Source: a virus
IMG/VR virus record: IMGVR_UViG_3300050821_003265
Location: 1 to 47,049 of that record
Reading direction: 5' to 3' (one strand)
DNA: 47,049 nt
Notes under the pieces: generated by a model
What the model was told of the DNA's origin: nothing
The model's database searches: none
Seen by the model: the letters and a program-made list of their open reading frames with translations, nothing else
Position numbers and translations under genes: made by a program
Shown: in pieces, positions 1 to 47,049 of the stretch
How positions within the stretch are numbered: position 1 is the stretch's first letter
Layout: each line of letters begins with the position of its first letter

Positions 1-53
1 AAGCATCCCAAATCGAGGCATCGCCATTTCGTGATCAAGGAGCCGCTCGATGA
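1..53. repeat. 53-bp terminal overlap, left copy (circular join)
   Basis: These 53 bases are identical to 46997-47049, and a reading frame continues cleanly from the right end into position 1. This is what an assembler leaves when it closes a circularly permuted or circular molecule. The PBSX-like terminase suggests headful packaging, which fits. I infer an assembly overlap, not a biological terminal repeat. Confidence 0.9.
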
Positions 54-78
54 TCCCACCGACCAAGACGTGCAGTAG
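1..78 (+). CDS. 3' end of the coiled-coil/TM lysis-region protein
   Basis: Continuation of the gene that starts at 46541. Position 1 is the first base of a codon and the frame ends with TAG at 76-78. It encodes the basic, Arg/His-rich C-terminal tail and ends in an acidic stretch. Its last 29 bases overlap the start of the Zn-ribbon microprotein gene at 50, so the two are probably translationally coupled. Confidence 0.75.
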   Translation, partial: KHPKSRHRHFVIKEPLDDPTDQDVQ

Positions 79-175
79 CTGCGGCCGCGTCATGATCTGC
101 ACCCAGGATGATCTATTCGGCCAGTCCTATTGGTGTGAATACTGCAGGAAAGAACAAACTGCCACTTTCGCATGA
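50..175 (+). CDS. Zn-ribbon microprotein, 41 aa
   Basis: ATG at 50 has AAGGAG seven bases upstream and overlaps the 3' end of the preceding gene in another frame. The 41-aa product contains two Cys pairs, CSSC near residue 8 and CEYC near residue 29, about 17 residues apart plus a Cys at 17. This is the layout of a minimal four-Cys zinc ribbon. It lies between the holin-like gene and the endolysin. Function is unknown; it could bind nucleic acid or be a lysis regulator. It is invisible in a linear annotation of the right end because it spans the circular join. Confidence 0.6.
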   Translation: MIPPTKTCSSCGRVMICTQDDLFGQSYWCEYCRKEQTATFA

Positions 176-188
176 AACGGAGGATACT

Positions 189-536
189 ATGAACCTGCTT
201 TATTTTACCGACGAGGAAGTGGCTGGGCTTGTTGAGCCGATGCCAACCATGCTCGATATCACGCGCGGACTGCTCGGCCTTCCGATCATTCTCACCTTCA
301 CGACCGGTGGTCAGCATTGCGGGCATAGCACGCATTATGAAGGCAAGGCGGCCGATCTCGGGCTGGGACATTTGGCCGAAGGGTTCGCACGCGACTCCTA
401 TCGTTATTGGCTGGTGTACGCCGCCATGAAAGCCGGCTTTAAACGGATCGAGGATTGCCCTCTGCACGTCCATCTCGATATCGGCGCGCCGCCGGATTAT
501 GCGTCGCCGGTTCTCATTTTGGGCCAGGAGGCCTGA
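189..536 (+). CDS. Endolysin, M15-type peptidase
   Basis: Cleaves peptidoglycan cross-link or stem peptides to release progeny, by family. The 115-aa protein carries the M15 zinc signature: His49 in SxHxxGxAxD form with Asp56, and a C-terminal HVHLD motif (His93/His95). This is the compact D-Ala-D-Ala/L-Ala-D-Glu peptidase fold used by many phage endolysins. ATG at 189 is preferred over the upstream ATG at 108 because GGAGG sits just before it and the upstream frame would overlap the Zn-ribbon gene. There is no signal peptide, so release would depend on a holin. Confidence 0.85.
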   Translation: MNLLYFTDEEVAGLVEPMPTMLDITRGLLGLPIILTFTTGGQHCGHSTHYEGKAADLGLGHLAEGFARDSYRYWLVYAAMKAGFKRIEDCPLHVHLDIGAPPDYASPVLILGQEA

Positions 537-541
537 TCGAT

Positions 542-1072
542 TTGAGATCACGCGCGTTCATCGCCGCCATTCTTTGCGGATTCGCCGCGATCCCTGCCAT
601 CGGCGACGGAGAAGGCCTGAAGATCTCCAATTGGCCGAATTATTCGAACATCGGTGGATCCGTGGCAGTGACGAACTTCCCGGCCGTGCAGTCGGTATCG
701 GTCCAAACGAGCACCGGAACGAATGTGCTCGTTCAGAATTATCAGATTACGGGATCCACCACCATCGGGCAGACGGTCGCCTCTTACACTGTTCCAATAG
801 GCGTCACCTTTTATCTGGAATACGCCGAGGCTGAGTCTTACTATCTCACCTTCACGACGTCCGTGAGCAATTTCGGAGCGGCCTACTTTTCGATCAATGG
901 GATCCACGGCTATACCACTCAGCTGGCCGGCGCCGGCATTTCGCGCAGCGGAATTGTTTCGTTCAATCCGCCTTTAATGTTCCCGGCCGGAACAACGGTG
1001 GCATGGCTCGTAACGCCGGCATCATCAACCGGGACTGTGTGGTATGGAAATTTCGGAGGCTACTACAAATGA
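542..1072 (+). CDS. Exported beta-rich protein, possible virion or surface adhesin
   Basis: TTG start at 542 with AGGAGG ten bases upstream; the frame is open further upstream but only this start has a Shine-Dalgarno site. The first about 20 residues are a Sec-type signal peptide: basic start, Ala/Ile/Leu core, and an Ala-Ile-Gly cleavage region. The remaining 155 aa are Ser/Thr/Gly/Tyr-rich beta strands with a VxVTNFP-like motif near residue 42, a pattern common in phage tail fibres and in the 41649 protein. It lies between the endolysin and a small Ala-rich gene. Function is unknown; an exported fibre-like or receptor-masking protein is inferred. Confidence 0.6.
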   Translation: MRSRAFIAAILCGFAAIPAIGDGEGLKISNWPNYSNIGGSVAVTNFPAVQSVSVQTSTGTNVLVQNYQITGSTTIGQTVASYTVPIGVTFYLEYAEAESYYLTFTTSVSNFGAAYFSINGIHGYTTQLAGAGISRSGIVSFNPPLMFPAGTTVAWLVTPASSTGTVWYGNFGGYYK

Positions 1073-1092
1073 CAATCAAAAGGAGATAAACC

Positions 1093-1344
1093 ATGAACGT
1101 GCCCGTACTATCAGAGCTGGTTGACTTCATCGAGGGGATTTTTAAGCACACAGCGCCGACGGTCGTAACTGCGGCCGAACAAGCGGCGGCCGGCGCCGCC
1201 GTTGAGACAGCCGAGGCGGATCCAAAGGTCCAGGCCGTAACCACCGGGGCGGTGGCGCTTTTGACCGCCGCGCAAAATCTGAAACAGGCCATCAATGCGG
1301 CCGACGCTCCTGCGGCCGCTCCACAAACTGAAGAATCCAAATGA
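1093..1344 (+). CDS. Small Ala-rich protein, 83 aa
   Basis: Strong Shine-Dalgarno AAGGAG eight bases before ATG. The protein is Ala/Val/Thr-rich and predicted helical, with an amphipathic N-terminus (residues 1-20) and an Ala-rich middle. No TM segment is convincing. It overlaps the next gene by four bases. In phages this slot beside an endolysin often holds a small virion or lysis accessory protein, but no family was recognised. Confidence 0.6.
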   Translation: MNVPVLSELVDFIEGIFKHTAPTVVTAAEQAAAGAAVETAEADPKVQAVTTGAVALLTAAQNLKQAINAADAPAAAPQTEESK

Positions 1345-1775
1345 GCGCATTCCTTGATCCGCTCGTCGTGACGGAAATAAGCGACTCGATATTTGAGGTT
1401 GCCGACCATCCGTTTCGCTATCAGAGCGACGTCGCCGGGCGCACCTTTACGGCGGCCGTCGGTTTCTTCACCGACTTCGCCAGCGTCCCGCGTATTGGGA
1501 TCATCTATGCCATGCTGGGGGATACGGCGCACGAGCCGGCCGTCATTCATGACTGGCTTTATTATTGTGCGCTCGTTCCCCGCGTCCTGGCTGATAAGGT
1601 TCTGCTCGAAGCAATGGGTGTGATTGGTTTACCCTTCTGGCGCCGCTGGCCGATCTATGCAGGCGTGCGTATCGGCGGCTGGTATGCCTGGAACGACCAC
1701 CGCAAGAAGGGGGATCCTGCAAACGGAAAGTTCAGGGACAACCCGGACGTGGTTGCACAAAAAACACTTGTGTAA
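1341..1775 (+). CDS. DUF1353 family protein
   Basis: 144 aa with the DUF1353 hallmarks: a TDFASVPR motif near residues 45-52 and HDWLYY near residue 71, followed by an aromatic helix region. The family is widespread in tailed phages near lysis and tail genes and has no established biochemical role. Start ATG overlaps the previous stop (ATGA). It is the last gene before the terminator at 1853-1892, so it probably ends the late transcript. Confidence 0.8.
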   Translation: MSAFLDPLVVTEISDSIFEVADHPFRYQSDVAGRTFTAAVGFFTDFASVPRIGIIYAMLGDTAHEPAVIHDWLYYCALVPRVLADKVLLEAMGVIGLPFWRRWPIYAGVRIGGWYAWNDHRKKGDPANGKFRDNPDVVAQKTLV

Positions 1776-1852
1776 CGATTCGCAGTTCTGCTAGGATTTA
1801 ACTGTTCGGAAATAAGCCCTCCGGACATCCCGAAAAAAGTATCACCAAGAGG

Positions 1853-1892
1853 AGCCCGGATTCTCACCCTGTGAATTCGGGCTTCTTTTTTT
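1853..1892 (+). terminator. Rho-independent terminator ending the late/lysis operon
   Basis: An 11-bp stem (1853-1863 paired with 1873-1883, one G-T pair) with a 9-base loop is followed by a T-rich run at 1884-1892. It falls between the DUF1353 gene and the promoter-like element of the recombination operon, which is where transcription units should separate. Confidence 0.85.
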
Positions 1893-1902
1893 CTCGCCTG
1901 TT

Positions 1903-1921
1903 GTGGCAACATTATGGTACA
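1903..1921 (+). promoter_or_regulatory. Promoter-like element, copy 1 of a 19-bp repeat
   Basis: The 19-base sequence GTGGCAACATTATGGTACA occurs here and identically at 9403-9421, each about 45-60 bases ahead of an operon's first gene. CATTAT can serve as a -10 box and a T-rich stretch lies about 17 bases upstream. Related CATTATG or TGGCA sites precede 8131, 12832, 13609 and possibly 19115. I infer a promoter, or an operator plus -10, read by host polymerase. Confidence 0.5.
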
Positions 1922-1962
1922 CTCATTAAGCCACGGGATGATTATTATCGGAGGGCTTAACG

Positions 1963-2859
1963 ATGAAACGACGCAAATTCCCACGCAGGCCGCCGCCTCG
2001 TAAACCCCATAACGCATTGGAGGAACCCCAGATGACAACCGCAATCGCTGTACCTGAAGTCCGACCGCCGGAACCTATGACGCTGACTGCGCAGGAAATC
2101 CGCGCCAACGTGAATCTGATTCAGACCGTGCTCAAGTCGGTGTTCAAGAAGGACGTGCATTACGGGATCATTCCGGGCACGCCCAAGCCAACGCTCTACA
2201 AACCAGGCGCTGAGAAAATCATGGTGCTCTTCAAGCTGAACGGAAAGCCGGTCATTGAAGATCTCTCGACGCCGGATGAAATTCGCTACCGCGTCAGCAT
2301 CATGGTCACGCACCAGGTGTCGCGAAATGAAATCGGATGGGGCGTTGGGGAATGCTCATCGAACGAGACAAAGTACAAATGGATCAAGGCCAAATTCCCA
2401 TCGGAATTTGACGAAACGCCAGAAGACCGGCGACGCGAAATTTGGAAGGATGGTCGCGAGAAACCTTTCCAAGTCCAGCAGATCCGGGCCAACATCGCGG
2501 ACGTTGCCAACACGGTTTTGAAGATGGCGAAGAAGCGCGCGCTCGTGGACGCGACACTCACCTGCACGGCCGCCTCGGATGTGTTTGACCAGGACATCGA
2601 GGATATGCCGGAGGGAATCCGCCAGAACGTAGCCGATACCTCGCGCGCGCCGATGCCACAACGGGCATCTGAGAAACCGTCCGATGAAGAACCACCGCCG
2701 GAGCGTAAGGTGAACTTGGCCGGTGCACGTCCTATGGCTGCGAAGTTTAACGCGCCTTGCAAAATCTGTGGTGTCATGATCGATGCCGGCGAGGACATGC
2801 TCTACATCGGAGACGGACCCGACAAGGGCCGCTATCATGCCAGCCACAAAGCTGCTTAA
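1963..2859 (+). CDS. Phage recombination-module protein, ssDNA-annealing associated
   Basis: 298 aa. The core (residues about 40-200) carries a VHYGIIPGTPKPTLYKPGAEK block and a later block where RALVDATL leads into SDVFDQD, both of which I recognise from phage recombination-operon proteins that resemble Rad52/RecT-type annealing proteins. The C-terminus has a CKIC pair and HASH, a possible treble-clef zinc site. It heads the operon with two PD-(D/E)XK nucleases, as an annealase would. GGAGGG precedes ATG 1963; a second in-frame ATG at 2032 also has GGAGG and would drop the Arg/Pro-rich first 23 residues. The annealing role is inferred. Confidence 0.6.
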   Translation: MKRRKFPRRPPPRKPHNALEEPQMTTAIAVPEVRPPEPMTLTAQEIRANVNLIQTVLKSVFKKDVHYGIIPGTPKPTLYKPGAEKIMVLFKLNGKPVIEDLSTPDEIRYRVSIMVTHQVSRNEIGWGVGECSSNETKYKWIKAKFPSEFDETPEDRRREIWKDGREKPFQVQQIRANIADVANTVLKMAKKRALVDATLTCTAASDVFDQDIEDMPEGIRQNVADTSRAPMPQRASEKPSDEEPPPERKVNLAGARPMAAKFNAPCKICGVMIDAGEDMLYIGDGPDKGRYHASHKAA

Positions 2860-3502
2860 AGGAATTCCCAGCTGGACCTTCGAGAAGCGGCGGGATCCGT
2901 CGTTTAATTTCGTATCCGACCCGCACGAATACCACATGAAGGGACAGCGCCTCTGGAGCCCGTCGGGAACCTTCCTGCAGATCCGCTATGTGGACGATCG
3001 TTACTATACCGAGGAAAGTCGATACCGCGGTCAATATGTCCACCGCGCGACCCATCTGATCGATGAACAAGACATCGTTTGGAACGATATTGCACCGGAA
3101 TACCTCGCTTATATTGAGGCCTATTGCGAGTTCAAAGAGGTCTGGCGATTTAAGCCCCGCATGAGGGAAATCCCCATCTACCACCCCGATTATTCCTATG
3201 GCGTCACCCCCGACGGAGAAGGTATAATTCTCGACGGTGATGCAGCCATCGTGGAGCTTAAGACTGGGACGATGCCATGGTGGACGGCCATTCAAACGGC
3301 TGCGCAGGAAATGGCTGTGGCAGCTTGGGACAATCCTAAAAATTTCCGTCGGCGCTTCGGTGTTGAGCTCAAAAAAAACGGGAAATTTCGCGTGAAGGAA
3401 TTCGACGATGACCACGATTATGCCGTGTGGGAAGGGAACTTAATAACGGTACAACGCACAGGGCAACCTAGAGTAAAATTGACGGAGGCCCTGGCTTACT
3501 AA
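2837..3502 (+). CDS. PD-(D/E)XK phage exonuclease-like nuclease
   Basis: 221 aa. The catalytic pattern is visible: RYRGQYVHRATHL (helix with the early His), GVTPDG, then GDAAIVELKTG, giving the D...ExK triad, followed by the Gln-rich helix TAAQEMA that is typical of RecB/Cas4-type nucleases. It probably resects DNA ends to feed the annealing protein encoded upstream, whose 3' end it overlaps by 23 bases. ATG 2837 was chosen because the fold begins soon after; the frame is open further upstream without a better ribosome site. Confidence 0.75.
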   Translation: MPATKLLKGIPSWTFEKRRDPSFNFVSDPHEYHMKGQRLWSPSGTFLQIRYVDDRYYTEESRYRGQYVHRATHLIDEQDIVWNDIAPEYLAYIEAYCEFKEVWRFKPRMREIPIYHPDYSYGVTPDGEGIILDGDAAIVELKTGTMPWWTAIQTAAQEMAVAAWDNPKNFRRRFGVELKKNGKFRVKEFDDDHDYAVWEGNLITVQRTGQPRVKLTEALAY

Positions 3503-3519
3503 AAAACAACGGAGGGCTT

Positions 3520-4263
3520 ATGAGCCAGTTAATGGAGATGACAGAGATCAAAGGGATGACCATCGACGAAAAACAACGGGAGCTATTCCGGACGAGCGCG
3601 GCGCAAATCGAGGCGCAGGCGGCCAAGGTGATGGCGCAGGTGAAAGAAGCCAAGACCGTCGAGGAGCTGAACGACGCGGTCGCCTGGTGCAATGAAAAGA
3701 AGGATATGATCCGGAACATCGAGGAGGGCGACCTCGGAATGGCTCGGGCGTTCTGGCATAAAAAATGGTTCGATCAAAACGAAGAAATTAAAAAGTTTAT
3801 AACGCCGCTCAAAACCTGGAAGGACAACGTGATGGCGCTCGTCACGCGAAAACGCGCGGATATCGCGTTCAAACTAAAGCAAGAAGAGGAGCGCAAAAAT
3901 GCCAAGCTCCTGGCGAAAGCTGAGGAGAAACACGAGCAGAAAATCCAAACGCTCATGGATTTAGATAAACCGAAAGCCGCCATGATCGCCGCCAAGAAAC
4001 CCGTCGCATTTACGCCAGTCAAAATCGAGATGCCAAAGATCAAAGGCGCTGTGTGGAAAAAAACATACATCGTCACCATCGAGGATATCGGCGCAGTGCT
4101 CACCTACATCGCCAAGACGCCGCGCTATCATACCCTCATCGACCAGGAGAAGCTAACCGGCCGGCTGGAATCGCTGGCGCGTGACTTGGCAGGCAACATG
4201 GGCGAATTCAAAGGGATCAAATGTTTCGAGAGCGAAAATCACGCGCTGGGAGGGAACAAATAA
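3520..4263 (+). CDS. Coiled-coil protein of the recombination operon
   Basis: 247 aa, strongly helical and Lys/Glu-rich. Residues about 20-165 are a long coiled coil, and the C-terminal 70 residues form a compact domain ending in GIKCFES. Proteins of this shape sit between annealing proteins and nucleases in many phages, and their function is unsettled. A strong GGAGGGCTT ribosome site directly precedes the ATG, and the stop overlaps the next start. A structural or loading partner of the nuclease pair is inferred from position only. Confidence 0.6.
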   Translation: MSQLMEMTEIKGMTIDEKQRELFRTSAAQIEAQAAKVMAQVKEAKTVEELNDAVAWCNEKKDMIRNIEEGDLGMARAFWHKKWFDQNEEIKKFITPLKTWKDNVMALVTRKRADIAFKLKQEEERKNAKLLAKAEEKHEQKIQTLMDLDKPKAAMIAAKKPVAFTPVKIEMPKIKGAVWKKTYIVTIEDIGAVLTYIAKTPRYHTLIDQEKLTGRLESLARDLAGNMGEFKGIKCFESENHALGGNK

Positions 4264-5015
4264 TGGGCATCAAAAAAAAGGCATACGAAAAAGGCGATAT
4301 CGTTCGGTTTTCCAATTCGACCCTGGGCACGTTCGAGGAGTGTCCGCGGTGCTTCTGGCTCGAGCAGCGCCACGGCATCAAGCACCCGCGCGGGCCGTTC
4401 CCGTCATTGCCGGGCGGCGTAGACCGGGTGCTTAAGACCTACTTCGACTCGCACGTCCGAGCCGGAACGTTCCCTCCTGAAATGGCCGAACTCGAAGGAG
4501 CTAAACCTTTTCCAGATCGGGAGAAGCTCGAGCTCTGGCGGAACTGGCGAAACCTCATCATCGATATCGACGGGATCGCGCAGCTCTCTGGAGCGCTTGA
4601 CGAGATCATCGTTTGGCCGGATGGTCTCTGCAGCCCTTACGACTATAAGACGCGCGGCGCCGCGCCCATGGAAGGCGCATCTGAAGAGTATTACGGAACC
4701 CAGCTCGACATCTATCACCTTCTCATGGAGAAGGGTTGCGAGCTCCCTCTAAATGGTCGGGCATTTTTGGGGTATTATTGGCCGGAGAATGTTACGGGTC
4801 ATGGTGAATTCAAGTTCAACACGGCCGTTGTGGAGCTGGAGAGCGACCCGGCTCGCGCAGTAAAGCTCGTTCACGATGCCGTGAAATGCCTTGAATCGGA
4901 TGAACTGCCAGGTGTTCCCATGAAGCTCGACAAAAAAGAAAATTCCGTTGTCTCCTGCGAATTCTGCGCATATGCCCTTGCATACATAGACGCAGCGGGA
5001 GTGCAATTGCCTTGA
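4263..5015 (+). CDS. Cas4/RecB-like PD-(D/E)XK nuclease with possible Fe-S cluster
   Basis: 250 aa. The N-terminus reads SNSTLGTFEECPRCFW, the classic Cas4/PDDEXK_1 opening. GALDEIIVW and YDYKTRG supply the D and D-x-K residues, and QLDIYHLL is the following Gln motif. Cys residues at both ends (CPRC; SCEFC near the C-terminus) match the split Fe-S cluster of Cas4-like exonucleases. ATG overlaps the previous stop, with GGGAGGG upstream. This is the second nuclease of the operon. Alone it is not a sign of CRISPR; phages use such enzymes in recombination. Confidence 0.8.
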   Translation: MGIKKKAYEKGDIVRFSNSTLGTFEECPRCFWLEQRHGIKHPRGPFPSLPGGVDRVLKTYFDSHVRAGTFPPEMAELEGAKPFPDREKLELWRNWRNLIIDIDGIAQLSGALDEIIVWPDGLCSPYDYKTRGAAPMEGASEEYYGTQLDIYHLLMEKGCELPLNGRAFLGYYWPENVTGHGEFKFNTAVVELESDPARAVKLVHDAVKCLESDELPGVPMKLDKKENSVVSCEFCAYALAYIDAAGVQLP

Positions 5016-5233
5016 GCCATTACGATTACGAAATCTCAAAGCTCATCTCCTCGCACGATCATCCATTCTATGCTCTGATCATGGCGGCAATGAGACAGGC
5101 GGATAGCGACAATATGGAGCTTCTGAAGAGGGCCTTCCCGGCGGTGCATGAGGAGCTCGCGCGGAGATACAACGCGCCAGGTGGGATCCTGCCGGAGGAA
5201 CGCGTCACGCGCGCGAAGGGAGCCAAAGCATGA
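5012..5233 (+). CDS. Conserved-type small phage protein, 73 aa
   Basis: TTG start overlaps the stop of the nuclease gene (TTGA). It is a helical protein with FYALIMAAMRQADSDN and a C-terminal YNAPGGILPEE, a block I recognise as recurrent in phage early regions but with no assigned role. The tight overlap on both sides places it in the same polycistronic transcript as the nucleases. Confidence 0.65.
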   Translation: MSHYDYEISKLISSHDHPFYALIMAAMRQADSDNMELLKRAFPAVHEELARRYNAPGGILPEERVTRAKGAKA

Positions 5234-5382
5234 CGATCATCGATTATCCAGAGACGATCCGTATTTGCAAGGAACACGCGAAGCCAAGTTGTAACATTTG
5301 TTTGGTTAGAGCGTATCTAGCGCTGGACAGAAGAGACATCGGTTTTGTGAACAATCTTTTTCATAACCCAATTCGATTATGA
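5230..5382 (+). CDS. Small Cys-containing protein, 50 aa
   Basis: ATG overlaps the previous stop (ATGA) and its own stop overlaps the next start in the same way. The 50-aa product has a Cys at 13 and a SCNIC pair near residue 21, which could hold a metal. No family recognised. The support is the double overlap and codon use like its neighbours. Confidence 0.55.
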   Translation: MTIIDYPETIRICKEHAKPSCNICLVRAYLALDRRDIGFVNNLFHNPIRL

Positions 5383-5687
5383 CGCCCTCAAAATGCCGGA
5401 GTTGTGGCCGCGAGATCGTGTGGGCCGAGACGCAGCACGGCGCGAAGGTCCCTCTCGATCCGAAGGCCCTCGTGTTCAGCGTGCTGGAGGTCGGGAACAA
5501 ATTGATCGCGGTAAAGCCGGGCGGTCTGCACGGCGAGCGGTGGCTGGTATCCCACTTCGCTACCTGTAAGGACGCGAATGCGTGGAGCGGCCACAAGCCG
5601 GGAGATCCAATGCCTGAAAAACATTTCAGCGAACCTAAAGAGATCTCGGGCGATCCGTTTACATCAATGGGACCAGAGGAAGATTAG
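5379..5687 (+). CDS. Zinc-ribbon phage protein
   Basis: 102 aa with an N-terminal CRSCG knuckle (residues 6-10) and further residues HGAKVPLDP, followed by a beta-rich middle and SHFATCKDA that may supply another ligand. Phage proteins opening with C-x2-C-G-x-x-I-x-W are common in replication regions and are usually thought to bind zinc. It overlaps both neighbours. Confidence 0.7.
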   Translation: MTPSKCRSCGREIVWAETQHGAKVPLDPKALVFSVLEVGNKLIAVKPGGLHGERWLVSHFATCKDANAWSGHKPGDPMPEKHFSEPKEISGDPFTSMGPEED

Positions 5688-5905
5688 TGACCTTCACCGA
5701 CGACGATTTGAAGCGGTTGAAAGAAATGCTCAATAAGTGCGATTGCGATAGTGGACATCAAACGCCTACAGTTGGGAGTCATGTATTGCAGAAAGCTGTT
5801 CTCGCCCGACTGGAAGCGGCGGAGAATTTAATTGCTTTGGATAAACGATACTGGGAAATGTATCCCACACATTACGAAGCCTGGCGCAAGGCGGCTGGGA
5901 AATGA
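5687..5905 (+). CDS. Hypothetical early protein, 72 aa
   Basis: GTG start shares one base with the previous stop. The protein is charged and helical with a CDCDSGH cluster near residues 18-24, which could bind a metal. No family recognised. Spacing and overlap place it in the early operon. Confidence 0.6.
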   Translation: MTFTDDDLKRLKEMLNKCDCDSGHQTPTVGSHVLQKAVLARLEAAENLIALDKRYWEMYPTHYEAWRKAAGK

Positions 5906-6369
5906 AAACTGCTGAGGAAGTGGCTGCTCGTGCCGTGGACGAAATGCAAATCCAATATGACGACAACGATCTGCGTCAACGAGACATTCTTTACCTAGCA
6001 CAAGCCCTCACTGCCTTCGCTGAGAAGAGAGTGAAGGAAACTATAAAGGCGGCAAAGTTTTGGAGTGATATCGATGTGAACGGAAAAGCCTTTGATATTG
6101 AACAGGCCAAATTAGAGCTTATAGATTACCATTTTTTACTCGAACAGATCCCAACAGTCTATGACAACGTTACAGGAGGATTGCTCTCAAAGCCTTTATA
6201 TTCAGCTGAGACCGTCGTCGATGCATTTCAAGATTTCTTGAGTCGGGAATGTGATGAGGCCGCAAAAGAAGCCCGCGCCGAAACCCTGGAAGAAGCGGCT
6301 GAGATTGCGGACAAGTGGGGTTATGAAGCATTGGCTAAAGCTATTCGCGCCCTCAAGGACAAGCCGTGA
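5902..6369 (+). CDS. Hypothetical helical protein, 155 aa
   Basis: ATG overlaps the previous stop (ATGA). Predominantly helical and acidic, with an Ala/Glu-rich C-terminal region (EARAETLEEAAEIADKWG) resembling the tail of many small phage early proteins. Local AT content is higher than in the surrounding genes. No family recognised. Confidence 0.6.
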   Translation: MKTAEEVAARAVDEMQIQYDDNDLRQRDILYLAQALTAFAEKRVKETIKAAKFWSDIDVNGKAFDIEQAKLELIDYHFLLEQIPTVYDNVTGGLLSKPLYSAETVVDAFQDFLSRECDEAAKEARAETLEEAAEIADKWGYEALAKAIRALKDKP

Positions 6370-6500
6370 AGTACACCCCCGCGTTCCAACCGATCAATGA
6401 AAGCTGGACGGGAATGTTGCCGGGGTTGATCTTCGTCATACTCTATTTGTTAATGACCATTTGGGCCATCATCGACTGCCAATGCCCTGGAAAAAAATAA
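6366..6500 (+). CDS. Single-TM microprotein, 44 aa
   Basis: GTG start overlaps the previous stop (GTGA). After a short polar N-terminus, residues about 17-37 form one hydrophobic helix, followed by a Cys-containing polar tail (CQC). Its 3' end overlaps the start of the next microprotein by 19 bases. Inner-membrane location is inferred; the job is unknown. Confidence 0.55.
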   Translation: MKYTPAFQPINESWTGMLPGLIFVILYLLMTIWAIIDCQCPGKK

Positions 6501-6610
6501 TATTGATCCTGGTTGCCGGCTGCGCGATCGAGATCGCCTACGTCTATTTGACTTTACAAGATCGCTCTCTAATTAACTTCAGCCAACTCGACAATTATGC
6601 GAAACCCTGA
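6482..6610 (+). CDS. Membrane-anchored microprotein, 42 aa
   Basis: ATG inside the preceding microprotein gene, in another frame. The N-terminus MPWKKIILILVAG begins a TM or uncleaved signal-anchor segment to about residue 25, then a short polar tail. A Cys at 14 is not in a clear lipobox. It overlaps the next small gene by 14 bases. No family recognised. Confidence 0.5.
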   Translation: MPWKKIILILVAGCAIEIAYVYLTLQDRSLINFSQLDNYAKP

Positions 6611-6758
6611 CATGACCGAGGAGGAGTTCCTCGCTATCGTCGATAATTTCATTTGCCTCGCCTTCGAGGAAGAAGATCCGTACATGCGCGATTTTTTCCA
6701 AGCTCACCTGATGCGCACGAAGTGGGTCCGAGTAGCCGCATTGCAGGGATGCCGATAG
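6597..6758 (+). CDS. Small acidic protein, 53 aa
   Basis: ATG at 6597 overlaps the preceding gene; an internal ATG at 6612 is also possible. The protein is acidic and helical (EEEFLAIVDNF, AFEEEDPYMRDFF) with a basic end. It is the last of a run of overlapping small genes ahead of the methyltransferase. No family recognised. Confidence 0.5.
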   Translation: MRNPDMTEEEFLAIVDNFICLAFEEEDPYMRDFFQAHLMRTKWVRVAALQGCR

Positions 6759-6775
6759 AGTAATAGAATAGCGCC

Positions 6776-8059
6776 GTGCCAAAGCCGCCTCTTCCCCTCG
6801 GTACCACGCGCACATCAATCAAAAAACAAAGGCCTTCTCCCGTCCTTCCCCATCATAAAATCGTCAGAATGCGGCTCGAGGATTTGGATCCCGCGCCCTA
6901 CAATCCGCGCACCATTTCCAAAGAGTCCATGCAGGGCTTAAGCGAAAGCCTTCGGCGTTTTGGACTCGTGCAGCCCATCGTCTGGAATAAACGATCGAAG
7001 CAAATCATCGGTGGTCATCAGCGGCGTGAGGCGCTCATGGATCACGGCGCGGAGGAGGCGGACGTGGTTGTCGTCGATCTCGACGAAAACGATGAACGGG
7101 CGCTCAACATCACACTGAACAATCCGGCGGTGGCCGGCGAATTTACCGACGAGCTTCAAAGTCTCCTTGTGGATTTAAAAGAACAGATGCCGGAACCATT
7201 CGAGGATCTTCGGCTCGATGAGCTTCTGAAAGATCTCGCCGGCAGCGGAGAAGTTATAGAAGACGAAGCCCCACCCCCCCCCAAGATTGCTGTGTCAAAA
7301 CCTGGGGATTTGATTCAGATGGGCGACCATCTTCTACTCTGCGGAGATTCCTGCGTGACCACGGATATCGAGCGGTTGATGAAGGCGGCCGGCGCCCAGG
7401 CCGACATGGTATTCACAGATCCTCCCTACGGGGTAAAATTCGGCGAGGCCAATCATAACCCACGCGCAAAGCGCTGGGATGCCATCGCCAACGACGAAAA
7501 ACAAGGCGAGAGCCTATACGATTTCAGCTCGCACTGGGTCGCATCGATTCTGATTGCGGCCAAGGAATCGGCGCCGCTCTACTGCTGGAGCGCATCGATG
7601 GACTCGGGCTATGAGATCGTTAAAGCGCTGCGCGATGGCGGGATCCACGTTCAGTCGCAGATCATCTGGGTAAAAAATGTCCTGGTGCTCGGACAAGCGG
7701 ACTATCAATGGAAACACGAGATCTGCTGGTATGGCTGGAAAGAAGGCAAGCACCATTACTGGGCCGGCGGCCGCACCCTGACCACCGTCTGGGAATTTTC
7801 AAAGGATGCCAACAGCGCTTACGTTCACCCGATGCAAAAGCCCGTGGCGCTCAGCGCGAATGCAATCCATAATTCCTGTCCGGCCGGCGGAACCGTGCTC
7901 GACCTCTTCGCGGGATCCGGATCCACACTCATGGGTTGCGAACAATCCAAGCGCCGCTTTATCGGTCTTGAACTTGATCCGCGCTATTGTGACGTCATTA
8001 TCCAGCGATGGGAAACATCGACGAGAAAAAAAGCAAAGCGCCTGCCAAAGTCAAAATAG
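6776..8059 (+). CDS. ParB-like domain fused to a DNA methyltransferase
   Basis: 427 aa. The N-terminal ParB/Srx-like domain (about 28-120) has NPR at 43-45 and the GGHQRREAL motif at 79-87. The C-terminal half is a class-beta-order methyltransferase: catalytic DPPYG at 215-219 first, SAM-binding DLFAGSGSTL at 376-385 last. It would transfer a methyl group from SAM to adenine N6 or cytosine N4 in DNA. Such fusions are usual in phages and protect viral DNA or mark packaging and replication sites. No cognate restriction enzyme is nearby. GTG start has only a weak ribosome site. A nine-C tract (7274-7282) encodes a Pro linker between the domains. Confidence 0.85.
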   Translation: MPKPPLPLGTTRTSIKKQRPSPVLPHHKIVRMRLEDLDPAPYNPRTISKESMQGLSESLRRFGLVQPIVWNKRSKQIIGGHQRREALMDHGAEEADVVVVDLDENDERALNITLNNPAVAGEFTDELQSLLVDLKEQMPEPFEDLRLDELLKDLAGSGEVIEDEAPPPPKIAVSKPGDLIQMGDHLLLCGDSCVTTDIERLMKAAGAQADMVFTDPPYGVKFGEANHNPRAKRWDAIANDEKQGESLYDFSSHWVASILIAAKESAPLYCWSASMDSGYEIVKALRDGGIHVQSQIIWVKNVLVLGQADYQWKHEICWYGWKEGKHHYWAGGRTLTTVWEFSKDANSAYVHPMQKPVALSANAIHNSCPAGGTVLDLFAGSGSTLMGCEQSKRRFIGLELDPRYCDVIIQRWETSTRKKAKRLPKSK

Positions 8060-8105
8060 TTTTACTTCCTTCAAAACCTTTTGCATAATCCCCGATACTG
8101 CGGCT

Positions 8106-8119
8106 GGCAACACTATGTC
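8106..8119 (+). promoter_or_regulatory. Promoter-like element upstream of the PC4-like gene
   Basis: TGGCAACACTATG here differs by one base from TGGCAACATTATG in the repeated elements at 1903 and 9403. It lies just before AAGGAGG and the ATG at 8131 and may start transcription of the replication genes. The short distance to the ribosome site leaves little leader, so this is tentative. Confidence 0.35.
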
Positions 8120-8130
8120 GCAAGGAGGAC

Positions 8131-8346
8131 ATGATGGAAGAGTTGATCAAATTAATTCCCTTTGAGCTCGATGGTAAAAAAATGCTCGATGTTCGTTTCT
8201 GGCGCAAGACAAAGCGAGGTCCACGGGCCACACGCCGCGGAATTGAAATTGAACAGAGCATGATTGCACCTTTGATTTATGGGCTGCAGAAGGTACGTTC
8301 ACAAATTAGCTCGGATGCGGCAAGGGAAGAGGCCGGAGTTCGGTGA
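8131..8346 (+). CDS. PC4-like ssDNA-binding protein (putative)
   Basis: 71 aa with AAGGAGG just before ATG. Residues about 10-50 read as a PC4/YdbC-type core: LDVRFW, a basic turn, then PRATRRGIEI, followed by a helix. PC4-fold proteins bind single-stranded DNA as dimers and act in transcription or replication; phage T5 p5 is an example. It lies directly upstream of the replication-initiator-like gene, which suits an ssDNA-binding job. The assignment rests on a short motif. Confidence 0.5.
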   Translation: MMEELIKLIPFELDGKKMLDVRFWRKTKRGPRATRRGIEIEQSMIAPLIYGLQKVRSQISSDAAREEAGVR

Positions 8347-8375
8347 AAAATAAATCGGGAAAACAGGGGGCTACC

Positions 8376-9161
8376 ATGAATGATTCAGGAAAATTGCCAT
8401 GGGTAAAATTCAGCTATGACGATTACACAAACGATGTTCCACTTTCGCGTTGCTCCATGGGCGCGCAGGGCCTTTGGATGCGGATGCTTGGCATGATGCA
8501 CCACGGGGAACCTTATGGCCATCTCCAAACGATGGGAGGACCCATAGGACTCTCGGAGCTTGCGTCGCGTGTTGGGATGGGGGGAAAACTTGGGGTAAAA
8601 ATGGTGACAAAATGGGTGCGCGAATTGGACAAGTTTGGGGTAAGTTCGAGGACTAAAAATGGAGTTATTTATTCGCGCCGCATGGTAAGAGACGAATCAA
8701 TCAGGTTGATAAATAGGCAAAATGGAATAATGGGCGGCAATCCAAAGCTCTTGAATTCGGTTAACCCCCCCCTTAAGCCACGCCTTAACCACCCGGTTAA
8801 GCCACCCCTTATCCCTAGAAGTAGAGGTGTAGAAGTTAAGAAAAGACAAGAGCCCCTTACCCCACCAAGTGGGGATTCGGCTACGCCTCCAGGTCCAAGT
8901 CTAAAGCAAACACCCAGGCAAAGAGGCGATAACCCGAGGGCCGTAGGGGACAACCCACGGGCGCGAGGGGATAGTCCGCGCCAGCAGAAAAAGCGCGAAC
9001 TCGACGAGTGGCGTAAAACGCAGGAGCGCAGCGCGATAGCAAAGTACAATCAGCCGCCGCCGCCCGGCGAGGAGATAACCCCGGAGTTTATCGAGCAGTC
9101 CCGACGTGAGCGCATGGGCCTCTTGCTTGAGGCGCCAGAGGCAGAGATGGCGGTAGCATGA
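8376..9161 (+). CDS. Replication initiator/primosome-like protein with iteron-containing centre
   Basis: 261 aa from ATG 8376 (AGGGGG five bases upstream; GTG 8343, overlapping the previous stop, would add 11 residues). The N-terminal about 110 residues contain LPWVKFSYDDYTNDVPLSRCS, GAQGLWMRML and GVIYSRRMVRD, a winged-helix block I recognise from phage replication-initiation proteins. The middle is Pro/Lys-rich and is encoded by 12-bp direct repeats (8761-8812). A second repeat follows (GDNPRA, GDNPRA, GDSPRQ), then a charged tail. Initiators that carry their own binding sites inside the gene are known from lambda O. Initiator function is inferred. Confidence 0.65.
   Translation: MNDSGKLPWVKFSYDDYTNDVPLSRCSMGAQGLWMRMLGMMHHGEPYGHLQTMGGPIGLSELASRVGMGGKLGVKMVTKWVRELDKFGVSSRTKNGVIYSRRMVRDESIRLINRQNGIMGGNPKLLNSVNPPLKPRLNHPVKPPLIPRSRGVEVKKRQEPLTPPSGDSATPPGPSLKQTPRQRGDNPRAVGDNPRARGDSPRQQKKRELDEWRKTQERSAIAKYNQPPPPGEEITPEFIEQSRRERMGLLLEAPEAEMAVA
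8761..8812 (+). repeat. Iteron-like 12-bp direct repeats inside the initiator gene
   Basis: TTAA occurs at exactly 8761, 8773, 8785 and 8797, each opening a 12-base unit with consensus TTAAsCCmCscC; a degenerate fifth copy (TTAT) starts at 8809. The units encode a 4-residue Pro-rich repeat. Regular iterons within an initiator gene are the hallmark of lambdoid origins, so this is the best origin candidate in the genome. A purely protein-level repeat is the alternative. Confidence 0.6.
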
Positions 9162-9349
9162 GCCAAGGGCGCGCCAAGTCGCACTCAATGGCCGCTTTCC
9201 GGACTGTTTTAGGCCTTTCTCCCTAACCAGGTCCCTGAATACCCCAAATCGTAAAATCGGCCTTAGCGGCTAAATTTCGGCCATTGTAGAAAGCCTCCCC
9301 AAATTTCCAACCACCCAAGCCGTCCATAAAACATACCTAAAGCGCGGAC

Positions 9350-9366
9350 AATAGTTAACAACTATT
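9350..9366. promoter_or_regulatory. 17-bp perfect palindrome, candidate operator
   Basis: AATAGTT, a 3-base AAC centre, then AACTATT form perfect 7-bp arms. The site is in AT-rich DNA about 37 bases upstream of the promoter-like repeat at 9403 and has no T-run after it, so an operator for a dimeric regulator fits better than a terminator. A cognate repressor was not recognised. Confidence 0.45.
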
Positions 9367-9402
9367 TACATCAAAATTATTCTGAAATTGCCCCTTGAAA
9401 TG

Positions 9403-9421
9403 GTGGCAACATTATGGTACA
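9403..9421 (+). promoter_or_regulatory. Promoter-like element, copy 2 of a 19-bp repeat
   Basis: Identical over 19 bases to 1903-1921. TTGCCC lies 16 bases before CATTAT and could act as a -35 box. It lies 46 bases ahead of the ATG at 9467 and would start the accessory early operon. Sharing an exact copy with the recombination operon suggests co-regulation. Confidence 0.5.
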
Positions 9422-9466
9422 TCCAAAGTGGAATAGGCGATACAAAGCCGCAAGGAGGAGGGGGCC

Positions 9467-9718
9467 ATGACCACAGAAACAGCCGGAGCGTTGGGAATCA
9501 AAAGGTGCCCGCAATGTTATCAGGTTCCGAAAATCACAGTCCAAGATAATGCGCTGGGATTCAAACTTATTCTTGAATGCGAATTTCACGGTCACATGGC
9601 GATGGGCGAAACCTTAGAGGAGGCCGCCGGCAATTGGAATGTCTATATTGATTTCATGATCGAGCAGTATGCGAAAAAATCAATGGACGTTCTTCCAGGC
9701 CGCGAGGTCGTTCGATGA
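9467..9718 (+). CDS. Lar-like zinc-ribbon protein
   Basis: 83 aa after a very strong AAGGAGGAGGGG site. CPQC at 14-17 and a later LECEFHGH plus the ETLEEAAGNWN block match the restriction-alleviation Lar/phage zinc-ribbon family, where Cys pairs bind zinc and the G-x-T-x-x-E-A-x-x-x-W-N end is typical. Lar from Rac prophage modulates host type I restriction and modification; whether this one does is unknown. First gene of the accessory operon, overlapping the next by four bases. Confidence 0.65.
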   Translation: MTTETAGALGIKRCPQCYQVPKITVQDNALGFKLILECEFHGHMAMGETLEEAAGNWNVYIDFMIEQYAKKSMDVLPGREVVR

Positions 9719-9981
9719 ACGAACGAACCCAGCCTGTCGTGGCGGGCGTATCGGAAAAAGGCGAGCTGGTCTGGAAATTCATTCCAATGCCGTTCTGGCA
9801 AATGGCGATGTTTCCTTTAAGGTACATGGGAGATTTCACCGCCTATTGGCAGAAAGTGCGGATGCTTTTTGAGTACGGCATTGAGAGCGATGAAGGGTGT
9901 TCCGCTGATTTCCGGTCCTTCGTTCCATGGCAGATGAAAAAAAAGTATGCGGAAAAACGGCGCATCCATAAAGGAGATTGA
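9715..9981 (+). CDS. Hypothetical protein, 88 aa
   Basis: ATG overlaps the previous stop (ATGA). Aromatic- and Met-rich N-terminal half (WKFIPMPFWQMAMFPLRYMGD) and a basic Lys-rich C-terminus. No clear TM or domain. It is followed by AAGGAG for the next gene. Confidence 0.6.
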   Translation: MNERTQPVVAGVSEKGELVWKFIPMPFWQMAMFPLRYMGDFTAYWQKVRMLFEYGIESDEGCSADFRSFVPWQMKKKYAEKRRIHKGD

Positions 9982-9983
9982 CC

Positions 9984-10190
9984 ATGAAAGACTTCAAAAA
10001 AGATTCTGATGGAATGCCGCGACACATTCATCACTGCGATGACTGCGAACCTCGGCCTATACCGATGCTGGATCTTGAAGTTAAAAAGTGTCCTCTATGT
10101 GGACAACGGACTGAAAAAGGATTTGTTCTGGATTGGGAACTTATTCACAAAATGAGCAAATGTCCACAAATCAAAGCGGAGGGGAAATAA
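9984..10190 (+). CDS. Zinc-binding small protein, 68 aa
   Basis: AAGGAG nine bases before ATG. HIHHCDDC near residues 16-23 and KKCPLCGQ near 36-43 form two metal-binding knuckles, with another Cys near the end. Rubredoxin/zinc-ribbon folding is likely. Function unknown. It precedes the lipoprotein gene by two bases. Confidence 0.6.
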   Translation: MKDFKKDSDGMPRHIHHCDDCEPRPIPMLDLEVKKCPLCGQRTEKGFVLDWELIHKMSKCPQIKAEGK

Positions 10191-10192
10191 CC

Positions 10193-10657
10193 ATGAGAAA
10201 AATCCTGCTCGTTTTGTCGTTAGCCGCTTTGGCTACCGGCTGCAGTAAAAAGGATGACACGCCGGCGCCTCAGACTCCGCACGTAGCCGGCGTCTGGTCC
10301 GGCACCGGCACTGACGATGCCATCGGGTTCTACAACATCACGATGACCTTGACTCAATCCGGCAACCAGGCGTCGGGAACATTCGCGACATCCTCCGGAT
10401 TCGCCACAACATCCGGAAACGTTACGCTCACGGTCGGACCCGCCGGAGGAAACAACGTGCAGAAGCTGGCGCTCACCAGAACGCAATGGAGCCCGACGGC
10501 TCCTGCACCGAGCCGGACCTGTGCCGGCACCATGATGCTTTCCACACCAACATTCATGACCGCAAGCTCAATCACGTTTTCATACACGATCACCGATTGC
10601 CAGGGCGGATCTTGGAACGGCGGAGCAAACCTCACAAAAACGGCGGGAACCAATTAA
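10193..10657 (+). CDS. Phage-encoded lipoprotein
   Basis: 154 aa. The N-terminus is a signal peptidase II substrate: Met-Arg-Lys, a Leu/Ala core, then LATGC with the lipid-accepting Cys at 17, followed by Ser-Lys-Lys-Asp-Asp. The Asp at +4, not +2, leaves outer-membrane sorting open. The mature part has VWSGTG and alternating MTLTQSGNQASGTF strands like small beta-barrel or lipocalin-like lipoproteins. Phage lipoproteins such as T5 Llp block receptors and cause superinfection exclusion, so that role is an inference here. GGAGGGG precedes the ATG. Confidence 0.75.
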   Translation: MRKILLVLSLAALATGCSKKDDTPAPQTPHVAGVWSGTGTDDAIGFYNITMTLTQSGNQASGTFATSSGFATTSGNVTLTVGPAGGNNVQKLALTRTQWSPTAPAPSRTCAGTMMLSTPTFMTASSITFSYTITDCQGGSWNGGANLTKTAGTN

Positions 10658-10983
10658 TGATATCGGAATCCGCTTTCAACAAACGGCTCCAGTCGCAGAT
10701 CGAATATTGGAATCGTCAGCGCAAAGGCGGTGATTCTGATTTTATTCGCGGAATTATCTATGGGATCCAGGACGCGCGCACGTTGGTGGCAGATGCCATT
10801 GTGCGGGCCAAACGAACGGAACCCAGCGCGATCGGTGGGCTTGATATGCAGGCGGCCGCCGAGCTCTATGTGGCCATCAAATATTCTCTTTCGATGCTTG
10901 AGTACGGCAACAAGGTGGGCGCCATTAAACGTTTGAAAAAGGCGATGCTCAAGGTCCAGCCGCGCGTTGAGGTGATCCAGTGA
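10657..10983 (+). CDS. Hypothetical helical protein, 108 aa
   Basis: ATG shares a base with the previous stop. Basic, mostly helical (KRLQSQIEYWNRQRKGGDSDFIRGI; later AAAELYVAIKYSLSMLEYG and a Lys-rich helix). No family recognised. Both edges overlap neighbours, so it belongs to the accessory operon. Confidence 0.6.
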   Translation: MISESAFNKRLQSQIEYWNRQRKGGDSDFIRGIIYGIQDARTLVADAIVRAKRTEPSAIGGLDMQAAAELYVAIKYSLSMLEYGNKVGAIKRLKKAMLKVQPRVEVIQ

Positions 10984-11291
10984 AGACACTCCTTCTTATC
11001 GTTCGGCTGCTTCCATATTTGCCAGCCTATGCACCAGCTCCGGAACGAGAGGCGACGGCGCCTGCAGCCGGCATGGGAATGCTGCTCGTGGTGAATTGTC
11101 GGCCGGGAACAGAGATTTCGGTTGAACCAGGCCATCTGCGAGGTGCGGTTGATAAAGACGGCGTGGCGCGGATCCAGGCACCCGCACAGATGGAGGACGC
11201 GGAGCCCTACAAAATTTATGCAAATAGGTCAAGCTGTCCCATGAACGGAACGCTCTCCGCGCGCGAAGCATTGTCGGGATCCTGTCCTTAG
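10980..11291 (+). CDS. Small exported protein, 103 aa
   Basis: GTG overlaps the previous stop (GTGA). Residues 1-18 form a Sec signal (MKTLL, Leu/Ile core, AYA before Pro-Ala-Pro). The mature part holds three Cys (NCRPG, SSCPM, GSCP) and a short beta region. Periplasmic or secreted location is inferred. It lies between a lipoprotein and a large exported protein. Confidence 0.6.
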   Translation: MKTLLLIVRLLPYLPAYAPAPEREATAPAAGMGMLLVVNCRPGTEISVEPGHLRGAVDKDGVARIQAPAQMEDAEPYKIYANRSSCPMNGTLSAREALSGSCP

Positions 11292-11381
11292 TCTCTTTCC
11301 TCCGCCGCTCGGGGGTCCTTGAGAGGGGAAGCGGGCGGCGGGGATGAAGGGAAAAACCAAGTCTCAATACAGGGGTCACTT

Positions 11382-12761
11382 ATGAAATGGGAAAACATGG
11401 TGTCGGCTGGGCTTTTATTGGGAATGTGCGCGGCCCCGGTTTATTCGACATTGGGTGGCGATTGCGGGCAAGTGGCTGGCCCACCGGAACTTTGCGGGGT
11501 CGGCCCTACCTTTGATTGCAGTATGTGGGAGGGATCCCCGGCAACAATCTGGGAAAATTGCGGGGGTCCGAGTGCTTGTGTTGCCGATGGTTCGTCGCCC
11601 ACCGGATATTCCCAGACCTATCAAACCGAAGCAGATCAATTTGTCCAAGTAGCGCCTTGCAATTGCACTTCATTCGGCATATGCGGATGTGCCGTTCAAT
11701 TCTCGCGCGGTAGTTCTTGTCGGGGTTTATGCACTGTTGCCTGCCCGCCGCCTTCCACGCCGTGTCTGAGTTTCTCTCCCTGGGGAAATGCCGGGTGTGC
11801 GGCTGGCGGTTGTACCGCCGGACAAATGGAACAGACACGCACCGGCAACCCCAGCTCCTGCAATCCTGGCTCAAATCCATTGACGCAATGTATCGCCGAC
11901 TCCACCGATTGTTCGCCGCCCTCAAACGTCGTTCTTACCGCTAATCCGCTGACCATCCATTTAGGCGATACGGTCGTGCTTTCATGGACCTTTACCGGCG
12001 GCTCGGCCACCAGCGAAACGATCAATCAAGGCATCGGGAGCGTATCCGGTTATTCCTATACGGCGACGCCGGCCAGCGCAGGATCCATCACCTACACGAT
12101 CACCATTTCAAATGCGATCGGAAGCAACAGCGCGAACGCCACCGTCACGGTTTTGCCGCCGTTGCCGAGGTGCGGAGCGGGAAATATCTGCGGGCATGTT
12201 TACGCGCGTGAAAAACCGACGCTTGCTCTTCCGGGTGAAATTATCGAACTTAGGACTTCTCTGGGGAATATCTACTGGACTTCAATGACCGACAACACCG
12301 GAACCTATACGATGTCCGGTGTCCCGGCTGGAAGTTATTGGATCAGCGTTGCCAATGGTCGCAACCAGTTCAGTAATCCGACTTATGTAAAAACGCAACC
12401 TAACAACGTGATCGGCGTGCTGGACTTTCAGAAAGCGGGACGCCAAGCCATCGTTACGATTGCGGGACCGCCGGACTCCTTTGTGTTGGTGAGTACTTTC
12501 AGCTATTTGGGCGCTGCGCCGCCGAGCGTTGGGGACGGTGTGCCTTATTTGTATGTCGTCAGTGCGTCCATTGGTTTACCGGACCAGACCGGAACTTCCA
12601 ACGCGGTTTTCCGCATCTTGGGGGGTCAAGATTATTGGTTCCGCTGCTGGACGCCTCAGCTCCTGAACAATCAATATGTTTATCTTCCGGGTGCCAGCGT
12701 TCATATGGCTTCGGGTGCGACGCTCTGGCCGATGGATACGGATTCGGAGGTATGCCCGTGA
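11382..12761 (+). CDS. Large exported Cys-rich protein with Ig-like and CarboxypepD_reg-like domains
   Basis: 459 aa from ATG 11382 (AGGGG eight bases upstream). Residues about 1-22 are a Sec signal ending around VYS. The mature N-terminus to about 170 is Cys-rich with many short CxxC or Cx4C spacings. Residues about 175-260 look like a bacterial Ig-like domain (PLTIHLGDTVVLSWTFTGG, ending in NATVTV). About 270-330 resembles a carboxypeptidase-regulatory/SpaA-like domain (GHVYAREK, TDNTGTYTMSGVPAGSYWISV). The rest is beta-rich. This is a host-surface type architecture in the early region of a phage. It is probably displayed on or secreted from the infected cell; the target is unknown. Confidence 0.65.
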   Translation: MKWENMVSAGLLLGMCAAPVYSTLGGDCGQVAGPPELCGVGPTFDCSMWEGSPATIWENCGGPSACVADGSSPTGYSQTYQTEADQFVQVAPCNCTSFGICGCAVQFSRGSSCRGLCTVACPPPSTPCLSFSPWGNAGCAAGGCTAGQMEQTRTGNPSSCNPGSNPLTQCIADSTDCSPPSNVVLTANPLTIHLGDTVVLSWTFTGGSATSETINQGIGSVSGYSYTATPASAGSITYTITISNAIGSNSANATVTVLPPLPRCGAGNICGHVYAREKPTLALPGEIIELRTSLGNIYWTSMTDNTGTYTMSGVPAGSYWISVANGRNQFSNPTYVKTQPNNVIGVLDFQKAGRQAIVTIAGPPDSFVLVSTFSYLGAAPPSVGDGVPYLYVVSASIGLPDQTGTSNAVFRILGGQDYWFRCWTPQLLNNQYVYLPGASVHMASGATLWPMDTDSEVCP

Positions 12762-12831
12762 GGTTTCCAATTCCGCGCTCAATGTGGCATAATGTAGCCA
12801 CTAATATGGGGATCAAAAGGAGCGTTGGCGT
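12762..12831 (+). promoter_or_regulatory. Promoter region upstream of 12832
   Basis: The 70-base gap has TTCCAA, a 17-base spacer and CATAAT, preceded by TGG as an extended -10 (TGGCATAATG). It ends with AAAGGAG before ATG 12832. The TGGCA-TAATG core is related to the repeated elements at 1903 and 9403. Confidence 0.45.
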
Positions 12832-13458
12832 ATGCCTTATTCGCATTACTGGTCCAGGGTCACCGAATTCGACCGGAGCGCATTTGCCCAGGCAGTGGAG
12901 GATGTTCGCTTGATCCTTTCAAGAGCGCGCGACATGGGAATGCGCCTGGCGGGGCCGCTAGGAAAGGGAAAACCGCACTTGGGGGTCGAAACAATCGCTT
13001 TTAACGGAGCCATCAATTGCGGGCACCGATATCGTGATTTGGGGGAGCCTTGGCCGGCAGTAGAGGCAGTCGGCATCGAAGAGGTGGATCCACCCTATGA
13101 TCCAACGGCGGAACCCTATGTGGGGGGAGGCGGCGGACCGATGCTATTGACGCGTGCATGTGGCGGCAATTGCGCCGGCGCACCTTTTCTGATGGACCGG
13201 AAATATATCGTGCGCGATTGGGAACGGCCAGGGGATGGCGGCCGCTATGATTGCCAATGCGATACGCATTTTAAGCCCTATGATCTGATCGTAACGTCTG
13301 CGCTCGTCCGGCTGAAGGAACGACTGGGCGATGCGATCATTGTTTCGTCAGAGGAACCTGAGCGCGGTTTCGAGGACGCTAAACGGCTATGCCGGGAGCT
13401 CTTCGGTTTCGCATCGCGTTTCGAGGTTGAGGAGCCACAGACGAAGGCGTTGATATGA
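12832..13458 (+). CDS. Conserved-type phage protein, 208 aa
   Basis: AAGGAG about ten bases upstream of ATG. Has AFNGAINCGHRYRDLGEPWPA in the first third, a Gly-rich turn, and a C-terminal YDLIVTSALVRLKERLG-type helix followed by EDAKRLCRELFG. I recognise this pattern from uncharacterised phage early proteins. A CDCxT-like Cys cluster (CQCDTHFKPYD) is present. No biochemical role known. Confidence 0.6.
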   Translation: MPYSHYWSRVTEFDRSAFAQAVEDVRLILSRARDMGMRLAGPLGKGKPHLGVETIAFNGAINCGHRYRDLGEPWPAVEAVGIEEVDPPYDPTAEPYVGGGGGPMLLTRACGGNCAGAPFLMDRKYIVRDWERPGDGGRYDCQCDTHFKPYDLIVTSALVRLKERLGDAIIVSSEEPERGFEDAKRLCRELFGFASRFEVEEPQTKALI

Positions 13459-13550
13459 ATACTTATTTGAAAGAAGCGGCGATGTGGTTTTTTCTTGGCC
13501 TAGCGGCTTTGTATGTGATGTTGTGGTTGTGGAATAAATTCGAGGGTTAA
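13455..13550 (+). CDS. Single-TM microprotein, 31 aa
   Basis: ATG overlaps the previous stop (ATGA). Residues about 8-26 form one Leu/Trp/Phe-rich TM helix with a short Asn-Lys-Phe-Glu tail. No family recognised. Such microproteins commonly inhibit or tether host membrane proteins; that is only a possibility here. Confidence 0.5.
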   Translation: MNTYLKEAAMWFFLGLAALYVMLWLWNKFEG

Positions 13551-13556
13551 AACGAT

Positions 13557-13582
13557 TGTAACGAAACAGATGTGGCATTATG
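13557..13582 (+). promoter_or_regulatory. Promoter-like element upstream of the RHH gene
   Basis: TTGTAACGA is followed by TGTGGCATTATGACG, with TGG-CATTAT reading as an extended -10 box. AGGAG and the GTG start at 13609 follow. The same TGTAACGA octamer occurs at three other operon boundaries (1772, 16732, 19462). Confidence 0.4.
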
Positions 13583-13608
13583 ACGACATCAAATAGGAGA
13601 ATAACGGC

Positions 13609-13854
13609 GTGACAAAAAGACGGAGGGTTCCCATGGGAAAAAAACCACGGATCAAATTTCTACAGCGCCCCATTCGCGGGGTTGTTGTTCGCTTCAATTC
13701 ATCCGAGCTGCGCGATTTTCTAAGACGCGTCAAAAACACAGGGCTATCCCGCGCTGAATACGGTCGCCGAAAGGTTCTCGATATTCCCCTTGTTGATATC
13801 GACGAATCCGCAGCGCGCCAGGAAACGCATCGGGAGGCCGCGGCAAAGATTTAG
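13609..13854 (+). CDS. Ribbon-helix-helix DNA-binding protein (putative)
   Basis: GTG start with AGGAG nine bases upstream (ATG 13633 is an alternative). After a basic N-terminus the 81-aa protein has VVVRFNSSELRDFLRRVKNTGLSRAEYGRRKVL, which fits a ribbon-helix-helix: one strand, helix, turn with Gly, second helix. CopG/Arc/MobC-type proteins have this shape and act as small repressors or partition/mobilisation accessory proteins. First gene after a promoter-like site, so autoregulation is plausible. Confidence 0.55.
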   Translation: MTKRRRVPMGKKPRIKFLQRPIRGVVVRFNSSELRDFLRRVKNTGLSRAEYGRRKVLDIPLVDIDESAARQETHREAAAKI

Positions 13855-14092
13855 AGAGGTACTGTTTCGGGAGGGGAATATTTTCGGGCTTCATTTCCAC
13901 GCGCCGACGCGCACCGGAGTTTCATTCGACGCCGGGTTCCGCAAGGGAAACCTCCCCCGCGGGACCTGGTGTTTTTTACGCGCCGGTTGCGACATCCTCA
14001 TCTGCCGGGGTTGTCGGAAGCTGTTCGTGGATGTAGACGGTGAGCTCGAAGAGATAGAGACAATTCAATATGACAGCGTTGCAGTTAATTAA
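13790..14092 (+). CDS. Zinc-knuckle protein, start uncertain
   Basis: The frame is open from a TTG at 13790 and overlaps the RHH gene by 65 bases; no ATG or GTG gives a better start near 13850. The convincing part is the C-terminal 75 residues: GLHFHAPTRTGVSFDAGF, then CDILICRGCRKLFVDVDGE, a C-x4-C-x2-C knuckle. Function unknown. The true start could be a non-standard codon around 13850-13870, where GAGAGG and GGGAGGGG occur. Confidence 0.45.
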   Translation: MLISTNPQRARKRIGRPRQRFREVLFREGNIFGLHFHAPTRTGVSFDAGFRKGNLPRGTWCFLRAGCDILICRGCRKLFVDVDGELEEIETIQYDSVAVN

Positions 14093-14564
14093 ATCTCGCG
14101 ATTCCACGCAGGCGCTTATCCTTTTCATGAAATCGGACGAGGCGTTGCGCATCCTGGCGGCGTGGCCCATGATCGGGCATGTAGGGGTCCAAGACCGACC
14201 GCTCAAGAAAAATGAAACTTGGGAAAACGCCTCAAATAATCTTTGGTCTGAATCTCATTATTCGATGGATGCGTTGGCGGAGCAAGCCGCTGTTCCCTGG
14301 ACGGTCTGCCAAAGGATTTTTTATCGGCTCATTCAGGCCGGCCTCCTATATCCTGACGGGACCATTTCACAGAGCGCCTCGAACCTTCTTGTATCGACGG
14401 CGATCGCGCATATTAGAAATCTTGCGCCAAGGGGGAAAACGCATGAGACGTCCAGGATTAAACCGGGAGGAGATGACCTTCCTCAACCGGGTGACGCACG
14501 AATACAAACAGGACGCGCTGCCAAACCCGGAGCAAATAAGGTTCGACGTGAACCGGCTCGTTAG
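14070..14564 (+). CDS. Winged-helix-like protein, 164 aa
   Basis: ATG lies within the 3' end of the preceding gene. Residues about 60-110 (SMDALAEQAAVPWTVCQRIFYRLIQAGLLYPDGTIS) read as a winged HTH, with a helix-turn-helix followed by a wing-like hairpin. The last 40 residues overlap the strongly initiated gene at 14443 in another frame and have low-complexity, Pro/Gly/Arg-rich content. The stop may therefore lie at an extended non-functional tail. A regulator is possible but unproven. Confidence 0.5.
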   Translation: MTALQLIKSRDSTQALILFMKSDEALRILAAWPMIGHVGVQDRPLKKNETWENASNNLWSESHYSMDALAEQAAVPWTVCQRIFYRLIQAGLLYPDGTISQSASNLLVSTAIAHIRNLAPRGKTHETSRIKPGGDDLPQPGDARIQTGRAAKPGANKVRREPAR

Positions 14565-14616
14565 GTTATTGATATGCGTGAACGATCAGCTCGAAAAAGT
14601 GAGGCGGGAAGCGTGA
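14443..14616 (+). CDS. Small helical protein, 57 aa
   Basis: AGGGGG eight bases before ATG 14443. Helical and basic (LNREEMTFLNRVTHEYKQD, ending DQLEKVRREA). It overlaps the end of the winged-helix-like frame by 122 bases, an unusually long same-strand overlap. Codon use and the ribosome site favour this frame in the shared stretch. Confidence 0.55.
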   Translation: MRRPGLNREEMTFLNRVTHEYKQDALPNPEQIRFDVNRLVRLLICVNDQLEKVRREA

Positions 14617-14756
14617 ACCCCGAGCCGGAGGAATCGCGCGTCATACGGAAATTCGTGGAAAGGCTCGAGGCATTCCGGCTGGCATGTAAACAGGTGGAAG
14701 TGGGCGCCGAGGAGCTGGAAAAGTTTTTCAGGGAAAAAATCGGTGAGAAGGCATGA
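14613..14756 (+). CDS. Small helical protein, 47 aa
   Basis: GTG overlaps the previous stop (GTGA) with GAGG nearby; ATG 14574 in the same frame is a less likely start. The product is a single long charged helix (IRKFVERLEAFRLACKQVE), possibly coiled coil. It overlaps the next gene by four bases. Confidence 0.5.
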   Translation: MNPEPEESRVIRKFVERLEAFRLACKQVEVGAEELEKFFREKIGEKA

Positions 14757-15079
14757 CTGATCAGGAAATTAACGAAGCGGTGGGGAGGAAGCTCGGCTGG
14801 TGCAATATAGAGCATCCTAAAGGCGAAGTGTGCAAACTGAAATATATTCCGTATTTCAATCACTATGCCACCGACATCGCGGCGGCGTGGGAGGTTGTTG
14901 AATTTGTTCACCAGGACGAGAGATATTCATTCCATCTGTATTGGCACGCAACCGAAAAGGTGTCGTGTGGAATTCAGGAATACCTTGGGATGAATCCCGG
15001 ACGCGCCGAGACTTCATGGGAAGTAGATGCCGATACTGCCCCCATGGCGATCTGCCTAGCATTTTTGAAATTGAAATGA
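14753..15079 (+). CDS. Phage ABA-sandwich-type protein
   Basis: 108 aa. The opening TDQEINEAVGRKLGW, a central YATDIAAAWEVVEFV, and the ending ADTAPMAICLAFLKLK are the signature of the small phage ABA-sandwich family found in early regions. No enzymatic role is established. ATG overlaps the previous stop. Confidence 0.75.
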   Translation: MTDQEINEAVGRKLGWCNIEHPKGEVCKLKYIPYFNHYATDIAAAWEVVEFVHQDERYSFHLYWHATEKVSCGIQEYLGMNPGRAETSWEVDADTAPMAICLAFLKLK

Positions 15080-15082
15080 CCG

Positions 15083-15475
15083 ATGACCTTCACTTTCGTT
15101 ATGGACGGCCGGCTCGAAAGCCTGAACGAAACGGATCGGGACCAGCGCAATCCTTACTACCGATTTTACGGGGCACAAAAAAGGAAGGCGCTTAAGCGCC
15201 GCATCGCTGAATGGATCCTATACCGCCAAGTCCCCAAGTTCGTGACGCCAGTCAAAATCCACATAAAGTGGGTCGAAAAAGATCGGCGCCGGGATCGGGA
15301 CAACATCCGCGCCGGCTCCAAAGTGATTCTGGACGCTCTGGTGAAGCAAGCCAGGATCGTGAACGACTCCCAGAAATGGTTGACGGAGCTGACGGACAGC
15401 TACGAAGTGGACAAGGCGAACCCGCGGATCGAAGTGACGATCAGCGATGTCTCTGCGGGTTCGTCCACAATTTAG
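15083..15475 (+). CDS. rusA: RusA-like Holliday-junction resolvase
   Basis: 130 aa. RRRDRDNIRAGSKVILDALV contains the metal-binding Asp set (D-R-D-N and D-A-L), followed by RIVNDSQKW and a C-terminal NPRIEVTIS strand, which is the RusA pattern. It nicks four-way junctions and branched DNA formed in phage recombination and prepares concatemers for packaging. It is separated from the recombination operon but acts in the same pathway. Confidence 0.8.
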   Translation: MTFTFVMDGRLESLNETDRDQRNPYYRFYGAQKRKALKRRIAEWILYRQVPKFVTPVKIHIKWVEKDRRRDRDNIRAGSKVILDALVKQARIVNDSQKWLTELTDSYEVDKANPRIEVTISDVSAGSSTI

Positions 15476-15479
15476 TAGA

Positions 15480-15500
15480 CCGCGCGAGAAGCGCGGGAGG
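15480..15500 (+). promoter_or_regulatory. Hairpin overlapping a ribosome-binding site
   Basis: CCGCGC (15480-15485), a GAGAA loop and GCGCGG (15491-15496) form a stable 6-bp stem whose 3' arm includes the first bases of the GGGAGG Shine-Dalgarno (15495-15500) for the TTG at 15508. Folding would partly hide the site, so translation of the upstream start may be controlled. Confidence 0.4.
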
Positions 15501-15507
15501 ACTCTGA

Positions 15508-16029
15508 TTGATCGAAACATGGCGCGATCAATTCGACACGGTCTATAGATGTTCTGAATGTGGAATGACCCAGCGCATTTCAGATCGGGATATCTTAACG
15601 CTTGTGAGTATCGAATGGACGAATCATAAATGCAAAACAGTACAAAAAACGGAGGGCTTAAAAATGAAGATGATCGAAAAGACGGTGGTGGTTCTGCTGT
15701 GTTGTGCGTCGTGGTCGTTTGCATGTGGTAAAGGCTGTTCGGAATATCAGGGGGTCTGCGCTTGCGATATCGCGCCGGAAAAAGCTCCTGATGTCGATTC
15801 CTCAAAATGGACGAGCGACGAAAAACCCCCGAGAGATAAGATGCCATCCTATGAACGCGAGGGCATAACGACCGCCGATATCAAACCGCAAATGACCGTG
15901 GATGACGAGATCGCGGCCGCTAAAGCCGAGGAGCAGCGCACTAAGAATGCGGGCAATATTGTGGCGGTTGACGCAACACAGAATCATGACCCGGCTGATA
16001 TCGAAGGCAAAAAAGCCGCGGGGCTTTAG
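15508..16029 (+). CDS. Two-start gene: zinc-knuckle segment in frame with an exported Cys-rich protein
   Basis: TTG 15508 has GGGAGG about eight bases upstream and opens a 52-residue segment with CSEC and a later HKC, a possible zinc knuckle. With no stop between, ATG 15664 follows a second strong site (GGAGGGCTTA) and starts a Sec signal (Lys, then VVVLLCCASWSFA, cleavage before or at Cys) leading a 121-aa mature, acidic protein. The shorter product should be exported; the longer one would bury the signal. Either the first start makes a fused protein or an ancestral stop has been lost. Mature function unknown. Confidence 0.5.
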   Translation: MIETWRDQFDTVYRCSECGMTQRISDRDILTLVSIEWTNHKCKTVQKTEGLKMKMIEKTVVVLLCCASWSFACGKGCSEYQGVCACDIAPEKAPDVDSSKWTSDEKPPRDKMPSYEREGITTADIKPQMTVDDEIAAAKAEEQRTKNAGNIVAVDATQNHDPADIEGKKAAGL

Positions 16030-16362
16030 ATGACTGGCAACGAATACGGCCGCATCCGCGAGATGATCGAGCAGCGCTTCCGCCAGGACATGGCGGCGCT
16101 CGAACGTGTGTGGTTTACGATTCACGGAGCGAATCCCCCGGATAGCCCGGTCTCTCTTGGAAAGCCGGCGGATACCGGCGAACCCGAAATAGGCGGGGGG
16201 GGGGGTAAACCCCTGGTGTCCGCAGCCGATCTAGGTATCTTATCCGGAAAACAGATGGAGCAGATGCACCGCAAGTATAGGCTGAGTCCGGAAGCGGCCG
16301 CGAGAAAAAAAGCGTACATGAAGGCCTATTGGGAAAAACGAAAAGCAAAAAAAGGAAAATGA
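16030..16362 (+). CDS. Hypothetical protein with homopolymeric G tract, 110 aa
   Basis: ATG directly follows the previous stop. Basic, helical N-terminus, a Pro/Gly-rich middle encoded across an 11-G run (16195-16205), and a very basic C-terminus (ARKKAYMKAYWEKRKAKKG) typical of DNA-binding tails. A one-base slip in the G tract would change frame, so the ORF may be phase variable or the count may be a sequencing uncertainty. Confidence 0.55.
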   Translation: MTGNEYGRIREMIEQRFRQDMAALERVWFTIHGANPPDSPVSLGKPADTGEPEIGGGGGKPLVSAADLGILSGKQMEQMHRKYRLSPEAAARKKAYMKAYWEKRKAKKGK

Positions 16363-16535
16363 GCGGTCCGTTCACAACGATCACAGTAGAGCGATTCCAC
16401 AAGCTCGCGGATATCTTTGTCGCAGCCGATTGTTTTTTGAACGTGGTCGCGGAATTCCCAACGGAGCCGGCGATATGGGGCGAGCGAATTGAGGCCTTGG
16501 AAATAGCCGTGGCGACTTATAAGAAAATCGTTTGA
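16359..16535 (+). CDS. Hypothetical protein, 58 aa
   Basis: ATG overlaps the previous stop (ATGA). Mixed helix with FHKLADIFVAADCFLNVVAEF and an acidic end. No family recognised. It shares a base with the next start. Confidence 0.5.
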   Translation: MSGPFTTITVERFHKLADIFVAADCFLNVVAEFPTEPAIWGERIEALEIAVATYKKIV

Positions 16536-16729
16536 TGAACCAAGACCGCGACACTCAATCCGATATTCTTAAGCGCGAAATGTTCACGCATCTAGCCGAT
16601 CTCCGCGACCGATGCGAATCGCTGATTGCCGCAAAATATCCGCTGGAAGTCTATAACCAGGTCCATTCCCTCCGCTCCTTGGTCGGCCAGATCGCCAGCG
16701 CGGCCGATCGCTACCGTCGCTATTCCTGA
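16535..16729 (+). CDS. Hypothetical helical protein, 64 aa
   Basis: ATG shares a base with the previous stop. Charged amphipathic helices (ILKREMFTHLADLRDRCESL; HSLRSLVGQIASAADRYRR). No family recognised. After it comes a 52-base gap with the octamer TGTAACGA. Confidence 0.5.
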   Translation: MNQDRDTQSDILKREMFTHLADLRDRCESLIAAKYPLEVYNQVHSLRSLVGQIASAADRYRRYS

Positions 16730-16781
16730 ATGTAACGAAAAATACTTTCCTAAAAAACCCATCGTCGTTTAGACTCTGATC

Positions 16782-16883
16782 GTGCGCGGACCTTTCACAT
16801 TGAAGGAAAGAATGGTCGTGCTTGCCGTCGTGGTGCTGGTCTCGGCCGCCGTTGCCCTCCTGGTCGCCAAAGTGATCGGATGA
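16782..16883 (+). CDS. Single-TM microprotein, 33 aa
   Basis: GTG start; the ribosome site is weak. Residues about 11-31 are a Val/Ala/Leu TM helix after a basic KER turn. The stop overlaps the next ATG (ATGA), which supports translation. Membrane location inferred; no family recognised. Confidence 0.45.
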   Translation: MRGPFTLKERMVVLAVVVLVSAAVALLVAKVIG

Positions 16884-17110
16884 TCGTCAAGCTGGGCGAG
16901 AATCTGAAATGGACGCGGTTCAAAAAGAAAAGCCTGGTTGTTCGTGCTATCAGGATGGCGCGCGAGGATTTCCTGTACGAAACGCAGCGCGGCTGGGCTC
17001 AGGGATACAAAGGCCAATGGCTCGTGGAATTGGGCGAGGGCCTGAGGTGCCATCTGGACAACGAGGCGTTCATGCGAACCTACAAACCGATGAAGAAGAG
17101 GGATACCTAA
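16880..17110 (+). CDS. Hypothetical protein, 76 aa
   Basis: ATG overlaps the previous stop. Mixed alpha/beta, basic N-terminus (KWTRFKKKSLVVRAIRM), aromatic middle and a Lys-rich end. No family recognised. Confidence 0.55.
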   Translation: MIVKLGENLKWTRFKKKSLVVRAIRMAREDFLYETQRGWAQGYKGQWLVELGEGLRCHLDNEAFMRTYKPMKKRDT

Positions 17111-17112
17111 AA

Positions 17113-17373
17113 GTGCTTCCCGAGGGTCGGGCGCTCACCAATGCAGAGGTCGAGAGGATCCGGCAAGACGTTTTCATTGGCCTTTATAACGACCGTGATT
17201 TGGATAGGCTGTTCACAACCATCTTCCTGCAGCGAAAAATCCTAGGAGCAATGTTCAATCTTTTTAAGCGGGAGCCTCTGCGCCTTGTTTCAACTGCCGA
17301 CCCCATCCGTAATTCTGTTCTTGCTCACTATAAAGAGCTCGTTTCCATGGAGGACAGGATGGAGGATTTTTGA
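17113..17373 (+). CDS. Hypothetical protein, 86 aa
   Basis: GTG start with GAGGG about 12 bases upstream. Helical: NAEVERIRQDVFIGLYNDRDLDRLF and a long C-terminal helix. No family recognised. It ends where the minus-strand cassette begins, with only a small gene between. Confidence 0.5.
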   Translation: MLPEGRALTNAEVERIRQDVFIGLYNDRDLDRLFTTIFLQRKILGAMFNLFKREPLRLVSTADPIRNSVLAHYKELVSMEDRMEDF

Positions 17374-17633
17374 CAGCTGAGATCCTTTGGCATTTGAGCG
17401 CTGCCGGCGCGCTGGTAGGTCTTATATGGGCGATCCGAAAAAAGAACGGAAGGAAGTCTCAGATATCCTCAGCCCCTGCTTCGCGCATGGCGGATTCGAT
17501 TTGGAAGTACATCCGGTCCCAGCCGATATCGGAAAGCCTGATTATTATAAAAGAATCACAGAATGCCACAGGACGACCACGAACCAAATCCGCGAAGTCC
17601 TTTTCATCCAGTATAACCCTATGGGGTTTATGA
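17370..17633 (+). CDS. Small TM protein, overlapped antisense by the minus-strand cassette
   Basis: TTG overlaps the previous stop (TTGA). The N-terminal 30 residues are plausible: a TM helix (ILWHLSAAGALVGLIWAI) then a Lys/Arg stretch. From 17459 onward the frame lies opposite a better-supported minus-strand gene and its sequence becomes Ser-rich and low-complexity, as shadow frames do. The gene may have been cut by insertion of the minus cassette, leaving its own 5' end. Confidence 0.35.
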   Translation: MTAEILWHLSAAGALVGLIWAIRKKNGRKSQISSAPASRMADSIWKYIRSQPISESLIIIKESQNATGRPRTKSAKSFSSSITLWGL

Positions 17634-17710
17634 CGTGCACACAGCCAATAGAGCTGACCGCAGAGATAGCCGCTGATCAATCCGACCAATATAAGCAGAA
17701 ATGTGATCAC
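17459..17710 (-). CDS. Membrane protein of the minus-strand cassette, 83 aa
   Basis: Begins with a TM or signal-anchor helix (MITFLLILVGLISGYLCG) and continues with a soluble alpha/beta part. Its ATG overlaps the stop of the upstream minus-strand gene by four bases, which argues for real translation. No family recognised. It converges on and overlaps the + gene at 17370. Confidence 0.5.
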   Translation of the reverse strand: MITFLLILVGLISGYLCGQLYWLCARHKPHRVILDEKDFADLVRGRPVAFCDSFIIIRLSDIGWDRMYFQIESAMREAGAEDI

Positions 17711-17976
17711 GGGATCCTCTTTCGTAAGGTCTGATCTCCCAGCCAGTTTTTAAAAAATTCATTTTCGTCCAGCGATTCCTGCCAAAGTTCATAGGCTACG
17801 CATTCATAGGGGAAAGCCATGGTGAGCTTCGCGCGATTCAATATATCCGCCTTCGAGATCAGCGTATAAAGGATGGCCGTGAAATTTGAGGCGTCCGATA
17901 GACGCTGCCAATAGTAGAGCTCCCAGATCGCACGCCGCAATTCAGTCTTGTTATTAACTTCAGCGGGCATGTCCAT
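17707..17976 (-). CDS. Hypothetical protein of the minus-strand cassette, 89 aa
   Basis: Helical, aromatic-rich (AIWELYYWQRLSDASNFTAILYTLI; YELWQESLDENEFF). No strong ribosome site before the ATG at 17976. It follows the recombinase gene by 22 bases on the same strand and overlaps the next gene. No family recognised. Confidence 0.5.
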   Translation of the reverse strand: MDMPAEVNNKTELRRAIWELYYWQRLSDASNFTAILYTLISKADILNRAKLTMAFPYECVAYELWQESLDENEFFKNWLGDQTLRKRIP

Positions 17977-17998
17977 AAATCAGATGCCATGCGTACAT

Positions 17999-18631
17999 TT
18001 AAAAAGCCACAGGCGTCCCGTCGAGCGGGGAAGCCACATTTGAGATAGGTCTTGTGGACAGTACCTTGTGGACTACGGATTTACTAACTCCAATTCGAGT
18101 TGCGATGGCGCGAATGGATGCTTTCCCGCGCAGGGTGAGGATATCGGCCACCTTGCGGGAAGAGAGGGGAGCGCGGCCCAAGCGCGTTCCTTGGGCACGG
18201 GCGCGGGCGAGACCGGCATGAATTCTCTCCTGAATGATGTTGCGCTCAAATTCAGCGAAGGAAGCGAAGATCCCAAACATGAGCTTCCCCTGGGAGGTCC
18301 CAGTATCAATCCGCTCTTGGTGGGAGGCAAAATCAATACCGCGCTCTCGGAACTCCTCAAGCGCCTCGACCAGATGTGACAGGCTGCGGGCGAACCGATC
18401 GAACCGCCAAACCAACACGCAGTCCACATCTCCCGCCCAAGCAAACTCCATAAGCTCACGAAGGTGTGGACGATCTTTTTTCGAGCCTGATACGGCATGG
18501 TCCACGAACTCTCTAACAACCGACCATCCACGAGACGCGCAATGGCGCCGCAGTTCAAGCAATTGGTTGTCGGAAGTTTGGTCAGAGGTGGAAACTCTTG
18601 CATAGAGGGCGACTCGCTTTGTTTTTTCCAT
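17999..18631 (-). CDS. Small serine recombinase (resolvase/invertase type)
   Basis: 210 aa. The N-terminal catalytic domain has YARVSTSDQ with Arg12 and nucleophile Ser14, then VWRFDRFARSLSHLVEALEEF and the GKLMFGIFASFAEFERNIIQERIHAGL helix that leads into the arm. A C-terminal HTH (about 160-195, ASIRAIATRIGVSKSVVHKVL) completes a Tn3-resolvase/Hin-type enzyme. It lacks the long C-terminal domain of large phage integrases. It cuts two DNA sites with a 2-bp stagger and resolves multimers or inverts segments. GGAGGG precedes the ATG. Resolution of circular dimers is my favoured inference; tail-fibre inversion is possible but no inverted site pair was seen. Confidence 0.85.
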   Translation of the reverse strand: MEKTKRVALYARVSTSDQTSDNQLLELRRHCASRGWSVVREFVDHAVSGSKKDRPHLRELMEFAWAGDVDCVLVWRFDRFARSLSHLVEALEEFRERGIDFASHQERIDTGTSQGKLMFGIFASFAEFERNIIQERIHAGLARARAQGTRLGRAPLSSRKVADILTLRGKASIRAIATRIGVSKSVVHKVLSTRPISNVASPLDGTPVAF

Positions 18632-18641
18632 CAGCCCTCCG

Positions 18642-18746
18642 CTATAAAATTCCGAAAACCAACAGGAGTATCAGCATCACCATACCGATCTTTGTTAAGG
18701 ATAAAGGAGTCGAACCCACGTAAGCCAGGACGTAAAGTTTCTCCAT
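18642..18746 (-). CDS. Single-TM microprotein upstream of the recombinase, 34 aa
   Basis: On the minus strand, ATG at 18746-18744 runs to TAG at 18644-18642, ten bases before the recombinase start. The peptide has a polar N-terminal half and a strongly hydrophobic C-terminal helix (GMVMLILLLVFGIL). No good Shine-Dalgarno site is present and the promoter-like -10 nearly touches the ATG, so a leaderless message is possible. It explains a T-loop-like TTCGACT that would otherwise suggest a tRNA. Confidence 0.4.
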   Translation of the reverse strand: MEKLYVLAYVGSTPLSLTKIGMVMLILLLVFGIL

Positions 18747-18747
18747 T

Positions 18748-18778
18748 TTAAAAGCGCGGGTCTCTCCCCGCCTGTCAA
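18748..18778 (-). promoter_or_regulatory. Candidate promoter with internal inverted repeat for the minus cassette
   Basis: On the minus strand a perfect TTGACA (18778-18773) is followed after 19 bases by TTTTAA (18753-18748). Between them GCGGG and CCCGC form 5-bp arms around a 6-base loop (18756-18771), suited to a repressor operator. The spacer is longer than optimal, which would make a weak or regulator-dependent promoter. Confidence 0.4.
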
Positions 18779-18973
18779 GCCTCGGTATCTACTCTCGGTG
18801 CAATGTACGCCATGCACCTACCCTCAACTCAGTCTGTGCGATCGCAACGAACCGCGGTAGCCAGCATGCTCAGCCACAACTCGTTGGACATTAGTCTCCC
18901 GGCTTTCTCATGACTCATCTACGCTTTACGCACTTAGGGAGCCATCGGTTAACCCACTATCCGGGCTCAGAAT
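18779..18973. other. Non-coding region upstream of the recombinase, rich in dyads; candidate recombination site
   Basis: Divergent region between the minus cassette and the late + operon. It holds GGTGCA/TGCACC arms (18797-18818) around TACGC, and a wider dyad CAACGA (18845-18850) / TCGTTG (18881-18886) centred on the palindrome AGCATGCT (18863-18870). GCGATCGC and CCGCGG palindromes lie next to it. Small resolvases usually act at such sites immediately upstream of their own gene. Apart from the tiny frames noted, I see no gene. Confidence 0.45.
18829..18918 (-). CDS. Possible 29-aa peptide
   Basis: A minus-strand ATG frame encodes a protein-like 29-mer (begins MSHEKAGRLMSNELWL). No clear ribosome site. 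It coincides with the dyad at 18845-18886, so the DNA may serve another purpose. A 12-codon frame with GAGGG upstream follows at 18813-18775. Listed as a possibility only. Confidence 0.2.
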   Translation of the reverse strand: MSHEKAGRLMSNELWLSMLATAVRCDRTD

Positions 18974-19114
18974 GTGTTGAAGGCTTATAAGACCTTCTCA
19001 ATGGGCATTCTAGATCCGCTATCCTTCGCCGGCTGCCGGATTAATTTCGTCACCAGCCGCGTTTTCTCGCATGGGAGGCGCAACGCACAACGTATGCGCA
19101 GAGGCCGAAGAAGG

Positions 19115-19465
19115 ATGACGACATTATGGCACTTTCAATTTAAAAAGTCCAGAGGTCGCACCTTGCCAAATACGGGACAACCATACATAATAGCGCTACT
19201 TGGGAAGTACCCGGAGGGGGGAAGTCGCCTGAGAGAGCAGACCAAGGAGACCGTGGCCGCGGTCATCCGTCATTTGAAAGCCGGAAAATCGCCGAAGGAG
19301 GTCGCGTGTCTTATGAACGTGACCTGGTCGTGCGTGAAACTGATTATCTACCGTCACCGGCAGGTGCGTCTTACCTACATCGAAACCTACGGTCTCCGTC
19401 ACCCGCAACGTTCAGGACCACCCGAGAAGATCATCAACCCGCTGCGTCAAGCCAACCAATTGTAA
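19115..19465 (+). CDS. HTH protein ahead of the terminase genes, start uncertain
   Basis: The frame is open from 18974, but the recognisable part starts near 19160. ETVAAVIRHLKAGKSPKEVACLMNVTWSCVKLIIYRHRQV reads as a helix-turn-helix. ATG 19115 is given; TTG 19163 with AGAGGT upstream is an alternative and would leave CATTATGG (19119-19126) as a promoter-like site. DNA-binding proteins here often are late regulators or packaging accessory proteins. Which, is unknown. Confidence 0.5.
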   Translation: MTTLWHFQFKKSRGRTLPNTGQPYIIALLGKYPEGGSRLREQTKETVAAVIRHLKAGKSPKEVACLMNVTWSCVKLIIYRHRQVRLTYIETYGLRHPQRSGPPEKIINPLRQANQL

Positions 19466-19491
19466 CGAATCATCTATAACGCTTTTTTCCC

Positions 19492-19959
19492 ATGTGGTAT
19501 ATCCTCATGGGCATAGTGACACCATCAAAGGCACATAAAGAGCGCCGAAAGTTCCCATTCCTAAAGGCCTTTGCGCGCATCGGGACGATCTCCGGGGCGG
19601 CGAAGGCCTGCCGCATTTCGCGGGATGCCGTCCATGATTGGCGTCGGAACGACGAGAGTTTCGCTCGCGCCTTCGAGCACGCCAAGCGCCAGCACGAAGA
19701 CGAACCCTTCCGCTCTGTTGAAAGCTCGCTTATTTTTTTCACCGATGTGGTGCGCCCCATCATTCCCGCCGAGGCATGGCCCAAGGTCGCCAGCGCTCTG
19801 GCGATTGCCATCGTCAATTTGAAAAACGATTTAAAAGGGGGACGGCGGATGGCTGTCTCTCGTCCGGGAGAAGTCGTGGATGTCTCGCTGTCGCCTAACG
19901 GGTTCGAGGAAGTGGCTGTCCCGAACCGCGCCCGCGAGACTTCCACGAACGATTTATGA
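19492..19959 (+). CDS. HTH DNA-binding protein, terminase-small-like
   Basis: 155 aa; ATG 19507 is an alternative start. FLKAFARIGTISGAAKACRISRDAVHDWRRNDESFARAFEHA is an HTH block typical of terminase small-subunit-like and phage DNA-recognition proteins. The C-terminus is beta-rich. It overlaps the next gene, a second TerS-type protein, by four bases. It could recognise the pac site together with that protein, or be a regulator. Confidence 0.65.
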   Translation: MWYILMGIVTPSKAHKERRKFPFLKAFARIGTISGAAKACRISRDAVHDWRRNDESFARAFEHAKRQHEDEPFRSVESSLIFFTDVVRPIIPAEAWPKVASALAIAIVNLKNDLKGGRRMAVSRPGEVVDVSLSPNGFEEVAVPNRARETSTNDL

Positions 19960-20495
19960 GCGGAAAACCGCTCTCGCCCAAGCAACGCAGATTCGTTGCT
20001 GAATACCTGAAAGACCAAAACGGCACTCAAGCTGCGATTCGCGCCGGATATGCGCCAAAAGCCGCACAGGAGCAAAGTTCTGATCTCCTATCAAAACCTA
20101 TGGTTCGCGCGGCCGTTGATACCGAGCTCGCCAAGATCCAAGAGAAAGCCGGCGTCAATCAAGAGCGGATCCTGAATGCACTTCTCTCCATAGCAGAGGT
20201 CGACCCCCGGAAACTTTTTAATAAAGACGGCACGCTCAAAGAGATACATCAAATATCTGACGACGTCGCCTCAACCATCGCCTCCATAGAATCGGACGAT
20301 GTGAAGGGCCATGTGAGGAAGATTAAATTCTGGGACAAGACCCGCGCGCTCGAGCTCCTGGGCAAACACCTCAAGATGTTTAGCGAGAAGCTCGAGCTCT
20401 CCGATGCGGCCGGAGCTCCCGTCATCATCCAATTTATGCCAGCCGATTATGATTCAGCCAAAGATCGTAAAAGCGCTGACCACAAGGGTCTATGA
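19956..20495 (+). CDS. terS: Terminase small subunit
   Basis: 179 aa. Opens with LSPKQRRFVAEYLKDQNGTQAAIRAGYAPKAAQEQSSDLLSKP (residues 6-48), the Terminase_2 HTH signature, followed by helical oligomerisation region and a C-terminal part that contacts the large subunit in related enzymes. It recognises packaging-start DNA and regulates the large subunit. The 3' end overlaps the large-subunit gene by 47 bases. Confidence 0.9.
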   Translation: MSGKPLSPKQRRFVAEYLKDQNGTQAAIRAGYAPKAAQEQSSDLLSKPMVRAAVDTELAKIQEKAGVNQERILNALLSIAEVDPRKLFNKDGTLKEIHQISDDVASTIASIESDDVKGHVRKIKFWDKTRALELLGKHLKMFSEKLELSDAAGAPVIIQFMPADYDSAKDRKSADHKGL

Positions 20496-21675
20496 GCGCA
20501 ACCTCCGCTCGAAAGCCCAATACGTTATCAATGTGGGGGGCGCCGGCTCGAGCAAGAGCCACTCGATCGCGCAGATCCTCGTCCAGAAATTTTTCAATCT
20601 CCCCAACCGCAAAATCGCCATCTCTCGTAAGACATTCCCAGCTCTGCGCCTCACTGCTTATAAGCTCGTTGTTGGCCTTCTTTCCGAATACGGGGTCTAC
20701 GGCCGGGTTCATCACGATAAGACAAACCATGTCATTACCAATCCCGCTAATCATGCCTCCATTAATTTCCTTTCTTTGGACGACCCCGAAAAAATCAAAT
20801 CGACCGACTGGAACGATATGTGGTTGGAAGAAGCGAGCGAGTTCACTTGGGAAGACTGGATCGTCATTCAAACCCGTCTACGCTCGGCAGCCGACACAGC
20901 CAACCCCAATAAAATTTACCTCAGCCTCAACCCTTCCGATGAACAAAGCTGGATCAATCAGCGTCTCATGCTCACCCAGACCTTTGCAGAAAAGCTCGAA
21001 ATCATCCATTCAAATTATCTCGACAACCCTTTCCTTAGCGAGGATTACATCGCCATCCTCGAAGCGCTCAAGGACCAGGATGTCAATGCCTACCAGGTTT
21101 ACGCCAAGGGTGAATGGGGCGTCCTCACCAATGTTATCTACCGGCCTTATGAAATGGTTCAGGAGTTTCCGGCGACCGACGAAAACTCCGACATCATCTA
21201 TGGCCTCGATTTTGGATTCAACAATCCCTCGGGCCTCATCAAGATCAACGTCCGAGATATCGAGCATTGCTACCTCACCGAGCTCCTCTACGAAAACCAC
21301 CTCACAAATAGCCAGCTTATCGAAAAAGTTAAAGAGCTCATTCCTGAAGAGGATCGGCACCGACCCATCTACTGCGATTGCGCGGAGCCGGACCGCATCG
21401 AGGAGTTCGCGGCGGCCGGCTTCAATGTTTACCCCGCCGACAAGGAAGTCAACATCGGGATCGATTTTTGCAAACGCCACAAATTCTATACGCTCCCGTC
21501 GAACGTCAATCTTAATAAGGAGCGCGCTGTCTATAAATGGCGGACCGACAAGAACGGAAATGTTCTTGAGGAACCCGTTAAATTCATGGACCACTTGATG
21601 GATGCGAAACGCTATGCGCTTTACACTCACCAGAAAGAACATCCGGCGTGGGATTGGGTCGGGAAACCCAAATGA
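20449..21675 (+). CDS. terL: Terminase large subunit, PBSX-like
   Basis: 408 aa. ATPase Walker A GGAGSSKS at 30-37, Walker B region NDMWLEEASEF, and coupling SLNPSD. Nuclease domain acidic residues in YGLDFGFNN, IYCDCAEPDRI and MDHLMDAKRYAL. It powers DNA into proheads and cuts the concatemer. PBSX-type relatives generally package by headful from a pac site, which agrees with the circular assembly. ATG 20449 is chosen over 20404 because it lies just before the conserved N-terminus. Confidence 0.95.
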   Translation: MIQPKIVKALTTRVYERNLRSKAQYVINVGGAGSSKSHSIAQILVQKFFNLPNRKIAISRKTFPALRLTAYKLVVGLLSEYGVYGRVHHDKTNHVITNPANHASINFLSLDDPEKIKSTDWNDMWLEEASEFTWEDWIVIQTRLRSAADTANPNKIYLSLNPSDEQSWINQRLMLTQTFAEKLEIIHSNYLDNPFLSEDYIAILEALKDQDVNAYQVYAKGEWGVLTNVIYRPYEMVQEFPATDENSDIIYGLDFGFNNPSGLIKINVRDIEHCYLTELLYENHLTNSQLIEKVKELIPEEDRHRPIYCDCAEPDRIEEFAAAGFNVYPADKEVNIGIDFCKRHKFYTLPSNVNLNKERAVYKWRTDKNGNVLEEPVKFMDHLMDAKRYALYTHQKEHPAWDWVGKPK

Positions 21676-23090
21676 CCCAGCGAATGCCGAATACGCCCAA
21701 GGTGCGCCGGCTGCAGCGGGAGCTCACCAATCTGCAGAAGGAAGCAGCTGGCCTGCGCAATGCGGTCGAAACCTCCGAAACACGCTTTTCAAATTCCTTC
21801 GATGCCTTAGTTCAGAGCTTCGGCGCCGGCTCGGAGCTGAACAATTTCGACACGATCATCAACAACACCGGTTACAACGTCATCACGGTGCAGTATATGG
21901 CCCTGGGCTATCTCTACAAGAGCGAGGGGATTATCCAAGCGGCGATCGATATGCCCGTCCAGGATGGATTCCGCGGTGGCCTCGAGCTCCTCTCGCACAC
22001 GGAGCAGATGGACAAAGACGACATCAAGAGGCTGACCGACAACCTCGAAGAGACATCCTTTTTCAAGACCTTCAAGACAGGTCTGAACTGGGCACGCCTC
22101 TATGGCGGCGGCGCGATCATCGTGGAGAATGGCGAGAACCCCAAGAAACCGCTCAGCATGCAGAATCTTTCCAACCGGCCGCTACAGCTGATCGCCTGCC
22201 ATCGCTGGGAGCTTACGAGCCCACAACGATATCCTTCGACTGGCTTTTACACCTTTTACGGCCAGATGATCCATCAATCGCGCGTACTGACGCTCTCCGG
22301 AAAAGAAGCGCCGTACCCCATCAATATGATCCTGCAGGGGTGGGGTATGTCCGAGGTGGAGCACATCGTCCAACCGCTCAATATCTTCCTTCGGACCCAG
22401 AACGTTGTTTACGACCTCCTGAAGGAGGCCAAGGTCGATATTTTCCGATTCAAGAATTTCGCCGCCCAGCTTTCGAGCCAGAAAGGCACGCAGCAGATGC
22501 TCGCGCGCCTGAATATCACCAACCGCGCCAAATCAACGAACAACGCGCTCGTCATGGATTCCCTGGACGAATACCAGCAGAAACAGCTGACCTATTCGGG
22601 GTTGGCGGAGATTTGGAAAGAGAACCGAATCGGTCTTTCCTGCAACCTTCGGATCCCCATGACAAAGCTCTTCGGCATATCGGCGGCCGGGTTCAATTCT
22701 GGCGAAGACGATATCGAGAATTATTGCGGGATGGTGGAATCGGACGTCCGCGAGGAATCGAAACCCATCCTTCGCCAGCTCCTGCAGATGAAATGTCTGT
22801 CGCTCTTCGGGGATACGCTGGATCTTGGTTTCAAGTTCTACCCCATGCGGACGATGACGGCCAAGGAAGAGGAAGAGGTGAAGACCTCCAAGCATGCGCG
22901 CTGGAAGGATGACGAGCGCACTGGGGACCTTTCCCCGCAGGAGTTTATGCAAATGCAGCAGAAGGAAGGCATGATCCCCATTGAGTCAGAGGTGAGCCAA
23001 GGCGCCGAACCCGAGCCGCTCTTTCAGGAACAGGGCGGCGAGGAAGGCGATGGCGACGAAGGAGGAAACGATGAACGTGGAGAAGATTGA
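21672..23090 (+). CDS. Portal protein, DUF1073 family
   Basis: 472 aa. ATG overlaps the terL stop. A coiled N-terminus precedes the DUF1073/portal core: NVITVQYMALGYLYKSEGIIQAAIDMPVQDGFRGG, LYGGGAIIVENG and later IGLSCNLRIPMTKLFGISAAGFNSGEDD. The C-terminus is acidic and Gly-rich. The protein forms the dodecameric ring at one capsid vertex through which DNA passes and the tail attaches. Confidence 0.9.
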   Translation: MTQRMPNTPKVRRLQRELTNLQKEAAGLRNAVETSETRFSNSFDALVQSFGAGSELNNFDTIINNTGYNVITVQYMALGYLYKSEGIIQAAIDMPVQDGFRGGLELLSHTEQMDKDDIKRLTDNLEETSFFKTFKTGLNWARLYGGGAIIVENGENPKKPLSMQNLSNRPLQLIACHRWELTSPQRYPSTGFYTFYGQMIHQSRVLTLSGKEAPYPINMILQGWGMSEVEHIVQPLNIFLRTQNVVYDLLKEAKVDIFRFKNFAAQLSSQKGTQQMLARLNITNRAKSTNNALVMDSLDEYQQKQLTYSGLAEIWKENRIGLSCNLRIPMTKLFGISAAGFNSGEDDIENYCGMVESDVREESKPILRQLLQMKCLSLFGDTLDLGFKFYPMRTMTAKEEEEVKTSKHARWKDDERTGDLSPQEFMQMQQKEGMIPIESEVSQGAEPEPLFQEQGGEEGDGDEGGNDERGED

Positions 23091-23289
23091 GATTCAATTT
23101 AACCCCCAGACCGGGCAGATGCTCGTAGGCGCTCAAATGGATAACCAAGACCAGAAAGACCGCACCGTACGGATGCTCCTATCGGCGATCAAAATCGTCG
23201 TCGATTTCAAGCCGTCTGTGATCAAGCCGGCGAGCTCGATCCCCGAGACAAATGGGAACGGGAAAATACCATTGAAGGTCACTCATTGA
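23071..23289 (+). CDS. Hypothetical head-region protein, 72 aa
   Basis: GGAGG seven bases before ATG 23071; it overlaps the portal 3' end by 20 bases. Contains VEKIEIQFNPQTGQMLVGA, a short beta pattern, then RTVRMLLSAIKIVVDF. Small proteins in this slot are common in such phages and lack an assigned role. TTGA overlap with the next gene. Confidence 0.6.
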   Translation: MNVEKIEIQFNPQTGQMLVGAQMDNQDQKDRTVRMLLSAIKIVVDFKPSVIKPASSIPETNGNGKIPLKVTH

Positions 23290-24356
23290 AAACGCTTACT
23301 CCGCTCAGGCTCCGGCCGGCGTATTGGAGAGACACCGAAGCGCAGGTGATCGATATCCTGCGCGATCTCCTTTTCCGGCCGCTCGTTAAGATCATGCGCC
23401 AGGCGGACCAGGACATAAAGGCCAAAGGATTGCTTGATACCCAACAAGCGCTCGCCATGTCGAATGCCACGCGTGAGGATAAACTGATCGAGGCAATGCG
23501 TGCCGGCCGCGTGCAATATAGCGGCGGCGTATTCTCCGGGGAATTCTCGGCGGCGATATCGACCGCCCTAAAGAACATGGGTGCCACCTTCGACCAGCGA
23601 TCGCGTGTCTTTAAGATCGACCAGGCCAAGGTACCCTCCTGGATCAAGGCCGAAGGAGCCATGTATCGAACTCGCGCACACGAGGTGAACCAGCTCCTCA
23701 AAAGGAAGCTAGACGAGATCCAGAAGAACATCATTCACGACATTAATATCAGGTCGGTCGACGCCCAAAAAACCATCGATGCCCTTCAAGCCGGATTTAA
23801 ACCCGTGGCTAAAAAGCTCGAGGTTCAGCCAGAGCTCGATGCCAGGTCGCGCGAACAAATGGCGTCCGAATACTCCGACAACCTCAAGCTCTATATCCAG
23901 AAATTCGCGGACGATGAAATATTAAGCCTGCGAGAAACCGTCGAGGAAAACGCCCGTGAAGGATACCGATTCGATAAGCTCATCCCGAAAATCAAGCAAC
24001 GCTACGGCATCAGCGTCCGCAAGGCAAAGTTCCTCGCGCGCAACGAAACATCGATCTTCATGTCGAAATACCATGAGAAGCGGTATCAAGAGGCGGGCAT
24101 CGACAGCTACATATGGTCAACGTCGCACGACGCGCGCGTCCGTCCGGCTCTTGGAACTCATGGGAGCGACAACCACCGCGTTTTGGATGGACGTACTTTC
24201 TCCTTTTCAAACCCGCCGATCGTTGATCCGGCGGTAGGTCGCAAGGCGAACCCAGGCCAAGACTATAACTGTCGGTGCGTAGCGATCCCGATTTTGGGCG
24301 ACAAAACGGCTGCGCGTCGCGAATACCGAGAGCAGCTCGAGATGGTGACGGCGTGA
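23286..24356 (+). CDS. Head morphogenesis protein, Mu F/SPP1 gp7-like
   Basis: 356 aa; TTG overlaps the previous stop. Long helical N-terminal part, then the Mu F-type domain: AKFLARNETSIFMSKYHEKRYQEAGI, YIWSTSHDARVRP, HRVLDG and the metal-like end NPGQDYNCRCVAIPI. Family members are minor capsid proteins, often ejected or bound to the portal. Position right after the portal agrees. Confidence 0.85.
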   Translation: MKTLTPLRLRPAYWRDTEAQVIDILRDLLFRPLVKIMRQADQDIKAKGLLDTQQALAMSNATREDKLIEAMRAGRVQYSGGVFSGEFSAAISTALKNMGATFDQRSRVFKIDQAKVPSWIKAEGAMYRTRAHEVNQLLKRKLDEIQKNIIHDINIRSVDAQKTIDALQAGFKPVAKKLEVQPELDARSREQMASEYSDNLKLYIQKFADDEILSLRETVEENAREGYRFDKLIPKIKQRYGISVRKAKFLARNETSIFMSKYHEKRYQEAGIDSYIWSTSHDARVRPALGTHGSDNHRVLDGRTFSFSNPPIVDPAVGRKANPGQDYNCRCVAIPILGDKTAARREYREQLEMVTA

Positions 24357-24514
24357 AAAATGAATCGTTCATTCGGAAGATTAAACGGCAGGCTATGAAA
24401 GCAGCCGGCCTCACCTATGCACAAAGATTAAAGGCATCACTCGGGACTGGCAAACCGCCGTCGGATATCGTCTATAAAAAAGCCGGGAAAGGCGTCGTGG
24501 CTGTAGAGAAGTAA
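24353..24514 (+). CDS. Small basic protein, 53 aa
   Basis: GTG overlaps the previous stop (GTGA). Very Lys-rich (FIRKIKRQAMKAAGLTYAQRLKASLG), helical then extended. Likely nucleic-acid or capsid binding; no family recognised. Last gene before the structured terminator. Confidence 0.5.
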   Translation: MKNESFIRKIKRQAMKAAGLTYAQRLKASLGTGKPPSDIVYKKAGKGVVAVEK

Positions 24515-24521
24515 TCGATTT

Positions 24522-24624
24522 AAGGGAGCCGGTAGCTCCGGCTTGTGGGCCTAAAGCCCGACCTGGTAGTCCCCGGATCTTAGGGCCGGTTAATCAGCGA
24601 AAGCTGGTTGACCGGCTTTTTTTC
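24522..24624 (+). terminator. Triple-hairpin region ending in a strong rho-independent terminator
   Basis: The last hairpin pairs 24585-24598 with 24603-24616 (14 bp, two G-T pairs) across a GAAA tetraloop, followed by seven Ts, a textbook terminator. Two smaller hairpins precede it (AGCCGG/CCGGCT near 24527-24543, GGGC/GCCC near 24547-24559). It divides portal/head-assembly genes from the capsid genes and may lower or process transcripts between them. Confidence 0.85.
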
Positions 24625-24646
24625 TGGGAAGACAAAAGGAGGCTCT

Positions 24647-24745
24647 ATGAATTGGCAAGAAATGTTGCGGCAGGTGGTGTTTGGATTCTTCTTCGGAACT
24701 GGGTTCTCTTTGGCGCACTGGGTTCTCTCGAAGATCCTGAAATAA
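24647..24745 (+). CDS. Single-TM microprotein, 32 aa
   Basis: AAAGGAGG eight bases before ATG, the strongest ribosome site of the microproteins here. Residues about 8-27 are a Phe/Val/Leu helix. It lies between the terminator and the DUF2213 gene. A membrane role is inferred; no family recognised. Confidence 0.55.
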   Translation: MNWQEMLRQVVFGFFFGTGFSLAHWVLSKILK

Positions 24746-24755
24746 GGAGACTGGC

Positions 24756-26369
24756 ATGGCTGACAAAGAGATCGCCTTCGTCTATTGCGCCACATGCGAT
24801 GAAGGCATTGAGCGGAGTCGCATCGCCGATCATAAAAAGGATGGGCACAAAGTGGAGATCACTTATAAGAATGCGGCCGCGCGATTCGTCCGTAACGCCG
24901 GAGAAAATCGGGACAGCTTCGTCACCCGCTTCATTGCGGACCCCTATCTGACGACGCTTTATCCGGACGATTCAGAACGTGGAATAGCGGCCGATGCCCG
25001 CTGGCGCGAGCTGGAGGGTACCGCGACCAACGTCGTCATGTGCCCGCGGTGTGGTGAGGTGTGCTTTAACCGCCAGCATTGCGAGGAGCATATGTCGGCC
25101 GATCACGCCTTCAGCGAGGAACAGATTGCTTTGGCCTTTAAGAACGGCGCTGAGGTGCGCAGCGTCCTTGAAAATTGCATCCAGAAGGGCCTGATAAGCA
25201 ATTCCACCATGCAGAAGCTCGTCACCACGGACGGGTTTCCCAAGGCGTCTCCTCCCATCAAATTCTTGATGCCAGGCCTCGTCGAGTACGAATACATGAA
25301 CGGCGGAAACGGCGCCCGCGTGCTCGTGACGAAAAAGGCCATCGACAAAATGTTGAACGACCCGGACAAGAGCATCGTCGGAAAGCCCGTCATCAATGTG
25401 GCTCACCGCGACGTCTCCCCGGAGGACTACAAAAACGGGAAGGCGGACGGTGTGGTGACGCGCGCCTGGTTCGACGCGCAGGAGGGCTGGTACTGCTGCG
25501 AGGCGCTCATCTGGGACGAGGATACCCGCAGGAACCTTCTCAATGAGAGCGTCTCGTGTGAATACACCGGAACCGGCTGGGGGCCGGCCGGCACGCTGAA
25601 CCAGGTTGACTACGACAAAGAAGTTACAGACGGGCGCTTCAAACATCTCGCCGTCGTATCGGGGCCGAGATACGAGGGCGCAAAACTAATGAATTCCACA
25701 GGAGGAAATAAACCAATGACAAAGCTATTCCAGTGGCTTAAAAAAGGCACCGAGGAAGTTAAGAATGCCGTCGAGGTTGACGCCCGGACGGCGGTCGAAA
25801 TCGATGGCAAAGAAGTCCCTCTGGACAACGCTATCGCCGCATGGAAGGAAAGCGAAGCGGCCAAAGCGAAGGCGAAAGCTGACGCAGATGCGGCCGCTCT
25901 CAGGAATGCGGCTAAGGTTCTCTCAGACGATGAGATCGTGACGATCGACGGGAAGCCAGTCAAAGTCACCGATCTCAAAAACGCCCTGGCGGAAAAGGCC
26001 AGGAACGCCTCCGAGGAGAAGATGGAAAAGGACCATAAGGACGGCGAGCACAAGGGTAAAGAGATGGAGAACTGCCCGATGTGCAATTCCGAGGAGAAGG
26101 AAAAAGAGGAGAAGGAAAAAAAGGAAAAGGACGCCGCTAATGCCGTGCTCATGAATTCCCAGCACAAGCTCGGCCAGCACATTCAGCCGAACGAAAAGTG
26201 CGCAATCTGTGACGCTCTGACAGCCGATAGGCTGGTGAACGCTGCGAGAATGCGCGAGGGAAAGCTCCCCACGCCGGTCGTTCCATCCGTCAATGACGGA
26301 TTGCGGCGCGGCAAAGAGCTCATGGGAAAAACGCGGGCGCAGCAGGAAGCGGCCGCCGCCGGAAAATAA
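24756..26369 (+). CDS. DUF2213 prohead protease with N-terminal C2H2-like zinc fingers
   Basis: 537 aa. The centre (about 150-325: KFLMPGLVEYEYMNGG, GKPVINVAHRDVSPEDY, NESVSCEYTGTGW, DGRFKHLAVVSGPRYEGA) is the DUF2213 domain, a predicted capsid maturation protease. The first 120 residues add two fingers with classical spacing: C11-x2-C14-x11-H26-x4-H31 and C96-x2-C99-x12-H112-x4-H117. The C-terminal 210 residues are a Lys/Glu/Ala coiled coil with further CxxC pairs, scaffold-like, and have their own start at 25716. It precedes the cement and capsid genes as a protease-scaffold should. Confidence 0.8.
   Translation: MADKEIAFVYCATCDEGIERSRIADHKKDGHKVEITYKNAAARFVRNAGENRDSFVTRFIADPYLTTLYPDDSERGIAADARWRELEGTATNVVMCPRCGEVCFNRQHCEEHMSADHAFSEEQIALAFKNGAEVRSVLENCIQKGLISNSTMQKLVTTDGFPKASPPIKFLMPGLVEYEYMNGGNGARVLVTKKAIDKMLNDPDKSIVGKPVINVAHRDVSPEDYKNGKADGVVTRAWFDAQEGWYCCEALIWDEDTRRNLLNESVSCEYTGTGWGPAGTLNQVDYDKEVTDGRFKHLAVVSGPRYEGAKLMNSTGGNKPMTKLFQWLKKGTEEVKNAVEVDARTAVEIDGKEVPLDNAIAAWKESEAAKAKAKADADAAALRNAAKVLSDDEIVTIDGKPVKVTDLKNALAEKARNASEEKMEKDHKDGEHKGKEMENCPMCNSEEKEKEEKEKKEKDAANAVLMNSQHKLGQHIQPNEKCAICDALTADRLVNAARMREGKLPTPVVPSVNDGLRRGKELMGKTRAQQEAAAAGK
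25716..26369 (+). CDS. Nested in-frame scaffold protein start within the DUF2213 gene
   Basis: ATG 25716 is preceded at 25700-25705 by AGGAGG, a perfect ribosome site inside the coding region. It would yield a separate 217-aa product consisting of the coiled-coil C-terminal part (KLFQWLKKGTEEVKNAV onward). Lambda makes its scaffold Nu3 from protease gene C this way. A free scaffold in excess over the protease fusion is the expected use. Confidence 0.65.
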   Translation: MTKLFQWLKKGTEEVKNAVEVDARTAVEIDGKEVPLDNAIAAWKESEAAKAKAKADADAAALRNAAKVLSDDEIVTIDGKPVKVTDLKNALAEKARNASEEKMEKDHKDGEHKGKEMENCPMCNSEEKEKEEKEKKEKDAANAVLMNSQHKLGQHIQPNEKCAICDALTADRLVNAARMREGKLPTPVVPSVNDGLRRGKELMGKTRAQQEAAAAGK

Positions 26370-26401
26370 GTACCTAAAAAACTTCAAGGAGGCAACACAC
26401 G

Positions 26402-26890
26402 ATGGGAACAATGCTATATACAAACCAATTCGGCCAGTCGGTCGCTGTTGGTAACTTCGACTTGGACATCATGCGGACGGGACGCATCGCTGGAATCTTG
26501 AGCCCCAATCAGGCCTCGGCCGTCGAGGCCGGTTATCCCGCGAAAATCGACACGACGATCGCCTATGCACCAGGAAGTGTCATTAACTTCCTTCAGGCTG
26601 GACAGGATGATCTGGCCTTCGGATTCTTTGCGCCGACGGTTCAGAACTTCACCTTCGCCGCAGCCGGTGTCGCGACGCCCGTCGACGTGGCCGGATTTTA
26701 CGGCCCGGTGATGTGGCTTGTTGCCAATGCCACGATCACGCCCGGAGCGACCGTCTACAACGACTCGACCGGCGGATTCATCACGGTAACAGCTTCGGGA
26801 TCCAAGGCTCGCGGTATCGCGCTGGACTACGCCGTCAACGGACAGGCGCTGCGCGTCATGATCACAAACCCAGTCGCGATCGCCAGCTAA
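26402..26890 (+). CDS. Capsid cement/decoration protein
   Basis: 162 aa, AAGGAGG upstream. Beta-rich: GRIAGILSPNQASAVEAG, TPVDVAGFYGPVMWLVANATITPGATV and GSKARGIALDYAVNGQALRVMI, the layout of DUF2190-like structural cement proteins. It stabilises the expanded shell. It lies between protease/scaffold and major capsid genes as usual. Confidence 0.75.
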   Translation: MGTMLYTNQFGQSVAVGNFDLDIMRTGRIAGILSPNQASAVEAGYPAKIDTTIAYAPGSVINFLQAGQDDLAFGFFAPTVQNFTFAAAGVATPVDVAGFYGPVMWLVANATITPGATVYNDSTGGFITVTASGSKARGIALDYAVNGQALRVMITNPVAIAS

Positions 26891-26926
26891 GGGATCGGGA
26901 TAAATAACTTAAGGAGATAAAAAACA

Positions 26927-27973
26927 ATGCCCAAGACCTATGAGCAAATGTGCGAAGACCTGAAGAACGGCGGCATCGGCTGGCAGCCCGGCATGGAGAA
27001 GGACTGGTCGTTGCGGAACTCCAACGGGTCCATCGATTCGTCGACCCTCGGGGTGCAGTACACCATCCAGACGACCACGCTGATCCGCCAGCGCGTCGTC
27101 GAGCAGATCTTCTACGAAATTGCGCCGGCTGAACACATGCCGGTTGTTATCGGAGAAGGCGCTTACATGGAAAACATCGAGACCAACCTCGAATATCAGT
27201 CGGCCGGTGATTTCGAGAGCGGTTTCCAGGCGACAGCTGAGGAGACCCGGATCACCAACGTCGACGCCAACATCGCGCCGGTGAATGCGGTGATCAAAAC
27301 GTGGGTCGGCGGTTATCAGTATACCGACCTGGCCGTCGAGAAGGCGCTGCGGTCGAATAACTGGAATCCCATCGAAGCCAAGATGCGCGCGAACAAAAAG
27401 CGCTGGGATCTGGGCGTGCAGAAGATCGCGTTCTTGGGATCCTACTCGGATACGCGGGTGCCTGGCCTCATCACGAACTCGGGCGTTACGGTTAACAGCT
27501 CGGTCATTCAGGAGAATATTTCCACCATGACCTATACCCAGTTCGGGACATTCGTGGCGACGGTGCTCGGGGCTTATTTCTCAAATGCCAACGACACGGT
27601 GCTTCCGGATACCTTCGCGATTCCGTATCAGGACTGGCTCGGGCTGATCACGCCGATCAATCCCCAGTTCCCGAACGTCAGCATGATGACCTACCTCTTG
27701 GAGGCCTTCAAAGCCGGCACGGGGAATCCGAACTTCAAGATGTATCCCTGCGCGTATTGCGATAAGGCTAATAACGGGCAATTCAACAACACGAACCGCT
27801 ACGTGCTCTATCGCAACAACGAAGAGACCATGCGGATGGACATCCCGCTTCCGTTCGTCCTGCGGGCGCCCATGTCGGCGGATAACTTCCGGTGGAACGG
27901 TGTGGCACTTGGTCAGCTGACTGGCCTCGTGATCTACCGGGTTCCCGAAGTCATCTACTTCGATCACAGCTAA
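26927..27973 (+). CDS. Major capsid protein, DUF2184 type
   Basis: 348 aa, AAGGAG before ATG. Conserved-looking blocks EHMPVVIGEGAYMENIE, KTWVGGYQYTDLAVEKAL, KIAFLGSYSDTRVPGLITN and a C-terminal FVLRAPMSADNFRWNGVALGQLTG followed by IYRVPEVIYFDH match the HK97-fold DUF2184 capsid family. It follows the protease and cement genes and is the expected size. Confidence 0.88.
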   Translation: MPKTYEQMCEDLKNGGIGWQPGMEKDWSLRNSNGSIDSSTLGVQYTIQTTTLIRQRVVEQIFYEIAPAEHMPVVIGEGAYMENIETNLEYQSAGDFESGFQATAEETRITNVDANIAPVNAVIKTWVGGYQYTDLAVEKALRSNNWNPIEAKMRANKKRWDLGVQKIAFLGSYSDTRVPGLITNSGVTVNSSVIQENISTMTYTQFGTFVATVLGAYFSNANDTVLPDTFAIPYQDWLGLITPINPQFPNVSMMTYLLEAFKAGTGNPNFKMYPCAYCDKANNGQFNNTNRYVLYRNNEETMRMDIPLPFVLRAPMSADNFRWNGVALGQLTGLVIYRVPEVIYFDHS

Positions 27974-28015
27974 GGGGCGACGGCATTCATCCAACGAACA
28001 TAGGAGGGTAAGTCC

Positions 28016-28336
28016 ATGCCAGAAAAAAATGACGAAAAGCCGGCGAAGGGCGCCGGCAAGCTGACTCTGTTTAACCACAGCCGTAACCCGTATCATCTCG
28101 GAAAAAATGCGGATGGTACCGAACGATGGTTTCGCATAGGTAAATCCATCGAATGCGTTGATCAGAAGGAATACGACATGCTCAAGAATTACAAAGGGGT
28201 TGCGACCACCCAACAGGTGGCGCCCGGTCTTCAGGCCCATGTCCAAAACCTTCAGGAAAAGATCGCCGCGCAGAACGAAGAGATAGCCGAGCTCAAAAAG
28301 CAAGCGGAGAAATTCCAGGACAAAAAAGGGAAATAA
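28016..28336 (+). CDS. Hypothetical structural-region protein, 106 aa
   Basis: GGAGGG upstream of ATG. A small N-terminal domain (NPYHLGKNADGTERWFRIGKSI) is followed by a coiled coil (QNLQEKIAAQNEEIAELKKQAEKF). It sits between capsid and connector genes. Head-completion role possible; no family recognised. Confidence 0.6.
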   Translation: MPEKNDEKPAKGAGKLTLFNHSRNPYHLGKNADGTERWFRIGKSIECVDQKEYDMLKNYKGVATTQQVAPGLQAHVQNLQEKIAAQNEEIAELKKQAEKFQDKKGK

Positions 28337-28342
28337 GGACCC

Positions 28343-29098
28343 ATGTCCTTTCCCCCTTCAGTCTCCGACTTCAAGGCGCAGTTCACCCGCGAGTTTTCCT
28401 ACGGGCCGAGCCTCGCCCAAGTGCAGGATAACGATATCCAGAGGGCCCTCAATGAGACCTCGATATCGTTCAATCCTTCTATTTGGGACGGCCAGACCGC
28501 ACTGGGAACCACGACGGAACAGAACATTGCCTACCTCTACCTCGCCGCCCATTACATGACACTGAACATCCAAGGTGCCGGCGGATTGTCATCCGTTAAT
28601 CGCGGGCGTGGAGTGAAGTCGTCGGGAGGCGGAACGATCCAGTCGAAGTCCGTCGGATCGGTCAGTGTGACTTACGTCATACCGGAGGACATTCAGAACA
28701 GTCCGATCCTCGGCCAATATATGAGGACGGATTTCGGCCAGAAGTATCTGGCGTTATTGACGCCGCGCCTGGTTGGAAATGTGGCGATTGTGGCCGGGCA
28801 ATCCTTCAGCCCGGCGATCTTCAACACGGTCATTGCACCGCTGCAGATCACGACGGCATCGCTGGCTGGCGGTACGCATTCTGTTTCGTATTCACAGACG
28901 ATCGCAGCAACCGGAGGGATAGGCGCTTATGCCTGGACAAAGAACTCGGGAACGCTTCCCACAGGTCTGTCGCTCAATGCGCAGACAGGCGTCCTCTCTG
29001 GAACGCCGTCTATGGCCGGCACTTACTACTTCGAGATCCTCGTTACTGACGTCATGGGAAATACCGCCTTCATGAATTATCAGGTGGTGATCGCATGA
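28343..29098 (+). CDS. Head-tail connector, DUF4054-like, fused to an Ig-like He_PIG domain
   Basis: 251 aa. Residues about 1-150 resemble the DUF4054 connector: REFSYGPSLAQVQDNDIQRALNE, YLYLAAHYMTLNIQ, and FGQKYLALL. The remaining about 90 residues are a putative Ig fold: SYSQTIAATGGIGAYAW, NSGTLPTGLSLNAQTGVLSGTPSMAGTYYFEILVTD, the He_PIG signature. The usual connector ends near 140-150 residues, so the Ig domain is an addition that should lie at the capsid-tail junction surface. Confidence 0.75.
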   Translation: MSFPPSVSDFKAQFTREFSYGPSLAQVQDNDIQRALNETSISFNPSIWDGQTALGTTTEQNIAYLYLAAHYMTLNIQGAGGLSSVNRGRGVKSSGGGTIQSKSVGSVSVTYVIPEDIQNSPILGQYMRTDFGQKYLALLTPRLVGNVAIVAGQSFSPAIFNTVIAPLQITTASLAGGTHSVSYSQTIAATGGIGAYAWTKNSGTLPTGLSLNAQTGVLSGTPSMAGTYYFEILVTDVMGNTAFMNYQVVIA

Positions 29099-29640
29099 AC
29101 CAGATAAAGGGAAAAGCGCCTGGGCTCGAATATGACTTCACGGGTCTACACAACTTTGTGAGGCTCATGGACACATCGGGTCAGCTTGTCGTCAAGGTGG
29201 GGATCTTCGGAAATAAAAACGCGCGCGGCATAACGTCGACGGATAAAGCCGGTAAAGCAGGGCTCCGAAAAGTTCTGCGGGGAACCCGGTCGACTCTGAC
29301 GAATGCGGAGCTTGGCCTGATTCATGAGCTGGGATCCGTGGAACGCGGGATCCCGAAACGGTCGTTCCTTCGGATGCCGATATCCGAGAAGTCAAAGGAA
29401 ATTCTGGCCGACGCATTCAAGGGCGCGGTCGAGCTTCTGGCGAAAGGCGATATCAAAGGGATCCTCAAACGGCTGGGTATCGCCTGCGAGAAGTGGATCC
29501 AGTACGCATTCGCAACGCGCGGATTCGGGTCGTGGGTGCCGGACCAGCAGGAAACTGTCCGCAGGAAAGGATCGAACGCGCCGCTCATTGATACGGCGCA
29601 ATTGCGGCGTTCAATCGCGTCGCAGGTCGGTCCTAAATGA
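29095..29640 (+). CDS. HK97 gp10-like head-tail/neck protein
   Basis: 181 aa; ATG overlaps the previous stop. GIPKRSFLRMP, a middle helical region, and the end KGSNAPLIDTAQLRRSIASQV match gp10-like or virion-morphogenesis proteins that build the neck. The Pro-Leu-Ile-Asp-Thr-x-x-Leu-Arg-x-Ser motif is the main evidence. Confidence 0.8.
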   Translation: MNQIKGKAPGLEYDFTGLHNFVRLMDTSGQLVVKVGIFGNKNARGITSTDKAGKAGLRKVLRGTRSTLTNAELGLIHELGSVERGIPKRSFLRMPISEKSKEILADAFKGAVELLAKGDIKGILKRLGIACEKWIQYAFATRGFGSWVPDQQETVRRKGSNAPLIDTAQLRRSIASQVGPK

Positions 29641-29759
29641 ACCCATGCAAGTGGTGTCCGCATGCCCAGAAGCAGCACGATGAAGACGGGTTTTGCGAGC
29701 AGGAAACCGATGGAGTCTTTTGCGATTGCATCGGGTTTGCGGAGAAGGAGGATGAATGA
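29637..29759 (+). CDS. Cys/His-rich microprotein in the neck operon, 40 aa
   Basis: ATG overlaps the previous stop and its stop overlaps the next start, both ATGA. Cys at 4, 7, 20, 29 and 31 with His at 9 and 14 could hold one or two zinc ions. Short metal-binding proteins do not normally interrupt the neck gene order. Function unknown. Confidence 0.6.
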   Translation: MNPCKWCPHAQKQHDEDGFCEQETDGVFCDCIGFAEKEDE

Positions 29760-30109
29760 GCTTTCCCGATGTGAGCTCGGCATTCTGGAATTGGACGGAG
29801 CCAATCCAATTCAACGTGGTGGTCACGACGCCGGTGGATTACGAGGCCGTCGACACGCCGGAAAACCAGGTATTTTTCGACGGAGTGATCGAGCCGCTCA
29901 AGCCGCGGGACCTTCTCATCAAGCCGGAGGGAGAACGCAAATTCAAATACTGGACCTTATGGACGGAGCAGGAGCTCAAACCGGATGCCATCATTCAGGA
30001 CGAAAGCGGGGCTATGTACCGCGTAACGGGAAAATCGGACTGGCGCAGCGGGGATTATCAGCAGTACGAAATCATGCAGACGCCGAATCCGGCGTACTCG
30101 GGGAGCTAG
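29756..30109 (+). CDS. Neck/tail-completion protein (putative), 117 aa
   Basis: Beta-rich: FNVVVTTPVDYEAVDTPE, VIEPLKPRDLLIKPEGERKFKYWTL, then AMYRVTGKSDWRSGDYQQYEI. The order connector, gp10-like, this, neck terminator is standard for such myoviruses, where this slot holds a small beta-barrel stopper or joining protein. Identity inferred from order. Confidence 0.65.
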   Translation: MSFPDVSSAFWNWTEPIQFNVVVTTPVDYEAVDTPENQVFFDGVIEPLKPRDLLIKPEGERKFKYWTLWTEQELKPDAIIQDESGAMYRVTGKSDWRSGDYQQYEIMQTPNPAYSGS

Positions 30110-30112
30110 TCG

Positions 30113-30646
30113 ATGCCTCAGCCCACGGCGCCTGTGAGAGAAGCGGCCAAGATCATAGCGGACATCCTAGTGGCGCAGCTCGGGTTATTGCCAGGCCAGA
30201 TCATGCTCACGAACCAGAAATGGTTCATTCCGGAGAATCAGGGCCTCTATGTAGCCGTGAGCTATGTGAGCGGGAAGGTAATCGGGAATACGAATTTCTC
30301 GATCCCGACCGATGCGGGGATGCAGGAAGTCCAGCAGCTGGTGATGCTCTACGAGATCCAGATCGATCTTATGAGCTACGACGATTCAGCGCGCGTCATG
30401 AAAGAGCTGGCTTACATGGGACTTCTCTCGGTATCGTCGGAGAAAATTCAGGAACAGTACAACGTCCAGGTGGCGCGGATGCCGTCAGGATTTCAGGATG
30501 TGTCTATGCTTGAGGAGTCCGGCCGACTCAACCGCTATACGGCTCTGGTATCCGTGACGCAGCTGATCCAGAACACGAACAACAACGTGCCTTACTATTC
30601 GGATTTCAGCCAGGCGATACCGCCTGAGACAACGACGGAACAATGA
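30113..30646 (+). CDS. Phage neck terminator protein, gp12616-like
   Basis: 177 aa. QIMLTNQKWFIPENQGLYVAVSYVSGKVIGN, then QLVMLYEIQIDLMSYDDSARV and RLNRYTALVSVTQLIQ match the LIC_12616-type neck terminator family that caps the tail tube at the head. Follows the connector genes and precedes the sheath. Confidence 0.75.
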   Translation: MPQPTAPVREAAKIIADILVAQLGLLPGQIMLTNQKWFIPENQGLYVAVSYVSGKVIGNTNFSIPTDAGMQEVQQLVMLYEIQIDLMSYDDSARVMKELAYMGLLSVSSEKIQEQYNVQVARMPSGFQDVSMLEESGRLNRYTALVSVTQLIQNTNNNVPYYSDFSQAIPPETTTEQ

Positions 30647-30665
30647 AAAAACGGAGGCTATAAAA

Positions 30666-31823
30666 ATGAGCAATAACGTGATTTTCCCGGTCAGCACTAT
30701 CATCAGCGTCACCATCGAAGGGACGCCGGCGTTCCTGAATGCGCCCAACATCAACACCGTGGCTCTCATATCCTCCGAGACACCGTCATGGTCTCCGGCA
30801 AGCGCTTACGTGATTTATACCAATGCTACCGACGTCGGTACAGATTTCGGCACGGACTCGAAGGCGTTCGCGATTGCGACGGCCTTCTTCGAGCAGAATC
30901 CGAACCCGCTGGACTCGGGTGGCTACTTGGTCATTATCCCATTGATCGAGGCGGATAGCTCCATATACGAGGCGGCGATTGTGCGCACGCTTAATTCGGT
31001 CTACTATTTCGGGATCATCCTGGACACCGACGCACATTCAATTGTGAGCGGTTCCCAATTCGCCAATCTGGCGGCCTATATCCAGACGCTGGACAAGATG
31101 CTGATCATTGCCACTGCGACCGTTGCGGACTTCCAATCACCGTCGGGTATTTTTTATGCGGTCCAGCAGGCCGGGCAGGTGAATGTCCAGTGCATTTATT
31201 ATAACGACAATACTGCCTTGGATACCCCGTGCTTCGCGGCCGCCGTGGCATCGCGCGGATTATCGACGAACTGGGATGGGTCGCTCACCGCCCAGACGCT
31301 CAACCTGAAACAGATAACCGGGTTCCAGCCGGACCAAACCCTGACGACGACCTACCTTACCGAAACGCAGACAGCGGGTGTTATGACCTACCCTTCATTC
31401 GGGGGGGATCCAGGGTTATACACCTCGGGGCAGAACGGGTGGTTCGACCAGATATACGGGCAATTCTGGCTTAAATTCGCGCTGCAGACCGCCGGCTACA
31501 ATTTCCTCGCGCAGACCAACAGCAAGATCCCGCAGACCGAGGTTGGCATGACGGGCCTCAAAGGGGCCTACATGACGGTGCTCGCCCAGGGCGTTAACAA
31601 TGGGTTCATGGCTCCGGGTGCATGGACAGGTGCGGCCCCGTTCGGGAATTCCGCGGACCTTATCCGCTGCGTCGCCGATGCCGGCTACTACATCTATTCG
31701 TTGCCCGTAGCGAGCCAGTCGCAGGCAAACCGTGACGCGCGCAAAGCGCCGGTCGTGCAGATCGCGGCTAAACTCGCAGGGGCCATCCAGAGCTCGCAAG
31801 TGATCGTTCAAGTGCAGGAATAA
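30666..31823 (+). CDS. Contractile tail sheath, DUF3383 type
   Basis: 385 aa, GGAGG upstream. VIFPVSTIISVTIEGTPAFLNAPNINTVALISSE and ASAYVIYTNATDVGTDFGTDSKAFAIATAFFEQ form the DUF3383 N-terminal domain, and the C-terminus QSQANRDARKAPVVQIAAKLAGAIQSS resembles the sheath domain. The sheath contracts around the tube at infection. This identifies the virus as a myovirus. Confidence 0.9.
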   Translation: MSNNVIFPVSTIISVTIEGTPAFLNAPNINTVALISSETPSWSPASAYVIYTNATDVGTDFGTDSKAFAIATAFFEQNPNPLDSGGYLVIIPLIEADSSIYEAAIVRTLNSVYYFGIILDTDAHSIVSGSQFANLAAYIQTLDKMLIIATATVADFQSPSGIFYAVQQAGQVNVQCIYYNDNTALDTPCFAAAVASRGLSTNWDGSLTAQTLNLKQITGFQPDQTLTTTYLTETQTAGVMTYPSFGGDPGLYTSGQNGWFDQIYGQFWLKFALQTAGYNFLAQTNSKIPQTEVGMTGLKGAYMTVLAQGVNNGFMAPGAWTGAAPFGNSADLIRCVADAGYYIYSLPVASQSQANRDARKAPVVQIAAKLAGAIQSSQVIVQVQE

Positions 31824-31835
31824 AGGAGAAAACCC

Positions 31836-32291
31836 ATGGCATCTTTCGCTCTGACAGGACAGGACGTAATTCAAATCAACGGGCGCATCATCACGTCGCT
31901 GGCGGACGCTGACTCTTTTATGGTCACGTTCCCCAACCCGCTGGCGAAAACGAAGGCCGCCAAGAACGGCAACGTGATCTATGGCCTCGATCAGACCGGG
32001 CTCATGGGAGACCTCGTGCTCCGGCTTTTGATTGGATCTGACGACGACAAATATCTGAACAGCCTCATGCAAACCCTGATATCGGATATTTCGACTTTTA
32101 TCCTCATGACAGCCAATGTCGTCAAGCGTGTGGGGGACGGACAGGGCAATACGAACAGCGTGGTCTACCAATGCGCTGGTGGGATTTTTAAGGACCAGGT
32201 CGCCGTCAAGACATCGGCTGAGGGCGACGTGGAATCAAGTGTTTCGGTCTACAATATGACCTACGGGAACGTCGTGAAGACGATTCAATAA
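31836..32291 (+). CDS. Tail tube protein, DUF3277-like
   Basis: 151 aa, AAGGAG before ATG. Alternating beta strands (FALTGQDVIQINGRIITSLADADSFMVTFPN) and a C-terminal AEGDVESSVSVYNMTYGNV. It directly follows the sheath, as the tube gene does in DUF3383-type myoviruses, and matches in size. The stop shares a base with the next ATG. Confidence 0.85.
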   Translation: MASFALTGQDVIQINGRIITSLADADSFMVTFPNPLAKTKAAKNGNVIYGLDQTGLMGDLVLRLLIGSDDDKYLNSLMQTLISDISTFILMTANVVKRVGDGQGNTNSVVYQCAGGIFKDQVAVKTSAEGDVESSVSVYNMTYGNVVKTIQ

Positions 32292-32719
32292 TGGAATTCA
32301 CGCTTCCAACCGGATCGAAGCTCGTCGTCTCTGAGGCTACCTATGTGGACGCCGATGCACTGCTTAAGGCCTTGGCTAAATGCGCGAAGGGGATCGCGCT
32401 TCCGAAGAACTTCCTTGAGGCTGACGTTACGGTCCTCAAGGATATTCTCGTCGAGGCGGTAGTCTCGCCGGAGGTAGACGCGGCGCTCTTTAAATGTGCG
32501 GAACGCGCAGCCTATGAGAACGTCAAGGTGACCAAGGCGATCTTCGATGATCCCAAGCTCAAGGACGCCGCGCGCCGTGATAGGTTCCTGATCGCCTGGC
32601 ATGTGATTGAGGTGAACTGCGGGCCTTTTTTCGGAGCGATCTTTTCCGAATTGAAAGAGCGGCTAAGGACAAGTCCATCCTTCCAACCGTCTCCTTCGGA
32701 GTCAGCGACGCCGTCATAG
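32291..32719 (+). CDS. Tail assembly chaperone G
   Basis: 142 aa, helical after a short beta start, located between tube and tape-measure genes where lambda G is. It contains the slippery sequence at 32626-32632 that allows a -1 shift to make the longer G-T form. It binds the tape measure and recruits tube subunits during tail growth and is absent from mature virions by analogy. Confidence 0.8.
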   Translation: MEFTLPTGSKLVVSEATYVDADALLKALAKCAKGIALPKNFLEADVTVLKDILVEAVVSPEVDAALFKCAERAAYENVKVTKAIFDDPKLKDAARRDRFLIAWHVIEVNCGPFFGAIFSELKERLRTSPSFQPSPSESATPS

Positions 32720-32874
32720 TCGCGCTTCGCCTCGCCAAGGCCGGCTATTGCGGCGGGGATCCGGAAAAGATCACGGGGATGACAGTGGGCTGGGTCGTGG
32801 CAGCGCTTCAGTACGAGAAATTCACCATGGATTATGAACGGACCTACATCGAGCTGAATAAGGGGAAAGAGTGA
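32291..32874 (+). CDS. Tail assembly chaperone G-T, made by -1 frameshift
   Basis: Reading shifts by -1 after the codon at 32630-32632, so 114 codons in frame are followed by codons from 32632 to the TGA at 32872-32874. The product is about 194 aa. The -1 frame is open only from 32611, so the shift must occur in a short window that contains the slip site. The T part (VSFGVSDAVIVALRLAKAGYCGGDPEKIT, ending YERTYIELNKGKE) has normal protein character and no start codon of its own. Confidence 0.8.
32626..32632 (+). promoter_or_regulatory. Programmed -1 frameshift slippery site T TTT TTC
   Basis: In the G frame the bases read T, TTT, TTC, a canonical X XXY YYZ heptamer. Re-pairing one base back keeps both tRNAs on U-rich codons. 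The stop of the -1 frame just upstream (32608) and of the 0 frame downstream (32717-32719) bracket the site. Confidence 0.8.
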
Positions 32875-34043
32875 ACATAGGGGAGCTTTTCGTAACGCTG
32901 GGCGTGAAGGGACGCGGGCTCGGCACGCTTAAGGACGTCGCCAAGATGGTGGCGAATCTGCCCGTGGACGCGGCGGCCGCTATCGCCGGTATGGCCGGCA
33001 TATCTCTTGAGCTCGGCAAAATGGCTGAGGAGGCCATGGCAACCTCTGTGGCCTTTCAGATGTTCTCCAACCAAACCGGCCTCTCTTGGCAACAGCTGCA
33101 GCGCTGGCAAATCGTGGCCGAACAGGCGAATGTTTCGACCCAGACCATGGCATCCTCCATTTCCCAGCTTGAGCGCAACATTGCGGAAATCCGGCTGGGG
33201 CGTGGGAATATCGCCCCGTTCCAGATGCTCGGGATAGGCGTCGGTCCCGGTCAGACGGCCTTTGGTGTGCTCGAGCAATTGCGCGATAAGATCAAAGGGA
33301 TCAATCCGGCTACCGCCACCAACCTCATTTCTCAGATGGGACTATCACCCGAGCTCATGAACGTGCTGCGGCTGACCGACCGACAATTCGCGGAATTTGC
33401 TTCCCACGTCCACGGTATCAATGAGAGGCAGCAGCGGGACTTCCTGAACGCCAAGCTCTCGATCACGCAGCTGGGGCAGGCTTTCCGCTACACCATGTTC
33501 GGCATCATCTCTGACCTCGAGGAAGCATGGGAGAAAGCATCCAAATTCAAGGAGGCAATCAAGATCCTTGGCATTGCGGCGGCTGGCGCAGCGATCTATT
33601 TCTTCCCGCTGACAGCGGCTCTTGCGGCGCTTCTTCTTGTCCTGGACGACCTGGCGGTTTATTCCGTGGGTGGACGGTCCCTATTCGGGGAAGGTATCAA
33701 AGGGTTCGACAAATTCATCCGAGACCTGACCGGCCAGCACGATTTCTCGATCCTGGACAAGCTCAGTCACCTGGCGGACATCATCGAGCGAATCCAGAAG
33801 GCCAGCTATAACGCCGGCGCTTCCACGCGCCAGCTCTTTGAGGAGATATTCCACGGAGGGCTCTCCGGGACGCTTGCCATGATCCGTAGCGGAGAACGGC
33901 CGCAGACGGGCGACCGGAACATGGAAAACCATATCAATATCCATGTGAATAATGACGGCCCGCTGGACGCGCCCGGCTGGGGCGACGTGGCCCACATGGT
34001 GAGAAAGTCTGTGGAGGATGCGCACCTGCAGCTCAATAATTAA
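32871..34043 (+). CDS. Tail tape measure protein (short)
   Basis: 390 aa; GTG overlaps the chaperone G-T stop. Helical, Ala/Gly/Met-rich, with MATSVAFQMFSNQTGLSWQQLQRWQIVAEQ, a hydrophobic segment near 235-265 (ILGIAAAGAAIYFFPLTAALAALLLVLDDLAVY) and an extended C-terminus. Position after G/G-T fixes the identity. At about 1.5 angstrom per residue, a tail near 60 nm is predicted. Confidence 0.85.
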   Translation: MNIGELFVTLGVKGRGLGTLKDVAKMVANLPVDAAAAIAGMAGISLELGKMAEEAMATSVAFQMFSNQTGLSWQQLQRWQIVAEQANVSTQTMASSISQLERNIAEIRLGRGNIAPFQMLGIGVGPGQTAFGVLEQLRDKIKGINPATATNLISQMGLSPELMNVLRLTDRQFAEFASHVHGINERQQRDFLNAKLSITQLGQAFRYTMFGIISDLEEAWEKASKFKEAIKILGIAAAGAAIYFFPLTAALAALLLVLDDLAVYSVGGRSLFGEGIKGFDKFIRDLTGQHDFSILDKLSHLADIIERIQKASYNAGASTRQLFEEIFHGGLSGTLAMIRSGERPQTGDRNMENHINIHVNNDGPLDAPGWGDVAHMVRKSVEDAHLQLNN

Positions 34044-34862
34044 ATGGCTCTCGAACCGCAGCTCCCATCGGACACATTTACCGCCATCCCGAACGGCCAG
34101 GCCTACGTCGACGGGCTCGTCAATAAATACATCCTGCGCACCAAGGCGAGTCAGGGTATCGGCGGATTCGTGTTCAGCTACCTGGGCGAAATCAGTGTCT
34201 CGATGGATGCAGATATCACGGATCATTTTGCTGAGGACAATACCGCTATCCAGGACCATGTCGCCATCCGGCCGATCGAAGTCGTCATGCGTGGTTTCGT
34301 CTCTGAGCTGACCCTTCCTAAACCGCAGGGTGTCGTGGGTGCTCTGGCCTCCGCGCAGAGCGCGCTGACACAGGTCGACGCTTACCTCGGCAAGTATACG
34401 CCCGGCGTCACCCAGACCTTGCAGAGCGCTATCACGAAGGTGCAGAGCACCGTCAATACGATCAATCAGACGCTCGCCAAGGCTCAGAATATTATCAGCC
34501 TCTTTCCGGGCGCACCGCCGACATCGACCAAACAGGCAAAGGCATATTCCCAGCTCTTTACGGCCATGAACCAGAAATTGCCGATGACAATCGATACGCC
34601 CTACCGGGTCCTCCACAACATGCTCATTAAGCGGATCGTTTTCACACAGCCGGAGGAGACGCAGTCTTGGTCGGATATTTCGATTACGCTGAAACAAATC
34701 AATTTTGTTGAGGTTGAGACCGTTGCTGACAACGGGCAGTTCGCCGGCCGCCTGGCGCAGCAGTCACAGGTTGCCACCAATAAGGGCGTCGTGCCGGGAG
34801 CGCAGGTTCCGACGAGCGCCGCCTTCGCCTTAGCGCAGCAGGCCGGATACGTGGGAAAATAA
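34044..34862 (+). CDS. Baseplate-proximal tail protein, Dit/hub-associated type
   Basis: 272 aa; directly follows the tape measure. The N-terminal part (FVFSYLGEISVSMDADITDHFAEDNTAIQDHVAIRP) and the later beta region (RIVFTQPEETQSWSDISITLKQINFVEV) are seen in myovirus baseplate proteins of this gene order; the middle is a coiled coil and Ala/Gln-rich tail. Exact family not recognised. Confidence 0.65.
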   Translation: MALEPQLPSDTFTAIPNGQAYVDGLVNKYILRTKASQGIGGFVFSYLGEISVSMDADITDHFAEDNTAIQDHVAIRPIEVVMRGFVSELTLPKPQGVVGALASAQSALTQVDAYLGKYTPGVTQTLQSAITKVQSTVNTINQTLAKAQNIISLFPGAPPTSTKQAKAYSQLFTAMNQKLPMTIDTPYRVLHNMLIKRIVFTQPEETQSWSDISITLKQINFVEVETVADNGQFAGRLAQQSQVATNKGVVPGAQVPTSAAFALAQQAGYVGK

Positions 34863-35218
34863 TGCAGCAGATCACGAATCTATCAGACGAGGCGGATCAA
34901 ATAGCGAAGGTCGTCCTGGCGGATGGATCGGTCGCGACATTTGATTTTGTCTACCTGGGCGCTGTTGAGCGCTGGGCCTTCAGCGTTTCGCACCCTGAGA
35001 TCGAATGCGACGGCATGATTCTCTGCGCCGGCCCCAATGTGCTGCGTATGTTCCGAAACACAATCCCTTTTGGCCTCGGGTGCTATTCGACGGACGGGGC
35101 GGACCCGTTCTACATCGAAGACTTCGCGAGCGGTCGAATCACGCTCTACGTCCTCGATGCCTCCGAGGTCCAATATTTCGAGCAGAACGTCTATGACGTC
35201 CAGGGAGCCGCCGCGTGA
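34862..35218 (+). CDS. Baseplate plug-like protein
   Basis: 118 aa, beta-rich (VATFDFVYLGAVERWAFSVSHPEIECDGMILCAGPNVL, ending ITLYVLDASEVQYF). Size, strand pattern and position before the hub match the small plug protein (Pam3 gp18-type) of simple contractile baseplates. Identity inferred from pattern and order. Shares a base with the previous stop and overlaps the next gene. Confidence 0.6.
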   Translation: MQQITNLSDEADQIAKVVLADGSVATFDFVYLGAVERWAFSVSHPEIECDGMILCAGPNVLRMFRNTIPFGLGCYSTDGADPFYIEDFASGRITLYVLDASEVQYFEQNVYDVQGAAA

Positions 35219-36084
35219 AATTCGGGCGAACCTATTCGATGAAGATCCAGATTGACGACGAGCTTGAGGCGGTCGAAATCGACTATCCCATGACGCTCGA
35301 ATTCAATGTGGTGCGGAACACCTTCGCCAGCGCTAATACGGGATCCTTCACCATCTACAACCTGGGTGAAGACCGGCGCCGGCAGATATTCCACGATCGC
35401 TATGACGTCCAGCTTTATCGCCAGATCATTCTGCAGGCTGGCTATTCATCCGAGCAGAATACGCCGCTATCGACCATCTTCCAAGGAAACGTCCGTTCGG
35501 CCTATTCCTATAAGCGCAAGCAGGATTGGACGACGGTCATTGAGGGATGGGACGGCGGTTACGGGATCCTGAACGGCCAGATATCGCAGAGCGTCTCGAC
35601 GAACCAAACCATGAGCCAGATCATCCAGAGCTTGGTTAAGGCGATGCCCAATGTCTCAGCCGGCACGATCGACGTCCCTGACATCCAGAAGTCGCGCGGT
35701 GTTTCCCTCTTCGGGAATGCCTGGGACATCATCCGGCGCCTGACCGGCAACAACACAGGCTACATCGACAACGAGAACGTCAATGTGGTGGGGCAGGGGA
35801 CCTATGTGACGCCGCCGGATGGGATCCCACTTATCACATCTGACACCGGGCTCCTGGGAACCCCGCGCAAGCTGGGAGCTCTGCTAGAAGTCGATATGAT
35901 TTTCGAGCCACGGATTTTTATTAATCAGCTCGTGGATTTGGAGAGCCTTGAGAGCTATTACAACGGCCAATACGCCGTTATGGGAATCACTCACCGCGGC
36001 ACGATCTCTGGCGCCATCTGCGGAGATGCGATCACCACTTTGAGCCTATGGTCGGGCGTTCAAGCATTGGAGCCGGCGGCATGA
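35215..36084 (+). CDS. Baseplate hub protein
   Basis: 289 aa; GTG overlaps the previous stop. N-terminal beta-barrel (LEFNVVRNTFASANTGSFTIYNLGEDRRRQIF, IILQAGYSS, IFQGNVRSAYSYKRKQDWTTVIEGWDGG) followed by a fold with SLFGNAWDIIRRLTGN and a C-terminal QYAVMGITHRGTISG. This matches gp44/gpD-like hub proteins that hold the spike. No lysozyme domain is fused. Confidence 0.8.
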   Translation: MKFGRTYSMKIQIDDELEAVEIDYPMTLEFNVVRNTFASANTGSFTIYNLGEDRRRQIFHDRYDVQLYRQIILQAGYSSEQNTPLSTIFQGNVRSAYSYKRKQDWTTVIEGWDGGYGILNGQISQSVSTNQTMSQIIQSLVKAMPNVSAGTIDVPDIQKSRGVSLFGNAWDIIRRLTGNNTGYIDNENVNVVGQGTYVTPPDGIPLITSDTGLLGTPRKLGALLEVDMIFEPRIFINQLVDLESLESYYNGQYAVMGITHRGTISGAICGDAITTLSLWSGVQALEPAA

Positions 36085-36746
36085 GCATTGTCTATAAACC
36101 AATCGTTGAGCCGACCCTCATTGAAACGCTGCAGGCGCTTAAAAGCGACGTATTCAAGAACCTCTATTGCCACATTCCGGGTCGGATTCAGAGCTTCGAC
36201 GGCTCCGAAAAGACGGCATCCATTCAGCTCCTTTTCGTCGCCCAGCTTCCGGACGGCTCAACCATGAACTATCCCGTTCTCGTCTCCTGCCCTGTATTCA
36301 CCTCCCAGGGCGGAGGCGGAGCTTTTCAGGCGCCGATTACTACGGGCGATCCCTGCCTTGTGGTGTTCGCCGATCGGAACATCGACGCTTGGTTTCAAAA
36401 TGGGTCTCCTGCAGTTCCGTTCGATCAGCTGGGCGGCGCGCCGGGCCGTATGCACGACCTCTCTGACGGGATGGCGTTCGTGGGATTCAATTCCCTGGCT
36501 GACGCGCTTCCCAGCTATTCGACGGATGAGCTCCGCATGATCATGAATGCTTCAAAGGTGGCTATTAGCAAGGCAACAGGGCTCGTAACCATCAAGAGCG
36601 CTACTTTGACCCTCCTGCAGGCCCTGACGGCCCTCACGAACGCCCTGGCGGCCGCCACGATCGATACTACGCATGGGGTGTTCACCGGCACCACAATTAC
36701 CGCTATAGAGGCCGCCCAGGCGGAGCTGATGGAGGTTCTCTACTGA
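36081..36746 (+). CDS. Baseplate spike (gpV/Gp138-type)
   Basis: 221 aa from ATG 36081, overlapping the hub stop. OB-fold-like N-terminus (YCHIPGRIQSFDGSEKTASIQLLF, PVLVSCPVFTSQGGGGAFQAPITTGDPCLVVFADRNIDAWF) is the Gp138 N-terminal domain of puncturing proteins. The C-terminal part is a shorter repetitive beta/helical tail (SKATGLVTIKSATLTLLQAL). It forms the membrane-piercing tip. Confidence 0.85.
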   Translation: MSIVYKPIVEPTLIETLQALKSDVFKNLYCHIPGRIQSFDGSEKTASIQLLFVAQLPDGSTMNYPVLVSCPVFTSQGGGGAFQAPITTGDPCLVVFADRNIDAWFQNGSPAVPFDQLGGAPGRMHDLSDGMAFVGFNSLADALPSYSTDELRMIMNASKVAISKATGLVTIKSATLTLLQALTALTNALAAATIDTTHGVFTGTTITAIEAAQAELMEVLY

Positions 36747-37117
36747 TGATCATCCGATCGCTCACCCCTGCCGGAGATTGGACCTTCGGAAACGGCGTTG
36801 GGAACTACGCAACGAATGAGGCGGCCGTGGAGGAGAACATCCTTACCTGGCTACAGTCCTGGGTAGGGAATTGCTTCTTTGCGTTGAAGGACGGCGTCGA
36901 TTGGCAGAACCTTCTGGACGTCGGCCAGCAGCAGAACCTCGAGGATTCGCTTCGCCTGAACATCCTGCAACGCTACGGCGTGGTTGCCGTCAATAGCCTG
37001 GTGGCCGTGCTCAACCCGCGTACCCGGTTCATATCGATTGTGGCGAATATCACGACCATCTTTAGCCAATCGTTCCAGCTGGAGCTCACGCAGATTGCGG
37101 GGACACCCAATGGTTAG
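36746..37117 (+). CDS. Baseplate wedge, gp25/gpW-like
   Basis: 123 aa. ATNEAAVEENILTWLQSWVGNCFFALKDGVDW and the C-terminal beta region fit a gp25-like sheath initiator, which nucleates sheath assembly at the baseplate. It precedes the baseplate J gene, the usual order. ATG shares a base with the previous stop. Confidence 0.75.
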   Translation: MIIRSLTPAGDWTFGNGVGNYATNEAAVEENILTWLQSWVGNCFFALKDGVDWQNLLDVGQQQNLEDSLRLNILQRYGVVAVNSLVAVLNPRTRFISIVANITTIFSQSFQLELTQIAGTPNG

Positions 37118-38285
37118 CGAGCTTGGACCCAATGGACTTACGATCGATAGCCTTTCGACCCTTGTGGCCGCGATCACCACGCAATTGCAGGCGATCTACG
37201 GCCCGGATATTAATGTCGATTCAAACTCGCCGGACGGCCAGCTCATCAACATATTCATGCAGGCTGTCGAGGACACGCTCGAGCTGGTTCAATCCGTTTA
37301 TAACTCCTTCGGATTCATGACCGCCTACGGGACGCAATTGGATCAACGTCTGGCGATCCTTGGCATGGCCCGCAAGCAAGGGACGCAAACGACGACGCCG
37401 GTGCTCGTCACAGTCAACCAGGCTCTTACGCTTTATGGAACGGACCAGACCGCTCAACCCGTTTACACGCTCGTCGACCAGACCGGCAACCAATGGCAGC
37501 TCGTGACGACAAACGTTTTCAGCTCCGCGGGCAGCGCATCCCTCACATTCCAAGCTGTCACCATCGGTGCAATTGGAGTTACGGCAAACACAATCACACA
37601 GCAGGTCACCACGGTCTTGGGCGTCACATCCGTCAACAACCCGACGGTCGTCGGGACAATCATCGGCGTCCCCGAAGAGAACGACACTCAATATAAAGTC
37701 CGCGCGGCCCAATCCTTCGCTTTGGCTTCTACCGGACCGGCCGATTCTGTGGAAGCAGCGCTCGATAATATCGCAGACGTGACGGATGCCTTCGTCGTGG
37801 AAAACGATACAAACGCCACCGTCAATGGGACGCCGGCGCATTCCATCTGGTGCATCGTGGCCGGCGGCACGGCGGCCGAGATCGGGACAGCCATCTATTC
37901 CAAGAAAGCGCCGGGATGCGGGATGCGGGGAGCGCAATCCTATGTCGTGACACGCCCAAATGGGACAACCTTTACAGCCTTGTGGGACACAGCGCTATCG
38001 CAAAACCTCTATATCAAATTCGGAATCATCTGGCGCGGCGGTGTGGCGCTCGATAACACCACCATCATCAATCAGCTGGCGGCCGCACTCATCTACAAAT
38101 TGAATCAGCCGGCCAGCGTAGGCGATATCGTGACGGCCATGGCGACCATCGCGCCAACCGCCATTGTCGATTTAACCGGGAATCAAGGTGTCTCGACGGA
38201 CGGCATCACTTATGAATCCATCGTAAACCCGACATCCCCACAATATGCCTTTGAGGTGCTGGCGGCGAACATAGAGATCTCATGA
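37110..38285 (+). CDS. Baseplate J-like wedge protein
   Basis: 391 aa. Opening TTQLQAIYGPDINVDSNSPDGQLINIFMQAVEDTLELVQSVYNSF (start of the protein to about residue 70), then GTQLDQRLAILGMAR and EENDTQYKVRAAQSFALAS, the J-family landmarks. It forms the wedge ring that links hub, sheath and fibres. ATG 37110 overlaps the previous gene by eight bases; longer starts upstream are unlikely. Confidence 0.9.
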   Translation: MVSELGPNGLTIDSLSTLVAAITTQLQAIYGPDINVDSNSPDGQLINIFMQAVEDTLELVQSVYNSFGFMTAYGTQLDQRLAILGMARKQGTQTTTPVLVTVNQALTLYGTDQTAQPVYTLVDQTGNQWQLVTTNVFSSAGSASLTFQAVTIGAIGVTANTITQQVTTVLGVTSVNNPTVVGTIIGVPEENDTQYKVRAAQSFALASTGPADSVEAALDNIADVTDAFVVENDTNATVNGTPAHSIWCIVAGGTAAEIGTAIYSKKAPGCGMRGAQSYVVTRPNGTTFTALWDTALSQNLYIKFGIIWRGGVALDNTTIINQLAAALIYKLNQPASVGDIVTAMATIAPTAIVDLTGNQGVSTDGITYESIVNPTSPQYAFEVLAANIEIS

Positions 38286-39037
38286 CGACCCAAGAACTCA
38301 TCGATTACTACGTCGCGCTTTTGATCATCCAATATGCGACCCAGCCCAATGCGACGGCCACAATAGCCGCCTATATCACCGAGCTCGTCCAGAATCAGAT
38401 TTACGCGCAAGTGGGCGATGGATTCAATTTTGCCGTTTCGCCTATCGGGGCTCAGATTGATAGCGCTGTCGGGGTCCAGCTCGAGGCGGTCGCGTCCTAT
38501 CGCGGCGCGCAAAGGATTTATTTCGGTCTTGCGCCTCATTCCTATTTTCAATTTCCCGATGCGACGGATGAGGGAACCTTCGACGGATTTATGGACGCTG
38601 CTGATTCGCCTTCGGTCATCACGTGGCTCTTTGCCACCGCTCAGGATACGCAACAGCCGGTCTACACGCTGACCGACGATGAGCTTTATCGCCTCACACA
38701 ATTCCGAGCGCAGGTCCAATCCTCACCATTGGGACTGGGCGATATCGACAACATTCTGGAGACTTTTTTCGGAAACAATGTGACCGTCATCGACAATGAA
38801 AACATGACGATCCTCTACATCGATCTGCTGTCGGACCCCGACACATTATTCGGAGTGGTCGCTATCAGTCAGAGCTTTCCAAAGCCTGCCGGCGTGTTGG
38901 TGCAGGCGATACGCGCCGAAATGCTTACAAACTTTTTCGGATTGCAGGATGCGGAGACCGGCTACGACTCGAGCTTTGCAGGATTCAGTGATGCGGAGAC
39001 GACTCTCACGACCGGCACGTTCATAAGCGCACCATGA
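38282..39037 (+). CDS. DUF2612-like baseplate/tail protein
   Basis: 251 aa following baseplate J, where gpI or DUF2612 proteins sit. YYVALLIIQYATQPNATATIAAYITELV and GVQLEAVASYRGAQRIYFG followed by FRAQVQSSPLGLGDIDNILETFFG are the DUF2612 pattern. It probably joins the wedge to the tail-fibre proteins. ATG overlaps the previous stop. Confidence 0.75.
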   Translation: MTTQELIDYYVALLIIQYATQPNATATIAAYITELVQNQIYAQVGDGFNFAVSPIGAQIDSAVGVQLEAVASYRGAQRIYFGLAPHSYFQFPDATDEGTFDGFMDAADSPSVITWLFATAQDTQQPVYTLTDDELYRLTQFRAQVQSSPLGLGDIDNILETFFGNNVTVIDNENMTILYIDLLSDPDTLFGVVAISQSFPKPAGVLVQAIRAEMLTNFFGLQDAETGYDSSFAGFSDAETTLTTGTFISAP

Positions 39038-39050
39038 GGAGGATCTAGCT

Positions 39051-39944
39051 ATGGCAAGAATCACGAGGGTAACAGCGATTCCATTCGGCGCGTCCGGAAC
39101 GACGGACGATTTCGAGACATTCGGATCGACAGCCGTCGGGGGAACGGATTATTCCAAGGACATCGCGGCCATCCAGGCGACCGATGCGTGGCTGAATGGT
39201 TGGCGCCCTGCACTCATCGCCGCGAAAGCGCCGGTCCTGCAGGACATGAACGGGAAGATGCTCGTCGACAGCAACCTGATTTGCTACCTGTTTCAAGACG
39301 GTGTCCCCGAATATGATTCCGGAACCACCTACTATATTGGCGGCGTGGTTAAGTACCTCGGAAATTCCGGCTACGTTGAATTTTATGTGTCGCTGACGAA
39401 TTCCAACACCGGAAACGCGCTTGGAACAAGGGTCAGTAACTCGAATTGGATGTTCCTCTACGCCATGAACACCACGACCCAGGGCCTGATTATCCCTGGA
39501 ACCAATACAAACGATTCGGCAGCCGCCGGAGATGTTGGGGAAGTCATCACGGCAAATCTTGGATCTGGTTCTGCTGCGTCCCTTTCAACGGGTTCTGGAA
39601 AAAGCCTGTGTTCCATATCTCTCACGCCAGGCCAGTGGGATATAACAGGATTGGTTCAGTTCATCGTCGCCAGCACGACTTCCGTCACCTCCTTCGTCTC
39701 GAGCTTAAGCAAAACAAACAATACGGTAGGAGGCGCAACAGCAGTTCCCACGGCGGCTGGAGAGGTTCAGGTAGAAAACGACCGTCCTTTGGTCGCATCC
39801 GGATCTACTGAAATCGCCCTCAATATTCCATCTATTGTGGCTAAGGTAGCAACGACGGCAACCTATTATCTTGTCGCGCAGGCGGTTTTCACGGTTTCAA
39901 CGATGACGGCCTTCGGAAGTATCACAGCCGTTCGGAGACGATAA
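39051..39944 (+). CDS. Tail fibre/receptor-binding protein (cytoplasmic type)
   Basis: 297 aa, GGAGG upstream, no signal peptide. N-terminal attachment-like region, then YDSGTTYYIGGVVKYLGNSGYVEFYVS. The last about 145 residues (from AAAGDVGEVI to ITAVRRR) are related to the C-terminus of the 44087 protein: both share AG(D/N)VGE, SI(S/A)LT-x-G-x-W and a final GxITAxRxR. The domain is probably the receptor-facing tip. This is the conventional fibre of the set. Confidence 0.75.
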   Translation: MARITRVTAIPFGASGTTDDFETFGSTAVGGTDYSKDIAAIQATDAWLNGWRPALIAAKAPVLQDMNGKMLVDSNLICYLFQDGVPEYDSGTTYYIGGVVKYLGNSGYVEFYVSLTNSNTGNALGTRVSNSNWMFLYAMNTTTQGLIIPGTNTNDSAAAGDVGEVITANLGSGSAASLSTGSGKSLCSISLTPGQWDITGLVQFIVASTTSVTSFVSSLSKTNNTVGGATAVPTAAGEVQVENDRPLVASGSTEIALNIPSIVAKVATTATYYLVAQAVFTVSTMTAFGSITAVRRR

Positions 39945-39973
39945 GGCGCAGAGACAATCAAAGGAGACGAACT

Positions 39974-41638
39974 ATGAAAAAAATTATTTTCGCTACGAGC
40001 ATCTTCTTATTAACGGCGGTCGCCTTGCGCGCCATTTGGGTCTACAACGCCTATCTCTTCAATGGGGTCGTCGCTTACAACCAGAACGCCGTGCTCAATC
40101 TCAATACGACGCCGAACGCCTCCGGCATTGCGCGGCTCACTGCGCAAGCGGTCTATTCGTCCAGCACGCTGCCCACGGATACCTTTAACGATGGGCGTGT
40201 ATCGACGGCCACCTTCACCGTTGTAACGAATACCGGGATCTCCTCAGCGACGGCTACAGATCAAATAACGATCGCGGCTAATTCGGTCATCCAATCCTCG
40301 GCCGCCGCAGATAGCGTGACGGTAGTTTCAACGAACGGATTGACCGGCGCGTCCATAACTCTCAATGGAACGGTCCTTACGAATAATGGCTGGCGCGTTG
40401 ATTTAACGAGCGATACCGCTGCGGATATCGCGACCCAGATCAATGCCTACGTCTATCAGGTTATTGCCACGCCCAATTCGAGCAAGGTTCTTTTGGCGGC
40501 TCGTAACAAAGGAGTGGGCGGAAACTCTTATACCCTCGTTACTTCCACGCCCACAGCGCTATCAGCCAGCTCCGCTACATTCACTGGCGGTCAGAATGAT
40601 GCCTTCCAGAATCAGTCGATCACGATTAATGGAAGCGTCTATCCGCGCGGGAATTATTGGAATTTCCCCAATACGGGGCCGTTGACATCGACGGGGACAG
40701 CGGCATCCATTGCTTCTTTAATCAACAGCATTTCGGGGATGCAAGCGAGCGCGGCCGGCAGCGTGGTCTTTGCCACAGCGACGGTTTATGGGACCGCCGC
40801 AAATGCCTACACGATCGTTTCTTCGACGCCTACGGCAATGACCGTTGCAAATCCTACCTTCACGGGCGGGGTTAATAATGCAGTTATCACGATCAATGGG
40901 ACAGCACTCACCCAGGGCGCGCAATGGTCAGCGGGAGCCAACACGACGGCTACGGCCGCCTCTATCGCCGCGGCCATCAATGCCAGCGCCTCTTTAAGCT
41001 CGATTGTGGTTGCCACAAATACCGCCAACATCGTCAATACCACGTCGACGGCGGTAGGAACGCTATCGAACTATACGACGACCAGTTCGACTCCGGCTGC
41101 CATTGCGGCATTGCACGCCACTTATGTCGGAGGCCAGAATTCGTCGTTTGCGATCAATAGCCCGACGATATTTATCGCCTCCCATGGTTATGTCACGGGG
41201 ATCCCGGTGCTCCTGTCAACGGGAGGAGCAGCCGCTCCATCCCCGCTGGCGAACCAGACCACTTACTACGTGATTGCGGTGGATGCAAACGACATCCAGC
41301 TGGCGACGACCTCAGCGCGGGCTCAGAGTGGGCTGTATGTGACGATCACCTCCTCGAGCACGACCGGGCCGCATACCTACACGCTCACGCCTTCCACCAT
41401 TACGGGAACAGCCGGGCTTCAATGGCAGGTTTCCAATGATTGCGTCAATTACACGAATTACACCACCACGCTGTTGGGCGTCGCTGTTTCAAGCCTTACG
41501 TTCGCCACGCCTTATACGGCAAGCGCGACGACATGGGATCTCGGACCCGTGAACTATGAATGTATCCGGGCGGCTCTTACAGGACCCTCCACAGGTGGCT
41601 GGGCGCTTCAATTGAAGCTCAACGGGAGCAACCCGTAA
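39974..41638 (+). CDS. Signal-peptide-bearing repeat fibre-like protein
   Basis: 554 aa, AAGGAG before ATG. Residues 1-20 are a clear Sec signal (MKKIIFATSIFLLTAVALRA). The mature protein has three tandem repeats of roughly 90 residues (about 115-215, 216-305, 306-395), each running from a SITxNGxxLT strand through an AASIAxxINA helix to YTxxSSTPTAxxxxxxTFTGGxN. It then continues into a beta-rich tail with paired Cys (NDCVNYT, NYECIRAAL). Low-charge, Ser/Thr/Ala/Asn-rich composition is fibre-like. An exported virus adhesin or surface layer is inferred. Confidence 0.7.
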   Translation: MKKIIFATSIFLLTAVALRAIWVYNAYLFNGVVAYNQNAVLNLNTTPNASGIARLTAQAVYSSSTLPTDTFNDGRVSTATFTVVTNTGISSATATDQITIAANSVIQSSAAADSVTVVSTNGLTGASITLNGTVLTNNGWRVDLTSDTAADIATQINAYVYQVIATPNSSKVLLAARNKGVGGNSYTLVTSTPTALSASSATFTGGQNDAFQNQSITINGSVYPRGNYWNFPNTGPLTSTGTAASIASLINSISGMQASAAGSVVFATATVYGTAANAYTIVSSTPTAMTVANPTFTGGVNNAVITINGTALTQGAQWSAGANTTATAASIAAAINASASLSSIVVATNTANIVNTTSTAVGTLSNYTTTSSTPAAIAALHATYVGGQNSSFAINSPTIFIASHGYVTGIPVLLSTGGAAAPSPLANQTTYYVIAVDANDIQLATTSARAQSGLYVTITSSSTTGPHTYTLTPSTITGTAGLQWQVSNDCVNYTNYTTTLLGVAVSSLTFATPYTASATTWDLGPVNYECIRAALTGPSTGGWALQLKLNGSNP

Positions 41639-41648
41639 GGAGACTCTC

Positions 41649-44090
41649 ATGCGGCGACTTTTACTGACGGTCGCACTCAGTGCGGTGGCCTGGCGCTCCG
41701 CCATGGCCGGCCCCGGAAGCGCTTCCGGCCCCATCACGGTTGACAGCACTACCTATGTCGCTGGGCAATCCGTGATGGGGACCGACGGTGGAGTCTATTC
41801 AGACACGCTTCCCCCCATCACCAGCACCACCACGGCCGCCTACCGCATGACGAGATATCGCGCCGAGCACGTCAATCTTCGCGACAGCTCTGGCGTCGAG
41901 CTTGGAACCAGCGGAAACCCCGTCCACACGACTGGAAATTCCGTCGTCCAAATCTCCACCGTACAGGTGGTGAATTCCACCGTGTCGGTCAGTGGATCAA
42001 CAATAAACGTAGCCGGCGTCGTTAATGCCAACCTCGTCAATGTTGGGACAGTCACAATCAGCGGCACTGTCCCTGTGAACTCGACCTCCGTCAATGTTTC
42101 AACGGTCACGGTGAACGGTGCGGTTTCAGTAAACAACACCTCCGTCAACGTGGCGACCGTGACTGTTTCGGGGACTCCGACGGTGAATGCGGTTCAATCG
42201 GGGACCTGGAATACAAACGATACGAGCGTGAACGTCGCCACAGTGACCATCAAAGGCACCCCGAGCGTCAATGCCACGCTGGTAAATGTGGGCACGACGA
42301 CGATTCTTGGTACGCCCACGGTGAACTCCACCTCGGTAAATGTCTCGACCGTTATCATCAACGGCACCCCCGGTTTTATTCAGACGAACGTTTCCACGGT
42401 CACGATCAGTGGCATTCCGAGCGTCATCCAGGCCAATGTTTCCACCGTCACTGTGACCAACAATCCCGGTATTTATCTGCTCAACGTGGCGACTGTCACG
42501 CATTCCGCCAGCTCGATCTATAACGTCACGGGCTCTACCGTCAATATCAATGGCGGCGTCAATGCGACCATCGTTGGCACCCCTTCGGTAAATGCCTACG
42601 TCACAAATCCAACGACCTCCACGATATCGGGATTGGTAAATGTTACCGGCTCAACCGTGAACGTAGCCGGGACATTGAGCGCGACCGTCTCCGGAACGCT
42701 CAATGCCAACATCGTCAATATTCCGACGATGACGATCACGGGTACCCCGAATGTGGCTGTGACAAATAGCCCTTATGTTTTTTCCGCTAACGTTTCGACG
42801 ACGACGATCCTGGGTACCGTTCCTGTGAATGCCACCGTGGTAAATATCCCGACGATGACGATCACAGGCACTGCGAACGTAGCCGCATCGCAGACCGGGA
42901 CCTGGTTGACAACAACGCAAGTCCTCAATCAGAGCGCCTCTCCAACGAGTGTTGGATACAGCGGGGGGGCTCTCCCGATGCCGGCCGAGATCACCGACGG
43001 GATAAATATAGCCACGATCACGCATACCTCCAACGGAAACGGCCTTAACGTCAATATTGTGGGGGGAGCTGGGAACGGTGGAACCAGCTCGAATTACTCC
43101 AGCAATTTCCCCAGTGCTGGAACGGCGCTCGGATTTGTCAATGCCTCGGGTCTTATGCAGGCGGCCGAGGTCGATGCCTCAAGCGATGTTTATGTCAATG
43201 TGGTAGCCGGGGTGAACGGATCCACTGTCACCGTCGGCGGGGTGGTCCAAGTATCCGGAACGGTCGGGATTTCATCCGCGACGCCATTCAACGTGAGCGG
43301 ATCCACGATTAACATCGGAGGAACTCCTAACGTAAATGTGAGCAACACTCCGAATGTTTCGGTGACCAATACGCCCAATGTCAGCGTGACAAACACGGTG
43401 GGGACTACACTCACGGCGCAATTGCCCGCCGGCGCAAACAATATCGGGACGGTAACGGGATCCACCGTGAATGTGGCCGGAACCATCAGCGCCACGATCA
43501 GCGGAACGCAAAATGCCAATATCGTGAATATCCCCACGACAACCGTCAGCGGTGTCGTTTCGGCCGCACAATCAGGAACGTGGAACGTCAACGCCACCAG
43601 CGTCAATGTAGGAACGGTGACGGTAAGCGGAACGCCGAATGTCAACGCGATTCAATCGGGGACCTGGAATGTAAACAACACCTCCGTCAACGTGGCGACC
43701 GTGACGATCTCGGGTAACCCGACCGTTATACTGGGCGCCGGCTCTAATGTGATCGGAAAAATAAACTTTGCTACTCCCACCACGACGGTGTTTTCCAGTC
43801 AGACGATCAGCACGGCATCCACGGGCGAGCTTGTCATAGTCTCGACTGGATCTTCCCAAACGGTCCGGGTATTCCGCATGTTCTTTGTGGTGAGCGCCGC
43901 TACGACCATCGTCATTAAGGACGGTACCGGCCAGACCTTCACCGGCCCGATCACCTTTAACGCCGGCGGATCATTTATCCTCGACTTCGACGGTGATCCC
44001 TGGTTCACAACGAATTCTGGAGCCTCCTTCGAGTTTAACCAGACCGGCACAGCTCAGATCAGCGGCCGCGTGTGGTACACGCAATCATGA
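41649..44090 (+). CDS. Signal-peptide-bearing giant beta-repeat protein
   Basis: 813 aa, AGGAG upstream. Residues 1-20 form a Sec signal (MRRLLLTVALSAVAWRSAMA). Residues about 95-700 are dominated by a short strand repeat of the type SVNVSTVTVxGTPxVN, dozens of copies, with SGTWNVN variants, suggesting a beta-solenoid or trimeric shaft. The last 90 residues form a distinct domain (TGSSQTVRVFRMFFVVSAATTIVIKDGTGQTFTGPITFNAGGS). DNA copies are partly identical, so the repeat can recombine. Tail-fibre shaft or exported adhesin. Confidence 0.7.
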   Translation: MRRLLLTVALSAVAWRSAMAGPGSASGPITVDSTTYVAGQSVMGTDGGVYSDTLPPITSTTTAAYRMTRYRAEHVNLRDSSGVELGTSGNPVHTTGNSVVQISTVQVVNSTVSVSGSTINVAGVVNANLVNVGTVTISGTVPVNSTSVNVSTVTVNGAVSVNNTSVNVATVTVSGTPTVNAVQSGTWNTNDTSVNVATVTIKGTPSVNATLVNVGTTTILGTPTVNSTSVNVSTVIINGTPGFIQTNVSTVTISGIPSVIQANVSTVTVTNNPGIYLLNVATVTHSASSIYNVTGSTVNINGGVNATIVGTPSVNAYVTNPTTSTISGLVNVTGSTVNVAGTLSATVSGTLNANIVNIPTMTITGTPNVAVTNSPYVFSANVSTTTILGTVPVNATVVNIPTMTITGTANVAASQTGTWLTTTQVLNQSASPTSVGYSGGALPMPAEITDGINIATITHTSNGNGLNVNIVGGAGNGGTSSNYSSNFPSAGTALGFVNASGLMQAAEVDASSDVYVNVVAGVNGSTVTVGGVVQVSGTVGISSATPFNVSGSTINIGGTPNVNVSNTPNVSVTNTPNVSVTNTVGTTLTAQLPAGANNIGTVTGSTVNVAGTISATISGTQNANIVNIPTTTVSGVVSAAQSGTWNVNATSVNVGTVTVSGTPNVNAIQSGTWNVNNTSVNVATVTISGNPTVILGAGSNVIGKINFATPTTTVFSSQTISTASTGELVIVSTGSSQTVRVFRMFFVVSAATTIVIKDGTGQTFTGPITFNAGGSFILDFDGDPWFTTNSGASFEFNQTGTAQISGRVWYTQS

Positions 44091-45349
44091 GAAGGATCGC
44101 CTTGGCGCTGATATTTTGCGCGCCGCTTGCCTATGGAAGTCAGATCGTAAATCCTTCCACAAGTGGAGGCGGGGGCGGGGGCGGAAGCGGGACGGTAAAT
44201 TCTGGGACCAACAGTCAAGTGGCGTATTATTCTGCGCCGGGATCCAGCACGACCGTCAGCGGGACAACCATAATGCAGGTCTTCGCATCGAGCGCGGCCG
44301 TCAACGGACAGCTCGATATGAAATCAAACAATGTCACGGGCGTTCTGGACGCTGTGGTATCGAGCCATGCAATCAATCTTTCTCAGCTCGCCAACGTGGC
44401 ATCTGCGAATGCAATTATCAATCCGAATTTCGATGGGTGGTACAACGGGACAAGCTCCACCAGCCCCGCTCTCGGCACTGCGGTTGCTTCCAGCTGGTTG
44501 ATGAGCTCGAATTTAACACTCGGCGGGAGCTGGTTCGTTTCTCAAAACACAGTGACAACCCACAATGCTAAGTACAGTGCGCAAATCACCGTTACAGGAT
44601 TTCAGAACAATACCTATTACGGTCTGCGGCAATCAATTCCTAATTATCAGCCTTATCTCGGATCATCGGTCACATTGACAGCGTGGGTTAATTCAAACGT
44701 TGCGCAGACGATCAGTATAACCGATAACGTGGGTGGAAGCACTTCGACGGCAAGCTCCGCAGGTGCCGGCTGGCAACAGCTCTCGGTCACACGCTATATC
44801 TCATCATCCGTCACTTCGTTGTCGGTGACGTTGGGATCGAACATTCTCAGTTCCCTCCAGAACAGTTTTTACGACAACGTTATGATCGTTCCTGGCGATG
44901 CACCTATAAACTATATACAGGTCCCGCAAGGAATCGTCGGAGTGACCGATGGAAGCAGCGCAACGGCTGGCAACGTCGGAGAATGGATTTCCGCAGCAGC
45001 TTCTGCCGTCAATCTACCAACGAGCGGCAATTGGGGAGACGCCACTTCGATAGCATTGACAGCGGGTGATTGGGAAGTCTGGCTTTATGCAAATACCGGA
45101 GCCAATGGGGCGACCGTCACGGATTCCCGTATAGGCTTATCGACTACCTCTGGGAACACTGCTCCTTCTCCTTTTGGTGATACGCAAATTCAAACATCGC
45201 AGCCAGGAGCGGTTTTCAATGGAGTGGGATCCATGAATCAGCGATTTTCATTCAGCACGCCCACAACAGTTTATTTCAAAATGGAAGCGACCTACACCGC
45301 CGCGACACCACAAATTTATGGACGGATCACGGCCCGGAGGATGCGATGA
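44087..45349 (+). CDS. Signal-peptide-bearing fibre tip-like protein with carbohydrate-binding-like domain
   Basis: 420 aa; ATG overlaps the previous stop. Residues 1-17 are a Sec signal (MRRIALALIFCAPLAYG). A Gly-rich linker leads to GTVNSGTNSQVAYYSAPG, a motif common in phage fibres. The middle (about 110-285, INPNFDGWYNGTS through SVTLTAWVNSNVAQTISITD and NSFYDNVMIVPGD) resembles a jelly-roll carbohydrate-binding module. The C-terminus is related to that of the 39051 fibre (AGNVGE ... ITARRMR). Receptor recognition is the likely role. Confidence 0.7.
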   Translation: MRRIALALIFCAPLAYGSQIVNPSTSGGGGGGGSGTVNSGTNSQVAYYSAPGSSTTVSGTTIMQVFASSAAVNGQLDMKSNNVTGVLDAVVSSHAINLSQLANVASANAIINPNFDGWYNGTSSTSPALGTAVASSWLMSSNLTLGGSWFVSQNTVTTHNAKYSAQITVTGFQNNTYYGLRQSIPNYQPYLGSSVTLTAWVNSNVAQTISITDNVGGSTSTASSAGAGWQQLSVTRYISSSVTSLSVTLGSNILSSLQNSFYDNVMIVPGDAPINYIQVPQGIVGVTDGSSATAGNVGEWISAAASAVNLPTSGNWGDATSIALTAGDWEVWLYANTGANGATVTDSRIGLSTTSGNTAPSPFGDTQIQTSQPGAVFNGVGSMNQRFSFSTPTTVYFKMEATYTAATPQIYGRITARRMR

Positions 45350-45954
45350 GCACGCCTTTGATTACGCTCTATCTTCCAGGCAGAAACCTTTTCGTCGTGA
45401 TTCAGAACGTCGCGACGAGCCAATTCTGGAACAAGGACACGCCTGGCTGGGAGAATTACAATCAAGGGAACTGGGCGCACTATGCGGTCCCATTCGTTGA
45501 GTATGTGAGCAGCGGAATCTATTCGGTGGCCTATCCCTCTGGCATCGCGGCCGGCGTGCTCTCGAATGATTTCGTCTACCAACAGAACGGGGCAACGCCG
45601 ACGTTGCCCGGCCTTCCGGGCGGAGACACCTTCCTGACTCTCATGCAGAGCCAAGGATCCAATATCCAGACGATCGCCGGAAATGGAGCAGCTCCCATCG
45701 GGATGGCAGCTGCGGGTACCGTGATTGTTCCGAATGGTGCAGTTGGATCCGGAAGTATTTCGACGACATCCTTCCCCACCAATCTTCCTTCTGCCCCAGC
45801 GCAGGCCTATGTCGGCCGCATCATCGCATTCACGTCCGGCATTAACATAGGACAGGAGACGAATATCACTGCCTATAATCCGACCGGCGGCGTGATCACT
45901 GTGACGGCGCTGACCAATGCACCCACCACAGGCGATACGTTCGTGATGCTCTAA
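45346..45954 (+). CDS. Fibre-associated protein, 202 aa
   Basis: ATG overlaps the previous stop. Opens TPLITLYLPGRNLFVVIQNVATSQFWNKDTPGWENYNQGNWAHYAV, then a Gly/Ala/Thr-rich segment and a beta-rich end (GQETNITAYNPTGGVITVTALTNAPTTGDTFVML) typical of phage tail accessory proteins. No signal peptide. Same transcript as the fibres. Confidence 0.6.
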   Translation: MSTPLITLYLPGRNLFVVIQNVATSQFWNKDTPGWENYNQGNWAHYAVPFVEYVSSGIYSVAYPSGIAAGVLSNDFVYQQNGATPTLPGLPGGDTFLTLMQSQGSNIQTIAGNGAAPIGMAAAGTVIVPNGAVGSGSISTTSFPTNLPSAPAQAYVGRIIAFTSGINIGQETNITAYNPTGGVITVTALTNAPTTGDTFVML

Positions 45955-46166
45955 TGGCTTTTTCGGGACGACGAACGGTGGCGCTTCAGCTTTACGCCTT
46001 GGGCGGCCGCCCAGGCGGACCTTTTTTCCGTAATCTCCCGATATTCCCGCCGAAGCTATTCCAGCTTCTGGCATGGATCAAGAACATCTTTCAGCTCGGC
46101 GCCGGCCAGCAGGGAACATTCCAGCTCCCGGCGCAGACCGAGGAGCCCTTCAGGTTGGAGGTTTAA
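45954..46166 (+). CDS. Small Pro/Phe-rich protein, 70 aa
   Basis: ATG shares a base with the previous stop. Aromatic and Pro-rich (GGPFFRNLPIFPPKLFQLLAWIKNIFQLGAG). A hydrophobic stretch of about 15 residues could bind membrane or another tail protein. No family recognised. Immediately followed by the next ATG. Confidence 0.5.
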   Translation: MAFSGRRTVALQLYALGGRPGGPFFRNLPIFPPKLFQLLAWIKNIFQLGAGQQGTFQLPAQTEEPFRLEV

Positions 46167-46526
46167 ATGATTCCCCAGGAGATGCAGCAGTTTCAATACG
46201 GCGCCGTTGTCCAGCTCATTGTCCAATTCATCGACCCAATCGCCACGGCCGCCAACAATAACGTGCCGGTCCCGCTGAACATCGCCGGCGCGTCTGATCT
46301 CCTGATCGGGTTGCTCTACCCCGACACGGTGACCTCTCAGAATTTTGACGGGACGTTTCTGACCGACGGCACCGACGGCCAGATTTATTACAACACCGTT
46401 TACAACACGGATCTCTCACAGATCGGACTCTTTCAGATCCAGGGCAAGGCCACCCTGGGCGGTAAACCCATCCTGACGGCCGTCGGATATTTCGCGGTGC
46501 TGACCAACGTGGATAATTCGGATTAG
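46167..46526 (+). CDS. Tail accessory protein (BppU-N-like?), 119 aa
   Basis: Beta-rich with QFQYGAVVQLIVQFIDP, PLNIAGASDLLIGLLYPDT, and QIGLFQIQGKATLGGKPILTAVGYFAVL, the kind of immunoglobulin-like strand order found in baseplate upper proteins. Not a confident match. It ends the fibre region; the lysis gene starts 15 bases later. Confidence 0.55.
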   Translation: MIPQEMQQFQYGAVVQLIVQFIDPIATAANNNVPVPLNIAGASDLLIGLLYPDTVTSQNFDGTFLTDGTDGQIYYNTVYNTDLSQIGLFQIQGKATLGGKPILTAVGYFAVLTNVDNSD

Positions 46527-46540
46527 AGGCGGTGTCTTGA

Positions 46541-47049
46541 TTGGAAGAGCGCAGGGAGGACTGGAACAATTCCGTCGATGCGCGACTGGTGAATTTAAAC
46601 AGCGCGCAGAAATCGGCGGACATCGATCTGGAGAAACTCCGGCGCAAAGCAGAGAAGGTCGACCTCATCCTCCGCGGGGATCCCGCGCGCAACATCGAGG
46701 GCTTGATCGAAGCGATCAATCACTTGAAGAGCGAGATCAACAAATACAACCGAATTTTCGACAAGGATTATCTGGGGCATGGCGGCCTGGTGAACTTCAT
46801 CGCCTATGTCTACGAGCGCGAGAAGGAGAAGGAGCAAGCGCGCCAGGCGAATGTCGGATACAAGTGGGGATTCTGGGGTGTGATCCTGGCCGCCGTGATT
46901 GGAGCGGCCGCTGTTATATTGACGAACAAGGAGCAGTTAGAGAAATGGTGGATGAATCCACATCTCACACCCATTGAACAGAAAATTGAAAACGCGAAGC
47001 ATCCCAAATCGAGGCATCGCCATTTCGTGATCAAGGAGCCGCTCGATGA
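46541..47049 (+). CDS. Coiled-coil, single-TM lysis-region protein (holin-like), 5' part across the join
   Basis: TTG start immediately after an in-frame TGA (46538-46540), with GAGG about 12 bases upstream. The whole protein is 177 aa once joined to positions 1-78. Residues 1-100 are highly charged and helical, with likely coiled coil around 20-70 and 90-105. One hydrophobic segment (about 107-128, rich in Ala/Ile/Val) is followed by a basic tail ending in an Arg/His cluster. It sits directly upstream of an M15 endolysin. That position and the coiled-coil-plus-TM layout resemble XhlA/holin-type accessory lysis proteins, but no holin signature was recognised. It could instead be a membrane anchor or spanin-like protein. 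Confidence 0.7.
   Translation, partial: MEERREDWNNSVDARLVNLNSAQKSADIDLEKLRRKAEKVDLILRGDPARNIEGLIEAINHLKSEINKYNRIFDKDYLGHGGLVNFIAYVYEREKEKEQARQANVGYKWGFWGVILAAVIGAAAVILTNKEQLEKWWMNPHLTPIEQKIENAKHPKSRHRHFVIKEPLD
46997..47049. repeat. 53-bp terminal overlap, right copy (circular join)
   Basis: Exact copy of positions 1-53. It lies inside the 3' part of the coiled-coil/TM lysis-region gene, whose frame continues at position 1 and stops at 76-78. After removing one copy the circle is 46,996 bp. Confidence 0.9.

Follow-up and report, generated by a model that had tools for sequence, protein, structure and literature searches.

The window, by which we mean the whole stretch of 47,049 bases analysed here, is a virus record bounded by 53-bp direct terminal repeats (positions 1–53 equal 46997–47049). 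It encodes a PBSX-type terminase, a portal, a sheath, a tape measure, a baseplate hub and baseplate J, and thus comes from a contractile-tailed phage of ~47 kb. The portal shares 36% identity with its counterpart in the Bdellovibrio phage phi1422. The baseplate hub, J and DUF2612 proteins, which stand in the same gene order in both phages, share 30–38% identity with those of phi1422. A 2012 paper places phi1422 among the dwarf myoviruses of the phiPLPE group (PMC3391216). Downstream of the baseplate genes lies a row of fibre-like genes, most of which begin with a signal peptide (SP).

37107 to 38285, plus strand: baseplate J protein, the query for collecting relatives
38282 to 39037, plus strand: DUF2612 baseplate-region protein
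39051 to 39944, plus strand: P0004, SP-less fibre immediately 3′ of the baseplate genes (phrog_11393, phrog_20878)
39974 to 41638, plus strand: P0001, 554 aa, Sec SP and a repeated beta-domain with a C-terminal Cys pair (C490, C530), assigned by SP score and a six-member family
39974 to 40033, plus strand: P0001 signal peptide, residues 1–20, score 5.20, with cleavage predicted before IWVYNAYL
41649 to 44090, plus strand: P0002, 813 aa, SP, Val/Thr/Asn-rich repeats (~8 DNA repeat copies) and a C-terminal phage domain
41649 to 41708, plus strand: P0002 signal peptide, residues 1–20, with predicted cleavage between SAMA and GPGSASG
44087 to 45349, plus strand: P0003, 420 aa, SP, Gly linker, fibre body and tail-fibre tip
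44087 to 44137, plus strand: P0003 signal peptide, residues 1–17, with predicted cleavage between LAYG and SQIVNP (SQIVNP is conserved in the related phage G002)
44930 to 45346, plus strand: P0003 receptor-tip domain, residues 282–420 (phrog_11393, phage fibres, 8vbx_R, TNF-like lectin fold)
45346 to 45954, plus strand: SP-less protein 3′ of the cassette, kept in G002, with similar ones in relatives
542 to 1072, plus strand: fourth SP-bearing fibre-like protein, TTG start, 176 aa, score 4.94

A sequence-only reading of this DNA had singled out the reading frames at 39974, 41649 and 44087 as consecutive fibre-like proteins with Sec signals. All three are real at those coordinates and all three are SP-bearing, but that reading missed a fourth SP gene (542–1072) and the SP-less fibre P0004 at 39051. 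Strong Shine-Dalgarno sequences precede P0001 (AAAGGAG) and P0002 (AAGGAG). P0003 overlaps P0002 by ATGA and has no clear Shine-Dalgarno; its alternative starts, ATG 44087 and GTG 44072, both include the SP. The fourth gene sits just across the genome ends, after a peptidase-like ORF (108–536), and adjoins the other three on the circular map.

Several other genes of the window were noted in passing. The ORF at 6776–8059 is a fusion of a ParB domain with a DNA methyltransferase (phrog_498). A small protein with a lipoprotein-type signal (LATGC) is encoded at 10193–10657, away from the structural module. The product of 11319–12761 (start probably ~11382) is a Cys-rich protein containing a PKD-like domain. 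It probably carries a signal peptide, MKWENMVSAGLLLGMCAAPVYS, and is possibly another exported phage protein. By eye, the minus-strand ORF 17999–18631 is a serine recombinase of the resolvase/invertase type; despite its presence, a search of the window for the long inverted repeats of an invertible fibre segment found none.

Signal peptides of the fibre-like proteins

The N-termini of P0001, P0002 and P0003 each have the n, h and c regions of a Sec-type signal peptide. They were scored by rules for n-region charge, h-region hydropathy and the residues at −3/−1, rather than by SignalP. On this rule-based scale the three reach 5.20, 5.07 and 5.09, respectively, equal to ten textbook E. coli SPs used as positive controls (4.6–5.4), and the adjacent fibre P0004 scores 2.95. 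When residues 2–40 were shuffled, the observed score was reached in 2.6% (P0001), 0.2% (P0002) and 0.02% (P0003) of cases. The claim that all three carry Sec signals is therefore borne out. The signals are of the SPI type, with no lipobox Cys at the cleavage site, and the proteins that bear them are 420–813 aa long.

Taken alone, the SP of P0001 is the weakest of the three, having an Arg near the cleavage site. It is clarified by G002 (IMGVR_UViG_3300024254_000013), whose cassette is syntenic with that of the window and has SPs on all four proteins. The G002 homologue of P0001 has a textbook SP ending in ATASA, immediately before the mature start IWVYNAYL that is common to both proteins. Six full-length, SP-bearing members of the P0001 family were found, namely that of the window and those of five other phages of the group. 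The five SPs are identical to the window's at 4–8 of 20 residues (20–40%), compared with 37–69% identity in the mature part, and a good SP is present in 6/6. Judged from these sequences, what persists in the SP of the P0001 family is its function rather than its residues. The same pattern bears on the view that the hydrophobic N-termini are retained membrane or baseplate anchors rather than export signals. Although the non-textbook cleavage site of P0001 itself would suit such anchors, the n-, h- and c-regions with small −3/−1 residues persist while the sequence drifts, and many family members have AxA cleavage sites. We hence regard retained anchors as very improbable.

The other proteins behave alike. 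The G002 homologue of P0003 (43% identity overall) keeps the tip and the SP, and SQIVNP is kept behind a different SP. The P0002 homologue also keeps its SP. The sole early internal ATG of P0002 close to the cleavage site, the codon of Met19, is missing from the G002 homologue; this speaks against an additional form that would stay in the cytoplasm. The positional homologue of 542–1072 in G002 (L029 8129–8542) is SP-bearing as well, with 25% identity between the two. Looking for the same signals in homologous phages, as had been suggested, thus finds them kept in G002 and in the P0001-family homologues. An additional small SP protein, MIKVMMLVGCIAASAIAAPATDVFYIYSDKGAP, is common to G002 (L029 3256–3921) and G003 (L031 18931–19260).

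Tail-fibre ancestry of the SP-bearing proteins

P0003 provides the clearest link to known fibres. Its residues 276–420 match PDB entry 8vbx_R, tail fiber gp47 (E=1e-11), and the tip falls in phrog_11393 (tail fibre) with ~40% identity to tail fibres of Pectobacterium and Klebsiella phages. The likeness is one of homology at the tip, where the comparison with P0003 was made; the difference is that those proteins are annotated as ordinary virion fibres. Among the PDB sequence matches there was no solved tip of the mosaic adhesive trimers (MATs) discussed below. The predicted models of P0001 (AlphaFold, pLDDT 30) and P0003 are low in confidence, and the P0003 tip alone is usable; with pLDDT 70–84 in parts, it bears a tentative resemblance to two TNF-like lectins, BC2L-C and PLTL. 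P0001 matched no named family in family searches. For residues 687–813 of P0002, the only homologue found is an SP-less protein encoded by an uncultured phage of 595 kb.

SP proteins in relatives likewise match PHROG tail-fibre and tailspike families. That of L030 combines a beta-helix tailspike and an S74 chaperone, those of L068 and L114 have S74 chaperone domains, and that of L054 has common PHROG fibre domains. In some, the canonical fibre start follows immediately after the SP (KISELP/KISQLP in L067 and L063, ISGLP in L054), and the same motif opens SP-less fibres elsewhere. These matches speak against the option, raised by the sequence-only reading, that the genes are host-derived. Captured host surface adhesins without a phage function would find some encouragement in predatory Bdellovibrio, which encode similar SP-plus-fibre proteins. 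However, the tips and bodies match phage families, the P0003 C-terminus being a phage tail-fibre tip, and the P0001 family persists at the same place in at least six phages, so that we consider host capture extremely improbable.

Distribution among related phages

Relatives were reached through the terminase and then through aligned baseplate J; the scan with the window's baseplate J protein alone returned no relative. Likewise, a scan of viral contigs with P0003 alone found none, and alignment-based searches with P0001 and with P0002 returned G002 alone. Eighty loci, some of them near-copies, were gathered via baseplate J. A contig scan of genomes gave 11 prophage-like loci, with an exported fibre cassette in none of the regions viewed.

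A loose screen of the 80 relatives calls an SP in 1/846 genes upstream (head, tail and baseplate) versus 52/438 genes downstream. The error rate of the screen was gauged on those 846 genes together with 80 SP-less fibres, none of which was positive. The loose screen takes in some non-fibres, for instance proteins of 158 aa or of spanin-like type in L086 and L089–L091, which a stricter screen drops. Under strict fibre-like criteria, exported fibres are present in 20 phages, the window, G002 and phi1422 among them, and 27 others, whose downstream sequence is 6 kb or longer, have no exported fibre. The earlier suggestion of a coordinated set linked to a tail module gains from the cassettes of the relatives, which bear out the linkage.

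On the baseplate J tree, the window belongs to an eight-phage clade (97% SH-aLRT) in which every member has exported fibres. Over the whole tree, eight changes of the trait suffice, at least six of them forced by starred branches, versus 15.7 in shuffles; the trait is therefore partly inherited, with several gains or losses. In the sister pairs examined, the place of the SP gene is taken by non-homologous genes, not by the same gene with or without an SP. The cultured Bdellovibrio phage phi1422 has SPs on gp68 and gp75, and shares with the window both exported fibres and a homologous structural module in the same gene order. The other cultured phages compared, PhiPLPE, 56, CP-T1 and ZF40, which have proteobacterial hosts, differ in having an SP in none of 21 fibre-region proteins.

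The SP-less neighbour and possible roles of the SP-bearing fibres

P0004-type fibres are present in 66 loci, and an SP is found in 0/80 copies; the tag therefore belongs to the cassette, not to fibres generally. The tail fibre protein of PhiPLPE at the position of P0004 is annotated as confirmed in virions by MS, and P0004 is probably the virion's own fibre. On balance, we favour the reading that the phage carries, in addition to this SP-less fibre, a cassette of Sec-exported adhesins derived from tail fibres. The three genes and 542–1072 would form this cassette, each encoding a tail-fibre-derived protein with a cleavable Sec SP, and from their position we infer late expression. Sec export of the products is likely and has good support from the comparison of relatives. 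The SP-bearing fibres would leave the cytoplasm of the infected cell and fold and oligomerise outside it, and P0004 would be retained in the cytoplasm, available to the virion. After export, the SP-bearing fibres would most probably serve as surface adhesins of the infected cell, or be released at lysis.

The sequence-only reading had named display or release, attachment to virions after lysis, and host origin as the options, and these are the ones to weigh; loss from virion assembly, which it expected of export, may or may not follow. Two other roles start from the same genes. First, the proteins might be genuine fibres of the virion whose maturation takes place outside the cytoplasm; they would wait in the periplasm and dock on tails after lysis. 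They do derive from virion fibre domains, and their genes continue the run of late virion genes, with starts that overlap. In addition, the sister phages L083 and L068 differ in the fibre region, which holds a large SP-less fibre in the former and the exported fibre in the latter; a fibre of the exported kind may thus take the place of one in the virion. Nevertheless, 19 of the 20 exported-fibre phages also have a P0004-type SP-less fibre (the exception, L068, is itself a short fragment), and the MS-confirmed PhiPLPE protein occupies just that position; we therefore think post-lysis docking unlikely. Second, an exported fibre with a virion-type tip might cover the phage's own receptor, preventing superinfection or the loss of progeny on debris. 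Receptor blocking has a precedent in T5 Llp, and P0003 and P0004 have a C-terminal tip domain in common (E=6e-9; phrog_11393 matched by both). In G002, however, the exported P0003 homologue keeps the tip and no copy of it is detectable in the P0004-type fibre (L028 6864–8087), which has a weak match to the second domain of Mtd instead; the two tips are therefore not locked together. Gene position, suggesting late expression, also speaks against receptor blocking, which we hold to be distinctly unlikely. The Mtd fold is the target fold of the diversity-generating retroelement of Bordetella phage.

How exported fibres of the favoured kind would stay on the cell surface is suggested by a single case. 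The SP-plus-S74 fibre of L114 (14506–16149) terminates in a hydrophobic segment followed by a basic FRKRS tail, resembling a C-terminal sorting signal and forming a possible anchor. A general cell-surface anchor was sought in the exported fibres and none was found, L114 being the sole one with a hydrophobic end and basic tail.

Discussion

Tail fibres are generally held to be cytoplasmic parts of the virion, and to our knowledge signal peptides are not expected on ordinary phage tail fibres. We found no report of them there in the open-access literature. The target proteins of phage diversity-generating retroelements, variable proteins of fibre type, are without signal peptides, and this absence has been taken as support for a phage origin (PMC6199706). 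In the phi1422-group paper, the passages matching a keyword search do not mention signal peptides (PMC3391216). The SP feature of the cassette is real, conserved and unusual.

The closest working analogue that we can offer is bacterial. Bdellovibrio bacteriovorus encodes on its chromosome the MATs, SP-bearing, tail-fibre-like trimeric adhesins found on the surface of the predator (PMC10769870). They show that SP-bearing, tail-fibre-like proteins containing S74 can reach a bacterial surface (PMC10769870). In both systems, an SP is followed by a beta-rich protein resembling phage tail fibres with varied adhesive tips (PMC10769870), and the proteins of the window have this combination of SP and fibre-like adhesin. 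The S74 chaperone of some MATs recurs in the relatives L030, L068 and L114. The two also differ, in that MATs are chromosomal bacterial proteins with a common beta-rich domain of ~130 aa after the SP, whereas those of the window are phage genes in a tail operon; we claim no MAT membership.

Among phage systems, T5 Llp and phi80 Cor are small phage-coded exported lipoproteins that block receptors and are without fibre domains. The fibres of the window resemble them in being phage-coded and, by prediction, exported and differ in having fibre domains, no lipobox and a length of 420–813 aa. Exported fibre adhesins as such are already known; what would be new here is that a phage encodes them beside its virion fibre. 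We propose, tentatively and from sequence comparison, that one tailed-phage lineage possibly inherits a set of fibres retargeted by Sec to the surface or surroundings of the infected cell, for a phage function in which no phage system described so far employs fibres. Such fibres may serve in adhesion, in receptor control or in decorating virions after lysis.

The conserved split between SP-less and SP-bearing fibres within one gene cluster means that phages may deploy fibres outside the virion. The cassette may also be connected with the fibre adhesins that predatory bacteria export, and phi1422 in B. bacteriovorus provides a cultured system that carries exported fibres.
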